Translations under genes and position numbers: made by a program
The notes under the pieces: model-generated
Databases searched by the model: none
The model's input: only the letters and a program-made list of their open reading frames with translations
Told to the model about the DNA's origin: nothing
Shown: positions 1 to 64,000 of the stretch, one piece after another
Numbering within the stretch: the stretch's first letter is position 1
How the letters are laid out: every line of letters begins with the position of its first letter
NCBI GenBank assembly: GCA_022925895.1
Contig: JAKSYS010000002.1
Coordinates: 62,001-126,000, forward strand
Origin: Fragilaria crotonensis
Taxonomy: Eukaryota; Bacillariophyta; Fragilariophyceae; Fragilariales; Fragilariaceae
Direction of reading: 5' to 3'
DNA: 64,000 nucleotides

Positions 1-1354
1 CTCGCAGTTTTGGTGACCATGCATACTTCCCAGCCGGGCGTCGTGCCTCTTTTTCTGCATGAAGCATTCCTCGCGTCACATCTCTATCAATAGCATCAAA
101 GCATACTTTACATTGCGCGGACGTGAGAGTGGGGGCCACTGTTGTGAGGCCCTTCACTCGATCCCAAAGACGATGATCATCTGCGTACTGCTTGAAAGCA
201 GTAAGGTATCTATCAACAGATGGTTGATCTTCGGAACGAAGGACTCGTGCTTTCGTAGGAGCGATGGAGGCAACCGAGCCCATCAGCTTGGTAAAGTCGA
301 GATCAATGAAAAGACCGCGGTGTTTCGAAAACACACCATTATCATATGCATTGTAACCTGCACGACAGATAGCCGAGGCAACTGCAGCTGAGCCAAACAT
401 GAAGTCAATGCGCCTGTCCACCCCATACTTGTACGTTGCTGGCGGATCTGACGGGCCAAGGAGATGGAGGTCGGTGAGCGTACATTCGTCGATGAGATGC
501 GCAAGACCGAAGTGTTTGTCTTGACCCAGCGTCTCATTTGCATCGAGAGAAACGATCACGTCATAGCCTTTGGATTGCAAATTATTAACAAAGAGGATAA
601 TATCAATAATGAACTGTTTGCGAACATTCGGGTTGGATACTCCTTGGGAGAGGAGAAGGGAATGTTGCTGGTCAAAGAATCCGAATCCACCGGTTGGTTG
701 TTGTCGGGGACTGCGATACGCCGTAAGAATGGCGAGACGTTTACCTCGCTTTCCAAGATAGCATAAACCTGACCACCTTCCAAGGCCTGATGGATCAACG
801 AGGGGTATGCCTGTACTGCAGGATGACCATCGGCCTGTTGTTGCCATAAAAGTTCCACCTGGTTGGTAGCCACTGGAGCCAGAAGTATAGGTTTCGGGCA
901 GTGTACTGGACGAACACGCACTGCGAGCCGAGTGGAAGTGATTTCCTATCGGACTCTGCAGGCTTCGGCGAACAGATGGCTGAGAGAAGTCCAAACCGGG
1001 ATCTGCCCAACAGAAAGTGCCAACTTTGAGTTGAGCCATACTAGAGACGTACAGAGCAATCTCGTCAACATCCTTTCTGAGACCATCTATGTTCTGAAAA
1101 TAAATTCGATGAAGTTCTCCCGGATCATCGTGGATAGAGTCGCCCCACGTGTCGTCTGGTGGTGTCGTGCTTGTAGGGGACGTTGGAAAGAAATCAAACA
1201 AGGTGTTTGCTTTGTTTGTCGGGAGTGCGGGTGATGCAGGGTTGGAGTCAGATGAGTCATACAACCGCTGCTGACTGTCTAGAGGGGCACAGATGGTATC
1301 GCTCCCGGGAGCAGTAACCAAATGTGCCAACGCGAGGGCGTGAAAGACTAACAT
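1..1354 (-). CDS. Non-LTR retrotransposon ORF2, EEP endonuclease domain (partial)
   Basis: Starting at ATG 1354-1352, inside the ORF1 stop region, the frame stays open to the window edge. After a leader of about 80 residues come the EEP landmarks: IYFQNIDGL, GTFCWADPGLDF, PSGLGRWSGLCYLGKRGKRL, a VSLDANETLG motif (usual GDFN position), RRIDFMFGS and SKHRGLFIDLD. The domain nicks target DNA for target-primed reverse transcription. Two usually catalytic positions differ: the Glu of the xETN motif is Asp (ADPG), and the Asp of the SDH motif is Lys (SKH). The right-hand relative keeps AETN and SDHRG. The reverse transcriptase should follow to the left of position 1. Confidence 0.8.
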   Translation of the reverse strand, partial: MLVFHALALAHLVTAPGSDTICAPLDSQQRLYDSSDSNPASPALPTNKANTLFDFFPTSPTSTTPPDDTWGDSIHDDPGELHRIYFQNIDGLRKDVDEIALYVSSMAQLKVGTFCWADPGLDFSQPSVRRSLQSPIGNHFHSARSACSSSTLPETYTSGSSGYQPGGTFMATTGRWSSCSTGIPLVDPSGLGRWSGLCYLGKRGKRLAILTAYRSPRQQPTGGFGFFDQQHSLLLSQGVSNPNVRKQFIIDIILFVNNLQSKGYDVIVSLDANETLGQDKHFGLAHLIDECTLTDLHLLGPSDPPATYKYGVDRRIDFMFGSAAVASAICRAGYNAYDNGVFSKHRGLFIDLDFTKLMGSVASIAPTKARVLRSEDQPSVDRYLTAFKQYADDHRLWDRVKGLTTVAPTLTSAQCKVCFDAIDRDVTRGMLHAEKEARRPAGKYAWSPKLR

Positions 1355-3999
1355 GGGTCCCCTCCCCCTGAGCCCGTGATTTCATTGTATTGGAGGCTCA
1401 AGGTGGATGTGGATGGTGACTTTGTTGGAGTTTCCGCTGCGCGGCGTTTGAGGGGGTTGGATTTCTTTGGTGTACCGAGGAGATCCAGGGTAGAGCCGCT
1501 ATCGGACTCAGGAGGAAATAGGAGTATACCTTGCATGCCGTGATGGATGTCATTCGGAAGTAGGTGGGGAGAGGGCTTCTGTCGTGGCCAAGGTGGTGGA
1601 GCATCGTGTTTGGCAGCTGTTGATGCAGATTGTGAACTAGTTTTCAATGTTGGCGATGTATGGTCCTTTCTCACCATGATTGCCTTAAACATGTCCTTGA
1701 TTTCCTCCAGCGATGATTCGAACTTGTCAAGCCGACTGTGAGCAGAGGCTGCGGTCAACCCGGATTGTGACGAAGAACGTGATGCTTTGGACTTCGCTGA
1801 CTTCGATGCAGTGGGAGAGTCAACAGAGTTTGTTCCCGACCGAAGGGCCAGTTGAGCTTCAAGAATCTCAATGCGCTTACGTTGGTTGATCTCCGTGGAG
1901 TTCACTTTGGTTGTCGTCTTTCCCTTTGTGTTCGAAAGCCAAGTTTCCTGAAGGGGTTTCTTCCATGCAATCGACCCCTTGGGAAGAGTAGCGCCTGCGG
2001 CTCCTCCTCCTGTAACTCCCGTTAGAGATGAGACTGGAGAAAATATCGTTGAGGAGTCATCGGTGGAAGCTGCGTCCTTCTGTTTTGTGATGGTTTTTGC
2101 TAAGATCTTGTCAATGTTGCGCGTGAAAACCGTCATAGGAATATCAGGGTGGGACGCCCTGCTTTCTGTGTATAACTTTGTGGCATGGGAAAGCGTTGGA
2201 TTGCGCCGAGTCCAGTAACTCTGTAACTCTGCCGTTGCGAAGCTAAGAGAAACAGACGGGACCACTAGAACGGCTCTGCTCTCATTTGCTCCACCGTTTT
2301 CTAGATCAGCCTCTAAAGACTTACCGTCAGGCGAGATCAGGCTCTTTGCCCATTGCCGAGGGGTGCGACTAATAGTTTCACCAGAGTCAAAGAATTCTGT
2401 GAATTTGGTATCGATGGATGCCGATGCAGAAAATAAGAGGTGCGACACATCATCGAGGAATTCGTTATGAACTTGATAGATACGTTCATGATCGCGTTTA
2501 GAGGTTTGGTTGGCCCCTAGCGCCAGACGAGAGATAAAAATCTCTGGGTGGATGTCTTCACCACACAGAGCTGTGCTCAGAATTTCTGCAAGCTTTGTTG
2601 ACACCGATTTTCCACAGCGTACCGTTAGAATATTGATGCGACTTCCCGTGGGATTGGAATGCCGGAGTTTAACATCAAATACAGGAGTATCAGCTTGCAG
2701 AACCTCATTTCGAAGATACTTAAGATATTGTCCTCGATGGGTGACCGAAGCATCCTTGAGCAGAATATCGCCGATATAGACGAGTTCGCCCTGAGAGGCT
2801 GGGACTGAGGACGGATCAAACGTCAAATTTTCACCTCGTTTGGCGATACCAAGAACCTTCGATTTCACAACTTGTAAGAATTGAGAGCCTGATGCATTGA
2901 TGCGAAAGCTGAAATAAAAGCATTGTTCTTTGGCAACTGGGACAACTCGGATACTCAAATATTTTGATAGTTGAACTGGATCAATGTCGTTTGTCTCGTC
3001 CATTTGGTCGGTCTGCCATTCCATCATCCACGAATGTTCGTTGTTGAAACACGAGAGAATAGGGGCAAGGCGACGATACATTTTTTGTGACGAAAGTCTG
3101 AGCTCATTAAAGTCTTTTGGAGCCCATCGAGTTTCCACGCGAACAATATTTTTTATCATTGTCGACGAGCGTTGGGCACGTGTGGGAAGTTGGTTGTTCG
3201 GTAGCGACTCTTGGGTAGAATTGCTATCGTCAAACAGGGTTGAAAGTCCGGGTGAAGTTCCTGCGGAGCCTTTCTTTTTATGGAGCTTGGGGGGTTTTAC
3301 GGGAGAAAAGGTCAGCAGCTGATCGTGTTCTTGCGTAATGAGAGATTCATGTGCTACAGATAGCGCCGAAGCTATTCCCTGTGTGGGTGATAATGCCGTA
3401 GGAGAGACGTTTGTCGACTGATAGGCATTGATGTTGTTCTTGCTTTGTTTTTCGGCAGCAGCACGAAGCGATGATGCTTCGAGTTCGTCTCGTTTGCTGT
3501 TTGTTGTGTCAACTTCCATAGGGGTGCAGGAATGGTCAGATTTCTGGAGACCTTGGAGGTATAAGTCCATATCCATAATGGACATGTCAAAGAAGCCAGG
3601 ATGAGACTGTGCAAGCGCAGTTTCAACAGCAGAAATTGTTTGCAATAAGAAACCATCAATTTTTGCATGGTTCTCAAGATGATTTCGATAGTATCGCGCC
3701 AGACGAAGGTGCCCATCATCAGTAGATTCGTTTTCCATATGAGAGTAGTACTCATCCGGACCTACGAAGTCCTGAATACCGAACGAAACATAGGTGTTCC
3801 AAGAGTTGGCAGACAGAGTTTTGTAGGCCCTGTTATAGTGTTTGATGCGTAGCGCAATGACTGACGAATCGATGGTTTTAAAACCAATAAGGGTGGGGGG
3901 AGCCTTATACCCTAAGGGCGGTAAGGCGGACAGAGCAGCAGCAGTGAGTGGGTGCAAAGAACCCTTCACACTGCGGCTGGATCGCTTGGGATCCACCAT
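1348..3999 (-). CDS. Non-LTR retrotransposon ORF1 (gag-like) protein, 883 aa
   Basis: An uninterrupted 883-codon frame. I see no CCHC zinc knuckle. The protein is Ser/Thr-rich, with a central globular region (about residues 290-520) that aligns with the ORF1 of the right-hand element: both carry a YL-x-(Y/F)-LR motif followed by FD-(V/I)-x-L-(R/H) and an RCGK or QCGE motif before an (I/V)-(F/Y)-I-(S/P)-R segment. A short predicted coiled coil starting near QRKRIEILEAQLALRSG (about residue 705) precedes a Ser-rich tail. Such ORF1 proteins usually bind element RNA, but no catalytic function is visible. Its stop TAG (1350-1348) overlaps the ORF2 start, suggesting translational coupling. Confidence 0.8.
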   Translation of the reverse strand: MVDPKRSSRSVKGSLHPLTAAALSALPPLGYKAPPTLIGFKTIDSSVIALRIKHYNRAYKTLSANSWNTYVSFGIQDFVGPDEYYSHMENESTDDGHLRLARYYRNHLENHAKIDGFLLQTISAVETALAQSHPGFFDMSIMDMDLYLQGLQKSDHSCTPMEVDTTNSKRDELEASSLRAAAEKQSKNNINAYQSTNVSPTALSPTQGIASALSVAHESLITQEHDQLLTFSPVKPPKLHKKKGSAGTSPGLSTLFDDSNSTQESLPNNQLPTRAQRSSTMIKNIVRVETRWAPKDFNELRLSSQKMYRRLAPILSCFNNEHSWMMEWQTDQMDETNDIDPVQLSKYLSIRVVPVAKEQCFYFSFRINASGSQFLQVVKSKVLGIAKRGENLTFDPSSVPASQGELVYIGDILLKDASVTHRGQYLKYLRNEVLQADTPVFDVKLRHSNPTGSRINILTVRCGKSVSTKLAEILSTALCGEDIHPEIFISRLALGANQTSKRDHERIYQVHNEFLDDVSHLLFSASASIDTKFTEFFDSGETISRTPRQWAKSLISPDGKSLEADLENGGANESRAVLVVPSVSLSFATAELQSYWTRRNPTLSHATKLYTESRASHPDIPMTVFTRNIDKILAKTITKQKDAASTDDSSTIFSPVSSLTGVTGGGAAGATLPKGSIAWKKPLQETWLSNTKGKTTTKVNSTEINQRKRIEILEAQLALRSGTNSVDSPTASKSAKSKASRSSSQSGLTAASAHSRLDKFESSLEEIKDMFKAIMVRKDHTSPTLKTSSQSASTAAKHDAPPPWPRQKPSPHLLPNDIHHGMQGILLFPPESDSGSTLDLLGTPKKSNPLKRRAAETPTKSPSTSTLSLQYNEITGSGGGDPC

Positions 4000-4394
4000 G
4001 GTGGATGGCTGACAATTTCGGGCGCAGATTCACTAAAAACGGACGGACAGACAGAACGTTTCTAAATAACTCTAAACTGAAAATTGTCACATCAAGGATA
4101 TCACTGACAGCTGCTCATCAGGTTTTTGTCATGCAGTCAATCATTTTAAATTCTTCCTCTTGACTTAACCTGCCAAGGCCTTGCCGCATACTCCGAGTAC
4201 TGCAATTAACTCTACTAGTGTACCATGCTACTGAGTACTGTACCGTCGTTTTGTACTAATAGTACACTAATAGTACACTAAGGTCGATCTCCCAAATTAG
4301 TAAGTAGACTAACAGTACATTATCCTCCCGGTCCCAGATTAGTGCAGATACTATTAGTAGATAGTACGTACTAACTACTAATAGTACACTAATG
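4000..4394. other. Gene-free, GTAC-rich spacer
   Basis: No credible gene. The stretch holds the unresolved 5' flank of the non-LTR element and then, from about 4180, dense AGTAC/GTACT and TACTA-type words such as ctaatagtacactaatagta. The last five bases (4395-4399, TACTA) are the left target duplication of copia element A. Confidence 0.6.
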
Positions 4395-4399
4395 TACTA

Positions 4400-4713
4400 A
4401 CTTGAGACTATCACCGGAGATGATACTCTAATCGTAGGAAATAGTACGTAGTACCGTAGGAAAATTACTGTAGGAAGGCTTCACACAAAGTACGTTCTGA
4501 GAAATTATAAGCTACAGTAAAACTCGGCACTCGATCGTATGAACGACAAACTCGTCGAACGTGTCAAATGGCATTTGACATTTCGGGTAGTTCGTACGAA
4601 ATTAGTTAGAGACCGGACAGTACAGCGTATCAAGTTTCACATTTCGATGGATGACCTCACGGTAGCACAGTACAACGATGGCATCGCAGTCCAGTGCAGC
4701 GTAGGTTTCAATT
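4400..4713 (-). repeat. 3' LTR of copia element A
   Basis: A 314-bp direct repeat of 11235-11548, read as identical base for base. On the element strand it starts AATTGAAACC and ends CTCAAGT, so it lacks the usual TG...CA ends. Short ORFs of 63-65 codons inside both LTRs are by-products of the repeat, not genes. Confidence 0.93.
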
Positions 4714-4722
4714 CTCCCTTTC
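4714..4722 (-). promoter_or_regulatory. Polypurine tract of copia element A
   Basis: GAAAGGGAG on the minus strand directly abuts the 3' LTR, the expected place for the plus-strand DNA primer. Confidence 0.65.
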
Positions 4723-4823
4723 ATCCATAAATGCTGAAACAAAACACAAAACGTCAGTTAAAATAGATACGAGTCAAACGAGGGTTACAGTTTGAACAAG
4801 AGACACAAGGGTTTGGGTGGCCG

Positions 4824-6629
4824 TTACCATCCTTGGACCAGTTTGCGGACGCGTTCGAAACTCTCACGATTTAGTCCTTTCGTAAGAAAATCCGCCCACT
4901 GCTCTTGAGTGTCGACCTTCACGATGGCGACCGTGCCATCACGCACGTGCTGCCAGAAGAAGTGCCACTTCACCTGGAAGTACTTCGTGCGGTTGGTAAT
5001 GCGTTGGTTTACGGCAAGAAGAAGGGCGCCATTGTTGTCCTCGAAGACTTGACACTTGATCGTCGACGTGAACGTGCGAGGAAGTTTGATGCCGGAGGCG
5101 ACTTCCTGGAGCATGGAACGGAGGGGCAAGAGCGTACGCATCGCGGAGCTGAGAGCGGAGTATTCGGCTTCGAGCGTGGACAGGGAAATCTCACTTTGGA
5201 GGTGAGATTTCCACAAGATGGGACATCCGCCGAGCGTGATGATGTACCCAGTTCGAGACTTCGCGGAGGTCGGAGAACGATCGGGATCACGGCCATGGAG
5301 ACCGGCGAAGTCGGCGTCGACATAACAGTCGATATCCAGCGTGCCGGTGGGCTTGACGATCATGCCCATGTCGCTCGTGCGATGCAAGTAGCGAACGAGA
5401 GTCTTGACGGCGGACGCGTGGCTTCGTTTCGGGTTATGACAGAACCTGGCGACCTGGCTGACGGCAAAAGCGATGTCGGGGCGAGTGTTGGTTGACAAAT
5501 AAAGGAGCATGCCGACGATTGATCGGTAGCTCCACGTTTCCGTCATAGGAGATCCGTCGGGGTCGATTCCAAGGGCGGCCTGAGCGGCTGGCGTCCAGTT
5601 GTAATTACTGTCGGACATGCCAGTCGCTTCCTTGATTTTCTGAATGAGGCCTTTTTGAGTCAACGTAAGGGTGCCGTTCGTAGTATCGCGAGTGAAATTG
5701 ATGCCGAGGAAGTCGGTGAACGTGCCCTCGCGAGTAAAGTTAAGCTTTTCGCTTCCAAGTTGGCGAAGAGCTTGTCGAGGTCGTTTTGGTCGCGGTAGGC
5801 AATACCTAAGTCGTCAACGTGAGAACAACCATAATTGTGTCTTTGTAAAGTAGGCACGGGTCGTTTGCGCAGGCTTTAAAGCCTTCCTCGCGCAAGGCCT
5901 CCGATAGATGCTGGTACCAAAGTCTTGGCGCCACACTCAAGCCATAAAGGCTTTTCAGGAGTCGCAGGCACGTGGCGTGGCCTTTCGGAGAGTGGAATCC
6001 ACGAGGCAAATGGATCCAGACTGGATCCGAAGGGGCTTGAACGAACGCGCTGCTGAAGTCGATGGTGCAAGTTTTCCAGTTCAAAGTTAGAGAAAGAACT
6101 AGGAACAACCGTACAGTACTCCAAGCCACGACTGGGGCAAAAGTCTCCTGAACGTTTTCTTGGAGATCGCCTCTTACACAGTAGCGTGCCTTGTACTTAC
6201 TAATAGTACCATCGGGAGTACGTTTGCGACGAAACACCCAAGTACCGGGCAAAATTCGAGTCTTGGCTTCCGTGATCGGCACTTCGATCCATGTACCGTT
6301 TTTCTGCAAACTTTGAATTTCGTCGTTTGCAGCCTTCAGCCATTTTTCGATGTTGTCATGATCCGCCATCGCTTCGCTGAAGCTCAGAGTGTCAGGATCG
6401 CTGACACTCGCCTTATACGACGAGGGAGGTGGCGAAAGACACTCGGCGACCTCATTGTAAAGCCATTCGAGGAGGTTCCATCGAATTCGGCGATGTAACC
6501 ATGTCCTTGCTGTCCGTCGTATCCGAGGCGGACAGGTGCCGAACGATTGCGAGTGGAGCGACGAGGTTCGTGTTTAACGGGTGTGCTCTTTGCTTTTGTT
6601 GCTTTCGGGACGATTGGTTGCTCGCTCAC
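4824..6629 (-). CDS. Copia element A: reverse transcriptase and RNase H (frameshifted)
   Basis: Frames at 6384-6629 (linker with RLGYDGQQGHGYIAEF), 5806-6369, 5660-5857 and 4824-5663 together encode the C-terminal half of Pol. The reverse transcriptase shows ILPGTWVFRRKRTPDG, KARYCVRGDL, DFSSAFVQA (first catalytic Asp) and the end of the YVDD box, which sits on a one-base frameshift near 5815-5825 and reads HVDDLGIAYRD. RNase H follows with DADFAGLHGRDPD, LEAEYSAL and EDNNGALLL, then QWADFLTKGL and the C-terminus KLVQGW, also found in element B. With single-base repairs the enzyme would look complete. Antisense ORFs in this stretch are shadows. Confidence 0.88.
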
Positions 6630-9601
6630 TTTGTTGTCGCTTTCGTTCGCAGGACGAATTGGAGTCGGCGGCGACTGGAAGAGTTTGACTGGAGTTGAGT
6701 CGGAAGTTGCGGCGCAGTCGGCGCAGGCGGTTGCGGAGTCACCTCCTTGGAGTCAACAACGGAGTGGCAGGGGAGGAGGCACAACGACTGGTGGTGGCGT
6801 GGCGACTTGCTCCTTGGAGGCGGCAACGGAGTTGACAGCGGAGGCGGAGCGACTGGAAGAACCTGAGGAGGAGTCGCGTTGTCGAGAGCGGTCGCGACAC
6901 GTTGCATCTGGGAAAGGAGTTCGTTGGCTTGTTCGTAGTCGGTCGACTCAACAATCAACCTTTCTTCGTCTTCATCGTCGAGGACGTATTGAAACGTAGA
7001 GTCTTGGAACATTCGTTTCCAGCTGTCGTCGTTGAAGTTCGGAAGGTCGTCGGCGGAAGCGGGAACAGTTGCGAACCAATCGTCGAAGACGATGTGAAAC
7101 TGTGGGGTAATGTACCCCGTTTGTGGATTGAGAACGAGAGGGACAGAGCTGGCATGTTTGTCCGAGAAACCGAGGTTGACCGTGCGAGTCGAACGAGGAG
7201 TCCAACGTGGCAATTTCTTGCCGTCCGAAATCATTTTGTCGAGGACGTAAACTGGACATCCCCAAACGTGAACGTCCATCAATTTCTTTGTTCCCAGCGA
7301 GTCTTTGTGAAAACGTCATGTGGGAAAGGCCAGTTCGTGGGTCAGGCATGTGGTTCACTAGGAACACAGCATGCTTGACGGCGAGGGGCCAGAGTGTGGG
7401 ATCGGCAACGTCCGGCCAATGGATGGCGAATGCAACATCATGGTCCTTGCAATGGCCATGATTGTACGAATGTTGCGTTCGGCGATTCCATTGTGATGGT
7501 GAGCGCCGACGCCAGCGAATCGGATAACTTGTTGGAACTCGGCGAGGTTGCGAGAGAACTCGGCGGACGTGAACGTTTTCGAGTTGTCGGCGAGATACTC
7601 TTGCGGCGTCACTCCTGTGTTGCGACACATTCGCTCGAAACTCTCTTTTGCCTTGAGAGTCTCGTGCGAGTTCAAGCTGACTTGGTGCTCGACAAAAATG
7701 TAACCGGAGGCGTGGTCGACGAAGATGCAACCGCCGGTATACATGTCGTCGAGTTTCGTTTTTCCGGCGGAGGTGAGTAGACGTCCGCGAGTGCTGCAAA
7801 TGAAATGGTCGACGGAGATACGCTGACCCGGGAGAAGATTGTCCGTTTTGAGAGCGTATGCTCTGTCTTTGACGACCGACGAAGGCGTCGTGCCAGGAAT
7901 TGGACGTCGATGTTGCTTGCCGTATTGACAGGCGGCACACTTTGGGAACGAGGTAAGTCGACACGCAGCAGTTTGCAATCGGCGACTTTCTTCCGTTTTG
8001 CTGACGACACCGGAACGCAGGATGAACTGGACCTTCTTGAACCCGACGTGACCCAAACGATAGTGCCAACGAAGCAATTCTTTCTCTGCTTCGTTAAGGT
8101 TGAGGTTCCTTTCGTGGACGGTGTTCACGATCGAAACGAGAGCGTCGGCGGCCTTGAAAGGATCGGTTGCGTTGTACGCTTCCGACGTTGGGAGATTGTT
8201 CTGCGGGTTGACGTTTGCAGTGACGGGTCCTCGATTGGCGTCGTTTGGAACGCCGCTGAGTGTGAGACGATTCGGTTCGATGATGATCGTTTCATCGGGG
8301 TAAGTCTGGAGGAGACTGGACGTCGAGAGGAGTCGGACTTTAATGTTGGGAACATGGAAGGCGGGGACCTTGAGAAGACGCAGATTTCCGAGTTGATCAT
8401 GGACAGCCCAAGTGACTTCGCCTTGGCCTTTGATCTGAAGGCCCTTCGCGATGCCCTTTAGTTGCGTGATCGTGCCGGGCGACGTGACGGGGCCTTCGAA
8501 ATCGGAGAGGTCGGGCGTGATGGAAATGCTGGCGCCTGAGTCCCAAATGATGGGGCTCGTGTTTGCTTTGGGTCCGAGGGCTTCTCGCATTCGAGCGGGA
8601 GCCTGAAGAGCCATGCGAAGCGGCGTGGAATGACACGCAAGGTGAACATGAGAGAGGATCTTGTTGGCGGCAGCACGTTGGTGAAACGTCAGCGGAGCAA
8701 GCGCGAACGGGTCGGGCGAGTTGGCGGGTGCCACAGGGCAATACTTCGCGGTTCGTGGCGACGGACGGGGGCGTTTGGAACACCAGGGAGGGCACGAGCG
8801 CTTGGATTTGCCACTTTCCTCTCCCTTTTGGCCTGTGGTAGGCGGTAACGTAGCAGGGCGACGGGAGTTGCGAAGCTTGTCGGCGCGACGTTGAAGACGG
8901 AGTGCGCGTTCTTTGAGAGTCGCGAAGTGACGAAAGTCGTCGCGCTCAGCAACCGTAGGAGGTCGCGAAGCGACATATCCCTGTTGTCGGAGACGGAGGG
9001 GGTACGAACGGTGTAGTTTGTTGACGCGAATGCCAGAATTGAAGCGTGGCGGAGCGAACGACTTCTTGAGGAGTCGTGAGAAACGACGACGTTGATTGCG
9101 AGTGAACGGAGGAGGAGATGAGGGAGCCGTCGAAGCAACGGGAGGTGGCTGCAGGAGCGTTGACGGGAAGACCGAGAGGAAGAGAAGGATGACCCAAACG
9201 GTGGGAGCGAACGCGAGCGTTGGGTGGCGGAGCACAACTTGGTGAAGATTGTTGGCGACCCAAGCAAAAATGGTCGTCCATGGGATGGCGGAAGCCAAAT
9301 AGATAGCTAGGTTAACCAGAATAGGAACCATAGCACAAATGGCAAAAGAAAAAGCAAGAAGTAGCCATGGGTTCGCACCTCGGATGAGGTTTAGGAGCGA
9401 ACGAGAAGAGGGCGCAATGTGTGGCTTGACTGGAAAGTCAAGCAGCCAAACGGAGGGATCCGGCGCCAACATGCTGAGATTTGCCCTTGGCGACGGTGCC
9501 GGAGCAGGAGGACGACGTTCTCCACCGGTGTGAGTGGCGGTCGTGTGCGTGACTGTCCAACGACGACACTTCTCGCACCAGTTGAAGGTTTTATCCTTCA
9601 C
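6626..9601 (-). CDS. Copia element A: CCHH motif, hydrophobic segments, protease and integrase (frameshifted)
   Basis: The main frame (7358-9601) opens with FNWCEKCRRWTVTHTTATH, a CX2C-X6-H-X4-H zinc-type motif, then hydrophobic stretches (about 9150-9390, including LLLAFSFAICAMVPILV and VWVILLFLSVF), a basic region, the aspartic protease motif WDSGAS, a GAG-pre-integrase domain (WHYRLGH...CAACQYGKQHR) and the integrase core (ISVDHF, YLADNSKTF, NGIAERNIRT). Single-base frameshifts near 7440 and 7290 move the rest into two other frames, ending with VHVWGCPVYVLDKM and HIVFDDWFA. The frame upstream is the same one as gag, separated only by a TAA at 9706-9704. Confidence 0.88.
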
Positions 9602-9703
9602 TTTCTTGGAATTGCTAGTTCCGGGAAGTGGTGGAATTGTGCGCCAGGATTTATGTTTGTTTGTGCGATCCTGGCGGGACCCAGAGGAGGAGGACGGACC
9701 GAC

Positions 9704-10503
9704 TTACGTGAGCTCTGGACACTTGTTCGCCCAATGACCGGGCTTTCCACACTTGTGGCAATTGCCCTTCTTCGTTGGAGTTTCGGTCCCAGATGCCTGG
9801 GACTGGATCAACGTAAGTACCTCGGCTCGGGAGATACCTGCGGGGGCAGTTGCGACATTGCCAAACGTCGCAGACGGAGCTCGGACATCAGGTGCATGAC
9901 TCGCTGGAGGCCATTCCTTTCTGTCAAATTGCGTACGGTACGCGTCTTCAGCTTGGCGACAAATATCTTGGACGTCAATTTCTCGGCGACCATGTGAGCA
10001 TGGGCGCCTGACTTTTCCTTGTATCCGATGTCGAAGCGCCTGATCAAGTCGTTGCTTCGTCGAACGGAGAGGAAAGCGGAAGTCTTCGTTTCCAGCTCCT
10101 CCGGCCAGAAGAAAGGTCTTGAGCATCGTGAGCGTCAGGTTGTGGTCGTACTGACCTGCCGTCGTGAGCTCACGTGCGTCCTTGCGATAATCGGCGGCGA
10201 GGGCTTCAAGGTTTTCGCCGGCGTACTGGGACGGGTGGCGAGCCTTGATCGCGCCTTCAGGTCTTCAAGCGCTCGATCGACGTGGATTGGATCGTCTTGA
10301 TCAGCTGAAGCCAGACGACGTGAAACGAGTCGTCGTCGTCCATTTTCTCTTTGATCTTGCTCATGAGAGCGGGATCGAGAGACGAGAAGGAACTTGGTGG
10401 CGGCGAGGTCGTTCGACTTGTCATACTTATCGTAACGAAGAATCTGCTGGGAGCTTAGAGTCTTCGCTGTCGCGACGGTGTAGCGAGTGGCTCCTGACGA
10501 CAT
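9704..10503 (-). CDS. Copia element A: Gag with CCHC zinc knuckle (frameshifted)
   Basis: Homologous to element B gag: shared LRYDKYDKSND, the reading GENLEALAADYRKDA in a shifted frame, TAGQYDHNLTL, FLLAGGAGNEDFRFPLRSTK and RKEWPPASHAP. A zinc knuckle CHKCGKPGHWANKCP (CX2CX4HX4C) marks the nucleocapsid part. At least two one-base shifts (about 10370 and 10030) break the frame. It ends in TAA at 9706-9704; the sequence after that stop stays open in the same frame into pol, while element B has no stop at this place. Confidence 0.82.
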
Positions 10504-10509
10504 TCGTCA

Positions 10510-10908
10510 TCACGGAGGAGCTTTCGGGATCGGGAGGTAAGCGATGGTATCCATCCCACAATCAACGAGATGGTCCCAAACGGCGTTCTGGAAGTCGACG
10601 AGACTGCTCGCTTGGGTGAAGAGGGTCGTCATGCCGGTACGACGAAAGTTGTACCCCTTTTGTGAGGCTGAGGCATGGACAGGGCGGAGTTGGTTTGGTG
10701 ACGTGATGTCGTCGGCAGCGCTCGGATCGAGGCCGACCCAACCAGGAGCTGGCTTACCGCCAGTCCAAGCGGACCAATCATCCCTGGAAAGGGAGACAAT
10801 GTTGCCCATAATGGGCTTATCGGGCCTATCAGAGGCGACGATAGGGTCGGAGACAGGTGGCGTCGGGGACGCGGTGACGGGGTCAGAAGTTGGTGTCGGA
10901 GACGCCAT
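10510..10908 (-). CDS. Copia element A: small upstream ORF, 132 aa
   Basis: A separate 132-codon frame between the primer binding site and gag. It aligns with the 119-aa ORF at 36438-36797 of element B through DWSAWTGGKPAPGW, GLDPSA, TSPNQLRPV, QKGYNFRRTGMTTLF and VWDHLVD. Its stop TGA (10512-10510) overlaps an ATG in the string TGATG just upstream of gag. Because the stop-start junction is in the same place in element B, I treat it as a real two-ORF arrangement. The function is unknown; it may be an N-terminal matrix-like part of Gag made separately. Confidence 0.75.
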   Translation of the reverse strand: MASPTPTSDPVTASPTPPVSDPIVASDRPDKPIMGNIVSLSRDDWSAWTGGKPAPGWVGLDPSAADDITSPNQLRPVHASASQKGYNFRRTGMTTLFTQASSLVDFQNAVWDHLVDCGMDTIAYLPIPKAPP

Positions 10909-11218
10909 CTCGGAGAGTATGGAGCGAAGGGCGAGCTTGGAAAGGTCTTAGGAAGGCAAAGCACGGCGTGCTTTTAGATAAAATAGGTAGCCTAGTTGGT
11001 AACTTAGGCGCTCGGAGAGACTTGTTTGTAGGTTGGAAACCGTAGAGTAGAAGATGGTCAACGGAGTTGACTTGGGCTGCAGCGTAGACGATTGCGGAGC
11101 AATCGGGGAGTAGATCCTTGGAAAGGATCGACCTAAGTGTCCTTGGAAAGGAGACGACGAATTCCTTTAGAGAGGAATTGGCTTGCCTGGAAGGAAGCGT
11201 GAGGGGGTTAGCCTATAG

Positions 11219-11234
11219 ATTGGGCAAAATAACC
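11219..11234 (-). promoter_or_regulatory. Primer binding site of copia element A
   Basis: GGTTATTTTGCCCAAT on the minus strand directly follows the 5' LTR. The same 16 bases follow the 5' LTR of element B (36114-36129), although the two LTRs are unrelated, which marks it as the tRNA primer site. Confidence 0.75.
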
Positions 11235-11548
11235 ACTTGAGACTATCACCGGAGATGATACTCTAATCGTAGGAAATAGTACGTAGTACCGTAGGAAAAT
11301 TACTGTAGGAAGGCTTCACACAAAGTACGTTCTGAGAAATTATAAGCTACAGTAAAACTCGGCACTCGATCGTATGAACGACAAACTCGTCGAACGTGTC
11401 AAATGGCATTTGACATTTCGGGTAGTTCGTACGAAATTAGTTAGAGACCGGACAGTACAGCGTATCAAGTTTCACATTTCGATGGATGACCTCACGGTAG
11501 CACAGTACAACGATGGCATCGCAGTCCAGTGCAGCGTAGGTTTCAATT
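11235..11548 (-). repeat. 5' LTR of copia element A
   Basis: Direct repeat of 4400-4713, 314 bp, read as identical. Followed on the right by the TACTA target duplication (11549-11553). On the element strand it should carry the promoter; I did not find a convincing TATA box. Confidence 0.93.
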
Positions 11549-11865
11549 TACTATGTACTGTCAAACCCTGAATATGATACTACTAGCAAATACCAGTACG
11601 AGGTAGCACGTAGCTAGAGTGCTGCTGACGCAATCCTGCCAACTCGTAGACAACGATCATGCCGAACTTCGGAAACTCTCATGATACACATCATCGCTCT
11701 GATCTCAGCATCTACTAACTGCTCTGATCGCAGCATCTACTAGCTCAGTAAAACTGTGCGTGTTCATGCTCACTCACGCAAGAAACAGCTCAGGAAAGGG
11801 AAAGGATAAGCTACAATGATCTCATAATATCTAGCAACAAGAACTAAGAAAGTACATACCCCGAC

Positions 11866-12315
11866 ATGAAGACGAGTATTCCTATCCTTGCTCTCTGCCT
11901 CGCAACATCGCAGGCCTTTACGGTGTCGACAACATCTGTCCAACGCCTACTCCCTCTCAATGCGTATGTCCCTTCCGGTCTCACAGCTGAAGACTACAAG
12001 CGAATTAAAGAAGCCGACAGAAAAAAGATGGGCAAAAATCTTGGTGGTCTCGGACCTCGCGGTTTCAAGTCCCGTTCCATGCAATCATGGCAAGAGGCAT
12101 ACGAACGCGGTGAAACTGGACACTCAATAGCTCCATTCGGTTACAAGGAGTCTTTGAAGGCTGGTAAAATCAAGAAAGAGGATGTACCATACATGGTCCG
12201 GGGAGGCTCTTGGGATAACAGTGATGTCCCCGGCGCCAAGCGAAAGCGATGGTTGAAGACAGATAAGGAATATGCTCGGGGTGGGTACAAAAGGAGCAGA
12301 GCGCGAGCATCCTAG
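11866..12315 (+). CDS. Predicted plastid-targeted small basic protein, 149 aa
   Basis: Begins MKTSIPILALCLATSQAFTV: a signal peptide whose likely cleavage site SQA|FTV matches the ASA-FAP rule for import into complex plastids, followed by a Ser/Thr-rich transit-like stretch. The mature part is Lys/Arg/Gly-rich (about 110 residues) with LGPRGFKSRSMQSWQEAY, FGYKESLKAGKIKKEDVPYM and a strongly basic tail KRSRARAS. I recognise no domain. Size and charge would suit a small structural or nucleic-acid-binding stromal protein, but that is a guess. The gene is intact and starts 317 bp beyond the recently inserted copia element A; nothing else is visible in that 317-bp gap. Confidence 0.7.
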   Translation: MKTSIPILALCLATSQAFTVSTTSVQRLLPLNAYVPSGLTAEDYKRIKEADRKKMGKNLGGLGPRGFKSRSMQSWQEAYERGETGHSIAPFGYKESLKAGKIKKEDVPYMVRGGSWDNSDVPGAKRKRWLKTDKEYARGGYKRSRARAS

Positions 12316-12685
12316 GTAGTGGGCCGGGCTTTGATTGGACGGGTTCTAGACCCCGTGAAGAAAGCTTCAAGAAGTTGGTCCCTGGCTTGAGTTAGATGAG
12401 TTCTGAACTCTTAATGTGATTTTAGGCTTGCTGTACATTTCACGTTTCTAAGTGTTTTGCTCCAAGGATTGACTGCAACACCTCACAGTGCAACACAATT
12501 CTGAACTGCGCGTTTCACGAGTTGAAGTATCGTCCTGGTTAATTTGAGAACTTGCTCTCTTCCCACATCCTCGCCGGCCTGCAACTCGAGTGAAGTAGGG
12601 ATAGCACAGGTTGCCACAAAAGATCGCGACTGCTTGACGTTGCCATGCACCCATCTGCACCTCCAGTCCAACCGTCCCATGCGGC
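12316..12685. other. Spacer between convergent genes
   Basis: 370 bp between two convergent genes; it should contain both 3' untranslated regions. No gene or repeat seen. Confidence 0.5.
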
Positions 12686-13304
12686 TCATACACCACTCAC
12701 TTTTCCGTAAAAGTATCTAAATCCCGTGATCATGATCGTCACGAAATAGCAATCCCTTGCCAGTAATAGAGGGTCAACAGATAACGCCATAACTTTGCTC
12801 ACGGCAAAAGCAAGACCGAATTGCAACAACACAAAGGCGACGATAATTTTGGCCAATCTCGGAATTTCGATCCAATTATCATGCGACACCAAAAGGGTGG
12901 AAAGAATCCAGCAAACACATCCGGAGGATGTTCGCTGTACGAAATCATCAAGTGTCGCCGGCACGGCAGGTAACGGTTGTGAAAAGCCTCCATTCTCCCA
13001 GAAGGAGGCATCATTGAGGACGTCCACGAGGCCAATTAACTGACTAGCAACGACTATGGCCAAGATATCAACCGTGAGGGCCGGGTTCAATGGATTCCTT
13101 GCCATCATGATTTCCAGAATTTTTGGCGTGAAGAATGCAATTACTGGTAGTAAGTTGGGGTGCAAGATTGATATGTGCACAAGGCAACTGCGTGGCTGCG
13201 AACGAGTCAGAGGCTCTGCCTAGGGACGAAGGAAGTAGGAAGGATTTTGTTAAAGGTAGTGCAAAGAGCAGGAGAGGGAAACGCATACCTGAAGATGAGC
13301 GCAT
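12686..13304 (-). CDS. Predicted plastid-targeted multi-pass membrane protein, unknown function
   Basis: Frame 1 (13304 downward) has a hydrophobic leader MRFPLLLFALPLTKSFLLPS with an SF cleavage-like site, typical of complex-plastid import. Frame 2 (to stop 12686) encodes the body: NPLNPALTVDILAIVVASQL, an amphipathic linker FWENGGFSQPLPAVP, then three hydrophobic segments (CVCWILSTLLV, IIVAFVLLQFGLAFAV, DCYFVTIMITGFRYF). The frames must be joined inside about 13130-13195. A GT-AG intron of only 37 nt (GTGCAC...ACCAG, about 13144-13180) fits the phase; an indel is the alternative. I do not recognise the family. Start codon could be 13304 or 13286. Confidence 0.55.
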
Positions 13305-14312
13305 GGCGGTTGCGGACTCTTCAGTTTCTTTTTGGTGTCATCATCATCCTGATCAAGGAATTGTCTGGAATCCGTCGACTGTCGAGCTCCTCCGTTCCCG
13401 CCATTTCAGCCACGAGCCACGAGACGGGATATTGTATGCAATGTATACGATGCACGCCAGGATGGATCCGATCCTACAAGTACCGTAGAGTGCAGTGAAA
13501 TGCCGTCAAGCCGTACCTGGTACTGTACAGTAATAAGGTACTCCGAGTACAACTCTCCGCATGTCGAGTTACCAGGTACCTGGTAGTAGTAGACGTCTAC
13601 TCTCGTGTAGGGTATCATATGCATATGTCTTGTACAGTAATGACTGACTACTCGAGTACGCTAGTACTTGTACTATATGTCACCATAGATATGTGTGATA
13701 GCAGTACATGTACAATAGGCATCAGTACCTGGTACCAGTACTCTGAGATGTCATGATTTCACTGCTATGACGTATGCACTTGTACCGGCACAGAGTTTTA
13801 TACAAGTACTGTAGAAGGTATGACGGTGCATGGTTTGCACGAAAACCTGCAACGAAACAAATTTCCGATTCATTCCTTTTTATTTTTTCCCACTCCATGC
13901 TCCGATGTTTCACTAAGGATTTTTGTCATGTGCTACCTGGCACCTGCTGTAGTTTTTTAGAGAGTCACTCGTCCTTGCAAAACAACTCTATTGAAAAAAT
14001 GGCGAATATTTTTTCAAATAACCGCCCAGCGCTCGGGATTCGTGTGAAGCAGCAAAGCGCCTTCGTGTGAGCGGACAAGCTAGAGAAATGCAGCGTCCCA
14101 ACACCTTTTATCTTATACTACTCCTCTACCTTTCTCGTTGACCTTCCTTCAAATCGGCGGGGCATGAAAAAGCTTGATCCTGCCCACCTGTTGAGTGCCC
14201 ACCGATAAATTGTTGATATAAGTTGTGGCCAGGAAGGATAGGCGTTGAAGGAATCAGAACGCAAGCGGCGAACTGCTAGTTCATAAAGAGATTCATCGAA
14301 CGCGAACTCATT
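13305..14312. other. Spacer, GTAC-rich, no gene seen
   Basis: About 1 kb between divergent genes. The part from about 13490 to 13800 is dense in GTAC words (for example ctggtactgtacagtaat). The last 300 bp should hold the promoter of the coiled-coil gene. No RNA gene recognised. Confidence 0.5.
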
Positions 14313-17245
14313 ATGCCTGCGCTTTCAGAAAGAGCGTCCAGAGTTCACAGGGCTCGCCGTTTGCAATTATCCAATGATTCACTGAGGGAAGAGCGCCTGG
14401 CAGTCAGTGCTTCTCCTTCCGCTACAACCCAAGCCGACGCCGGTTCCAGACTACACGAAACGATCCAGCTCCATCCCTCCCACACCAACCACCCGCGCAA
14501 ATTCGATACCGCCTCTGGTGGAGAGGAGGTATAGTGGAAGGGTCTCTCCGATGACATCGATTGCCATAACACCACGCTTATCGGAAGAGACCAGTCGTAG
14601 CAGATTCATGGATGCCGACATGGATGAAGAGATGCCAATGGACGAATTGCAGCAGGTCTTGAAGTCACGATACTCCGAATCAACAAGCATTCATCCCCCT
14701 CATCTTGTTTCTCCTGTTAACGACAGCTCGGATGCTGTGTCTTCTGTTTCGTCGTCGGACGGCTCGCCAATCAGGCGGACCAGAAAATCTCAACTGCAGC
14801 AGCAGCAACCGCCTGTGGTCACCCCGCCCACAAACGCTTGGAGTGGTATCAGGCATGCCGCCGCATCGAGAAATCCCGGTGCGAGCTATGAAGCTGCGGC
14901 TGTAGAACCAAAAGAGATTGTCCAAAGTAGAAGTTCTGATTCGACGGCTGCGTCGCGGAGGTACGTCAGTCGCAGCCCAAGTTACGACGCGGTTGAAACC
15001 CCGCCAAGGCACACAGCACATAACTTGAACGATGGCAAAGTGGAATATGCGAGGCGTCAGCTTGACGTAACCAGTAACCGCAAAAATCCAGTCGCTCCCT
15101 CCATTGATCGTCTTGCGACCGCGATTCGTATGAAGTCAAATCGAAGACCTGAAAATCTTTCCAAAGACGAAAACGACCTTTGGGAAGCCGTTCAAGGTAC
15201 GCTTAGCGGACAGAGGTCAGAGATGATGGCTAGGCGCCGGATTATAGAGCGACAGCTTCAAGAATCGACGTCGCAGGTTGACAAGCTTCGTGCACAACTT
15301 GAAGCTCCAGAAAGAATTGGACACCACCGTCACACACCTTCAGAATGCGAAACGCCAACTCCATGACATGCAAACAAGTCAAGCAAAACAAAGAGACATC
15401 TCAAGTGATGAACAAGTGGCGGCTTTGCAGGCGCATGTTGCAGACTTACAGCGAAGATACGATAAAGCTGTTGAATTGACCGAGACTTGCCAGGATGAAC
15501 ACGACCGTGCTATCTGTGCCATTCAACGTGTCCTTGCAGATGTTAACGAACAAAAGGAGGAGCAGGTCGCTGTCCTCCAAGCTCGAATTAAGGAGCTGCA
15601 AGATGAGATAGACCAGCAACAGGACGAAAGCAGTCGAAAGTCAAACAATGATGCCGCCGATGTCGCGACATTGCGCGCTCGAGCGCAAAGGGCGTTCCAA
15701 TTGGAAAATGAAATGGAAGAGCTGAAGAATTCACAGGCGCGAACGGAAGAAGAGCGCGACCAACTTCAGCAAGATCTTGACAAGAAGACTGGAATTATTG
15801 CTGTATTGGAGCAGGAGTTAAATGTCATCAAGAACGCACTTCAGAACGCGAAGGACAAGGAGGCAGGTTTCGAAGAAGTCATCACCAGACAACGCAAGCA
15901 GTTAGCCCAACAAGCAAACACACACCTTACTGGTCCTTCCAGTGCGCCTTCGGAGGAATTTGAGTCTTTGCGCAAAAAGTTGGATGAAAAAACCAAATCC
16001 CTGGAGAATGCGAAAGCGCTGATAACGTCGCTGGAGGCGGCTAATGGGTCTATGGCGGTTGATCTGCGTTCAAAGCTCAAGGGCAAGGACGAGCAAGTGC
16101 TCATTTTGAAATCGGAGGCCGCAGATCGCAAGCGAAGAATGGACAGCCTTGCCACCGAGCTTAAGGATCTTCAAATTCTGAAGACCGGGTCCGTCGAATT
16201 TAGTGCAAAAATGCGGGAGCAAATGTCGATTTTGTCGCAAAGCTTGGAAAGTGCTGTTGGTGATTTGCAATCTGCCAGCGTTGTTCTTGAATCCAGCGAC
16301 GGTGGAGAAGACGAAGCTGTGGATAAAATCTCTGTGATTCTATGCAACGCAGTCGCAGCTATCAAGTCAAGCCTTGATGCCATGAAACACGAGGGCGTCG
16401 CTGATACCGATCGGCAGATGAGACCTGAAAGCAGGGGCTTTGACTCTTCTTCGCGTGATGTTGAGGATAAACTCAAGAAAATGGATACGAAGCTGAAGCT
16501 TGCGGACGCATCTCTAAAGAAGGCAGAGGGCGAAGTAGCTCTTCTGAAGGTCCAGAATGAACGTCTTAGACTGTCGAAGAGCCACGAGGAGTCTAAGCTA
16601 AAGGAAGAGATTCGTCACCTCCAAAGTCAAAATGAGAGTAATCTTGAGGCCCTGGAAAAGAAAAAGCAGGAGCTCCAGGTATTGCGCGACTCTCTTGAAG
16701 TGGGCGACGAGGTTGGATACATCTCGGGAGACGAAACTGATGAAGAGGAAGAAAACCAGCAAACAGGAACGAACGCAGCTAGCGCAACTTCGCAGGACGC
16801 GTTGAATGCATTATTGGCGCGTGGCGGTGTTGATATGGCAGGAACCGTCAATGCTGCTGAGCTCAATAAAATGAAAAATGAACTCAAACGGGTGGAGCGG
16901 GAGCGACAAAGAGCCAAGGAAGCCCTGAAGGCGGAGCAGGAGTCGTTAGCCAATGCAAAGATGATTATTTCTTCGCTGGAAAAGGCTAACAAGACGATGC
17001 TAGAAGACCTCCGCTCGCGCTTGCAAGACAGCAATACTGCGATCGCTGCCCTCTTGGACAAGTCGTTGGTAAACGAGAAGGTGTCGAAGGATTTGGAACA
17101 AAAGCTCGAGCAGCTGACGAAGGAAAAGGAACAGGCGGATGCGGATCACCAGGTTGAGATCGCGAAGCTGAAGAGTGAAGCTCTCATCACCGCCGTGCGG
17201 CTCGCGGCCAAGGAACGGGAGGTAGACGAATTTTCTAGCAATTGA
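14313..17245 (+). CDS. Long coiled-coil protein (frame broken twice)
   Basis: Three overlapping frames read through: 14313-14534 (MPALSERASRVHRARRLQLS), about 14407-15366 (Ser/Pro-rich, low complexity, possible phosphorylation targets) and about 15278-17245 (continuous heptad-type coiled coil, about 640 residues). The heptads begin just before the second break (VDKLRAQL) and continue after it (KLQKELDTTVTHLQ), so one protein of about 950 residues is intended. Two segments repeat a motif: LENAKALITSLEAANGS and LANAKMIISSLEKANKT, each followed by a DLRS(K/R)L stretch. No motor or other catalytic domain is present. It could be a cytoskeletal or centrosome-type scaffold. Breaks near 14410-14440 and 15300-15310 are +1-type, so may be indels or unrecognised introns. 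Confidence 0.65.
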
Positions 17246-17441
17246 GGCGACATTCAGGGTGAACCAGGCTGGGTCACAGGTGTAGTTACGAATGCAGCGC
17301 TTACTTTTGGTGAGTGAACAATTCGTTAACTAGGGTGTTAGACTAGTTCAACTCGGTGTCTGCATAGGACGCAATCATAAACTCGGAATTCCATCCAGAA
17401 AACTTTATTACAACTGCAGAACAAGGAATGCGAGTATCCTT

Positions 17442-20400
17442 TTAAGCATCGCTTGAGATTTTTGCAAGGTGAACAAAATCAACAATTTTGAAGTCTTCCT
17501 TTGCATCCTTGAGAATGGCATCAGTGCCATCGATACAAACCAATTCTCCTTCCACCCCAACGTCAGCCCCTCCTGTCACCAACACGATGTCATGTTCTTT
17601 CGGTTCGACCATAGATAATTCACTAACGCGAACACTCTTGCTAAGGCCTCCTTCAAGCTCAAGAGTGGCAGCTGAACCGTTGATTTCCTTGATAATTCCT
17701 CGGACTGGTCGCTTTTGAGCATGACACACACTCGCTCCATAAACCACACAGGGGTCTCTTCTCCATCACCTCCCATCGCATCAGGCTCAGATTTTTCACG
17801 TTTGATCTCACTGGTGCCATGCTCAGCGACTTCCTCATCCTTCACTACAGTTGGGGCAGGAGCAGGCGCGTTTGTTTGAATGTTGTCGTTGGCACTACTT
17901 GGTGCCCAGGTGCTAGCGTGGGATGACCCCCAACCGCCAACAGCATCGCCATCCGAAGATCCAAACGGATTTGACTGCTCCTTGGAAGTCGCGCCCCATC
18001 CATCCTCATTCTCTGTGGTGTCTTGATCCAATGAGCCACCTGGTCTCCACACTTCTTCTCCGCCGGACGTATCATGCATGGGGGTCGCACCACCGTGCAT
18101 TGGAGTGGCTCCGCCGTGCATAGGGGTCGCGCCACCAGTAATGAATGGCGTCGTCGGAGCCAACATGCTTGATTGCTGGAGCTGGCTTCTCGAGGGATCT
18201 TCAGTTGAACCAAACTTGTCTCCTGCCACCACCACACGCTCGCGAACAACCATAACTTTCTTCAGACGTGAGTGCAACTCAACTTGTACATGAGTGGCAG
18301 TTGCATCGGAAACTGTGCCAACGTAACCCTTCCATTGACCGGCCTGAATTCGGACACTCTTTCCAATGAGAGCATCGTCATGCTTGCCACGAGGACCAAT
18401 TGCACCACCGCCAGATTGAGTCCGTGGAGTCGAGAATGGGCTTGCACCACCATCACCAGCTGATCCTCGGTTCTGATTTCTAGAGCCGGCCTGCATACAA
18501 CTGCGACTGCGAACTACAAAAATACCAGCGTTTTCTGTTCGAGTTTGTGAGAAAAGGAAGAGCTGAGTGCGACTCATTCTCTTTATCGTAGCCTGTTTCC
18601 CCTTGTGGGGGCCTTCAGTGACAGTAACTTGATCACCGACTCTTATTTGGTTGCCTTGAACGTCCACCGCAATTGCACGGTTTGATCCCTGGTTCCGCTT
18701 TCCACGCAACTCCTCAGGGCGCACTTCTCTAACAAGGCCGTGGTTGTTGATGACAGTGAAATCTTCGCGACCAACTCTAACAATCACCCCGACTTCATTT
18801 GAGGATCCGCCTCCGCTCAGTACTACGAGATCGTACAATTCATAACCAGCTAGCTTGTCTTGACCAGATGCGATTTCAGCTGACTCACGAAGCTGAGACG
18901 TTCTCACGGTGATCTCCTTGTTTGTGACGTCTGTCAAGACCACAGCTGTGCAGTCAGCTTCGCCTTCCAACTGCTCAACTGCAACAACGTTTCCAGTCTC
19001 GTTAGCATATCGCCCATCCATGACCTTCACGTGAGCTCCAACAGCGATATACTTTCGGACTTGACTTGCCAAGAATTCAACCTCCTCAGGAGTTCAAGCT
19101 TGTTCGTGATAGGTTTAACCTTCACTGTCGAACCATCCAAGTTAATAAGCTTTCCTCTCAACCCAATCAAATCACCTTCAATAACTTCGACCGTGTCTCC
19201 GATCAAAAGGCCGCCACCGCCTGATGTTTTTGCCTTAGTTAATCCAGTCTTCCCTTGCAGCTCGGATAATTCGTCCAAGAGGGACCCCGCAAGTTTCGAT
19301 CCTTCATTTTCTTCACCGTCATCGTCCTCTCCAACGGATTTAGACGCCTTCCTGAAACTCTGCAGCTCGTCGAGTGTCGGTGGAGTCTCGTCCGTAACTT
19401 TCTTCACCATCGTTCCAACAGTCATCTCTTTCAACTGGTAACCTTCGTGATAATAGTTTCCCTCAAAGACATCGCAAAAGATATCAAGACCAGGAAACCG
19501 CTGGCGCATTGTCTGCTTTCCCATTGCCGCAACCTCTTGAGAATTGAAAACTTTTGGTGGACGAATCGTACGACGTCGAACTCGAGCCTGTTCAAGAGGC
19601 AGATCTGACAACGTCAAGTCGAGACGTGGAACGAACTGGACGACGCATTTCTGCCCAGACTCGCGAACAAACTTGACCAAACCTAAGTCACCCTTGTAAG
19701 GCCCCCTTTGAAGCCTTACCCACTCATTTTCCTTAACTAAACGCAAGTCGTAAGTGAATGAGCTTGACATGGAACAATGAGATGCATCGGCACGGTCGTG
19801 TTAACTTACCTGGCACTTTGACTGGCTTGACAGTCATAACTGTAGTCATATCGCCAATCGGAATTAATCGCATGGAATACTGCATGAGACCACGGATACC
19901 CTGAATGGCATCCACCACAGCTGGTTCACTGTAGGATTCGATATAAATCTTTCCCTTGGTTTGCGAAGCAATGACACCAGTAATGCCCAGAGGTCTACCC
20001 TGACGAGCAAATGCAATACTCTTATTCATGATTTGATAAACGAGCTCTTCTTCTTTCCCCGTCAAGCAGTTGACCATCCACAAACTGGGATCGGAAACTG
20101 AGGGCACAAGCGACTGCTGCGAGACTGCAGTATAGGAAGCATGCACCGATCCACCGTCGTCGTCCACTCGATCTGGGACGGAGGGGCCTCTGTCTAGGTA
20201 GGAACGGTCGACCGTTCTACGCTGCATCCGATGACGCTCTTCAATCGCTCGAGCCATCGCAGCAACTGAACGCTCGTCTTCTTCTTCGACATTGAACCGT
20301 CCTGCCTGCTGACGACGACGATCTTGTTGACGGATCAATTCTTGCGCCTCGTCATCCATCTGCTCCCGACGAATATCCTCCTCTGTGTAATGCTTCTTAA

Positions 20401-20749
20401 CAATGTCATGAGGATCTCTGTGAGTACCATATGGTTCATCGTCATCTTCTTCGTCGTCCTCGTCATCCTGCGCTTCTTCATCAAAGAACGAGCTCATCTT
20501 CGGTTTTTTCTTGGGTCCGCCTGAGGCTGAAGGAGCTCTTCGTTTCTTATCATCCTCGTCGTCCTCCTCTTCCTCGTCCTCATCATCGTCATCATCGTCG
20601 TCGTCATCATCATCGTCATCTAAGTTCATATTCGCCTTCCGAGGTGGAGGCGCATCGTCTTCCTCTTCTTGATCCTCCTCCTCGTCAGATGACTCGTCAT
20701 CATAGTCTTGCTGATCAGGCCGTAGGAATTTCCCTCCACTCCGGAACAT
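17442..20749 (-). CDS. SPT5: Transcription elongation factor SPT5
   Basis: Reads from ATG 20749 (MFRSGGKFLRP): an acidic N-terminus with a long Asp/Glu run, an NGN domain (SLWMVNCLTGKEEELVYQI to MRLIPIGDMTTVMTV) that pairs with SPT4, then KOW domains (ENEWVRLQRGPYKGDLGLVK; LLIGDTVEVIEGDLIGLRGK; AVGAHVKVMDGRYANETGNV; VGDQVTVTEGPHKGKQATI; GKSVRIQAGQWKGYVGTV), a short C-terminal repeat of three GGATPMH units, and a last KOW. SPT5 with SPT4 forms DSIF, which clamps RNA polymerase II. A 73-bp GT-AG intron (19737-19809) joins the NGN exon to the first KOW. Two one-base losses (in CC at 19089-19090 and GG at 17744-17745, element-strand reading) break an otherwise conserved frame. Confidence 0.92.
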
Positions 20750-21666
20750 TTTTCCGCGAGCACTGGCATTGCAGTCGGGAAAAAGTGAGCTGGGTTCCAG
20801 GCGATAGCACAACAGTTGACAATTAATTGCACTTACGACATGATTGCTGATTGTCGCTAGAGCAAGCGCTTTCGATAGAGTGAAAGGGAAAACTTTGAGT
20901 ATCCGACTTGAAAAGAGGACGGCGTGAGGTCGTCTGGGGCAACAGAGATCATACACCAACACCGACGAGGAGTATGCTGTCGTAGCTCAATGGCAAATCG
21001 GACCTGGATAGTCGTCGGCTCGACATGAGGATTCCATCCAGATAGGATTACAGCGTTGCCGCACAGAATCTGAAGGCTGGAGAAACGAACGATTGGGAAG
21101 GTCACGTTGAAATAGCTCGAACCTTGCTTGCTTTCAGGCATATGCATAGGACCCGTCTACCGGTACTTGTAGTGTGTAGGCAATTAGCAATGCTTCCCAA
21201 TTCCCTATCCCCGACATTTGTCGAGAAATAATACTGGGTAATGTAGAGTACTGGAGTACAAGATACTACAGTACTACAATCCTACAACCTTGCATCTGGT
21301 ACAATACTCCAGTACTTGTACGCTCCTACTGAGTTGCTTGCACCCCTTGCACATAATGCTCCAAACTCCGGACCGACGACCGACTCGAATCTACCGCCGA
21401 CCGCCGGTCGCCGGTGGAGTCTGGAGTGTGCAGTGGTACTGGTACTCGTACGGTAGGTTGAGTGTAGGTTGGAAAGGCTAAGTCATATTACCCTCGTACT
21501 ACTATACCTTGAGCAACTCGACGCGTTGTGCATCATAATACGGCATATAGGGTACAGTAAAATAGTTCATCAAACATGAAACATGAACGACAGTGCTTGA
21601 AATGACGAATGACTGCGATAGCTCACAGATCAGGCAAAAGTTAAATAATGATATATTATCAGCTTA
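20750..21666. other. Spacer, no gene seen
   Basis: 917 bp. The part next to SPT5 is its promoter and 5' untranslated region; about 21230-21490 is GTAC-rich. A tRNA A-box-like word near 20985 has no matching B box. No other feature. Confidence 0.5.
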
Positions 21667-22041
21667 TCAAGTTTCTTTCTGCAGAACGATGTTCCATTCT
21701 TCAATGGTGTGACCTGTTACGACTCCACCTGAAACATACGGATCTTTTGAGACGTACTCCAAGGCCGCAGCGGCATCCGTAAAGATGAAGAGGGCTCCTT
21801 TCGGAACCTCCATGCCTACTTCTCCTGTTGGACCCCCGCTGATACACCTTCCAGCAGCAATCATTTCCTTCGCCAACGCAAGGTGACCTTCTCGGTAGGG
21901 GCCACGCTTTTCCAAGACATCAGGAACGTACTCGTATCGCAAAAGATACTGAGTTGCTGGAAGGGTGGTTGTCGAAGAGAATTGACGAGGAGCAGTAGAA
22001 GCCATGAATGCCAGTACGGAGGTGCGACTGAGAGACCACAT
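21667..22041 (-). CDS. YCII-domain protein, probably mitochondrial, 124 aa
   Basis: An intact frame. Residues about 32-122 fit the YCII-related fold: YLLRYEYVPDVLEKRGPYRE, a HLALAKEMIAAGRCISGGP segment and a FTDAAAALEYVSKDPYV helix before a C-terminal strand (HTIEEWNIVL). YCII proteins are small ferredoxin-like domains of mostly unknown function, some with weak catalytic activity. The N-terminal MWSLSRTSVLAFMASTAPRQ is rich in Ser, Arg and hydrophobic residues without acidic ones, as in mitochondrial presequences. No intron is seen. Confidence 0.78.
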   Translation of the reverse strand: MWSLSRTSVLAFMASTAPRQFSSTTTLPATQYLLRYEYVPDVLEKRGPYREGHLALAKEMIAAGRCISGGPTGEVGMEVPKGALFIFTDAAAALEYVSKDPYVSGGVVTGHTIEEWNIVLQKET

Positions 22042-23433
22042 CTAACAATTCCACAGCAACGACGGTGTGGATTGCGAAACTGAACCTTCACTCCCGCCTC
22101 CCGTCTCGCGCTCCCTCCGACAACGGAGTGCTGTATCGAAATGATGCGAGATGCGAGCAGATGCGAGCAGTGCAAGTATCACGTACGGTAGTTCTACTAT
22201 AGGTAATACCGTGAGTACTAATACCAGGTAACAGTACTACAAGTACCGTAGTAGTAGGATGCGAGCTCACTGTTGCCGACTCCGGCATGTCTGGATTCTG
22301 GAGGCTATGATCTTCTGGTATGATACACTCACTATGAACTATGATAATATGATCTATGATGGTATGATGATACATACGAGCTCAGGAAAGTCTTGTCCCT
22401 GCACTACGTATGCTTTTAAATGGTCAACCGAGTTTCAAGTAAAGCTATCAGGATATAAACAAAGCTGATGTCCAAAGTTCGACTTTGAAGCAACCTTAGT
22501 CACGCGAAGATTGTTAGGTTTTGAATTGGAACCACATCATGTGGCCGGCGCCCATCAAAATCATAGGTTCGGTCGTGTCATCACCCCAAAACTGAAGATC
22601 ATTCTGTGTGCACCAAAAAGGCAAGAACGAGTTCCCTGTTAGGCCGACGAGCATGAGAGCATAGAGCTCCTTAAAAGGAAGAATACCACTGACTACTAAC
22701 ACTCAATGTGCCAAACAACATACGACATACGACATTCGACGCCATGCAATTTTTTCGACTCTTTTGGACTTTTGGACGTGAAGTTGTAGTGTACGACTAC
22801 GTAGTACCGGTACCAGTGTGCTCAGATTGTACTTTACGGTACGAATGTTGTAGTAAATGTACGAGGTCCAACGTACTGGAGTACTAGTAGTACCAGGTAT
22901 ACTCCAAGACTCCAAATCTCCAAGTACTCGGAGCTCGGACTACACTTCTACTGTAGTAGAGCAACTACCGGTAGCTACTAACCATCTAACCATGCATAGC
23001 ACATATGTACATGCGACCTTGCACTGAAGTACTCGCTACTAGCTAGTAGTATGTAGCATATACTATATAGTAGTAGTACTGAGCTACACTTCTGCGCTTA
23101 ATGCATACTGTGTATTGGTAAAATGTACGACCCCAGTCAGTGTACTCCGAGTACTGCAGCGCGCAATTTCTACAGTACTAGTAGTACTGCACTTCTACCA
23201 GGTGCAGAGAAAACCTTTTGTGCCAGTTCCGGCTTTCGGTGCGACGTTTCAAAGTTGGCGCGCTACAGTACAGAAACATTGTCACATGTATCCAACAATC
23301 CCAACTCCCATTATTTCTCGTTGATGACCTCTGTCAAGCGTCAGAAGGCCGAGAACCTCTCAACCTCTCTTGTCATATCGTCTCGCCCTTGATTTCATCT
23401 ATCACGCTAATCTCATACCTCATAACTATCATC
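22042..23433. other. Spacer, strongly GTAC-rich, no gene seen
   Basis: 1.4 kb between divergently transcribed YCII and cyclin genes. It is dense in GTAC palindromes, especially 22170-22260 and 22790-23190. Short ORFs present have no protein-like composition. Promoters for both neighbours must lie here. Confidence 0.5.
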
Positions 23434-24402
23434 ATGAAGCGAACACGTCCACAAAGTGAACGCAAAATCCACGAGTAAGTTGAAAAAAAGAGGTGCGCGC
23501 CGTCTTCCACCAATACACCAGGACCTCACGATGGTCGCTTTTCTTCCTTGTCACAGTCTATCAAGAAGTCCCTCCACAGTCCTCGAAAACACCTTCTTCG
23601 AAGACACGAGTACTCCTCTTCATTACGATTATAGCGTTGATACCATTGTGGACCGTCTTGGTGTAATGTTGGCGAAACAATGCTCATATTTCGATTATTG
23701 CGCCACCACTCTCGAGGGGGCATCATCGAATTCCCACATCCTCAAATGGCGAGGACGTATGCTAGAATGGTATTTCGAGGTGATCGATCATACTGAGCAT
23801 GATCGTTCAGTCGCAGCTCTAGCCATCAACTTCCTCGATCGCTTCGCAGCCGTGAAATCCATCGACAGTGAGCTCACCCAACGAGAATACTCCCTTGCAG
23901 CAATGACTTGCCTCACACTGGCAAGCAAACTCTACCTATCGCGCCACAACTATAGCTGCCATATATCGATCAACTATGTTCTCCGTCTCGCTCATGGAAG
24001 CTATACTCAAACCGACGTGGAAGCTTCAGAACTTGACTTGTTGGCAACCTCAAGTGGATGATCCATCCACCCATTGTACCTGAATTCATCGAGTATCTTT
24101 TTCACCTCGTCCCTCGTTGGGAAAACGACCGTGCCGTTCGAATCACCGCTTTCGAACATGCTCGATATGCATCGGAATTGGCTCTCGTGTCGTGCGTTCC
24201 ACATTCTGAACCCGGACGCATGGCCTTGGCCTGTGTTCTCTCTGGATTCCAGGATATTCCGTCTACGATTCGCAATGCCTTTGTCCGCAATGTGACTCAA
24301 GCAATGAGTCTGACTCCTGAAGGTGTAGTTCGCGAACGGGAGTGTGTCGCATTCTTGATTCGGAGCGTTCAACCTCAGCCGCGAAGTTGCGAGAGCAAAT
24401 AG
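23434..24402 (+). CDS. Cyclin, diatom-type (one frameshift)
   Basis: The cyclin box begins after ATG 23531. Its first lobe shows ILKWRGRMLEWYFEVIDH, ALAINFLDRFAAV, LTQREYSLAAMTCLTLASKL and ASELDLLATL; the second lobe follows as WMIHPPIVPEFIEYLFHLVP. The split between lobes is a one-base loss in CC at 24048-24049; restoring the frame gives the usual LLATLKW(M) motif that starts cyclin box 2. Expected role: regulatory subunit of a cyclin-dependent kinase. An upstream ATG (23434) with a consensus 47-bp GT-AG intron (23475-23521) could add a 14-residue first exon but is out of phase by one base, so 23531 may be the working start. Confidence 0.8.
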
Positions 24403-24827
24403 AGTCATTTCCTTGTTCAGGGATCGTCTCAACTGTAGTGCATACGTTGTACATTGTTCGATGGCGTATATCGATGTTCTCAGAGTACGTTTTTATTGCG
24501 ACGTATGGTAAGGTGCTCTGTTGAAGTCCTTGCTTGAATGTGTTCAACTATACGTGTTTCAAGACTGGGATGAGTTCCGATTTCTGAAAGCACCCACTTC
24601 TAGTGTTGCAGCCAAGTCAACCAGCTATCGCATACTCGTAATACTTTATAGCTTACATATTGCACAGAATTTTCATGTATACACTGGCGAGGGGTTAACT
24701 GCGCTGTAGGCAAGTTTGGCATGCTCACCTGACGCAAAGGTAGAACTCACGACAACAAAGACCTACACAGATTAACTACAGCGCGGTATCCACATGCATG
24801 ACTCATCACCACGGGTGAATATCCTCT
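24403..24827. other. Spacer between convergent genes
   Basis: 425 bp holding the 3' ends of the cyclin and Rag genes. Nothing else recognised. Confidence 0.5.
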
Positions 24828-26018
24828 TTAACGCTTCCCATTTTCAATGGGCATCACCAAGGACCGCAATGCCTTTCGTAATTGCCCGATGTTATAGTTG
24901 ATCAAGCTCTTCTTTCGAAAGTTTTCTGACCTGGTTATGCACACGAGCGCCAGCATTGTATCCACCTCTTTCAGGTACAGAGCCATTCCATTGTTCAAAT
25001 GAATCACAGACGCTGATTCTTTGTCGTATGCGGAATCAGGATCAACCATCTCATCTTCCACATCATCTGACTCTTTTGGTCCAAGACCGTAAATCCCGCT
25101 GACATCTAAAACAACATCAATCATGTCGGAACAAAGCTCGACCGACTGCATATCCACTGGGCTAGAGTCTGTCGAGATGTACAATTTACTTACAACGTCA
25201 AACAAGTATGCCTTCTCCATGGAACATGTAGACACCATCACATTCAACAAGTCCTGGAGCGTCGGCAATTGCGGGATGAGTCTCTGCACAACTCGAGATA
25301 AGGCTTCGTAAATGGAATGATCGTAAATCGACGTCAGATGATACCGAATCGACACGTCTTCTGGTCGGACCCCTGCATCTTGCAATTCGTCCGTCACCTG
25401 TGCCATAATGTCTCGCCGACAATCGTACTTGGAATCGTCACTGAGAAACAATTCTCCATCTACTTTGTTGATAAAGATCTCAATCGTAATCTTGGGATTC
25501 ACATACACGGCTCGGGTAACTGCATTCGTGAACGATTGTAGGACGTGATCGTAGGGTTCGTCTTGCGCGTCCATAACGAATATGAGTGATGTGATACCCC
25601 CAAAGACCTCGTCTTCTCCATAGTAGTCGCCAGGAAAGTCCCAAATCGTGAAGCGACAAAGAGGCGTGTGATCTACCACTGCGCGTTGGAGACTTTGGGT
25701 GGGTTCCAGTCGAAAGAGAGTTTCATGAGGTGACATCTTGGAAAAGACAACTTTCTGAATACGGTGCCAAAGATAACCAAGAATGAAATGTTGTGAGTTA
25801 CGTGGCATGCTACATTCCGTTGACGCACGAAAGTTTGTGCAAGCACCACTTACTTGAATTGACGTCTTGCCCCCACGACGAGGACCCATCAAGAGGAGAC
25901 GGGGAAGCGATGGCATTTTTGGATCAAGATCGATCGATTCAACAGCCCCTTGCAACATGTCCGAGAGAAGCGAAATCGGTTGTTCGTCAACGACATTGCT
26001 TAGTAGAGACTGTTCCAT
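24828..26018 (-). CDS. Rag GTPase of the RagC/RagD (Gtr2) type
   Basis: The P-loop MGPRRGGKTSIQ continues across a 99-bp GT-AG intron (25755-25853) into KVVFSKMSPHETLF, the signature of RagC/D. Then come FTIWDFPGDYYG (switch II), a SLIFVMDAQDE strand, FINKVDGE (G4, HKVD-type) and the roadblock-like C-terminal half needed for pairing with RagA/B. Rag heterodimers bring TORC1 to the lysosome or vacuole in response to amino acids. The intron is a multiple of three with no stop, so an unspliced mRNA would insert 33 residues right after the P-loop. Exons: 25854-26018 and 24828-25754. About 363 aa when spliced. Confidence 0.9.
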   Translation of the reverse strand: MEQSLLSNVVDEQPISLLSDMLQGAVESIDLDPKMPSLPRLLLMGPRRGGKTSIQVSGACTNFRASTECSMPRNSQHFILGYLWHRIQKVVFSKMSPHETLFRLEPTQSLQRAVVDHTPLCRFTIWDFPGDYYGEDEVFGGITSLIFVMDAQDEPYDHVLQSFTNAVTRAVYVNPKITIEIFINKVDGELFLSDDSKYDCRRDIMAQVTDELQDAGVRPEDVSIRYHLTSIYDHSIYEALSRVVQRLIPQLPTLQDLLNVMVSTCSMEKAYLFDVVSKLYISTDSSPVDMQSVELCSDMIDVVLDVSGIYGLGPKESDDVEDEMVDPDSAYDKESASVIHLNNGMALYLKEVDTMLALVCITRSENFRKKSLINYNIGQLRKALRSLVMPIENGKR

Positions 26019-26577
26019 GATGTATACACTAAATCACTTGCTTATCAATGGAAATGCAGCCAAGTAGATTTCCAGGGACAGTACCGATCGCGGTCGTCCT
26101 CAATGCTGACAAAAGAAGAGCGGTTGATTGTTTGCGAGTGTTGGCGAGTGTGTGTGCGGGAGTTGTGGACGTGTGATGATGGGCGCGACGAGGATTGATG
26201 AGAGCTGTGAGGTGTGCAGTGCATAGCCGTGCACATTTCACTGACTGTATGCACTACGTCGTATGCACTACAAGTACTCTGGACTCTGGTATGTTCATAC
26301 TCTGGAGTACATATGATATTCGACTACGACTCCATGGTATTATGGTACCGGTACTCGTATCAGTACCATGGTCACAAATTACAGATACAGTACGACTAGT
26401 ATGCATGCCCACGTACGCAGTGAATCTGAACATGAGACAGTACACAGTACAAGTACGGAGTACTCTGTACGAATTACAGATGCTGTACAGTTCCAGGTTG
26501 GGTTGCTCCTATATATGCATATATGGAATACACAGGAGTACTGTAGTAGAAGTACCTCCGACATCTACACGAACAAC
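26019..26577. other. Divergent promoter region, GTAC-rich
   Basis: 559 bp between the Rag gene and the aldolase-like gene, transcribed away from each other. I count 15 GTAC tetranucleotides in 26221-26580, where about one or two are expected by chance. No RNA gene seen. Confidence 0.55.
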
Positions 26578-27879
26578 ATGGACCTTCCGACGACAAGGAT
26601 GATAGCCATCACATTCCTCGTGACATTCCATGCCGTGAAGGCACTTGCCATTGCGCCATCAATCAATCTTCAAAGCCAACATGCACATCTGTCCCCAGCT
26701 GAAGCTCTTGCACAACTGAGCGAGTCCTGTCTTGACCTTGGGATATCGAGCTTCGACGTCTACGGCGACTTCGACGTCAAGTCCTCGTATCTTCGCAAGT
26801 TCGAATCAGAAATCGCTGCTGAATTCGGTAAAGAAGATGCTGTCTTCATGCCGAGCGGGGTCATGGCGCAGTCGATTGCACTGTTGATTCACGGTGGAAC
26901 GACCTTTGGCTGCCATCATTCCAGTCACCTGCTCTTGCACGAAGCACAGGCATACCGCTACTTGATTCGCATGGAACCTCTCATCATCGATACTACACAT
27001 CGAGTTGCCGAAAATGGCTATAGTATACCAGCCATGAGTTTTGAAGATGTACGAGAAGCCTTCGAGAAGCATTTTGAAAAAGTTAATGAGGGGAGCACTA
27101 ATCCACTCTCGACGTTGATAATCGAGTTACCACATCGCGAGTTGGGTGGGAAATGTACATCTTGGGAAGATATTGTAAAGATACGAGAATTATGCGACAA
27201 TCGTGGAATTAAGCTCCACTGCGACGGTGCGCGTATCTTCGAGGCCACTTGCTACTACAACACTACCTTGAGTGAGATTGCCTCCGTTTTCGATTCCGTC
27301 TACATCTCATTCTATAAGGGACTGGGAGGCATATCTGGTGCCATGCTCTTAGGCGATACTGAGTTTTGTGAGAAAGCACGAACATGGTTGCGAAGGTTTG
27401 GTGGGAACCTCTACACCTTGTTGCCCTATGCTGCCTCTGGGTGGGCAGGATATCGACGTCATTGGCTGGATGTGGAAAATAACATGAGTTTTCAAGAGAA
27501 GCATCGAAAGATCCTCCGGCTGGTGGCACAGATAGGTGTGGATGATGTAGTGTCCTTTGACCCGGAGATCCCTGAAGTGAATATGGTCCACGGCTATTTT
27601 CGACACAGTGTTGACTGCATCAACGCTGCCATTGATCGAGTGGAGCAAGAGATCGGGCTCTGTGTGCTGAAACGCGTGTCAAAGGTCGAGAAAACGGACC
27701 ACGCCTACAGCAATGGATACAGAACCAGGTTCGAATGGACCGTTGGTGCTGCCAACGGGAAAATATCAGACTCCGACTTCCTCCGAGCGTGGAAAGCCTT
27801 GGCCTCGGAATTGACAGACTCATATTCATCAAGATACATCGGCATTCAGCTTACCATTCCCCACTCCGATGCTTCCTGA
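26578..27879 (+). CDS. Threonine-aldolase-like PLP enzyme with secretory leader
   Basis: Start chosen at 26578 (MDLPTTRMIAITFLVTFHAV), giving a signal-peptide-like leader; the open frame upstream is GTAC-rich spacer. The enzyme is a fold-type I PLP lyase of the beta-eliminating/threonine aldolase family: FGKEDAVFMPSGVMAQSIAL, HHSSHLLLHEAQAYRYL, a CDGARIFEA motif (PLP-binding Asp) and SFYKGLGGISGAMLLG (Schiff-base Lys). Such enzymes split L-threonine or allo-threonine to glycine and acetaldehyde, or act on other beta-hydroxy amino acids. The leader suggests plastid, ER or outside; without a clear aromatic +1 residue plastid import is uncertain. No intron; 433 aa. Confidence 0.85.
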   Translation: MDLPTTRMIAITFLVTFHAVKALAIAPSINLQSQHAHLSPAEALAQLSESCLDLGISSFDVYGDFDVKSSYLRKFESEIAAEFGKEDAVFMPSGVMAQSIALLIHGGTTFGCHHSSHLLLHEAQAYRYLIRMEPLIIDTTHRVAENGYSIPAMSFEDVREAFEKHFEKVNEGSTNPLSTLIIELPHRELGGKCTSWEDIVKIRELCDNRGIKLHCDGARIFEATCYYNTTLSEIASVFDSVYISFYKGLGGISGAMLLGDTEFCEKARTWLRRFGGNLYTLLPYAASGWAGYRRHWLDVENNMSFQEKHRKILRLVAQIGVDDVVSFDPEIPEVNMVHGYFRHSVDCINAAIDRVEQEIGLCVLKRVSKVEKTDHAYSNGYRTRFEWTVGAANGKISDSDFLRAWKALASELTDSYSSRYIGIQLTIPHSDAS

Positions 27880-29047
27880 AGGACCTGAAGGACAGCCAGT
27901 GGTTCTACGCTATTAGCGTCATTAATCTCCGATTGCTCTAGTAGCTCTACTCCAGACCATTGTGGCCATGGTTTTCTGAAGAATTGGAGAACTACCAGGA
28001 AAGCCAGTACTTGGAGCTAGTAGGGAAGGTACAGGTACACGTAGTTTTAAGTTTTAAGGAGTACTGCAGTACCAGAAATACTACTACCTGGTACCATGAA
28101 TTAGCCATTAGTATGCATGCTGTGGGAGACTCTTGGGATCCTCTCCGTATGTTACTGTCGTACTGGAGTACTGTATCACCGTAGGAAGTACATGCAGGCC
28201 TCAGTACTGTGACGTCATAACTGACGTCATTTCACTGCATCCTAATGGAATCCGTACTCCAGACTCCAGATTCCAGAGAGTACCTGGTACCTGGTAGCTA
28301 TGATAGCTACTGTACCGGTAGAGTACTTCCAGAAACGGTGAGGGTTGTATCATATATTGTTGTATGCATATTGCGTACTAGTACGACGTATACAGCACCT
28401 CGTACGTTGTATGTTTCAGGCATACAGAAAACATCTCCACACTGTCGACAGTCAACGGTCGACAGCTGGATACTGGAGACTGGAGAACTACGAGTACCGT
28501 AGTACCGGAAAATGCTGAGTTGGGAACAATCGCAGAGGATATTCTATATTTAGAGCGAGCTATAAAGGAATATCGAACGGTTGGCCATGTCAACAGTGAA
28601 GTGTCATCATGAGGTTCTCATGCCGACAGGTGGTGTGGATAGAGAACGTTCGTTGAGAGATCAGAACACCTCATAAAATGCGTCGAATCACCTTTATGGA
28701 AACCATCATCACAGACCCGACATCTGTCAGAATCTTAATGTCCAGCACAGATTCTGCTCTCGACCGTACTGTATGTATGCATACACCTGAGAATGGATAA
28801 CATTGCATAAATAGAGTTAATATTTGTCTCTCGAATAACAGGCGCGTAGAGGTCTATTTTTGAGCATCGCATCTTTTGGCGCTGGGCGGAAGTCTCGTAA
28901 AGTTGATGATACGAACACAGCCATTCGTTTCGTTGCTGACACCCGAATCTTTACGGGGTTGCTGTTGATGCACTTGTTGCGCGCAATGACTGATCCGTTC
29001 ATTAGCACACACATCTGCATTGTCACGAGGATAATATTGGTTTGATC
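27880..29047. other. Spacer, GTAC-rich, no gene seen
   Basis: 1.17 kb. 28030-28510 is rich in GTAC and CTGGTACC-like palindromes. 28510-29047 should hold the promoter of the TPR gene. No gene or RNA recognised. Confidence 0.5.
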
Positions 29048-30212
29048 ATGTTTCTTTGTGGAGCTTCGAACGACGATGTCGATGTTGATGAAATGGACGA
29101 CACCCTGCTAGAGCCCCTGCTGCCATCATCACCACACAAGAAACCTAAGCTCTCTTACTGGGACATGTATCATGCGCTGAGCTCAGATGAATCCATGTTC
29201 TTTCCGATCGAGCTTTGCTCCTGCGTTCGAATCGTTACGATTATCAACTTCTTTCTCTTCATCTTCGTCGCCTTGTCGAAACCGTTTGTCTGGGAGTAAG
29301 TTGGAAAGAATGGACCATGTTTTTGGAGCTACTGACACCAAGACTGACTGCTTCATTGCTTGCTTGTCAAGATCACGAACGAATGGACTGTTGGAGATAG
29401 CATTTGTGTTACTTGTCATCTTCTCCTTCACGCCTGCACTAATGCACCTACGAATGCGCACTTTTCACCAACTGGGTGCGATCGGGCTGTTGAAGAAGGA
29501 GCATCACTGGGTCACATTGCTGAATGGACCACAGAGCTCATTCGCCGCTAACTCTCTCCTCCGGATCGCCAAGGTATATGAAATGCTGAATCAACTCGAG
29601 GAAGCCCTGACGACGCTCCAAGCGGTAACTACATTCCCTTGCGTTGCAAATCGCGGCAGAGGAGGTATCATGCTTCACCGCGCCATGGGACGAATCTTGA
29701 CGAGACTCGGTCGCTTTCCTGAGGCACTCGAAGCGTTGCAAACCGCCTTACAGTTGACCAAGCTGCAACCGGCTCATGCCATTTTGATCCAAGCCGACTT
29801 GAACGCAATTGCGGTCGTACACGAAAAGACGGGAAACCTTTCGGATGCGATTGCGACACGCCAAGAAGCGTGGCAAGTTCTAGACGACATAGGACATACA
29901 CAAGTGGTGACAGCGGCGGTGTGTCTGACGCGTATGGCATCCACATATGAAACCATGGATCAACAGGACGCGGCCTTGGAAAAGCTGGAAGGCGCCCTGG
30001 CCATTTACATTATAAACGAGGGCGAGTTTCCTAGAAGCACAATGGTGGCTCGTCTGCATAATCGGATTGGAAATCTGCAAGTCGCCATGGGTAAGTCGGG
30101 TGCTGAACATTTTCGCCAGGCGATTGAAGTTTACCGTCGTGGAGGCATGTCCGATGAAAACACGGCGTTGGCCAGTCTGCTGAGAAAAGTAGGAGCAGAT
30201 GATAATGTCTAG
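29048..30212 (+). CDS. Membrane-anchored TPR-repeat protein
   Basis: Exon 1 (29048-29295) encodes an acidic start (MFLCGASNDDVDVDEMDD) and a hydrophobic segment (IVTIINFFLFIFVAL). A 76-bp GT-AG intron (29296-29371) in the right phase leads to exon 2, which opens with a second hydrophobic segment (LLEIAFVLLVIFSFTPALM). The rest is tetratricopeptide-like: LLRIAKVYEMLNQLEEALTT, AMGRILTRLGRFPEALEAL, LNAIAVVHEKTGNLSDAI and a RIGNLQVAMGKSGAEHFRQA unit. Two adjacent membrane segments would anchor a C-terminal TPR scaffold at a membrane. Partner unknown. The stop is 4 bp from the stop of a convergent small ORF. Confidence 0.75.
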
Positions 30213-30216
30213 GCTG

Positions 30217-30384
30217 TTATTTCTTGGGTTTTTTTCGTGGTTTGAGTTGGTTCACATCCTTCGGTTTCATCGCGGAATCGAAGAATGAAAGTTTGCCATC
30301 TACATATTCTTTTTTTTTGAACGCTCTCACAGGCTGAAGAAGGGGAGGTCGAAGTGAAATTGTAAAGCGACTATTCTGTATCAT
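30217..30384 (-). CDS. Possible small basic mitochondrial protein, 55 aa
   Basis: From ATG 30384 (MIQNSRFTISLRPPLLQPVR) the frame encodes an Arg-rich, acid-free leader and then a tail KKKEYVDGKLSFFDSAMKPK ending in a Lys/Pro-rich end. The composition is protein-like and suggests a mitochondrial presequence. The longer frame upstream looks like untranslated DNA. No family recognised; it may also be a chance ORF. Confidence 0.4.
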   Translation of the reverse strand: MIQNSRFTISLRPPLLQPVRAFKKKEYVDGKLSFFDSAMKPKDVNQLKPRKKPKK

Positions 30385-30836
30385 ACGCCGAGTACTTGTA
30401 CATAGTCGTATGGAGTAGCGGCCAGCGGCCAGTATAGTGCTCGTACGAAGATTCGATTCCGAGGTTTCAGATTCGGACGACTGTCGTCTGTCAACTGTCA
30501 ACTCTCTCGACGCAATAAAGAATCCGGCATCCGGCTCCACACACTGCAAATAACTATGTAAGAACACACCACACCCGACATCTGACAACGACTATCCTAC
30601 GACATAAGTTTTACCGTAGTGCAGTGCGTCACACAAGTCACAATGTCACAATGCACCTGCACAATACATAATACTGTATGATATTTCTTAATTCATATGT
30701 AGAATAGTGCAGCTATCATCGCCTTCACAAGGGAGTGACAAAAACAAGCCGGTGTGCCGGTGCGCCGGTGCGATGCGTGCCCCAACCTAAAACACCAATT
30801 CTTTAATATTGTTCTCTCCTGACGACGGATTCGAGA
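30385..30836. other. Divergent spacer
   Basis: 452 bp upstream of both the small ORF and the aquaporin gene. No gene or repeat recognised. Confidence 0.45.
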
Positions 30837-31884
30837 ATGAACGAAGGTGGCATCGATGATACTACATTGCAAGGCCGCACGGAAGCCGGCTGTGCAGGGG
30901 CCTGCGACTGTGAACCCACTGAAACCAAGGTGGAGACCAATGAATGTGACGACGCCAAGAAACCCAGATTCCAACACTTGTGGACGAGAGTTTTCGCTCG
31001 GCAGTTGCTTGCCGAATTCTTGGGAACTGGGATCATCGTAGGTCTTGGAACGGGAGCTGTCAAGTCCTACATATTTGGCGGTGCACTTGTAGGACTTTTT
31101 CAGGTGGCAGCAGTCTGGATCATCGCAGTCACGATCGCCATTGCCACAGCAGGCCCGATTTCTGGAGCACATTTGAATCCTGCCATCTCCTTGACGTTTG
31201 CCATTTTTCGCCCATGTGGAGGATTCGGGTGGGCCAAAGTCCTTCCTTACATTGTTGCCCAGATTTGTGGAGCCATGTTCTTCTCTTGGACGAATCTCAT
31301 CATGTACAGCCCGCTGATCGTGGAGTTTGAAAATATGAATAACATCACCCGTGGTGAGCCAGAGAGTTTCAAGTCGGCGAAGGCATTCGGTCAATACTAT
31401 GAGTAAGTCAAGTGTGATTGTTATTGGACGTACGCGCCACGGTTCACAAATTCGACAAGCAACCTCGACTCACGTGCAAAAACGATTTTGCGTTCACGAC
31501 AGGGATCCCATCAACACTGCGACAGCCTTCTATGCCGAGGCGTTTGGGACAGCTATTTTGACTTTTGTCATTTTCTCATTGACACATCAGACAAACGACA
31601 CGATGAAGAACATGGTCTACATCCCGCCTCTTATAGGCCTGACAGTCGGAGCTCTGATATCAGTGTTTGCACCAATCACGCAAGCCGGTTTTAACCCTGC
31701 TCGTGATTTCGGACCTCGCGTTGTCGCCTATGCAGCAGGATGGGGAAGCGTTGCCTTTGAGGGATGGTGGCTATATGTTGTGGCGCCACTTGTGGGGGCT
31801 CCAATCGGTGCTGCGCTTGCTGATTGGCTTTTGTACGGAGCGGAACCATCATGTGAAGGTTGTTCTACATGGGGAGTTTTCTAG
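30837..31884 (+). CDS. Aquaporin, aquaglyceroporin (GlpF-like) type
   Basis: Two exons (30837-31402 and 31503-31884) around a 100-bp GT-AG intron that restores the frame through a Glu-Asp junction (TAT GA|G GAT). Exon 1 encodes a Cys/acid-rich cytosolic N-terminus (about 45 residues), then RQLLAEFLGTGIIVGLGTGA and the first pore motif SGAHLNPAISLTFAI. Exon 2 carries AFYAEAFGTAILTFVIFSL and the second pore motif AGFNPARDFGPR. The Asp after NPAR is the mark of glycerol-conducting members, which pass glycerol and other small solutes as well as water. Six membrane segments are visible; about 315 aa. Membrane location is not shown by the sequence. Confidence 0.92.
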
Positions 31885-31995
31885 TTTTGTATGGAACGCC
31901 CAGTAAGGTGAAGGGTGGGGCTGTTCGGTGAATACGATGTTTTTACTTTGGATGCCTTTTTGCAAGGAACATGTGTTACGTCTTAGCTGTGACTC

Positions 31996-32556
31996 TCATC
32001 CGGACCATGATGGAAATATATCATGGATCGCCTCCTTCGCCGATCCGCCGGTGAAGTTAACAGATTTCCAATATACTTTCACTGGCGGTCTGCGCATAGA
32101 AAGGACCTTCACCATTTCCTCTAGTGATTGCTCCGGATCGACTTCCAGCATGGCCAAGTAGAATTCCTTTTCCACCTCTCCAACTTCAAATGTTATGCAC
32201 ATTTCCCCGTAGTATACTGTTACTTCCATTCGCTTCTTTTCCTCGTCATAGTCCTCAGGGAACGTTTCACGCGCTGAAGTGAACAAGTCGGAATGAACTA
32301 ATCCCCCAACCTTAAGCTCTGCTAGGCGTATATCACCGATGTTCGATGAGTTCTTCGGAAAATCAACGTTCCATCTGGTCGGATCCATGGTATGTCCATC
32401 TTCGAGCTGAGCTTCTGCCCAAACGCCGCTTCGTCCCTGAATCGTAACCCGTCGTGCCCGACTCAGTTGTCTCTTTAACTCTTCCACTTCTTTGAGCATA
32501 TCAAGAACCACCTTGTCCCTAAGAGCTGCGGCAACGAACGGAGCTAGCTCGGACAT
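31996..32556 (-). CDS. Hypothetical protein, 186 aa
   Basis: An intact frame with protein-like composition. The N-terminus (MSELAPFVAAALRDKVVLDM) runs into a short coiled coil (LKEVEELKRQLSRARRV), followed by a mixed alpha/beta region containing GDIRLAELKVGGLVHSD and VTVYYGEMCITFEVGEVEKE. I recognise no family. No signal peptide or membrane segment. It is convergent with the aquaporin gene (111 bp between stops). Confidence 0.65.
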   Translation of the reverse strand: MSELAPFVAAALRDKVVLDMLKEVEELKRQLSRARRVTIQGRSGVWAEAQLEDGHTMDPTRWNVDFPKNSSNIGDIRLAELKVGGLVHSDLFTSARETFPEDYDEEKKRMEVTVYYGEMCITFEVGEVEKEFYLAMLEVDPEQSLEEMVKVLSMRRPPVKVYWKSVNFTGGSAKEAIHDIFPSWSG

Positions 32557-33108
32557 TGTGCTTGTCTCTCACAGCGGTCGACTAGTCTGTTGTTTCGTTC
32601 TGAGTTATTAGTTGAAATGATCAATGGTAGGAGAGTCATCAATCCTTGTGTCACGTTTCTCGTGTACACGGAGTATACTGGGCAGACATCCATGTACAAA
32701 TGCATACTACTGGTACCAGGTACAGTACCAGGTACAGTATGCTACGACAGAATATGACACTGCACATGACACATGACACACATATGTGGTACAAGTTGTA
32801 CGTTGTATGTTCATTGTTCATTTTGTTCATTGTTCATGCTTGTTCATACTTCATACTTCATACACACACGCCAAATGGCATCTATGATCTATGTATGTTC
32901 AAGGCTACAGTACAAAGGATTACCAGTTACCAGTAACCAGTAGTGCTACTACCGGCAGTTTTCCTGGTACTCCAGTACTCTACATCCTATTTGCAGGATC
33001 GGCGATCAACTCACAAAATTGTTGTTGAAGGTTGAAGGTACAGTAGTACCAGGTACAAGGACTTGTAAACTCGTACTCCTTGCACTCTAGTAGTACGAGA
33101 GGAAGAAG
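32557..33108. other. Divergent spacer, GTAC-rich
   Basis: 552 bp. Contains repeated CAGGTACAGTA-type words (about 32705-32750), CATTGTTCAT repeats (32810-32860) and more GTAC palindromes near 33040-33100. No gene seen. Confidence 0.5.
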
Positions 33109-34146
33109 ATGATAGTACCATCAGCGTTCTTCTTCATTGAATCACTACTCCTCATCCTTCAATTCGATGGATCTTTACGCGCTCCGCGAGATGAAGGTTT
33201 TCCAACACAGAAATTGGGCCGTCTTGCGTCTTGTAGTGCCATTGTACTCTCCGACGATCGGCGTCGCATCCTTGCCATTGGCGGCCAAATGTTCCCTCTA
33301 CTAGCCGGCATGACATCGGCCGATGCCGAATTCGAAGGTCTGCTGCTAGGATTGGAGTTTCTGTGTGACACTAGGCATCCTTATAATTCCAATGACAGCA
33401 TCGCGTCGCCGCCATTGCTGGTCGAGGGTGACTGCAAGGCAGTGATTGATATTATGAATAGTAATGCACTTGGACGGAAAGTGGCTTCAAAATACGACGC
33501 TGCCATGAGCTACATCGCCGAGCTCAACCCCGATGATATCAGATTTCTTCATATACCGAGAGATTTGAATCATCACTGCGATTATATTTGTAAAGAAGTC
33601 ATACAAATTGCTATCGACCAGAATTTGAAGGAATTGAACGTCTCGCTAGAATCACGGACAATCACAGTAACGGATGCTCTTCAGCAATACTTTGATGACA
33701 GAAGTATTATTCCCTTCTCGGATAGACTTTCCGTCTACAACATCCTGTGGAATCATGCAAAGCAATCTGGAGATGGCGCGGGCATTCATCAGCTAGGAAA
33801 GCTTATTGAGCGAGACGCGAAATTGTGGTCAACAGACTCGGAACATACACCGTGCAAACTCTCGTTGTCGCACTTGGCGATTCGAATGCAGCTTGAAGGA
33901 TACGACCTTCTTGGTAAGAACAAGGAGGCAAGTAGGCTACGGCAAAGGCATCGGTTTGTCTTAGAGAAATACGCGGAGAACTCAGCGGTAGTAGCGGGAG
34001 CACTTGATACGAGGATCCGACCAAACAAAATTCCTGCCGAGTGTGCAATCTTTCCCTTGCAATCTTGGACGCGACATGCTCGCGAGGTGTTTTTGAATGG
34101 CGAATCTATGAGACTGGCGAAGCGCAAAGTATGGACGACTCTGTGA
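33109..34146 (+). CDS. RNase H-fold (RVT_3-like) protein, 345 aa
   Basis: The first 160 residues fit the RNase H fold of the RVT_3 type: LQFDGSLRAP (first Asp), SADAEFEGLLLGLEFL (Glu), LLVEGDCKAVIDIMNS (second Asp) and a NHHCDYICKE helix near the last acidic position. The catalytic acids therefore look present, and an RNA:DNA-hybrid nuclease is possible. The C-terminal 180 residues are helical with no recognised domain. It is not next to a transposon coding region and is unbroken, so I treat it as a host gene. Its stop is one base away from the stop of the convergent methyltransferase gene. Confidence 0.75.
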   Translation: MIVPSAFFFIESLLLILQFDGSLRAPRDEGFPTQKLGRLASCSAIVLSDDRRRILAIGGQMFPLLAGMTSADAEFEGLLLGLEFLCDTRHPYNSNDSIASPPLLVEGDCKAVIDIMNSNALGRKVASKYDAAMSYIAELNPDDIRFLHIPRDLNHHCDYICKEVIQIAIDQNLKELNVSLESRTITVTDALQQYFDDRSIIPFSDRLSVYNILWNHAKQSGDGAGIHQLGKLIERDAKLWSTDSEHTPCKLSLSHLAIRMQLEGYDLLGKNKEASRLRQRHRFVLEKYAENSAVVAGALDTRIRPNKIPAECAIFPLQSWTRHAREVFLNGESMRLAKRKVWTTL

Positions 34147-34147
34147 G

Positions 34148-35620
34148 CTACTTTTTCTTTCCCTTCCTCTTCTTGTTGTTCCCACCCTTTCTTTTTGTAG
34201 TTGTCTTGGACCCTGACCCACGGACAGCCGAGCTCTCGTGATCATGCATCACAAGACTGGCAAGAGAATCTTCCAACTCGCTTATCGTTTCCAATAGAGT
34301 GTGCGAGCTAGCTTCCTCTGTCGCGCGATGAAGCATAGCTTTCAATTTCGCCATGAGCTCCAATCGCGGAGGGAATACCAAATGTGCTGCCGTGGCAAAC
34401 ACGACAACATTAACATCTCCCTTATCTTCGTCTTCGTCATCCTGACGCGATGTAAAGACAGTTTCAAATACCTCTTTCACTCGCCCTATTACCAAGTCAA
34501 ACATTGCCGGATCTCGAGCGGACACGTTAATTGCTATCAAGCCCGTTGGTTTAAGAAGCGACTTGAGCGTTGTAAGGTATGCATGGCCCACGAAGGCTTG
34601 GGGAGGACAGGACATGCCCACAGTGTTGTCTTTCGAATCCACGTCGACGGCAATGAAATTCAATGACTCCTTGGCTGCAACATGAAGACCTTCCGACTCG
34701 TCGTCTGCGGCAAGTGTAAGCCCGTCCCCAATATGTACCGTCAGCTTTGATGAATCACTTCTATCAAAACCAAAGTATCGCTCTGCAACGGTGACAACGG
34801 ACTCGTCCAATTCGACAACGGACAAAACGTTGTTTGTCAAGACACGATGCAAGAAATTCACTAAGCCTCCCCCTTCCAATCCAATAACAACACCGGACGA
34901 CGTTAAGTCCTCGTTCAGAGACATCGCGATGATCCCCGCGGACATTTGTTTATGATAATCGAAGGCAAGATAGTGCTTGTCGACATCGTCGCTATCATCC
35001 AGCATTCCCACTTCGGATTGAATGACAAATGGATTGTCCATGAAATATAGACGACGCACCATGCGGCTGTCAGCCTTTACCTGTTCCACTAGATATCTTC
35101 CAGACATAGTCGTTGCGCCCTCAGCCATGACGTTTCGAGACCCAATCCCGTCGAGGGCCATGAAGGGAATCGTCAAATTCTTGTTATTCCGCTTGTAGAC
35201 AGCAGGTGGCAAAAACAACCCTTGTTGAGACAATACTTGCACAACAAACGTCAACTCTTCTTGCACTGCCTGTTGGCTCTCGAATCTGTGTCGCCTTCCA
35301 AATGCCACAGCTATGAGCCGGGCGCAACCAGCCGATTCTGCAACCGACAGGAGCCCACGCTGACTCGCAAAGATGAACTCCGATTCACGCCCTGCCGGGA
35401 TCAATACGACAGCGGTAACGTGTTGCAGAGCATCGGCACAGCGGTCGACGACGGTCAACCGATAGCGGTAGTCATCCTCGCCACCAGAACCATTACGCCC
35501 CTCTTGGTAGAGCAAGACATGGTCCAATCGTGAGGGACTCCAGGTCTGAAAGACCTTGGGATTGATTGCTGGTATTGCTACCAGCGCACCTTCAGTCACG
35601 CCATCTTCGATCGTTAACAT
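34148..35620 (-). CDS. METTL13-type (eEF1A methyltransferase) protein, C-terminal domain
   Basis: The 490-aa frame carries the SAM-dependent fold of METTL13's second domain: GVVIGLEGGGLVNFL (motif I), LSVVELDESVVTVAERYFGF (motif post I), and the family signature VDVDSKDNTVGMSCPPQAFV. RHRFESQQAVQEEL and QSEVGML come from the linker before it. In animals this domain methylates the N-terminus of eEF1A. The first METTL13 domain (lysine methylation) is absent and not seen upstream. A Lys-rich tail (KRKGGNNKKRKGKKK) may be a nuclear signal. Copia element B begins 107 bp upstream of the ATG. Confidence 0.82.
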   Translation of the reverse strand: MLTIEDGVTEGALVAIPAINPKVFQTWSPSRLDHVLLYQEGRNGSGGEDDYRYRLTVVDRCADALQHVTAVVLIPAGRESEFIFASQRGLLSVAESAGCARLIAVAFGRRHRFESQQAVQEELTFVVQVLSQQGLFLPPAVYKRNNKNLTIPFMALDGIGSRNVMAEGATTMSGRYLVEQVKADSRMVRRLYFMDNPFVIQSEVGMLDDSDDVDKHYLAFDYHKQMSAGIIAMSLNEDLTSSGVVIGLEGGGLVNFLHRVLTNNVLSVVELDESVVTVAERYFGFDRSDSSKLTVHIGDGLTLAADDESEGLHVAAKESLNFIAVDVDSKDNTVGMSCPPQAFVGHAYLTTLKSLLKPTGLIAINVSARDPAMFDLVIGRVKEVFETVFTSRQDDEDEDKGDVNVVVFATAAHLVFPPRLELMAKLKAMLHRATEEASSHTLLETISELEDSLASLVMHDHESSAVRGSGSKTTTKRKGGNNKKRKGKKK

Positions 35621-35726
35621 CGTCGTTTGAGGACTGGGACTTGGTCCTCAGGATGAGGTTAGTGTCACTTGAGGTGAAGTATCGATTAAGCCGATGTCTG
35701 GTTGTCGGTACCAGTAGCCGGTGGCG

Positions 35727-36113
35727 AGTTGCGGCAGACGGTCTACTGGAACCGGCTACTGTACTGTTGGACTGTCACTGTCCTACAGCCTAGTCGTTCC
35801 ACGACTACTGTCCTGCTCCAACGACTACTGTCCTGCTCCTTCACACTATCTACTCTGCTGCAACGGCCATTGCACAGAAAGTGTCGTCTCTAACGCCGAT
35901 TGAGGTTAAGCAATCAAGGTGCTCCGCATCGCTTGAATTGCTACTCCGCGACCGTCTCTAAACGGACAGCGACCCCTGTCTGGAATCATTGCATGAGATC
36001 GATCTACTACTTTAGATTATAAGTTTAGGATTTACTATTTGTGAAGACTGAACCGAACAAACCCTCACCTAACAAAGTAGACTCGCAGCTTCCGGCTCAC
36101 GAGTCTCCCAACT
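35727..36113 (+). repeat. 5' LTR of copia element B
   Basis: Starts AGTTGCGG and ends CCCAACT, a 5-bp perfect inverted terminus AGTTG/CAACT rather than TG...CA. Boundaries are fixed by the TGGCG target duplication and by the primer site that follows. Contains an internal near-tandem CGACTACTGTCCTGCTCC word. Confidence 0.93.
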
Positions 36114-36129
36114 GGTTATTTTGCCCAAT
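36114..36129 (+). promoter_or_regulatory. Primer binding site of copia element B
   Basis: GGTTATTTTGCCCAAT directly after the LTR, the same 16 bases as in element A. Confidence 0.75.
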
Positions 36130-36437
36130 TTAGACTAACCATCACACGCTTCCTCGCGGCAACTCCTTCCGGGACCTGCCAAGACGAAGAGCTCCGCTCC
36201 AGTGAGTTAGATCTACAAGGACTGCAACTATACTAGTTTCCAGCTAGTACTAGTCGCCTTCAGTTAAGCTTTCCAAGCAAGAACTAAGGTGCTTAAAGTC
36301 TAGCTTCCAGCTAGCTATCCACAGTTAAGCTGTCGGATCCACCAAGTCCTTTATCAAGTGCACCTGACAGCTCTTTCGAAGATCTCGCCGAGGACCTTGC
36401 ACTTGTCACCGCTATCATCGAAACGTTACCTCCGAGT

Positions 36438-36797
36438 ATGTCTTCATCTGAAGCCGGTGCCGCTGACGTGGCTGTCAAGCCAGTCAACCCAATCATGGGA
36501 GATGTCATTCTACTTTCTAAAGACTCCTGGTCCGCCTGGACAGGAGGGAAACCCAAAGCCGATTGGACCGGTCTCGATCCAAGCGCGCCAACCGAATCCA
36601 CGTCACCAAACCAGCTCCGTCCGGTCTTTGTCTCCGCGGCACAGAAAGGTTACAATCATCGCCGCACTGGGATGACAACTCTCTTCAAGCCCGCCGACGA
36701 CTTAATCTCCTTCCAAAACTCCGTCTGGAATCATTTGGTCGATACCGGAATGGACAGTATCGCGTACATCCCCGATCCGACCGATACTGAAAGATGA
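36438..36797 (+). CDS. Copia element B: small upstream ORF, 119 aa
   Basis: Homologue of the element A small ORF: DSWSAWTGGKPKADWTGLD, TSPNQLRPVFVSA, QKGYNHRRTGMTTLF and VWNHLVDTGMDSIAY. Its stop overlaps the gag start in the string ATGA (gag ATG at 36794), a classic stop-start coupling layout. Function unknown. An ORF opening near 36300 precedes it but has no protein-like composition. Confidence 0.78.
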   Translation: MSSSEAGAADVAVKPVNPIMGDVILLSKDSWSAWTGGKPKADWTGLDPSAPTESTSPNQLRPVFVSAAQKGYNHRRTGMTTLFKPADDLISFQNSVWNHLVDTGMDSIAYIPDPTDTER

Positions 36798-38711
36798 CGA
36801 ACGTCGTTAAGTCACATGCCCGTTACACGGTCCAGTCCGCTCAGCAGTTGATTGAAAAACAGCTCGAGCTCTATGACAAGTACGACAAGACGAATGACAA
36901 AGCAGCACGCACGTACCTACTTGCGTCGCTCACACCGTTGCTCAGTAACAAGGTCACGGAGAAGCTTGACGAATCAGATCCGTTTCCGATTGTCTGGCTT
37001 CAATTCTTGAAGGCCATTCAATCGACCTCTATCGAGAGATTCGAAGACCTCAAGTCGTCGATCAAGCTACGCCTTCCAAGTCAGTACCCGGGAAAACTTG
37101 GAACAGCTCGCCGCCCAGTTCAGAAAGGATGCTCTCGAACTCACCACCGCCGGCCAATACGATCACAACTTGACGTTGTCGATGATGAAGATTTTCCTCC
37201 TCGCTGGAGGATCGGGCAACGAAGACTTCCGCTTTCCACTCCGTGCGACCAAGCAGAAGCTCGAACAAGCTCTCCTTGACATCGGTTTTAAGGAGAAGAC
37301 CGCTGCGAATGATCACATGAGTTCACTCAGACTCACGTACAAGGATATTTGCACTCAGGCCGAGGATACGTACCGTACCCTTTTCGATCGCAAAGAATGG
37401 CCACCGGCCAGGCACGCTCGTGATTCCAAGGCTCCGCCACCTGCGTTTGGAAATCTTGCCGTCGAGGTGAATGCTCCCATCACCCGAGCGGAAGTTCTCA
37501 CTTTGATGCAGAACAAACCCCGCGTCGGCGGCAGCCCAACTAAGAAACCTGGCAACTGCAACAAATGCGGGAAGCCAGGACACTGGGCAAACGAGTGCCC
37601 TGACAAGCAGCAAAGCTCCAATCCTCGTTCCCAACGCAATCAGAGCAATCGTCAGGCACATGTCAGTGCATCTCGCAAGCCTGGTTGGCGTTCCACGCCA
37701 CCAGCTGCCGGTGCTCCAACTACAAAGAAGACGGACACCCACACGTTCAACTGGTGTGCTTCTTGCAAAAGGTGGACGACCACTCATTCGACAGAAACAC
37801 ACACTGGCGTCTCTCGAAACACCGTTTCCAATGGCACTCCTGCCGCAAGCTCCACCGCCATGCTCTCTCTTGTCCAAGACCCATCGGTGTGGATCACAGA
37901 AACTCAGAGAATGCCAGACATCAGTGATTTGTTGTATGCCTTCTCCATCCTTCCGTTCTTCTTCAAAGTTGTCTTCCTTCTCGCCATGCTCCCTTTGGTT
38001 GGTCCGATTGTCTGGTTCGTTGACACCTTCGTCGTACCCATTCTCCTTCCGATCTGGCGATTCGACTATGCGATCGTGCTCCGCACTCTTTCGACAAGCA
38101 TCCTTCCATTCGTCGATCGCTTCCCGTCGTTTGTCGCCGCCAACTACACCGCCTTCCTTGCTCCGCTCTTCTGGGTTGCAGTAACGAGTTACAGTTGGTG
38201 TCAACTTCGCGCTGTCTCACAGCCCAATCTCGAAGGCCCTGCGGTACACGCGATGTCTCGCACCGAGTATCGTCGTCATCGACACGAGTTGCTCCGCAAC
38301 CGTCGTCGTCCTCGTGTCGTTCATCAGAGCATTAAGACGGAGGGTCTTCATCGGAAGTACCCTCTCAATCTTCGCTCGATGGGTCACTACGTCCGTAAAC
38401 ACCAAGCGCCAACGGTCGAGGAACAACGACTTCGCGACGAAATTCGCAAAATTCAAATTCGAGTACACGCCTTGGAACGTGAAGTCAGTTTGCTCAGCAA
38501 ACTCAACTACTACGATCCTACGCTTGAGTCACCTTGGCAACGTCAACAACAAGTTCCCGATGTACGTCGTGAGGAAACCCGGTCAGACATGGTCAATCCG
38601 GTAATCGTGTTCGTCCGAACTTACATCCCAACTCTCCGACCGTTAATCGGGCAGCCGGCCGTCCATTTTATGGACAGCAACCCGACGTTCACCGGCACCT
38701 GTTGTACCTGA
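36794..38711 (+). CDS. Copia element B: Gag with CCHC knuckle, CCHH motif and hydrophobic segments (frameshifted)
   Basis: Opens MTNVVKSHARYTVQSAQQ; capsid-like region with LYDKYDKTNDKA and WLQFLKAIQSTSIERFEDL. Near 37087-37092 (cccggg) the frame slips by two missing bases relative to element A and continues as LEQLAAQFRKDA, FLLAGGSGNEDFRFPLRATK and the knuckle CNKCGKPGHWANECP. After a linker comes FNWCASCKRWTTTHSTETH (CX2C-X6-H-X4-H), then about 100 residues with three or four membrane-like segments (FFFKVVFLLAMLPLVGPIVW, VVPILLPIW, AFLAPLFWVAVTSYSW; about 37930-38210) and a basic region. The frame ends at 38711, short of the protease, where a further shift is needed. Confidence 0.85.
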
Positions 38712-40932
38712 TCGCCCAGCCTCCCGTCAGCCTCATACTGTCGATGCCAACGATGCCTATTACCGTCCTACTGACCCCGAATACGACCGTAACTCGGTGG
38801 ATGCACACATGGCTCGTATTGGTGCTCCAACTCTTCTCGAACGTGTCGCCTTATTGGCACCAAGTCGATTCAGAGCTGCGATGTCACCAGAGTCGACGTT
38901 CTCTGTGATTTGGGATTCTGGTGCTAGCGTCACCATCTCCCCTGAGAAGCTTGATTTTGTCGGTCCTTTGTCCCGTCCCAGTACCATCACTCAATTGAAT
39001 GGCATCGCAAAAGGCTTGCGAATCGAAGGAGAAGGAAAAGTTCACTGGTCGTTCCACGACTCCACCGGCAAACTTCGAACGCTCGAGCTCCCAGCTTACT
39101 ACGTCCCAAAGATCAGAGTACGTCTCTTGTCCACTACCAGTCTTCTTCAGACGTATTCCGATGAAACGATCAAGGTCGAAGCGCACCGATTGACGATGAG
39201 CGGAGTCCCCGACGATCCGAATCGATCACCAATTGTTGCACATGTCAATCCTGACAACAACCTGCCAACCTCGCAAGCTTATCGCCAGCCAGCCATTCTT
39301 CCTGCCGCAGAATGCCTCAACGCAACCATCTCCGCGGTCAACGAAGCGAATCTCAACCTCTCCGAACCTGAGAAAGAGCTCCTTCGTTGGCACTATCGAC
39401 TCGGTCACATCAGCTTTCGGAAGATTCAGTTTTTGATGCGCTCAGGTGTCTTAACCAAAAGCAACAACAAGCGAAAACTTCATCAAGCGGCATGTTCCTT
39501 GACGGAGTTACCAAAGTGTGCTGCCTGCCAGTATGGCAAACAGCATCGTCGACCAGCGCCTGGACGAGTCAGTACGGCAGTACGTGATCGCGAAGGTGTT
39601 CTGAAAGATGGACACTTGGTCCCAGGACAACAAGTTTCGGTCGATCATTTTGTGAGCAGCACCAAGGGCAGACTCTTCACATCCGCAGGAAGGAGTCTCA
39701 ACAGTGAGCTGTATTCTGGCGGATGTCTTTTCAATGATCACGCCTCTGGCTTCGTTCACATCGAGTTCCAAACTCATTTGAACACGCACGAAACTCTGAT
39801 GGCAAAGGAAAACTTTGAACTCATGTGCCGAGACCATGGTGTGATCCCGCAATCGTATCTATCAGACAATGCAAAGTGTTTCACTACGAAGGCTTTTACT
39901 GAAAGGTTAAGTCTATTTGAGCAGATTGTGCGATTTGCTGGTGTCGGTGCTCATCACCACAACGGCAACGCCGAACGCAGCATCCAAACCATCATGTCCA
40001 TTGCTCGGACGATGATGTTACACTCGGCCATTCATTGGCCCGACGTCGCCGACGCTTCACTTTGGCCAATGGCTGTGCAGCATGCTGTTTTCCTTCACAA
40101 TCACATGCCGAATCAAGTCTCTGGCCTTTCCCCTGTCGACGTGTTCACAAAATCCAGATGGCAACAACATAAGTTTCATGATCTTCATGTTTGGGGCTGT
40201 CCGGTTTATGTCTTGGACAAGTCGATTGCTGATGGAAAGAAGCTTCCACGTTGGAAACCTCGCAGCACTCGTTGCGTGAACATGGGATTGTCAAGCAAAC
40301 ACGCAAGCACCGTTCCGATCGTTCTCAATCCATCGACGGGCTACATCACTCCGCAATTCCATATTGTTTTTGATGATTGGTTCTCGACCATCACTTCATC
40401 GCTTGAAAGTCTTCCTGACTTCAATTCCCGCGCATGGGCACAACTCTTCGGCGAATCCTACTTCCAGTACCCATTCGACGACGAGGACGAAACAGAAATG
40501 TCGATCAATGATGATCCAACATCCGACGCCATCGTTGCCAACACACTTCGCAACATGGACTCTGTCGCGACTGCAATGGACACATCATCTCCACCGACTC
40601 CATTTCCTGTTTCGCCGCCACCGACAACTCAGTTTCCAACTACGCCAACTCTCCTTGACAGCTCTACGCCTCCGCGCCCGATCTCGTCAACGAGGGAGAC
40701 AGTACATCAACAGCACGACGTCGTCGACAATTCCATTGTTGTCCGACTTCGACGCCTGTTGCAACGGTTGACTCGATTGTTCGCGCCCCACCATTCCCAT
40801 TACTCCCCAACACCTCCCGTTCTCCGACCTCGAAACTCCTCGCGCACCGACTCCTTTGCCTACGCCTCCGCGTCCACCATCTCCGTCTCCGACCCGGATG
40901 TCTCCAATGAGGGAGACAACATCGACGAATGA
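38712..40932 (+). CDS. Copia element B: protease and integrase
   Basis: An unbroken frame from about 38700 to 40932. The aspartic protease motif WDSGASVTISP is followed by a GAG-pre-integrase domain (LLRWHYRLGHISFRKIQFL ... CAACQYGKQHRRPAPG, an HHCC zinc site) and the integrase core with its DDE acids in VSVDHF, YLSDNAKCF and NGNAERSIQT. The C-terminal part has HVWGCPVYVLDK and ITPQFHIVFDDWF, then a Pro/Ser/Thr-rich linker. A shift near 40800-40860 passes to the reverse transcriptase frame. Function: polyprotein cleavage and insertion of the cDNA into host DNA. Confidence 0.9.
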
Positions 40933-42741
40933 TACGTCGTCAGCAAAGGAACCACCATCCGCGCCCGTTCGCTCATCTGCTCCAAGCCCAGCACCAGTCG
41001 TTCGTCATTCGCCTCGCCGTTCCACTCGCCAACGCAATGCACCTTCTCGACTCGGCTACGATGGAAATCAAGGCGCCGGATACTTTGTCGAACCCAGCGC
41101 TTGGATCTTTCAAGAATGTGGTTTTCTTGGTCCTCCGCTCGCTCTCAAAGCCTCTCTCTCCGATCCCGACACTCTGACGTACGATGAAGCGATGTCAGAT
41201 GAACCGAATCTCTCGAAGTGGATGGCAGCCGCTGCGAAAGAGATTGCCAGTTTGGAGAAGAACAAGACGTGGATTGAAACGGAAATATCGAACGCCAAGT
41301 CTCGAATTTTACCGGGCACTTGGGTTTTCAAACGCAAACGGACACCTGACGGTGTGATAAGCAAGTACAAGGCACGGTACTGCGTACGAGGTGACTTGGA
41401 AGAAGGTGAACCTGAAACCTTCGCACCCGTGGTCGCGTGGAGCTCCGTTCGCCTATTTACAATCCTTGCTCTGACGCTCAATTGGGACACAAGTTCTATT
41501 GACTTTAGCAACGCATTTGTCCAGGCTAAGTTGGAAACGCCTGTTTGGATTCATCTACCTCGCGGATTCCAATCTCCACGTGGAAAGTCTACGTGCCTAC
41601 AACTTGTCAAAGTTTGTATGGTTTATCTGTCGCTCCGCGACTTTGGTTTGAACATGTTCTCGAGGCGTTCACCGATCAAGGCTTCAAACAGAGCACCTTG
41701 GATCCATGCTTCTTGTTCAAGGACACCATCATGGTCGTCCTCTATGTCGATGACGTCGGAATTGCGTACGCGAACGAGTCCGATTTGAATAAACTGCTCG
41801 ACGGTCTCGAACGACGTGGACTACAGTTCACAAAGGAGGGCACGTTCACGGATTTCCTTGGCATTAAATTTGTTAAGGATGCTACGAATAACACCGTCAC
41901 GCTCACCCAGAAAGGACTGATCCAGCGAATCATCGACGCCACGGGAATGGCTGACTGCAACCCAAATTGGACGCCAGCTATTCAACTTCCACTCGGCATC
42001 GATCCTGACGGTGAACCGTACAATGAATCCTGGAGCTATCCTTCCATCGTTGGAATGCTCCTCTATCTCTCTACGAATACTCGACCTGACATCGCCTTCG
42101 CCGTCAGTCAAGTTGCACGCTTCAACCACAGCCCAAAGAAGAGTCACGCCACTGCCATCAAGACCATCATCCGATACTTGCATCGCACTGCTGACAAAGG
42201 CACTATCGTTCGTCCCACTGGTGACCTTTCCATTGATTGCTACGTTGACGCCGATTTCGCCGGCTTGCATGGTCGCGACCCCGACTATGAGCCCTCAAGC
42301 GCCAAGTCCAGAACTGGATACATCATTACGCTTGGCGGATGTCCAATTCTTTGGAAATCGAAGCTTCAAACCGAAATCTCTTTGTCGACTCTCGAATCGG
42401 AATACTCAGCTCTCAGCGCCAGCATGAGAACGCTCCTTCCACTCCGATCGCTCCTCAGTGAAGTGATCGCTGCGCTCCGACTTCCACCACAGTTCAAGTC
42501 GACGATTCGATGTCGTGTCTTTGAAGACAACAACGGCGCTCTTCTTCTTGCAACCAAGCAACGAATCACCAACAGAACGAAGTACTTCCTTGTCAAATGG
42601 CACTTCTTCTGGAGTCATGTCACCAACGGAGACGTCAGTATTCTGAAGGTCGACACGAAAGAACAGTGGGCTGATTATCTCACTAAAGGTCTCAACCGTG
42701 AGACTTTCGAGCACATACGCAAGCTCGTGCAAGGATGGTAA
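40856..42741 (+). CDS. Copia element B: reverse transcriptase and RNase H (one frameshift)
   Basis: The first frame shows ILPGTWVFKRKRTPDGVISK, ARYCVRGDLEEGEPETFAP and DFSNAFVQA; a one-base loss in AAA at 41609-41611 then shifts to the second frame with YGLSVAPRLW, VVLYVDDVGIAY (intact YVDD), VDADFAGLHGRDPD, LESEYSALSA and EDNNGALLL (RNase H acids), ending QWADYLTKGLNRE...KLVQGW. Apart from the shift every catalytic residue I can check is present, so this copy could be active if the gap is a sequencing error. Confidence 0.9.
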
Positions 42742-42911
42742 CCTTGCCTTGAACAGCTCCGCTGTTCAAATCTGTGAATGACAACATCACCTCTCTCTCA
42801 AACGGCTAACTAGATTGAAATGCCGATGTGACGAGAAAATGAAAGTGATGCAATTGTGAGTCATGCGCCGCATAGTGCGTGTGACTGGTATACCGTACCT
42901 ACGTCTCAAGC

Positions 42912-42923
42912 AATGAGAGGGAG
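42912..42923 (+). promoter_or_regulatory. Polypurine tract of copia element B
   Basis: AATGAGAGGGAG directly abuts the 3' LTR; nearly all purine, as expected for the plus-strand primer. Confidence 0.65.
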
Positions 42924-43311
42924 AGTTGCGGCAGACGGTCTACTGGAACCGGCTACTGTACTGTTGGACTGTCACTGTCCTACAGCCTAGTCGTTCCACG
43001 ACTACTGTCCTGCTCCAACGACTACTGTCCTGCTCCTTCACACTATCTACTCTGCTGCAACGGCCATTGCACAGAAAGTGTCGTCTCTAACGCCGATTGA
43101 GGTTTAGCAATCAAGGTGCTCCGCATCGCTTGAATTGCTACTCCGCGACCGTCTCTAAACGGACAGCGACCCCTGTCTGGAATCATTGCATGAGATCGAT
43201 CTACTACTTTAGATTATAAGTTTAGGATTTACTATTTGTGAAGACTGAACCGAACAAACCCTCACCCTAACAAAGTAGACTCGCAGCTTCCGGCTCACGA
43301 GTCTCCCAACT
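42924..43311 (+). repeat. 3' LTR of copia element B
   Basis: 388 bp, starts AGTTG and ends CAACT. Differs from the 5' LTR by one substitution (gaggttaagc versus gaggtttagc) and one extra C (cacctaac versus caccctaac). Followed by TGGCG. Confidence 0.93.
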
Positions 43312-43316
43312 TGGCG

Positions 43317-43676
43317 GAATGCTGCGGGACTGTGATGCTACCCGGTACATGTACTACTACTACCTGCTAGCCTTGGCGCCTTGCGCGAGTGCGCGGACTG
43401 CCGGATTCGAGTAGTCGGACCTAAAGTCTACCGTAGTACCAGGACACTGTAGAGCTCTACGTATGTACCATACGTGAAGTCCGTGTGTCCCCAGTCCCCC
43501 AGTCCCAAATCCCGTCGTCCTCGTGGCAGGGCCAGGGAGTTGTGTGATGGACTTCACTTGGTGACAGGTGGAACTCTGAAGTTTGATTCTCACATCCATC
43601 ATCATCAAGCCATCACAATGGCGATAAGTCCAAGATAAACCAACGTGCAGGTATAATCAAGAAGAGCGCAAAAATC
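43317..43676. other. Spacer upstream of the thioredoxin-PUB-UBX gene
   Basis: 360 bp with some GTAC words; presumably promoter. Before the copia insertion this DNA was contiguous with the 107 bp upstream of the methyltransferase start, so it was once a divergent promoter region of roughly 460 bp. Confidence 0.5.
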
Positions 43677-45910
43677 ATGGTCCACACTCACAAAATTATG
43701 TCGCTAGCAACCCTGTTCATTTGTCTCTGTGCGTCAGGGGCACACCCATCGATATGGGGCACCCCTCACTGGAAAGTGCGAGGAGGAGAACAGGCCACTA
43801 CTGCCCTCGGGGACGACAAACCCCAATCACTAGACGAAAAAGTTCGCAATGCCATGCGAAAATTGGGTCTCAGTGCCCCGGCAATGCCACAGGAAGATGA
43901 ACCTGAAGGTGAAGAGTGTGAGGGCGGTGCGTGTCCACTGCCCACCGAAGAGAAAGTTACGACGGCAGCGGTCGAACAAGAAAGCGCTTTCGACATGGCT
44001 GTGCGCATCGCTTCAGATATGGGCGTCAACAAGGATCTGGCCATGGCAGCACTTGGCGCAACAGGAGAAATTTCCCCAGGGAGCGACCCCAAGTTGAACG
44101 AGGACGCTGCCAGGGCAATGATTCAACAGGAGCTGGACATTATTCAAGGTGTTCCTGATGACAATGAGGATGTCCAACAACTTGTTTCAGAAGGTCACGA
44201 GATCTTTTTGGCTCGAAGAGCACTGGCTTTTGCGGAAGGAAACATGCAAGACGCAAGAGCGATCCTTGTTGCTGATCAGATGGATGCCGAGGAGGAAAGC
44301 AGAGCGGAGAAGGAAGCACAAAAGGCAGCTGAGGAAGCAGATATTGAAGCTGCAGCGCGAGCCAAATTGAGAGACGAAGCTGCGGCCACGAAGAAGGCGC
44401 CGATGATGAAAAGTGTGAGCGTGGATGCAAACTTTGATCCAACTATTTCCGGATTAGGGGCTACTTCAACAAAACCTCAGTCACCTTCAGGAATCTCCCC
44501 TCCAAAACCTGCCCAAAAGTCAGAGGTAGTTTTTGAGGCCACCACTGCTCAAATTCAGGAATTAGTTCTCGAATCACCGGTTCCAGTTCTGTTAGATTGC
44601 TACGCTCCTTGGTGTGGACCTTGCAAGGCATTAACGCCCATTTTGGAAGATATCGCCATCAAGGGTGGAGGAGCGTTTCGTCTTGTCAAAGTCAACACTG
44701 ACAACGAGCGCCCCGTTTCTGCTGCACTCGAGGTCACAGCGCTTCCGACAATCTATGCTGTTCGCGATGGAAAGATTATAAATAGCTTCCAGGGGATGCC
44801 TTCTGGGGAGGAAATGATGAAGAACTTCTTGATGGGCCTGCTGATGCCTGGCGCTAAGCTGTTTCTGCAGAGGAAATGGCAAAGTACGATGAGTTATCGA
44901 CAAAGCTGGCCAAAACTGCTGGCGCTGCATCATTTTCCTTCTCGGCGCGCGAGCGCCTTCAGACTCGCATGGCCGTGCAGCTGGAAGCACTGGTCCAGGC
45001 ACATGGTGGCAACATGGCCGACGCGGAAGACTCGGCAAAAGTGGTCCGGTCGCTGATCTCTGGTGTCATTCGCGAACCATATTCTATGAAGTTCCGTCGA
45101 ATCAATTTGCAAAACAAAAAGGTAGCATCCTTGGTGGCAGCGTACCCGCCGTGTCTTGCAATCCTAAAGAGTGTTGGTTTCGGGATGGAAGCGAGTGGGA
45201 ATGCAATGGTGGCCGGATTGAACAAAAAGGTTGTCAACGTTTCACCACTTTCTGTAGCAAGAGACTGCGTTGACAAATGGATTGATAAGAATCGCCACAC
45301 AGTTGCAGCTGATTTGAGGAAGCGTAAGGACGAAGAAGAGCGAATGAAGCTGGCTGCCCTAGGAGCCGCTGTTGAAGACGAGGAAGAGGACGGCGATGGG
45401 GAGGCTAACGAGAACCCTGACGCAGTTACCCTGAAGGTGCGTTTCGAAGGAAAGAAAAAAATGCACAGCATAGAAATGCATGCGGACGATTCGCTGGGCA
45501 TGATCATCGGCAAGCTTCCTGTTACAATAAACGACGGGGAAGAATTTCAAATCACCTCTGTGGCAAAGAAGTTGATTGTCAAGTCTGTTGAGCGCGACAA
45601 GCTCGCACTAAGCTTGCGCTCACTTGGACTGACTCCAACCGCTGCGATTGTCGTCAAGATTGGAAGCCAAGCGAAGACGGAATCACCGTCGAGTCTAAAG
45701 GACAGAGTGGCCGCCAATAAGAACCTTAAGAAAGGTAGCCATTCCATGCATAGCATTGGCCTTTACGCCAAAGATGACAATGTCAAGGGGAATCTTGTCG
45801 ACGGCGGTGGGGGAGTCATGTATGAACAGGAGGTCACCGATGACGAAGACGAAGGGGCCGAGAATGTGGAAGAGCAAGCCGACCAGAGCCAGGAGAACGA
45901 CGAACAGTAG
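43677..45910 (+). CDS. Secretory-leader thioredoxin-PUB-UBX protein (candidate SELMA component; one frameshift)
   Basis: Frames 43677-44862 and about 44866-45910 join into one protein of about 744 residues if one T is restored in the TTT run at 44863-44865 (reading then passes through SAEEMAKYDE). Order: leader (MSLATLFICLCASGAHPSIW), acidic region with UBA-like helices, thioredoxin domain with intact APWCGPCK (about residue 312), a PUB domain (SGVIREPYSMKFRRINLQNK ... CLAILKSVGFGM), and a UBX/ubiquitin-like domain (VTLKVRFEGKKKMHSIEMHA), then an acidic tail. PUB and UBX domains bind the AAA ATPase CDC48/p97. Predicted cleavage leaves no aromatic +1 residue, which favours the periplastidal space or ER over the stroma. 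Confidence 0.75.
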
Positions 45911-46641
45911 TAGAGGATATCACGACGACTCTAGATACATAATTGAGTAGTGTATGGTGCATCAGTGCCAAAAATGTAACCCAGGTGTTAAGGCCTAGTC
46001 TTTGCCAGCGCTGGTTGTGTTATGAAGGCATTGGATTGTGACGGAAGTGGGATTGGTACCTATCTTGAAACAATGTGGCACGTGAATTGTTTAATTCCTG
46101 GTGGCCAAGGAGCAAGCCGCTCTCCCCACGACTTCCGATTGTGAGAGTGACACAGCGACCGCAACCATCGAAAACTGCGTTGCCAAGAGCCACACCATCC
46201 ATCTCCCTGCGACGCTCGAGACTGTTACGACATGATTTCTTTCCCCAACCCGTCTAACGCCATCAAAAACCTCTTTTGGACATCATGGTGGTATCCTCCT
46301 TTTTGCACCCCATCACAATTGTTGACTCCAAATCTAAGGCATTCCCGCCGATGTGTGCTACATGATCCACAAAATTCGTATGACATACAAGCAACTCCAA
46401 TTTGTTTCACCCTTCTTCCGTCTACGACGGGGGGAGCCCGTGTATGTCCCCTTATCGAGCCGGCCATGACCTCAAGAAGTGTACGGGAGTACTGAGTTCT
46501 ACTTTGTACTGGTACAGTGTACGGTATTTCTATTCTCAGAGGAGCAGTTCGTATGATAGGTAAAGTTGATGTGTAACTTAAATTAATTTGCAATATAATT
46601 TATATGGAGTCGATTTCTTTAGAAAAGCTCGATCGGCTCGA
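45911..46641. other. Spacer, no gene seen
   Basis: 731 bp after the thioredoxin-PUB-UBX gene. No gene-like ORF, RNA or repeat recognised. Confidence 0.5.
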
Positions 46642-46644
46642 TTA

Positions 46645-47440
46645 GAGCATCCCCAATCCCCACCCGTGGGGATATTTCTCGAACATTTGGGCTTTTAGCG
46701 TCATTTAGCGTCTTTTTTTGGAAATCGGCACACCACCGGTTGGGCCCGATGCCCGATGGACATTTTCGTAAAAGTTCATGGAATATCTTGGAATATAACG
46801 CTATTCATTCTGCCATATATGGCAGAATTAATATGATTTCTGCTTCCTGGCTATAAAATAGCGTTGCTCGATATGTCCTATTTGATCAACTCGATTCAAG
46901 ACTTTTGATCACGGTGACAACCCTCTAATTAGTTCAATTTTTATGTTATTTTATTCAACGCTGGATTCAGGCATGGTGCGCCATACTTTGTACTGTAGTA
47001 CAGTACTTGACTACGTTTCAAAATCGCAACAAAATTGACGTCGTTTGGGATGACAATGGCGACCTCATCGACCTAGTGATGATGTTGTTCTTCACACCAG
47101 GAGGTGATTTCACGCCTGAAAACGAAGTGCTTCATGAGCAAATCGTCGTTGCTGACAGGTGGATCCATTCTACAACCATGATGATGATCACATGATGATG
47201 ATAGAACGCGGGACCACGATGACGACGAAAGAATGAAATCCGAATATCGTACTGTACTCGTATACTGGTACTGAAGTATTCTACGGCGCACGGGTCCGCG
47301 CCCGTTTTTGAACCCAATAATAGCGTATCGGGTGGGAATTGGAGAAGTGATCGGACATATCGGAAATGTCCTAAATAAGCTTCTAAGGACGCTACTCAAA
47401 AAATAGCGTCCCAAAAAGACCCCGACGGGTGGGGATGCTC
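46645..47440. mobile_element. Non-autonomous TIR element, PIF/Harbinger-like
   Basis: A 796-bp segment with terminal inverted repeats GAGCATCCCCA.../...TGGGGATGCTC and a 3-bp target duplication TTA on both sides (46642-46644, 47441-47443). Subterminal copies of TAGCGTC occur inverted at both ends (46695-46710 and 47390-47410). TWA target sites with GC-rich TIRs are typical of PIF/Harbinger MITEs. No transposase frame inside. The TIRs are imperfect beyond the first 11 bases. Confidence 0.72.
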
Positions 47441-47443
47441 TTA

Positions 47444-48091
47444 GGGGACATAAGCGGCCTCCCGTATATGTCAAGATCTACTGTGCTATTGACGCGGTGT
47501 CGAGAACTACTGTATCTGATGGACAGTACACCACGCGCGACAGTACCAGTATCTCTGCTTTTTGTTCTGTTGATCATGAATTGCAGCATGGCAATGGTGT
47601 TGATTGGACTGCAGCTGCAACCAAGCGTACAGGACATTGAAGAATGAGGTCAAAAATGAAAAAGAAGATTAAAGATTCTTTTGTTGAAGGGTCAAACCAG
47701 TGGGATTGAATGGTTGTTCCTGGAAATGGTGGGATTAAGTATGTGGTGGATGGGATTGAATTATTACCAGACTCACAAGGATTGCATGATTGAAGGCTAC
47801 AAATGAGAACTTACCTTTGCATTGATGTTTATGGAGCAACAAAGCAGTCAGCTCACAATTAAAACAACTAAGATTTAGTACTGGACAAAATAGTACTGAA
47901 CATTAATACTACGGTATTTGAATCCGATAGTAATCAGATCGGAAATTGGAACCCGGAATTCTTAAGAACATCTATACTCACACCTTCACACTATTCCTAC
48001 GTTCACGATCCGAGTTCTTCCCACAACTATATCTAAGAAAGTAGAGACTTGTAATCTTTTTTTTGCTTGATTTGCTTCCTTTGCTTTTGTT
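47444..48091. other. Spacer, no gene seen
   Basis: 648 bp between the TIR element and copia element C. A-rich and T-rich patches, no gene or repeat recognised. Confidence 0.5.
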
Positions 48092-48406
48092 TGTTGTAAT
48101 ACCGTACTATCCGACTGTACGGAAGGCTTAAACCTGGTACATGGATGCTAGTAGTCGGATTCTAGCAACACTATTGATAGCAAAGCTAAAGTTGAACAAA
48201 CTTCACTTTGTTAACGGAATTGTTTTGAGAGAATGATCTCAAAGCTCTACTATTTTGCTAGTCGCCCACGTCCACACCTGCCTTTCTTCACTTCGTCTGC
48301 CCAGCACGTTACTCCTGTACTATTCTTGTTTAGTACGTCGGTAATCTCGTCGTCGTTTGTCCCGTCAGTCCCGCGGCCGGCAGCTTGCTCCACTGTACTT
48401 CCAACA
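48092..48406 (-). repeat. 3' LTR of copia element C
   Basis: 315 bp, begins TGTTGTAATACCGTA on the plus strand and ends CTTCCAACA. Matches 52935-53345 with scattered differences and lacks the 89-bp extra segment of that copy. Confidence 0.85.
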
Positions 48407-50041
48407 CGCTCCTCGAGCGTCGAAGTTGGGTCCAGGGCCAACGAGTCGACGTGTTCGTAGCCTAGTAGGACGTCGCAAAACTTGGTAAACAATGCACCTT
48501 GTAACGGCTTAGTAAAGAAGTCCGCCAGCATCTGTAACGTAGGGCAGTGTCGAATTTGAATGCCGTTCGACTCCGTCCGATCCTTGATCCAGAAGTATCT
48601 GATGTCAATGTGCCTTGATCTGGGTCCAGCCGAGGATCGCCCATTCTTTTCCATCTTCATGGCACTCTCATTATCTTGTTCCAAGTAGTTTTCCTTGAGA
48701 TCGTAACCTTGTGCCTTCAAAAACATCTTCACCCACATCGTGTTGGTAGATAATTGCTGGCTCCGACGAGCTCCGCTTCGGTTGAGCTTTTTGTGTTCAG
48801 TTTCTGCTTCGTTGATTTTGGTATGAAACCACCGGTTCCTAAAGACATTATCCCGCCGGTGTGGCTCCGCATGTCGGGGTGTACCGCGTACGACGCGTCT
48901 ACCCATGTTCGTAGCTTGCCCATGCGGTCTGCTCCGAGCGTGTATTCAAGGTCAATTGTGCCTTTTAAGTACTCCAATACCCGTCGTAGTTTGCTTTGAT
49001 ACTGCTCCGTACTCTTCGAGACTCTGGTACACAGAAAACCGATAGTCGGCAATATGTCCATTCATGCGCGGATCGACACATAGAGTAACTTCGCCACGAT
49101 CCTGTGAAACGTTTCCGCCGCTCCTTTCTTCAAAGGTGTCGATGTTTGATCAACCTCGAAAAGGATACTTCTTGCTGGCGTGCTTGCCTCGCATCTGATG
49201 TCCAGGCCGCACTCGTCAATCGCCTCCGTCAGGTACCTCTTCATGCTAATTACTGCGGTACCCTTGTCGGTGTATTTGATGTTCATCCCGAGAAAAACGT
49301 GTTCTCTTCCCCGGGTTACCGTCATCTTTCCGAACTGTTCCTCCAGTTTGTTGATGATCATTGTTACCACTTCGGGGTCCTCGTGCGATATCTTGGTATC
49401 GTCTACGTACCATGCAACGGTGCATTGCTTTCCTCCGATCATGCAATTTGCTACGCAGGAGTCGTACGGATTCAACACAAAACCCATCCCTTGCAGTGAC
49501 AAATAAAAACATCTTGTACCACAGCAGAGCAGACTTCACGCATCCGTAGATTGCTTTGATCAGCCGTACGTACAGTACTTTGATTCCCTTCTCGATAACC
49601 ACTAATTTAGTATGACTTGGGTTAAGCTTGCACAAAATATCCACCAATTCTCCAGTGAACTTCATGATGACAAAATCATCCATGTAGGCTTTGAGATACG
49701 CGCCAACTACGTCTCGGCGTTCGTACGCGGCATCAGTGATTATGGACAACAGTAGCGCGTCTGACGACACCGTTGGCGAGGCCGTTTCTGACTTGTCGCT
49801 CATATAGAGACCTTTGTACACTTCCGTCGGCTACAGTGCGCCCCCTTAGGATGCCGTTTTGCTTTTCCTTGATGAGGTTGATGACCCGGAGTGCACCCTT
49901 TCGTTGTTCTGCGGTCAGTAGCTTCGAGTCGACTGCTTCGTACACGCTCAACGTCACAAACTGGGCAAACTCCTGCATGAGTGCCTCCTCGGCTGCTCTT
50001 CCGTGTTTCTTAATGCCTGCTTTTGCAGTCATTTGTGTCAT
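48250..50041 (-). pseudogene. Copia element C: reverse transcriptase and RNase H (broken)
   Basis: Frames 49733-50041, 49246-49821, 49062-49502, 48729-49061 and 48250-48906 follow each other with shifts. Visible parts: KHGRAAEEALMQEFAQF, KEKQNGILRGRTVADGS (fingers), RRDVVGAYLKAYMDDFVIMK, AIYGCVKSALLWYKMF, WYVDDTKISHEDPEVV (intact YVDD), TWVDASYAVHPDMRSHTGG, KSSTEAELVGASNYL, EQDNESAMKMEKNG and LADFFTKPLQG. These are the copia reverse transcriptase and RNase H landmarks. The last frame runs into the LTR. At least four frame breaks. Confidence 0.88.
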
Positions 50042-50870
50042 GACGAAGCCGTATACTCGCTACTTGCTGAATGGCGGCAACAATGACCGCGTGCTGTGTC
50101 AACTGCGTGGGCGGGTAGTAGAACTTTCCGTCGTGTAGGTTGTCCATCGCCTCGTTGTTAAATCGGGCCGTCGGTGCCTGGCCCCGGTGTCGTAGATTGT
50201 ATGGCCGGGCATCGTCACCGTCGTGGGTTTCATTTTCGGCGTTTGGATCGATGTGTCCGACGGGCTCGTCCTCGGGTACTCCTTCTTGTTCATTGTGCGC
50301 TTCGTCGTTGTCGTACAATCCTTCGTCGCCGCGCGCTTCTTCATCGTCGGCGTACGCTCCTTTGGCGTCGTGCGCTCCTTCATCGTCGTAAGCTCCTCCG
50401 ACGTTGTACACTCCTTCGTTGGTATCGTCTTCGTACGCTCCTCCGTTTGAGTCGTCGTCTGTTCGCACCCTGTCGTTTGGAGTATTGTTTTCGTCTTCGT
50501 GTGAATGGTCGACAGTGGCGTCGTCGGCGTCGTCGTCGTGGTCTTCGACGGCCGGTTGTGCTGCGTCGTTTTCAATCAACCAAGGGGGGTCGTCATCGTT
50601 GGGATCGTGTCGTGGGTTCACGTCCTCATCTGCTCCTTCTTGAGCTAGTAAGGCGACAAGGTTGTCCTCGGGCTCAATAAAAAGGCCGTGTGCTGCGGCA
50701 TCGTCGAGGAGGTCTGCTGCAGCAGCATCAGCGTCTAATGGGTCGAAGTTGTCGGGGGCAAACACATCCGCTGGGGCGTTCCGTGGTAATGTGAAGTCAC
50801 GGTCGTACTCAGACTCGTCGATTTGTTGGTCAGGACGCCATTCAACTACTAGTCCACGCTCCTGGATCAA
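50042..50870 (-). pseudogene. Copia element C: acidic linker before reverse transcriptase
   Basis: A frame (50010-50870) rich in Asp, Glu, Asn and Ala encoded by GAT/GAC-type repeats, ending in ARPYNLRHRGQAPTARF, a motif that precedes reverse transcriptase in many copia Pol proteins. The repeated codons create long ORFs in other frames that are not genes. Confidence 0.7.
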
Positions 50871-51248
50871 GGGTTGTTCGTCCTGCCTCGATGCCGAGTG
50901 CGTGTACGCGCGCGATGGCTGTGTCGGTCATCGGGAGCTCTGTCCATTGGTGTCGCGAGATCTTTGCGCCAGTGGAGAGCGACATGAAACTGTAGTCGCC
51001 ATGTGAATTCTCAGAGGGACCGAGCGCGATTGCGCCCATGGAACGGGCGTGCGTGCTGGTGTTGGTTTTTTTCGTGCGTGCTGGTGTTGGTTGGATTGCA
51101 TCTTTGAACACCTGCACATAGCTAGGTGCCGAACTCCAAACGCATCTTGTTGAAATCAGGCGGGGAATGTCCCCTGACAATTGCAGCTGGATTCATGTCT
51201 GCGAATATGCCATGCTTCCACAGAAAATGGTTTAGGCAATGCACGGCG

Positions 51249-52143
51249 TCATCGACCATGTGGCGTATCATCAACTTGGGAAGACGCTCGAACGGCAAGC
51301 CATAGACGCATGTGGCTGCGCAGTCGCTCGTTGATCGTACGCACCGATCGCTCGATTTCGCCCACGTGACTATCCGTTGGTACGATGTTCATTTCGACTG
51401 GACGTATTTCTTCGCGGATGCATTCGAATTCGCTGTCGGCATGTATGTCGCACACTTTAAAACCGCGAGACTGCTGCTTCATTTTTATAACAGCACGTGT
51501 GGCTTGTTCTAGGATGATGGCTTTGCCACGATCTGGCACTTTTTGGACCGTGCGGAAACAGATGCCGCGTGAAATGCCGCGGTAAAACGGTATGCCCTGT
51601 ACGAAGAAGAAATCCATACAAAGCGTCACCTGTCGATGGTGTTCAAGTATTGGGGGAGGAATCGGTACAGCTTCGAAAGTTGGCATGCAAGGAGCAGCCG
51701 TGGCTCGTGTAGTCTTTCCTTTGAGTACTGCATTGTCTGGTCCGTATATGACGAGGGCACGCTTCGCATCGTTCGGTGTGATTGGACAGTTTCTGATGAG
51801 GGTTCCTTCGTAGTATGGAGTCAAACTCGACCTCATCGAGTCTTCCTATGTTGCGGTATAGTTCTCGGGCAGCGTCGGCCGCCTTGACTTCGCGTCGCAA
51901 AAACAACTTCTTTTGTTCAACTACAGTCGACAAAATGGAATAGCCGGTAACAATTTTGTTAGTAATGTTAGGGTTGTACACATGTAATCCGGACTCGTGT
52001 TCTGCAAACTTCATTACCAATCCATCGAGCCGGTGAACGAAAAGTGCAGGCTTGTTGTGAGGCGAGAGTCCATAGTGATGCGACAAACTTTTCGCACATC
52101 TGCGAGCGACAGAATGATGGCAATCGACTTGCTGTTGAACCAT
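51249..52143 (-). pseudogene. Copia element C: integrase (broken)
   Basis: Frames 51643-52143 and 51249-51836. The first has GYSILSTVVEQKKLFLRREV and AARELYRNIGRLDEVEFDS, the second NDAKRALVIYGPDNAVLKGK, VTLCMDFFFVQGIPFY (first Asp), DIHADSEFECI (second Asp) and SHVGEIERSVRTINERLR (Glu), the DDE integrase core of this copia lineage. 50871-51248 between it and the linker carries only scraps of the C-terminal integrase part. Confidence 0.85.
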
Positions 52144-52233
52144 ACTTCCCCAAGGTTTGGGAAGTTGCCAATCATGTTCGAGTCTTGATGGCCCCCGTTT
52201 GTGAGGCAGTGCCCTTAGCGTACGTTTACCGCG

Positions 52234-52854
52234 TCAAATGTTTGATAGCCTGGCCGGGTTTCGGAACACCGAGATCGTGGATTGCAAGTCCAGAAGAATC
52301 CAACTCGGATCGATGCCGCTATCGCCTGATTGCGCGAGCATGAAAGCGTACTGCTGCGTGAGTGTAGTTCCTGACGCTGCGGCTCCGCTGGGACACTCTC
52401 CGGCGTAGTGACCGTATCCTTGGCACCCTCCGCGACACGTGACGCCTGGGTGTACCACCCCGTCCGTGCCTGCGACGGATGCCGCCACTCGTTCGGCGTA
52501 CGTGGCACCTTGTTGCATAAAGGTCTACGCGCTGGTGTCCGAGCCAGTGGTGCGATTCGTCAGTCCGGCGCTCCTTGTTGTCGATCTGTGTGTCGAGGTA
52601 ACACTTGGTCTCGTACCCTGTCTGTAACGGTCACTCTTCGTTCGTTTTTTGATGTCCCGCTTGTCCCACCGTGCGAGCCAGTTTGCTGGTCGTTTGATTT
52701 TCTTGTTGATGATCCGCACTCGATCTCCTCTCGTTAGGTTCTTGGCTTGTGGTGGCATCGGTGTTGTTGGTAGTACGGTAGCGACTACTTCCTGCGCTCG
52801 TCTTTCGCGCAGTTTGGTTTCCACTTGACTAACTCTGACCTTCAGTGATCTCAA
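52234..52854 (-). pseudogene. Copia element C: gag end, zinc knuckle and protease (broken)
   Basis: Frame 52525-52854 has a coiled-coil-like start and LTRGDRVRIINKKIKRPANW, a basic SH3-like stretch. Frame 52234-52518 has CRGGCQGYGHYAGECP (C-X3-C-X4-H-X4-C) and SWILLDLQSTISVF at the protease position: a D-x-Q-S-T motif in place of D-T/S-G. The upstream gag core seems to be missing, so the element is internally shortened. Confidence 0.7.
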
Positions 52855-52934
52855 CTGGTTAACCAGGCTGTTGATGTCTCAACCCCTCTATCATGTACGT
52901 CTGTTAGTTCTCGTATCGTTTTCTCTCAAAACAA

Positions 52935-53345
52935 TGTTGTAATACCGTAGTATCCGACTATACGGAAGGTTTAAACCTGGTACGTGGATGCTAGTCGGAT
53001 TCTAGCGACACTATTGATAGCAAAGATAAAGTTGAACAAACTTCACTTCTTTAACGGAATTGTTTCAAGAGAATGATCTCTTGAAACAACAATCTTATTC
53101 TCGCTCTACTATTTCGCCAGTCGCCCACGTCCACACCTGCCTTTCTTCACTACGTCTGCCCACGTTACTCCTGTATTCTTGTTTAGTACGTCCGGGGTAC
53201 ACTCACCGGCCTTGACAAAAGACCGGCGGCAGTGCAAACCCAATAATTAGGTTTGATTTATTTATTCTTGTTTAGTACGTCGGTAATCTCGTCGTCTGTC
53301 CCGTCAGTCCCGCGGCCGGCAGCTCGCTCCACTGTTCTTCCAACA
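52935..53345 (-). repeat. 5' LTR of copia element C with internal 89-bp addition
   Basis: 411 bp. Compared with the other LTR it carries an 89-bp addition: a second copy of the 19-bp word TATTCTTGTTTAGTACGTC (53174-53192 and 53263-53281) flanking 70 bp (53193-53262) that contains two small inverted repeats (CCGG...CCGG and AAACC...GGTTT). Confidence 0.82.
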
Positions 53346-53732
53346 ATGTAGTATGTAGGATAGCGCTTCGGTCGGACTTGGCCGGAGATGTGTTTTTAGG
53401 ACAGGTTATCGCACTGTCACTTCCGTAGACCTTGCAGAGACTCGTATACTACTAGCCTTGGGTAGGTCTACTAGTATTTCTTGCACGTACCATGCAATCT
53501 TGTAAAATCTTGTGTTTATGTACTGTATATGTGCATCATTGCGCCGATATTGGTGTCCCAACTCCGAACAAGTATATCTTCTGTATTCTCAATTCTCAAC
53601 ATGCTCGTTTGCCATAATGCATCCAAACTTCCTGAAAGTTATTGGAATGCATAGATCACTGAGTTTGCCGTGGTTATTTGTGTTTGATCAACACAACATA
53701 AGATTTTAGCCAGCCCCCGCCGCTCTGTATTC
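53346..53732. other. Spacer, no gene seen
   Basis: 387 bp between copia element C and the ATPase pseudogene; nothing recognised. Confidence 0.45.
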
Positions 53733-56700
53733 ATGTTTGAATTCCCTCGCCTCCACTGCCACTGGGTGGCAATCTTGCTCCTTGTGGGCTTTGTAAGCAT
53801 TGGTGCCGCTAAATCTCCATGGAAACTCCTTGTCGACGTCGTAAACCATGCGCTCATTTCGAAACCTGAATTTTCACGCCGTCCGTCTAATCGTGCCCTA
53901 GCGTTTGGTACGTTAGTTTTTTAGTGCAGGTTCAGTTCAAATCTGCATCCCTCGCAGATATCTTTTTTGCAGAAACTGACCATTAGTTATATTGGTCTTG
54001 CAGGAGACTATGCGGAGATTCCGGGGGCGTGCCGAGCCACTACTACTTGCCCCCTCGTGTGCGTGGCGAACGCAACAGACTGCACAACAGCTTGCGACGA
54101 TGGTTTGTTGCTCTGCAATGATGGCGTTTGCTCCGAGAGCTGTGAGGATTGGATTGAGACTCCCTGTGAATGTGACGGTCTCCCAGTTGTTTGAGCAAAG
54201 GTCATTGATTCCTACGATGTGTGCTTTGAACGGTTTCAGGAGTTCTACGATACTTAGTATGCGGAGTGCCTAGAGGCCATATCAGAAGAAATTCCTTTGC
54301 TTTCCTTTACCGAACCGGCCCTTATCTGCTGTTACGTTTGCATCTCGGCCGTTACAGCGCTCGTTTGACCTTTTCAACCAGAAGCTCTTTCCTGTTCCTA
54401 ACTCCACAAGATCATTTTCACCGGCGGCTGACAGCTCTACAGAAGGCTGGACGCAAGCTGGCTACAAGACACACTGGATCGGTAGTTTCGTCCATGCGCT
54501 CGTTATCTTAACGTTCGTGGGCATCCAGTTTTTGCTCCTCCTGTTGACCATCTTCTACTATATGCAGCAAGAGGCGATCACCACATGGGCGCCTGTCTTC
54601 TTGGACGAAGTGCAGGTTCTTATGCCCATTGAGATTGTTTGGATGATTGGCTTACCTTGGACCCTCGCTTTCAAGTACCCAGCCAGCGTTAAAAGCCTAA
54701 ACCCGTGGAAATGCAGCCTCGAATGTGCTACGTATATTGCTGTTGTTGCCCCAACAAAGGCTGTGGATTTTATGACGGTTCCAGGAATGGGTGAAACGAT
54801 GGCTGGTAATCTCTGGGCCCCATTCAACTTCTTCCTCATGTTTTTCTTCTCGTACCCTTATGCCATCCCCGGAACTGTTACCAGTTTCTGCAAAGTTGAG
54901 AGCGATGGTACCAATCGAAGCTTGTATCATCGTATGAGGCGACATGTTTACAACGCCGAAGCTGTTGGTTTTATCCCTGGCAGTATGAATGTTGGTACAA
55001 CCATTGGCAATTTCTTAAGTCAAGCGCAGGGTTTAACATCCGACAAAGTTGCAAGGCGGTGTGGTCCGGCAGGCCCAAACGTCATCAAAATAAAGGAGCC
55101 CACAATTCATGGATCGATATTGAAGGAATTCAGCAAGGGATTCTATGTCTATCAAACTTTCATGGTGTAGGTGTATGGCCCCTATTGGTACTACTTTATG
55201 ATGATTGTGCATACCATTGTTCGAGTTAGTTGCGGAGTTGTAGTTGGTGTCTTTCAGTTCATGAGCGACTTGGTCTTACACAAGCTTTCTCTTGTTGAAG
55301 GGAACATTGAGTAAGTTCCTCTGATATATGCTCTTCACCTCAGGTGCTGTTTTAACACCCGCACCCGCTCCCCCTTCCAAATCGCGAAGGGTACTTTGCG
55401 ATGGTGAATTTTTTGATATTGCAGTGACGGACGTTGTACCAGGTGACATTGTCGTTATCAAATCCGGCAACGCCACCTGTGACATGGTTGTTGTAGAGGC
55501 ACACCACATACTGCTGGTGGATGAGAGCGCTCTTACTGGAGAGTCCATCCCAATAATCAAGATGGCGTTGGATCCAACATTGAGAGAAGTCGCGTACAAT
55601 CCAATTCTGCACAAATCGAACACCATATCAGCTGGGACCGTCGTGATTGAAGTTGGTGACGACCAACAGGACTTAGGTTTGGTGCTGAAAACCGGTTCTT
55701 TCACTACAAAGGGGGAGCTTCTCAAAGACGTTCTATCTTATGAACTACACAAATTCAAGTTTGACGCCGAGGTGAAGCTCGTTCTTATCATTTTGCTAAT
55801 CGAAGCCATTGTTCTAGTCGCGCTTGTGTTATACTTCCTGCAGGATTAGTGGGTGTATGCCTGGTTCTACAGTGCGTAATGAGGCTGCCACAGCAAGGAA
55901 ATCAGGTGCAAGTGATCTCACGTATCAATCGCGGCCAACAGGACTTTACGTTGTCGGCACCATCCTCCCTCCGCTGCTTCCTTCCGTGTTCGTGGTGTCG
56001 GTCGGTATCTACGCCAATCGTCTTCAGGCTAAACAACGTATTTCTTGTACAAATCCTGAAGGGATTCTCGTAGCTGGCAAGGTGAGTAATTTCAGAGGCG
56101 GGACTTTGTCTTGCATCGTCAATGAACCCAAACCCAGACCTACGGTAGGTGGATGCGGTCTTCTATGACAAAACAGGAATGTTAACAAAAAATGGAATGG
56201 ATTTTCAGTGCAGACAATGCACTTGTGGAGATTGCGGAATCTTGGATCAAGCTTGGGATGGCTGTGTGTCACACTCTTGCAGTAACAACCACGGGGGAAT
56301 TGGTGGGGAACCAAGTTGGCACCATTTCCTTTGAAGCTTCGAAGGCAATCATGAAGAAGGAGAATGGCGAGTTGCCTAAGATTTCTTACCTCGGCGAATA
56401 GTTTACTGTCCTTAAGCGGTACGAGTTCGACACGCACCGAGCAACTCAGTCTGTGATCGTCCAAAATGAAGGCGGCAAGATGCTCGTCTTCGTTAAAGGA
56501 AGTCCGGAGGCCATCCGCACACTTTCCAGCTCATCCACGTTGCCGGCTTTGTTCGACGCAACGCTGCGGAATGCTTCTAGTACTAGGTCTGGTATATATC
56601 AAATCGCAATTGCTCACAAAGAGTTCGACCTTGCCGGTACATACATTGCTGAGGTTCACAGGGATGACGTTGAGAAGTCTTTGACGTTTGCGAAAGAAGG

Positions 56701-58185
56701 GAACGTGCTCTTGGCCATGATCACCGGCAAAAGTGTTCTTACTGGCATCTGCATCGCCAGAGAAAGTGGGATCATTGGATAAAATAGGAAAGTTGTCATC
56801 AGGAGCAAAAGTTTCACACGATGAAATTGAGTGGACTGACGAGGAAAGCGATGAGATAGTTAAGAAACCAATATGTGATGTGCTGGACTCGGCGACGAGC
56901 GGTGTGGACTTGGCCTTGCTTGTCAGGAGAGGCTTGTTGGTCACTTCTTCGCAGCAACGACCCTAAATATGCATCCGCGATTGCCAAACACGTCTGCGTT
57001 TTATCCGACAGATAAGGTCTCGGTGGTGTTGACCTTTGTTGAAAATCGGTATAGTACACTCATGTGTGGGGACGGGCAAACGATTGTGGAGCTCTGAAGA
57101 GCGCTCACGTAGGTGTTGCACTGAGCACTTCGGAAGCCAGCATTGTTGCTCCGTTTACTTCTCTGGACAAAGTGATCTACTCAGTGCCAGAAGTGCTTCA
57201 GGAAGGGCGCTGCGCGTTGGCATCGGCATTCGCTGCGTACAAAATTTACATCACCTACGGCCAAATTGAGTCTTTTCTTCAGACCATCAGTGCTTACCTT
57301 GCCATTACATTTACAGAATGGTGCTGGGTGTTCTATGATGGCATCTGGTTGATCACCCTTGCTTTTAGTCTACCTCTTTCGAAGACTGCAAGGCGACTCT
57401 CGCGGATTTGTCCAACTGCCTCGCTGCTTGGCAGGCACACGTTGTACAGCGCCTGCGGTCTTATTGTCTGGAATTTGTTCTTGGTAATCGCGTTGCTCAC
57501 TCTATTTAATCAAGACTGGTTCCAATGCAGGAAGTGGAACTGTGAAGATGTCAGCAACTCCTTGATTATTGGCGACAATTATGAAAGTTTGGTCCTTTTC
57601 CTGCCTTGTTGGGGGCTATCAAGTGACCGCGTCAGCAATTGTACCCAATTTTGGGTACACGTTTCGTGAGAACTGGTGGAAGAACTACGTATTTGTTTTC
57701 CTTGCAATACTGTGGACTTCCTTTGTGTTTGTCACGACTATATTTCCCTCTGGAATTTCCTGCGTATGGCGAGTGAACTGCGAAATGAGGTAAGGATCGA
57801 CGACACGAGTCGAATGGCTGCTTGATGCGTCCCACTAACCAACCATATTTTAGAACGCTGTGCGGGGAGTAACAGAGACAGGACCTGATGCTATCAACAA
57901 TCCTTGGAACACCACAGTGATGCCCGTAGCGTTTTGTTGGACATTAGTTGCCATTATGGCAGCTAATCTTCTTGTGACTCTAATTGTGTGGTAAGTTGCC
58001 CAGTGGTGGTGAATCCTTTTATGTGAAAAGACTAGAAGCTCAATTTGCACCGACACAGGGAATACTGTTTCGTCAATGGCTTCTTGCATAGAGGTCACGG
58101 CGTTAAGATTGACCAAGAAGAGGCCAAGCTCGTTTCCACAACTCCGCCATCAAACGTGATTGGGAAGGATTCGCTCCCTTACTGA
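53733..58185 (+). pseudogene. P5B-type (ATP13A2-like) P-type ATPase pseudogene
   Basis: From a signal-peptide start (MFEFPRLHCHWVAILLLVGF) through a Cys-rich ectodomain (GDYAEIPGACR ... CCDD-type repeats), membrane region and cytoplasmic domains: DESALTGES, YDKTGMLTKNGMDF, KRYEFDTHRATQSV, FVKGSPEAIRTL, MITGKSVLTGICIARESGII, a hinge near 57064 (GANDCGALKSAHVGVALS) and the last membrane helices, ending at 58185. Introns seen: 53908-54003, 55311-55389, 55872-55941, 56082-56148, 57790-57853, 57991-58058. In-frame stops at 54192, 54255, 54366, 55847 and 56399, several frameshifts, Thr-to-Met in DKTGT and Asp-to-Lys in TGD argue that it is dead. P5B pumps are endolysosomal polyamine exporters. Confidence 0.85.
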
Positions 58186-59387
58186 TTGACTTAATGTGTG
58201 TGGGATTAAAAATGGACGAAGAGGACAGGGCCTGATTCTTTGCTTCGGCTATACATGCCTGAGTATAGTAGCGGGCAGCTAGTTGCGTGTGCTCAGGATT
58301 AACAAGAAGCCCCAAATACGACATCTTAGCCACCGCATGCTGCATCTTGTGGACTGTGTTCTGGTGCAGTATGCTACCTGGTACCTATACTTCAGTGATC
58401 GCCTACAAGCTACAAGCATAATGGCACATGACGAAAAAAATGTGAAAATTTACTGCACCTACTACCTGCGGATAGTCTACGGATCCGCAGATGAAAGCAG
58501 CGATTGGTCGTATCGTCGTATGACATATCACATCGTCATATTCATAGCAAAAAACTGTCAACAGAAATATCCTACCACTACCACTATACGGTGGAAACTG
58601 GAAACTAATAAAAGCATAGTAGTAGAACTCAGTACTGGCCCTACGTAGTTCTTCGGGCTGAACTCGTCAGATAGCGGGATGAGCAAGACGACAAGAATGA
58701 GGGAAAATTTCTGGAAATGTGGGCACATAGACCTATGATAGCAGATAGCACAGGCTGAGAGGTGTCTTTGTTTACGTTGTTGCATGCATCGGGATCTTGA
58801 CATGTCATAAACAATCATAAACTGAAAACGTATCTTTTACACAACTGTCCAATCTATCTGGCCACCTGTATGAGTACATATAAGGAGGGATTGGAAGTAA
58901 ATAACCACCGGTACCGGTAACCAAATACCGACGGTATTATACTGTACCACGACTGGGATTTTTAAAATGCCCCATAACTGGTTACTAGTACCTGCGTGCT
59001 GCAGAATACCAACCAATAACCAGGACCCTGAGTTCTTTTCTACTGATTTTAGTCGGTAGTATTTTGAATTCCGGTGTTCGGGAATACCAGTCATAACTTC
59101 TATAAATGTTCTGTCATGGGCATAGATGTTCTACTTTGTATATTAAGTCTGTAGCACCCCGTTCGCTGGTACTTTACTAGCATTCCTGGTTTCATACTAC
59201 AGACTACAATACGGTAGTAGAGGTCTATTTACGACTCCCGTACTCGGAGTACTTGACTACAGGAAGGTCCGGCAATACACGCTTAGTCATGAATCAAGGT
59301 CGAATTCACGCTGGCCGGAGGCGCAAATCATTTCCGTTCTGTGTCTGGCTGGTGCCAAACTGGTTATGCCAGCGTCATCTTCGTTTT
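58186..59387. other. Spacer, no gene seen
   Basis: 1.2 kb. GTAC words near 58370-58400 and 58900-59260. No gene-like ORF or RNA recognised. Confidence 0.45.
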
Positions 59388-59650
59388 GCTGACACTTGCT
59401 GACGAAAAGACAGATCTGCTGACATCCGCTGACAAAAAACGAATTTGCTGACATCTGCTGACGAAAATCGAATCTGCTGACATTTTCTGACATATGATGA
59501 CGAAAATGAGTTTTTTCCAGTACAAAAGCTACGGTGATGCTGACAATTTCTGACGTTTGCTGACGAGAATCAAGTTTGCTGACATTTGCTGACGAAAAGC
59601 AAATCTGCTGACATTTGCTGACGAAAAAGAAATCTGCTGACATTTGCTGA
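59388..59650. repeat. 29-bp minisatellite (GCTGACATTT GCTGACGAAA type)
   Basis: About eight diverged units of 29 bp, each made of two GCTGAC words (core GCTGACATTTGCTGACGAAA) followed by about nine variable bases such as agcaaatct. The last two units match closely; the middle ones are diverged and one spacer of about 40 bp (59515-59550) interrupts the array. The minus-strand ORF across it (CQQICFSSANVSK-type repeats) is a by-product. Confidence 0.8.
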
Positions 59651-60023
59651 ACCTAGCCAGCTCGAATGATACGACACAGATCCTAACAAGCTCGCATCAC
59701 GCCGGCCGGTCATTGGCTGGCGCGCACATCCTTAAGGTACATCTTGTTAATCGCGAAACGTGCTTGGGCCGGACCTTCCAGCTAAAGGTATGATCAGATT
59801 GTACGAATGAGAAGTACAATCCGGTTTGTCGCGTGTCGACGCAACTTTTCATCACCTTTGCTATTTAATCAGGGGCAATATAAGGGCGTGTTTATACAAA
59901 GAAACATGTATCCAAGTTTCCAAGTTGCTTACACTCTTTTAAGAATTTAGTTTTTGAAACACCTTTCTGCCCGTCAACCGTTCTCGTACTCCCCCCTACG
60001 GAATCTCCTCGTGACCAACCACC
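59651..60023. other. Flank of the right-hand non-LTR element
   Basis: 373 bp between the minisatellite and the first ORF1 codons; probably includes the element's 5' untranslated region. The 5' end could not be placed. Confidence 0.4.
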
Positions 60024-62965
60024 ATGATAGGAGGATCCACCGCTTCTGCCTCTCCCGTTCGCTTCTGCCTCTCCTGTTCCTCGTCTCTTCCACCGGACGA
60101 TGACCCTGTCTTTGGCTTCTCCACTTTGAAGTGGATCGAACCTCCTGAGTTTGAATCGAAACCAGTGGAAACCCAGAAAGATAGAAACAATCGTTTGCAC
60201 AGAGGCTGATTTTCGCAACAGTCATACTCCAACAGCTTGGCATAGGTACTGGTCCTCGGACGTTACGCCGTGAATGGAGAACTCTTCGAAATGGCATGGA
60301 ACGAGTTTGAAACTGTCCCAACCAGATTGCACAGTATTATCTGGTATAACTACATGTACCAAATCGAGAGAAAGATGCTAATTCCTGACAAACTCGAAGT
60401 CTGGGCCACCAAGCTTTCTCAACCTCTTCTTGCCGTCAAGGAACCATCTATTATGACCACCGATACTCTGACGACCACATGGCAATCCATTGCAGCAACC
60501 AAAGGTTTCTCGATGACGCCATGGAAAAAAGTTGGACCACAGAAAGGACGATCTCAATCTGCTAAAGCGAGCAAGTCAATGGATTTGCATAGCCTCGGAT
60601 TTACAAGATCTTTTCGCAAATCTTCCCTTCTCGTATCTCCTCCAAAAACACTTCAAGAAGAAGCAGAGCAACCTCCAGTCGAAACTTCACCAGATGTAAC
60701 TTCACCAGTTGAAACTATTCCTGTCACAACAAAGGAAGTTTCGCCTTCGGGAAAAACAGCCCTGCCGGACCAAGTTTTTGCCACCAAGAAAACTGTAGAA
60801 GATAACTCTACAGCGTCATCTGACGGAAAAATCTCTGCAATTATTCCCAACATGAACGTTCCAGTTAATGATGGTACATACCGGATCACAATTCGCTGGA
60901 AGACAAAGATCGATCCAACAAACACTTCCCGTCAGGCCGCCTCTCTGTCAAAGTCTATTTCTGATCTCAAATGATATTTTCAGCGATGACGATGGTCTCT
61001 TGTATCACTGGGGAACGGAAGGACTTGAGAGGTATAATTTGATTTCGAATATGACGCCGCAGGAAGTTCGATCGTTCATAAGTCCATCGGTTACTTTGAT
61101 GCCTTCCCAATCCATGATGATCATTCCAATTCGCTTTGGATTCACGCGTAATACACCTTCTACATGGAGGAACCAGGACACAACAAAGGCAGCACTTGAC
61201 AAGTACAACGCAACGGTCTCGTTTTCAAACTCCAAAAGTACTAGCGGGAAATTGGTGATTGCAGGATATGTTCTACTCAAAGCTCCGATGACCACTCATC
61301 GACTGCGCTACTTGCAATTTCTTCGAAGCACTCTCCCAGATTCCACACCAGGTTTTGACATTCTTTTACATCGCCGAACCCCTTTAGACCAGGGAATCAA
61401 CCATCTTGCTATTCAATGCGGGGAAAAGCATGTCCACCCCATCAGTCAAGTGCTAATTGCCAATCTCACTGGAGATAGGAGATCACCGGTATATATCCCC
61501 CGTTTTGCCTTTGCTGACATGACAAAGGAACAAGCTGGAAAACGTTTTGAAACTCATGACACATACATAAAGTCACTCAAAGGCATTCCTCTATTCCCCA
61601 CCATGCTTGCAAATCTGGACACGATCCGCACCGAATATAAAGACAATCACATCGTCTGATGGAAAAACTTACATCCCATGTGACGTCGTCAACGGCGGGT
61701 ATGACCAAAAAGCATATCTTCTTGTTCCACCGCAATACGAGCATGCAGCGATTGAAGCTTTAGAAACGTACAGGAGGAAAGTTTTCCCCATTACACAACG
61801 AGAGGCTCGTTTTCGAGCAGACATAGGACCACCATCAGTTATACATGTGAACTCCAAATTGAAGGCAAACTTGAGTTTTCTGGAAAACCTATCCGCGTTA
61901 TCAGAGTACAAGAACACAGCAACACAGGACAACAAGGGCTCTGAGATACACAGTGTGGCTTCTGATAAGCAGTACTCGGTCGACTCTGAGGTTTCTATGG
62001 TGAGCAATGAATCCGACGATCCTAAACACGATGGGACTGTGAAATGACCACCAACATCTCTAGAATCAATCCGAAATCAGTATCGGACCCGGTCGGTCGA
62101 CAATGCAACTGCGTCAACATCCTCTAACAGTCTTTCAGGCAAGTCTCGTCAATCCATGCTCTCAACGTCCAGTGCAAGGTTCATTGAACTTGAGGCGCGA
62201 ATTACACGTCAGCAGACCGAATTCGATCGTAAGGACAAGATCTCTTCCGACCGATTGGCGCAGATTGAGAGACAACTGCATCGTTTTGACGAGGTTGAGA
62301 CAAAAATAGACTCTCTCAAAAGCGACATCGATTCGAAACTCGACGCATCACAACAGGTTCAGCGAGAGGATCTCAAAAACATGAATGGTCAGATTTTAGT
62401 AGTGATGGAAAACCAAGCGGGGTTTGGTGCCTCGATAAACATCCTGAGCGACAAGATCAGCCTAGTGATGGGTCTGATGGCTGAAAGTAAGCTCACAGCA
62501 AATGACGAGTCATTGAAGATTCGTCGTCCATCGCCAAACGTGTCTCAGGCTATTCGCACATCCGATCTAGGTGGCTACGATCTTGAGACCAGAGGGCCTC
62601 CCCTGGCCCTGATGCCGAACACGAATGAGGAGGAGAAGATGGAAGATAATAATGCAAACCGCGAAGACAGCAGTGTATCTATGAAATCTTCCGCATCAAA
62701 ATCATCCTCTTCAACCGATTCGGGTAAATTTCGCTCCCCAGACAAAAAGAAGCAAAGACCTGTGAACCAGGCTCACGGACACCGGGCGAACAAGGATGAT
62801 TCAGAGGATACGATCAGCAATGATGGAGACCAACCAAATCAAACAATAGTCATCAAACGTCTTGATGACTCTTCCACAACAAACCGATCCCTTGAGGATA
62901 TTACCACCGACCTAGAGAGTCGATACAATACCCAAAACTCTCTCGGCGGAGGGTCCTCATTATGA
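60024..62965 (+). pseudogene. Non-LTR retrotransposon ORF1 (gag-like), frameshifted
   Basis: Fragments 60024-60209, about 60270-60974, about 60990-61659, 61660-62047 and 62156-62965. The region 61280-61540 aligns with the left-edge ORF1 (RLRYLQFLRSTLP, FDILLHRR, QCGEKHVHPISQ, VYIPRFAFADM). The last fragment holds a coiled coil (SARFIELEARITRQQTEFDR ... IERQLHRFDEVETKIDSL) and a Ser-rich tail, as in the left-edge ORF1. Breaks near 60205, 60268, 60950-60975, 61640-61660 and 62048-62155. Confidence 0.78.
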
Positions 62966-64000
62966 TCGCCCAGCAGCAACGGCAACCTCTTCTGCGGGAT
63001 ACGAGAGTACCCCGCATTTCTCAACAATCTATTCACCAGATTGATCAGTCCGAATCATCTCTTCCAATTTCTCCCATTCTGCAACTCCCATCGCATCGTC
63101 CTGGCCGAAAGACTGGGCACATCCTCTTGATCCTAGCCCCGACAAGTCATATGGTGATACCATCCTACAAAAACGAAAAGGCACTGTACGACTATTCTTT
63201 CAAAACGTTAAAGGATTGACGTATTCGACAGCAGGTGACGACTACCGATACTATCTTTCATGCCTTAAATCATACGAGGTGGATATCGCAGGACTTGCCG
63301 AAACAAATACTTGTTGGACACATCCGCACATATGTGCTGATTTCCGTCAAATTCTCCGTCGCCAATTCAGCCAAAGCAAAGTTATCTTCGGATCGCCTAA
63401 CCGGATATTGATCCTTGTCTACCAACGGAAACTTTTCAATCAGGAGGAAGCCTTACGCTCGTGACTGATCGAGTGGTCTCAAGTGTAAACGGCGAGATCG
63501 ATCTACAGGACACAACCGGTCTTGGACGCTGGAGTGGAATATCTTTTATGGGACGCGACAATTCTTGCCTCTCGATTATAACGGCATACAGAGTTTGCTC
63601 CGGATCACCACAAACGGCACCTCTGGGCAGTGCATTCCTTAGAGAATATGATTTTTTCCGTATCCATAATAAGCGACATAACAACCCACGTTCTGAAATG
63701 CTCCAGCCAAGACCTAAAAACGCTTATACATCGGCTTCAGAATAGTGGGCACATGATAATACTCATGCTCAATGCGAACTCGACGACTGATACTGACTCA
63801 AAGCTGGTTTCTTTTATCCAAGAATGCAATCTCTTCGACCTACATGATAAGTCTCCTGCTCCTTCGACATACATTGGATCGGCATCGAGGAGAATTGATT
63901 TTATCTTTGGATGTGAATCGGTGCGGCGACAAGCGACTCGTTCAGGTACCCTCTCATATTGGGAAGGACCCCAGTCAGACCATCGAGGCCTTTATGTTGA
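62962..64000 (+). pseudogene. Non-LTR retrotransposon ORF2, EEP endonuclease (partial, frameshifted)
   Basis: Starts at ATG 62962 overlapping the ORF1 stop. After a leader of about 75 residues the EEP landmarks appear in several frames: RLFFQNVKGLTYSTA, VDIAGLAETNTCW (Glu present), DTTGLGRWSGISFMG, IITAYRVCSGSPQTAP, HMIILMLNANSTTD (Asn where Asp is usual), SRRIDFIFGC and PQSDHRGLYVD (Asp and His present). Frame breaks near 63200-63219, 63460 and 63700-63745. The final frame is open to the window edge. Confidence 0.8.

Follow-up and report, generated by a model that had tools for sequence, protein, structure and literature searches.

A leader-bearing thioredoxin-PUB protein of an alga with a complex plastid: a candidate periplastidal accessory of SELMA

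One nuclear gene in the stretch of DNA analysed here probably encodes a thioredoxin-PUB protein whose domains and leader suggest a place in the periplastidal compartment, in an alga with a complex plastid; there it would be an accessory of SELMA, the protein-import motor that such plastids owe to a Cdc48 of symbiont origin. We put the probability of this reading at roughly 60%. The window, by which we mean the whole 64 kb stretch, is part of contig C327 of a genome of 62.1 Mb in 881 contigs, which was searched for the comparisons given below.

The gene itself is real. It lies on the forward strand in two overlapping open frames, whose reading frames differ by one. The upstream frame (43677..45056, +) runs from a secretory leader into a thioredoxin domain, with its last ~65 codons lying beyond a frame break, and the downstream frame (44858..45910, +; 350 aa, first ATG at 44876) contains a PUB domain and a further C-terminal domain. 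An extra cysteine pair, CEGGAC (residues 81-86; 43917..43934, +), is followed by an acidic, helical N-terminal region (43965..44384, +), which is all helix in an AF2 single-sequence model (mean pLDDT 67). By eye this region is UBA-like, an assignment that we rejected given no Pfam family at E<=10 and a top Foldseek match at E 0.38. For the thioredoxin domain (44529..44822, +), residues 285-382 match PF00085 over profile positions 2-99 of 103 with 71.8 bits against a cut-off of 23.5 (E 5.3e-20), the CxxC motif is present as CGPC at 44613-44624, and 261 distinct PDB sequences are found at E<=0.001. The complete thioredoxin with the site APWCGPCK that a preliminary description of this DNA had read from the letters is borne out by the PF00085 match. 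The aspartate ahead of CGPC and the proline of TALPT presumably match the positions of active thioredoxins, by comparison with the E. coli protein. Relatives of the gene were absent from tblastn searches of viral_contigs (four pattern matches) and genome_contigs (52), both of which are poor sources for algal genes. Elsewhere in the window lie pieces of Copia-type retroelements. On the forward strand they span 37098-42741, with a zinc knuckle, GAG-pre-integrase and RVT_2 in overlapping frames, and stop ~0.9 kb upstream of the thioredoxin-PUB gene; on the reverse strand, a piece at 7358-9601 holds GAG-pre-integrase.

What might the PUB domain hold on to? The domain (45029..45193, +) matches positions 6-60 of 82 of the PF09409 profile at E 1e-7 to 2e-8, and its score is borderline, with 32.0 bits for the 350-aa frame, 34.3 for the trimmed segment and 34.9 in a six-frame search of the genome, against a Pfam cut-off of 34.3; the PUB domain previously noticed in the next frame is thus recovered at the cut-off. 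In human PNGase, the PUB residues that bind the DLYG end of p97 are N41, K50, Y51 and R55, according to excerpted text of PMC8181520. The corresponding columns, read by eye, hold G, K, F and N in the window PUB, one of the four being identical. Its changed contact residues are less telling than they appear, given that two of eight other PUB domains of the genome (C108 and C29) likewise have neither N41 nor a basic side chain at position 55; these eight were aligned out of nine other matches, C170 being omitted for want of a frame to read. As for the partner, a single CDC48_N search of the genome gave two matches in all, a host-type Cdc48 ending in DLYS and a symbiont Cdc48 ending in DDEE. Simple docking of the PUB domain on CDC48 appears weakened, because the symbiont Cdc48 that was found has no LY end and two of the four PUB contact residues differ.

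Could the same protein, in the same place, use its PUB domain with a partner other than Cdc48? It would then be a general periplastidal thioredoxin, resembling ATrx2 of Toxoplasma in place and not in sequence. The contact residues and the DDEE end both speak for this, as does the precedent of a large periplastid thioredoxin with extensions in Toxoplasma (PMC5823475, in part). We nevertheless consider it rather unlikely, as the same two positions are changed in two other PUB domains of the genome, and heterokonts usually have two symbiont Cdc48s, of which one keeps the HbYX end in most such species, according to excerpted text of PMC5070193. The partner of the PUB domain may be such a second symbiont Cdc48, beyond the CDC48_N matches, or the interaction may be altered.

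The domain that follows the PUB domain (45401..45709, +) had been described as UBX-like, and we rejected this identity; no family was established for the segment. Taken in isolation, it matched no Pfam family at E<=10 and no UBX chain of the PDB at E<=10. A home-made UBX profile of five sequences ranked shuffles in all eight top places, out of 200, with the real segment below them, and in hhalign three of 60 shuffles beat the real segment in E-value. A search of the whole genome with the UBX family (PF00789) gave four places, the thioredoxin-PUB gene not being among them. UBX domains carry an FPR motif in their S3-S4 loop; SVAKK stands in its place here in a by-eye alignment that is itself unsupported. 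The AF2 single-sequence model of the domain has a mean pLDDT of 46 and was set aside. The proposal of two CDC48-binding modules in one protein is thus unsupported: the UBX domain failed every test, the contact residues of the PUB domain differ, and the symbiont Cdc48 was found without an LY end.

Cofactors of the UBXD7/UBXD8/FAF1 type have a UBA-UAS-UBX architecture and thus, as the window protein may do, place a thioredoxin-like fold in a Cdc48 cofactor. UBXD1 and plant PUX2 (PUB plus UBX) share with it the order of a PUB and then a C-terminal domain; to our knowledge, they have neither a thioredoxin nor a leader. A further frame of the genome, on C108, reads by eye as a host-type UBA-PUB-UBX-like protein, and another, at C10:64500-69000, has beside its PUB domain a membrane segment and, by eye, a VHL-like stretch. 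The UAS domain of the UBXD7/UBXD8/FAF1 type is described as being without CxxC in the part of PMC8181520 consulted, whereas the window protein has a full CGPC, its UBX and UBA domains being unsupported. As in the window protein, a thioredoxin stands in a Cdc48/ERAD context in C. elegans PNG-1, a PNGase with a thioredoxin (PMC9102325, in part), and at C248:40500-45500 of the same genome. The 918-aa frame of this latter locus is PNGase-like, its nucleoredoxin-like thioredoxin being followed by a PUB domain, a host-type pairing of both; by eye it has a PNGase-type core, of which the window protein has none.

Within the periplastidal space, redox proteins are already known: a diatom thioredoxin h has an ER/periplastidic presequence (PMC2173943, in part), and Toxoplasma has ATrx2. 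The site of ATrx2 is CDHC or CEYC and that of the window protein is CGPC, and in the searched text of PMC5823475 ATrx2 has no PUB or UBX domain, whereas the window protein has a PUB. In SELMA itself, sPUB and sUBX are listed among the parts in Phaeodactylum tricornutum (PMC6610115, in a table citing Stork et al., 2012). The window protein is PUB-type like diatom sPUB, the latter being known here by its listed name alone, and our reading of the window protein is that of a SELMA accessory of the sPUB type which bears a thioredoxin. Searches of open-licence literature gave no fusion of a thioredoxin with PUB or UBX within SELMA among the listings and excerpts consulted; if sPUB has a thioredoxin, the window protein would be its ordinary orthologue.

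Where would the protein be delivered? Its secretory leader, as claimed before, is present and reads MVHTHKIMSLATLFICLCASGAHPSIWGTP from the first ATG at 43677, the methionine of the preliminary description being the second ATG at 43698. The signal peptide comprises residues 1-22, MVHTHKIMSLATLFICLCASGA (43677..43742, +), with a hydrophobic 8-mer score of 2.79 and a cleavage site set by eye. It is followed by a short basic stretch resembling a transit peptide, HPSIWGTPHWKVRGG (43743..43787, +; net charge +2), which ends in RGG at 43779-43787; a copy of the leader on a noisy second contig, C445, has one GGA codon less and reads RG. The probable +1 residue after predicted signal cleavage is, by eye, His. 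In diatoms, F, W, Y and L are the sole +1 residues that permit plastid import, according to excerpted text of PMC2173943, with which the earlier rule that an aromatic +1 residue is needed to pass beyond the compartment is in line. The predicted +1 His fits the periplastidal space.

The remainder of the genome provides the context for this assignment. With 61 matches to light-harvesting proteins, the organism is a photosynthetic alga, and F stands at +1 (by eye) in all six light-harvesting leaders read, five of them distinct, from eight loci. SELMA-type genes are present in the same genome, which in this respect contains SELMA: leaders are borne by a Cdc48 (C402), two derlins (C306 and C719), an Hsp70 (C186; ten starts read of 36 matches) and an E2 (C549; eight starts read of 27 matches). 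These genes are named by domain and leader, and their role in SELMA is presumptive. The host-type Cdc48 (C240) has no leader, nor have the other derlins in the frames read. By eye, the probable +1 residue of all five SELMA-type leaders is none of F, W, Y and L.

A thioredoxin of the secretory route or the ER lumen, without a plastid role, would be compatible with the leader, which is a plain signal peptide with just a 15-residue basic stretch up to RGG; it is very improbable, as the protein ends in NDEQ and so has no KDEL-type or other ER-retention end, RGG is common to the SELMA-type leaders and occurs in none of the four ER leaders compared, and PUB domains operate with cytosol-type Cdc48. 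Periplastidal location, as first proposed, remains the best reading of the non-aromatic +1 residue, the missing ER-retention end and the RGG shared with five SELMA-type leaders.

How informative is the RGG motif? It occurs in all five SELMA-type leaders as well as in the thioredoxin-PUB leader, in one of ten leaders with F at +1 and in none of the four ER leaders, hence in one of the 14 stromal-type or ER leaders within a comparison of 20 hand-picked leaders whose classes were set by eye. The Fisher value for this distribution, 0.0005, is partly post hoc, because the motif had caught attention on the thioredoxin-PUB gene, the derlins and Cdc48 before the leaders of Hsp70 and E2 were examined. 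Among 29 signal-like ORFs, RGG was seen in four, namely the thioredoxin-PUB gene, the two derlins and one lipase-like ORF. Eleven of the 29 were used and 18 dropped (membrane, spurious, unclear or with leucine at +1), none of the 18 having RGG. The lipase-like ORF, on C328, has a leader with F at +1 and yet reads LLRGG, so that the motif is not peculiar to leaders of the periplastidal kind.

RGG is also the C-terminal end of ubiquitin. It is conceivable, albeit a long shot, that in this alga the leaders of periplastidal proteins finish on a ubiquitin-like [LIVMP]RGG, behind whose GG a deubiquitinase-type protease residing in the compartment may cut them, with the thioredoxin-PUB protein as one client. 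If true, such trimming would couple the removal of transit peptides to the ubiquitin system on which SELMA runs. A literature search combining RGG, periplastid and transit peptide gave only one paper, on Toxoplasma PUBL, which has an RGG just ahead of its ubiquitin-like domain that is termed a potential deubiquitinase site (PMC5487736, in part). That RGG is dispensable and seemingly unprocessed in the same excerpted source, which counts against cleavage at RGG there. That Hsp70, Cdc48, derlins and E2 have RGG in their leaders implies that the motif is not confined to ubiquitin-like proteins. The RGG of the five SELMA-type leaders offers a cheap, testable mark for recognising periplastidal proteins, and it is a candidate for the site at which they are cleaved during processing.

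The reading as one protein requires that the two open frames belong together. The coding signal was scanned by codon log-odds, with nine other ORFs from the window serving as the training set; it follows frame 0 until ~44858 and frame 2 from there on, with no gap between. The best switch interval, ..GGCGCTAAGCTGTTTCTGCAGAGG.. (44856..44871, +), includes 44863-44865, where the frame break had already been placed, and over ~1 kb the codon signal of the PUB half equals that of the thioredoxin half in strength. These observations fit a single gene with one indel across the break. The suggestion that exactly one T is missing agrees with the switch interval but is unproven, as the second copy on C445, which is 98% identical, likewise reads TTT and shares the frame there. 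C445 neither proves nor refutes the missing T, because it drops bases freely, shortening ten of 46 four-base runs and eight of 11 five-base runs. Directly upstream of the break, the two copies differ by three bases, a difference that preserves the frame.

Alternatively, an intron might restore the frame. There are 212 GT-AG pairs that would do so at the junction, two of them sparing both domains, together with at least eight GC-AG pairs. The two sparing pairs are 44884..44987 (+), GTACGAT..GTGCAG, with 104 bases, a GC content of 0.577 and an in-frame-2 coding score of 5.6 over 34 codons, and 44893-44987 (+). Neither of these introns would require a sequence error in either contig. The donor GTACG of the former is similar to GTACGT in the symbiont Cdc48 gene, and 104 bases is an ordinary intron length; against it, the candidate introns of that Cdc48 gene, among those listed, have a GC content of 0.44-0.52 versus 0.577. 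Coding is favoured for 44888-44986, because its score of 5.2 in frame 2 beats 86% of 148 true coding windows and is attained by 0.8% of 613 intergenic windows free of stops and by none of 84 wrong-frame windows. We thus prefer a missing base, the 104-base intron being less likely; either way, leader, thioredoxin and PUB would come to lie in one protein. A programmed -1 shift was rejected, as CTGTTTC holds no slippery heptamer by eye. The residues just past the break (~44862-44945), SAEEMAKYDELSTKLAKTAGAASFSF, look by eye like Cdc48's tail helix, which in the host protein reads SDRDLAQYASFAQTLQ..ASFAF.

A decaying gene, with a frameshift that is real in both copies and a product of leader and thioredoxin alone, could draw on the frame that the two contigs share at the break but is hard to credit, as the PUB half matches the thioredoxin half in codon signal for ~1 kb, C445 is too noisy as a witness, an intron could equally explain the shared frame, and the three-base difference beside the break preserves it.

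How might a thioredoxin-PUB protein serve SELMA? We picture that its leader would carry it into the ER and that the basic stretch behind the signal peptide, which is short and has a +1 residue that is not aromatic, would allow passage through the second membrane via SELMA, followed by retention in the periplastidal space. Inside that space, the complete thioredoxin would be tethered to the Cdc48 machinery by the PUB domain and might reduce the ER-made disulfides of ubiquitin-tagged preproteins while these are being threaded. Disulfide handling would in this manner be linked to preprotein translocation. If the protein does reside there, complex plastids may import their proteins by a motor to which a reductase is tethered, which would explain how disulfide-bearing preproteins are opened for threading after their passage through the oxidising ER.
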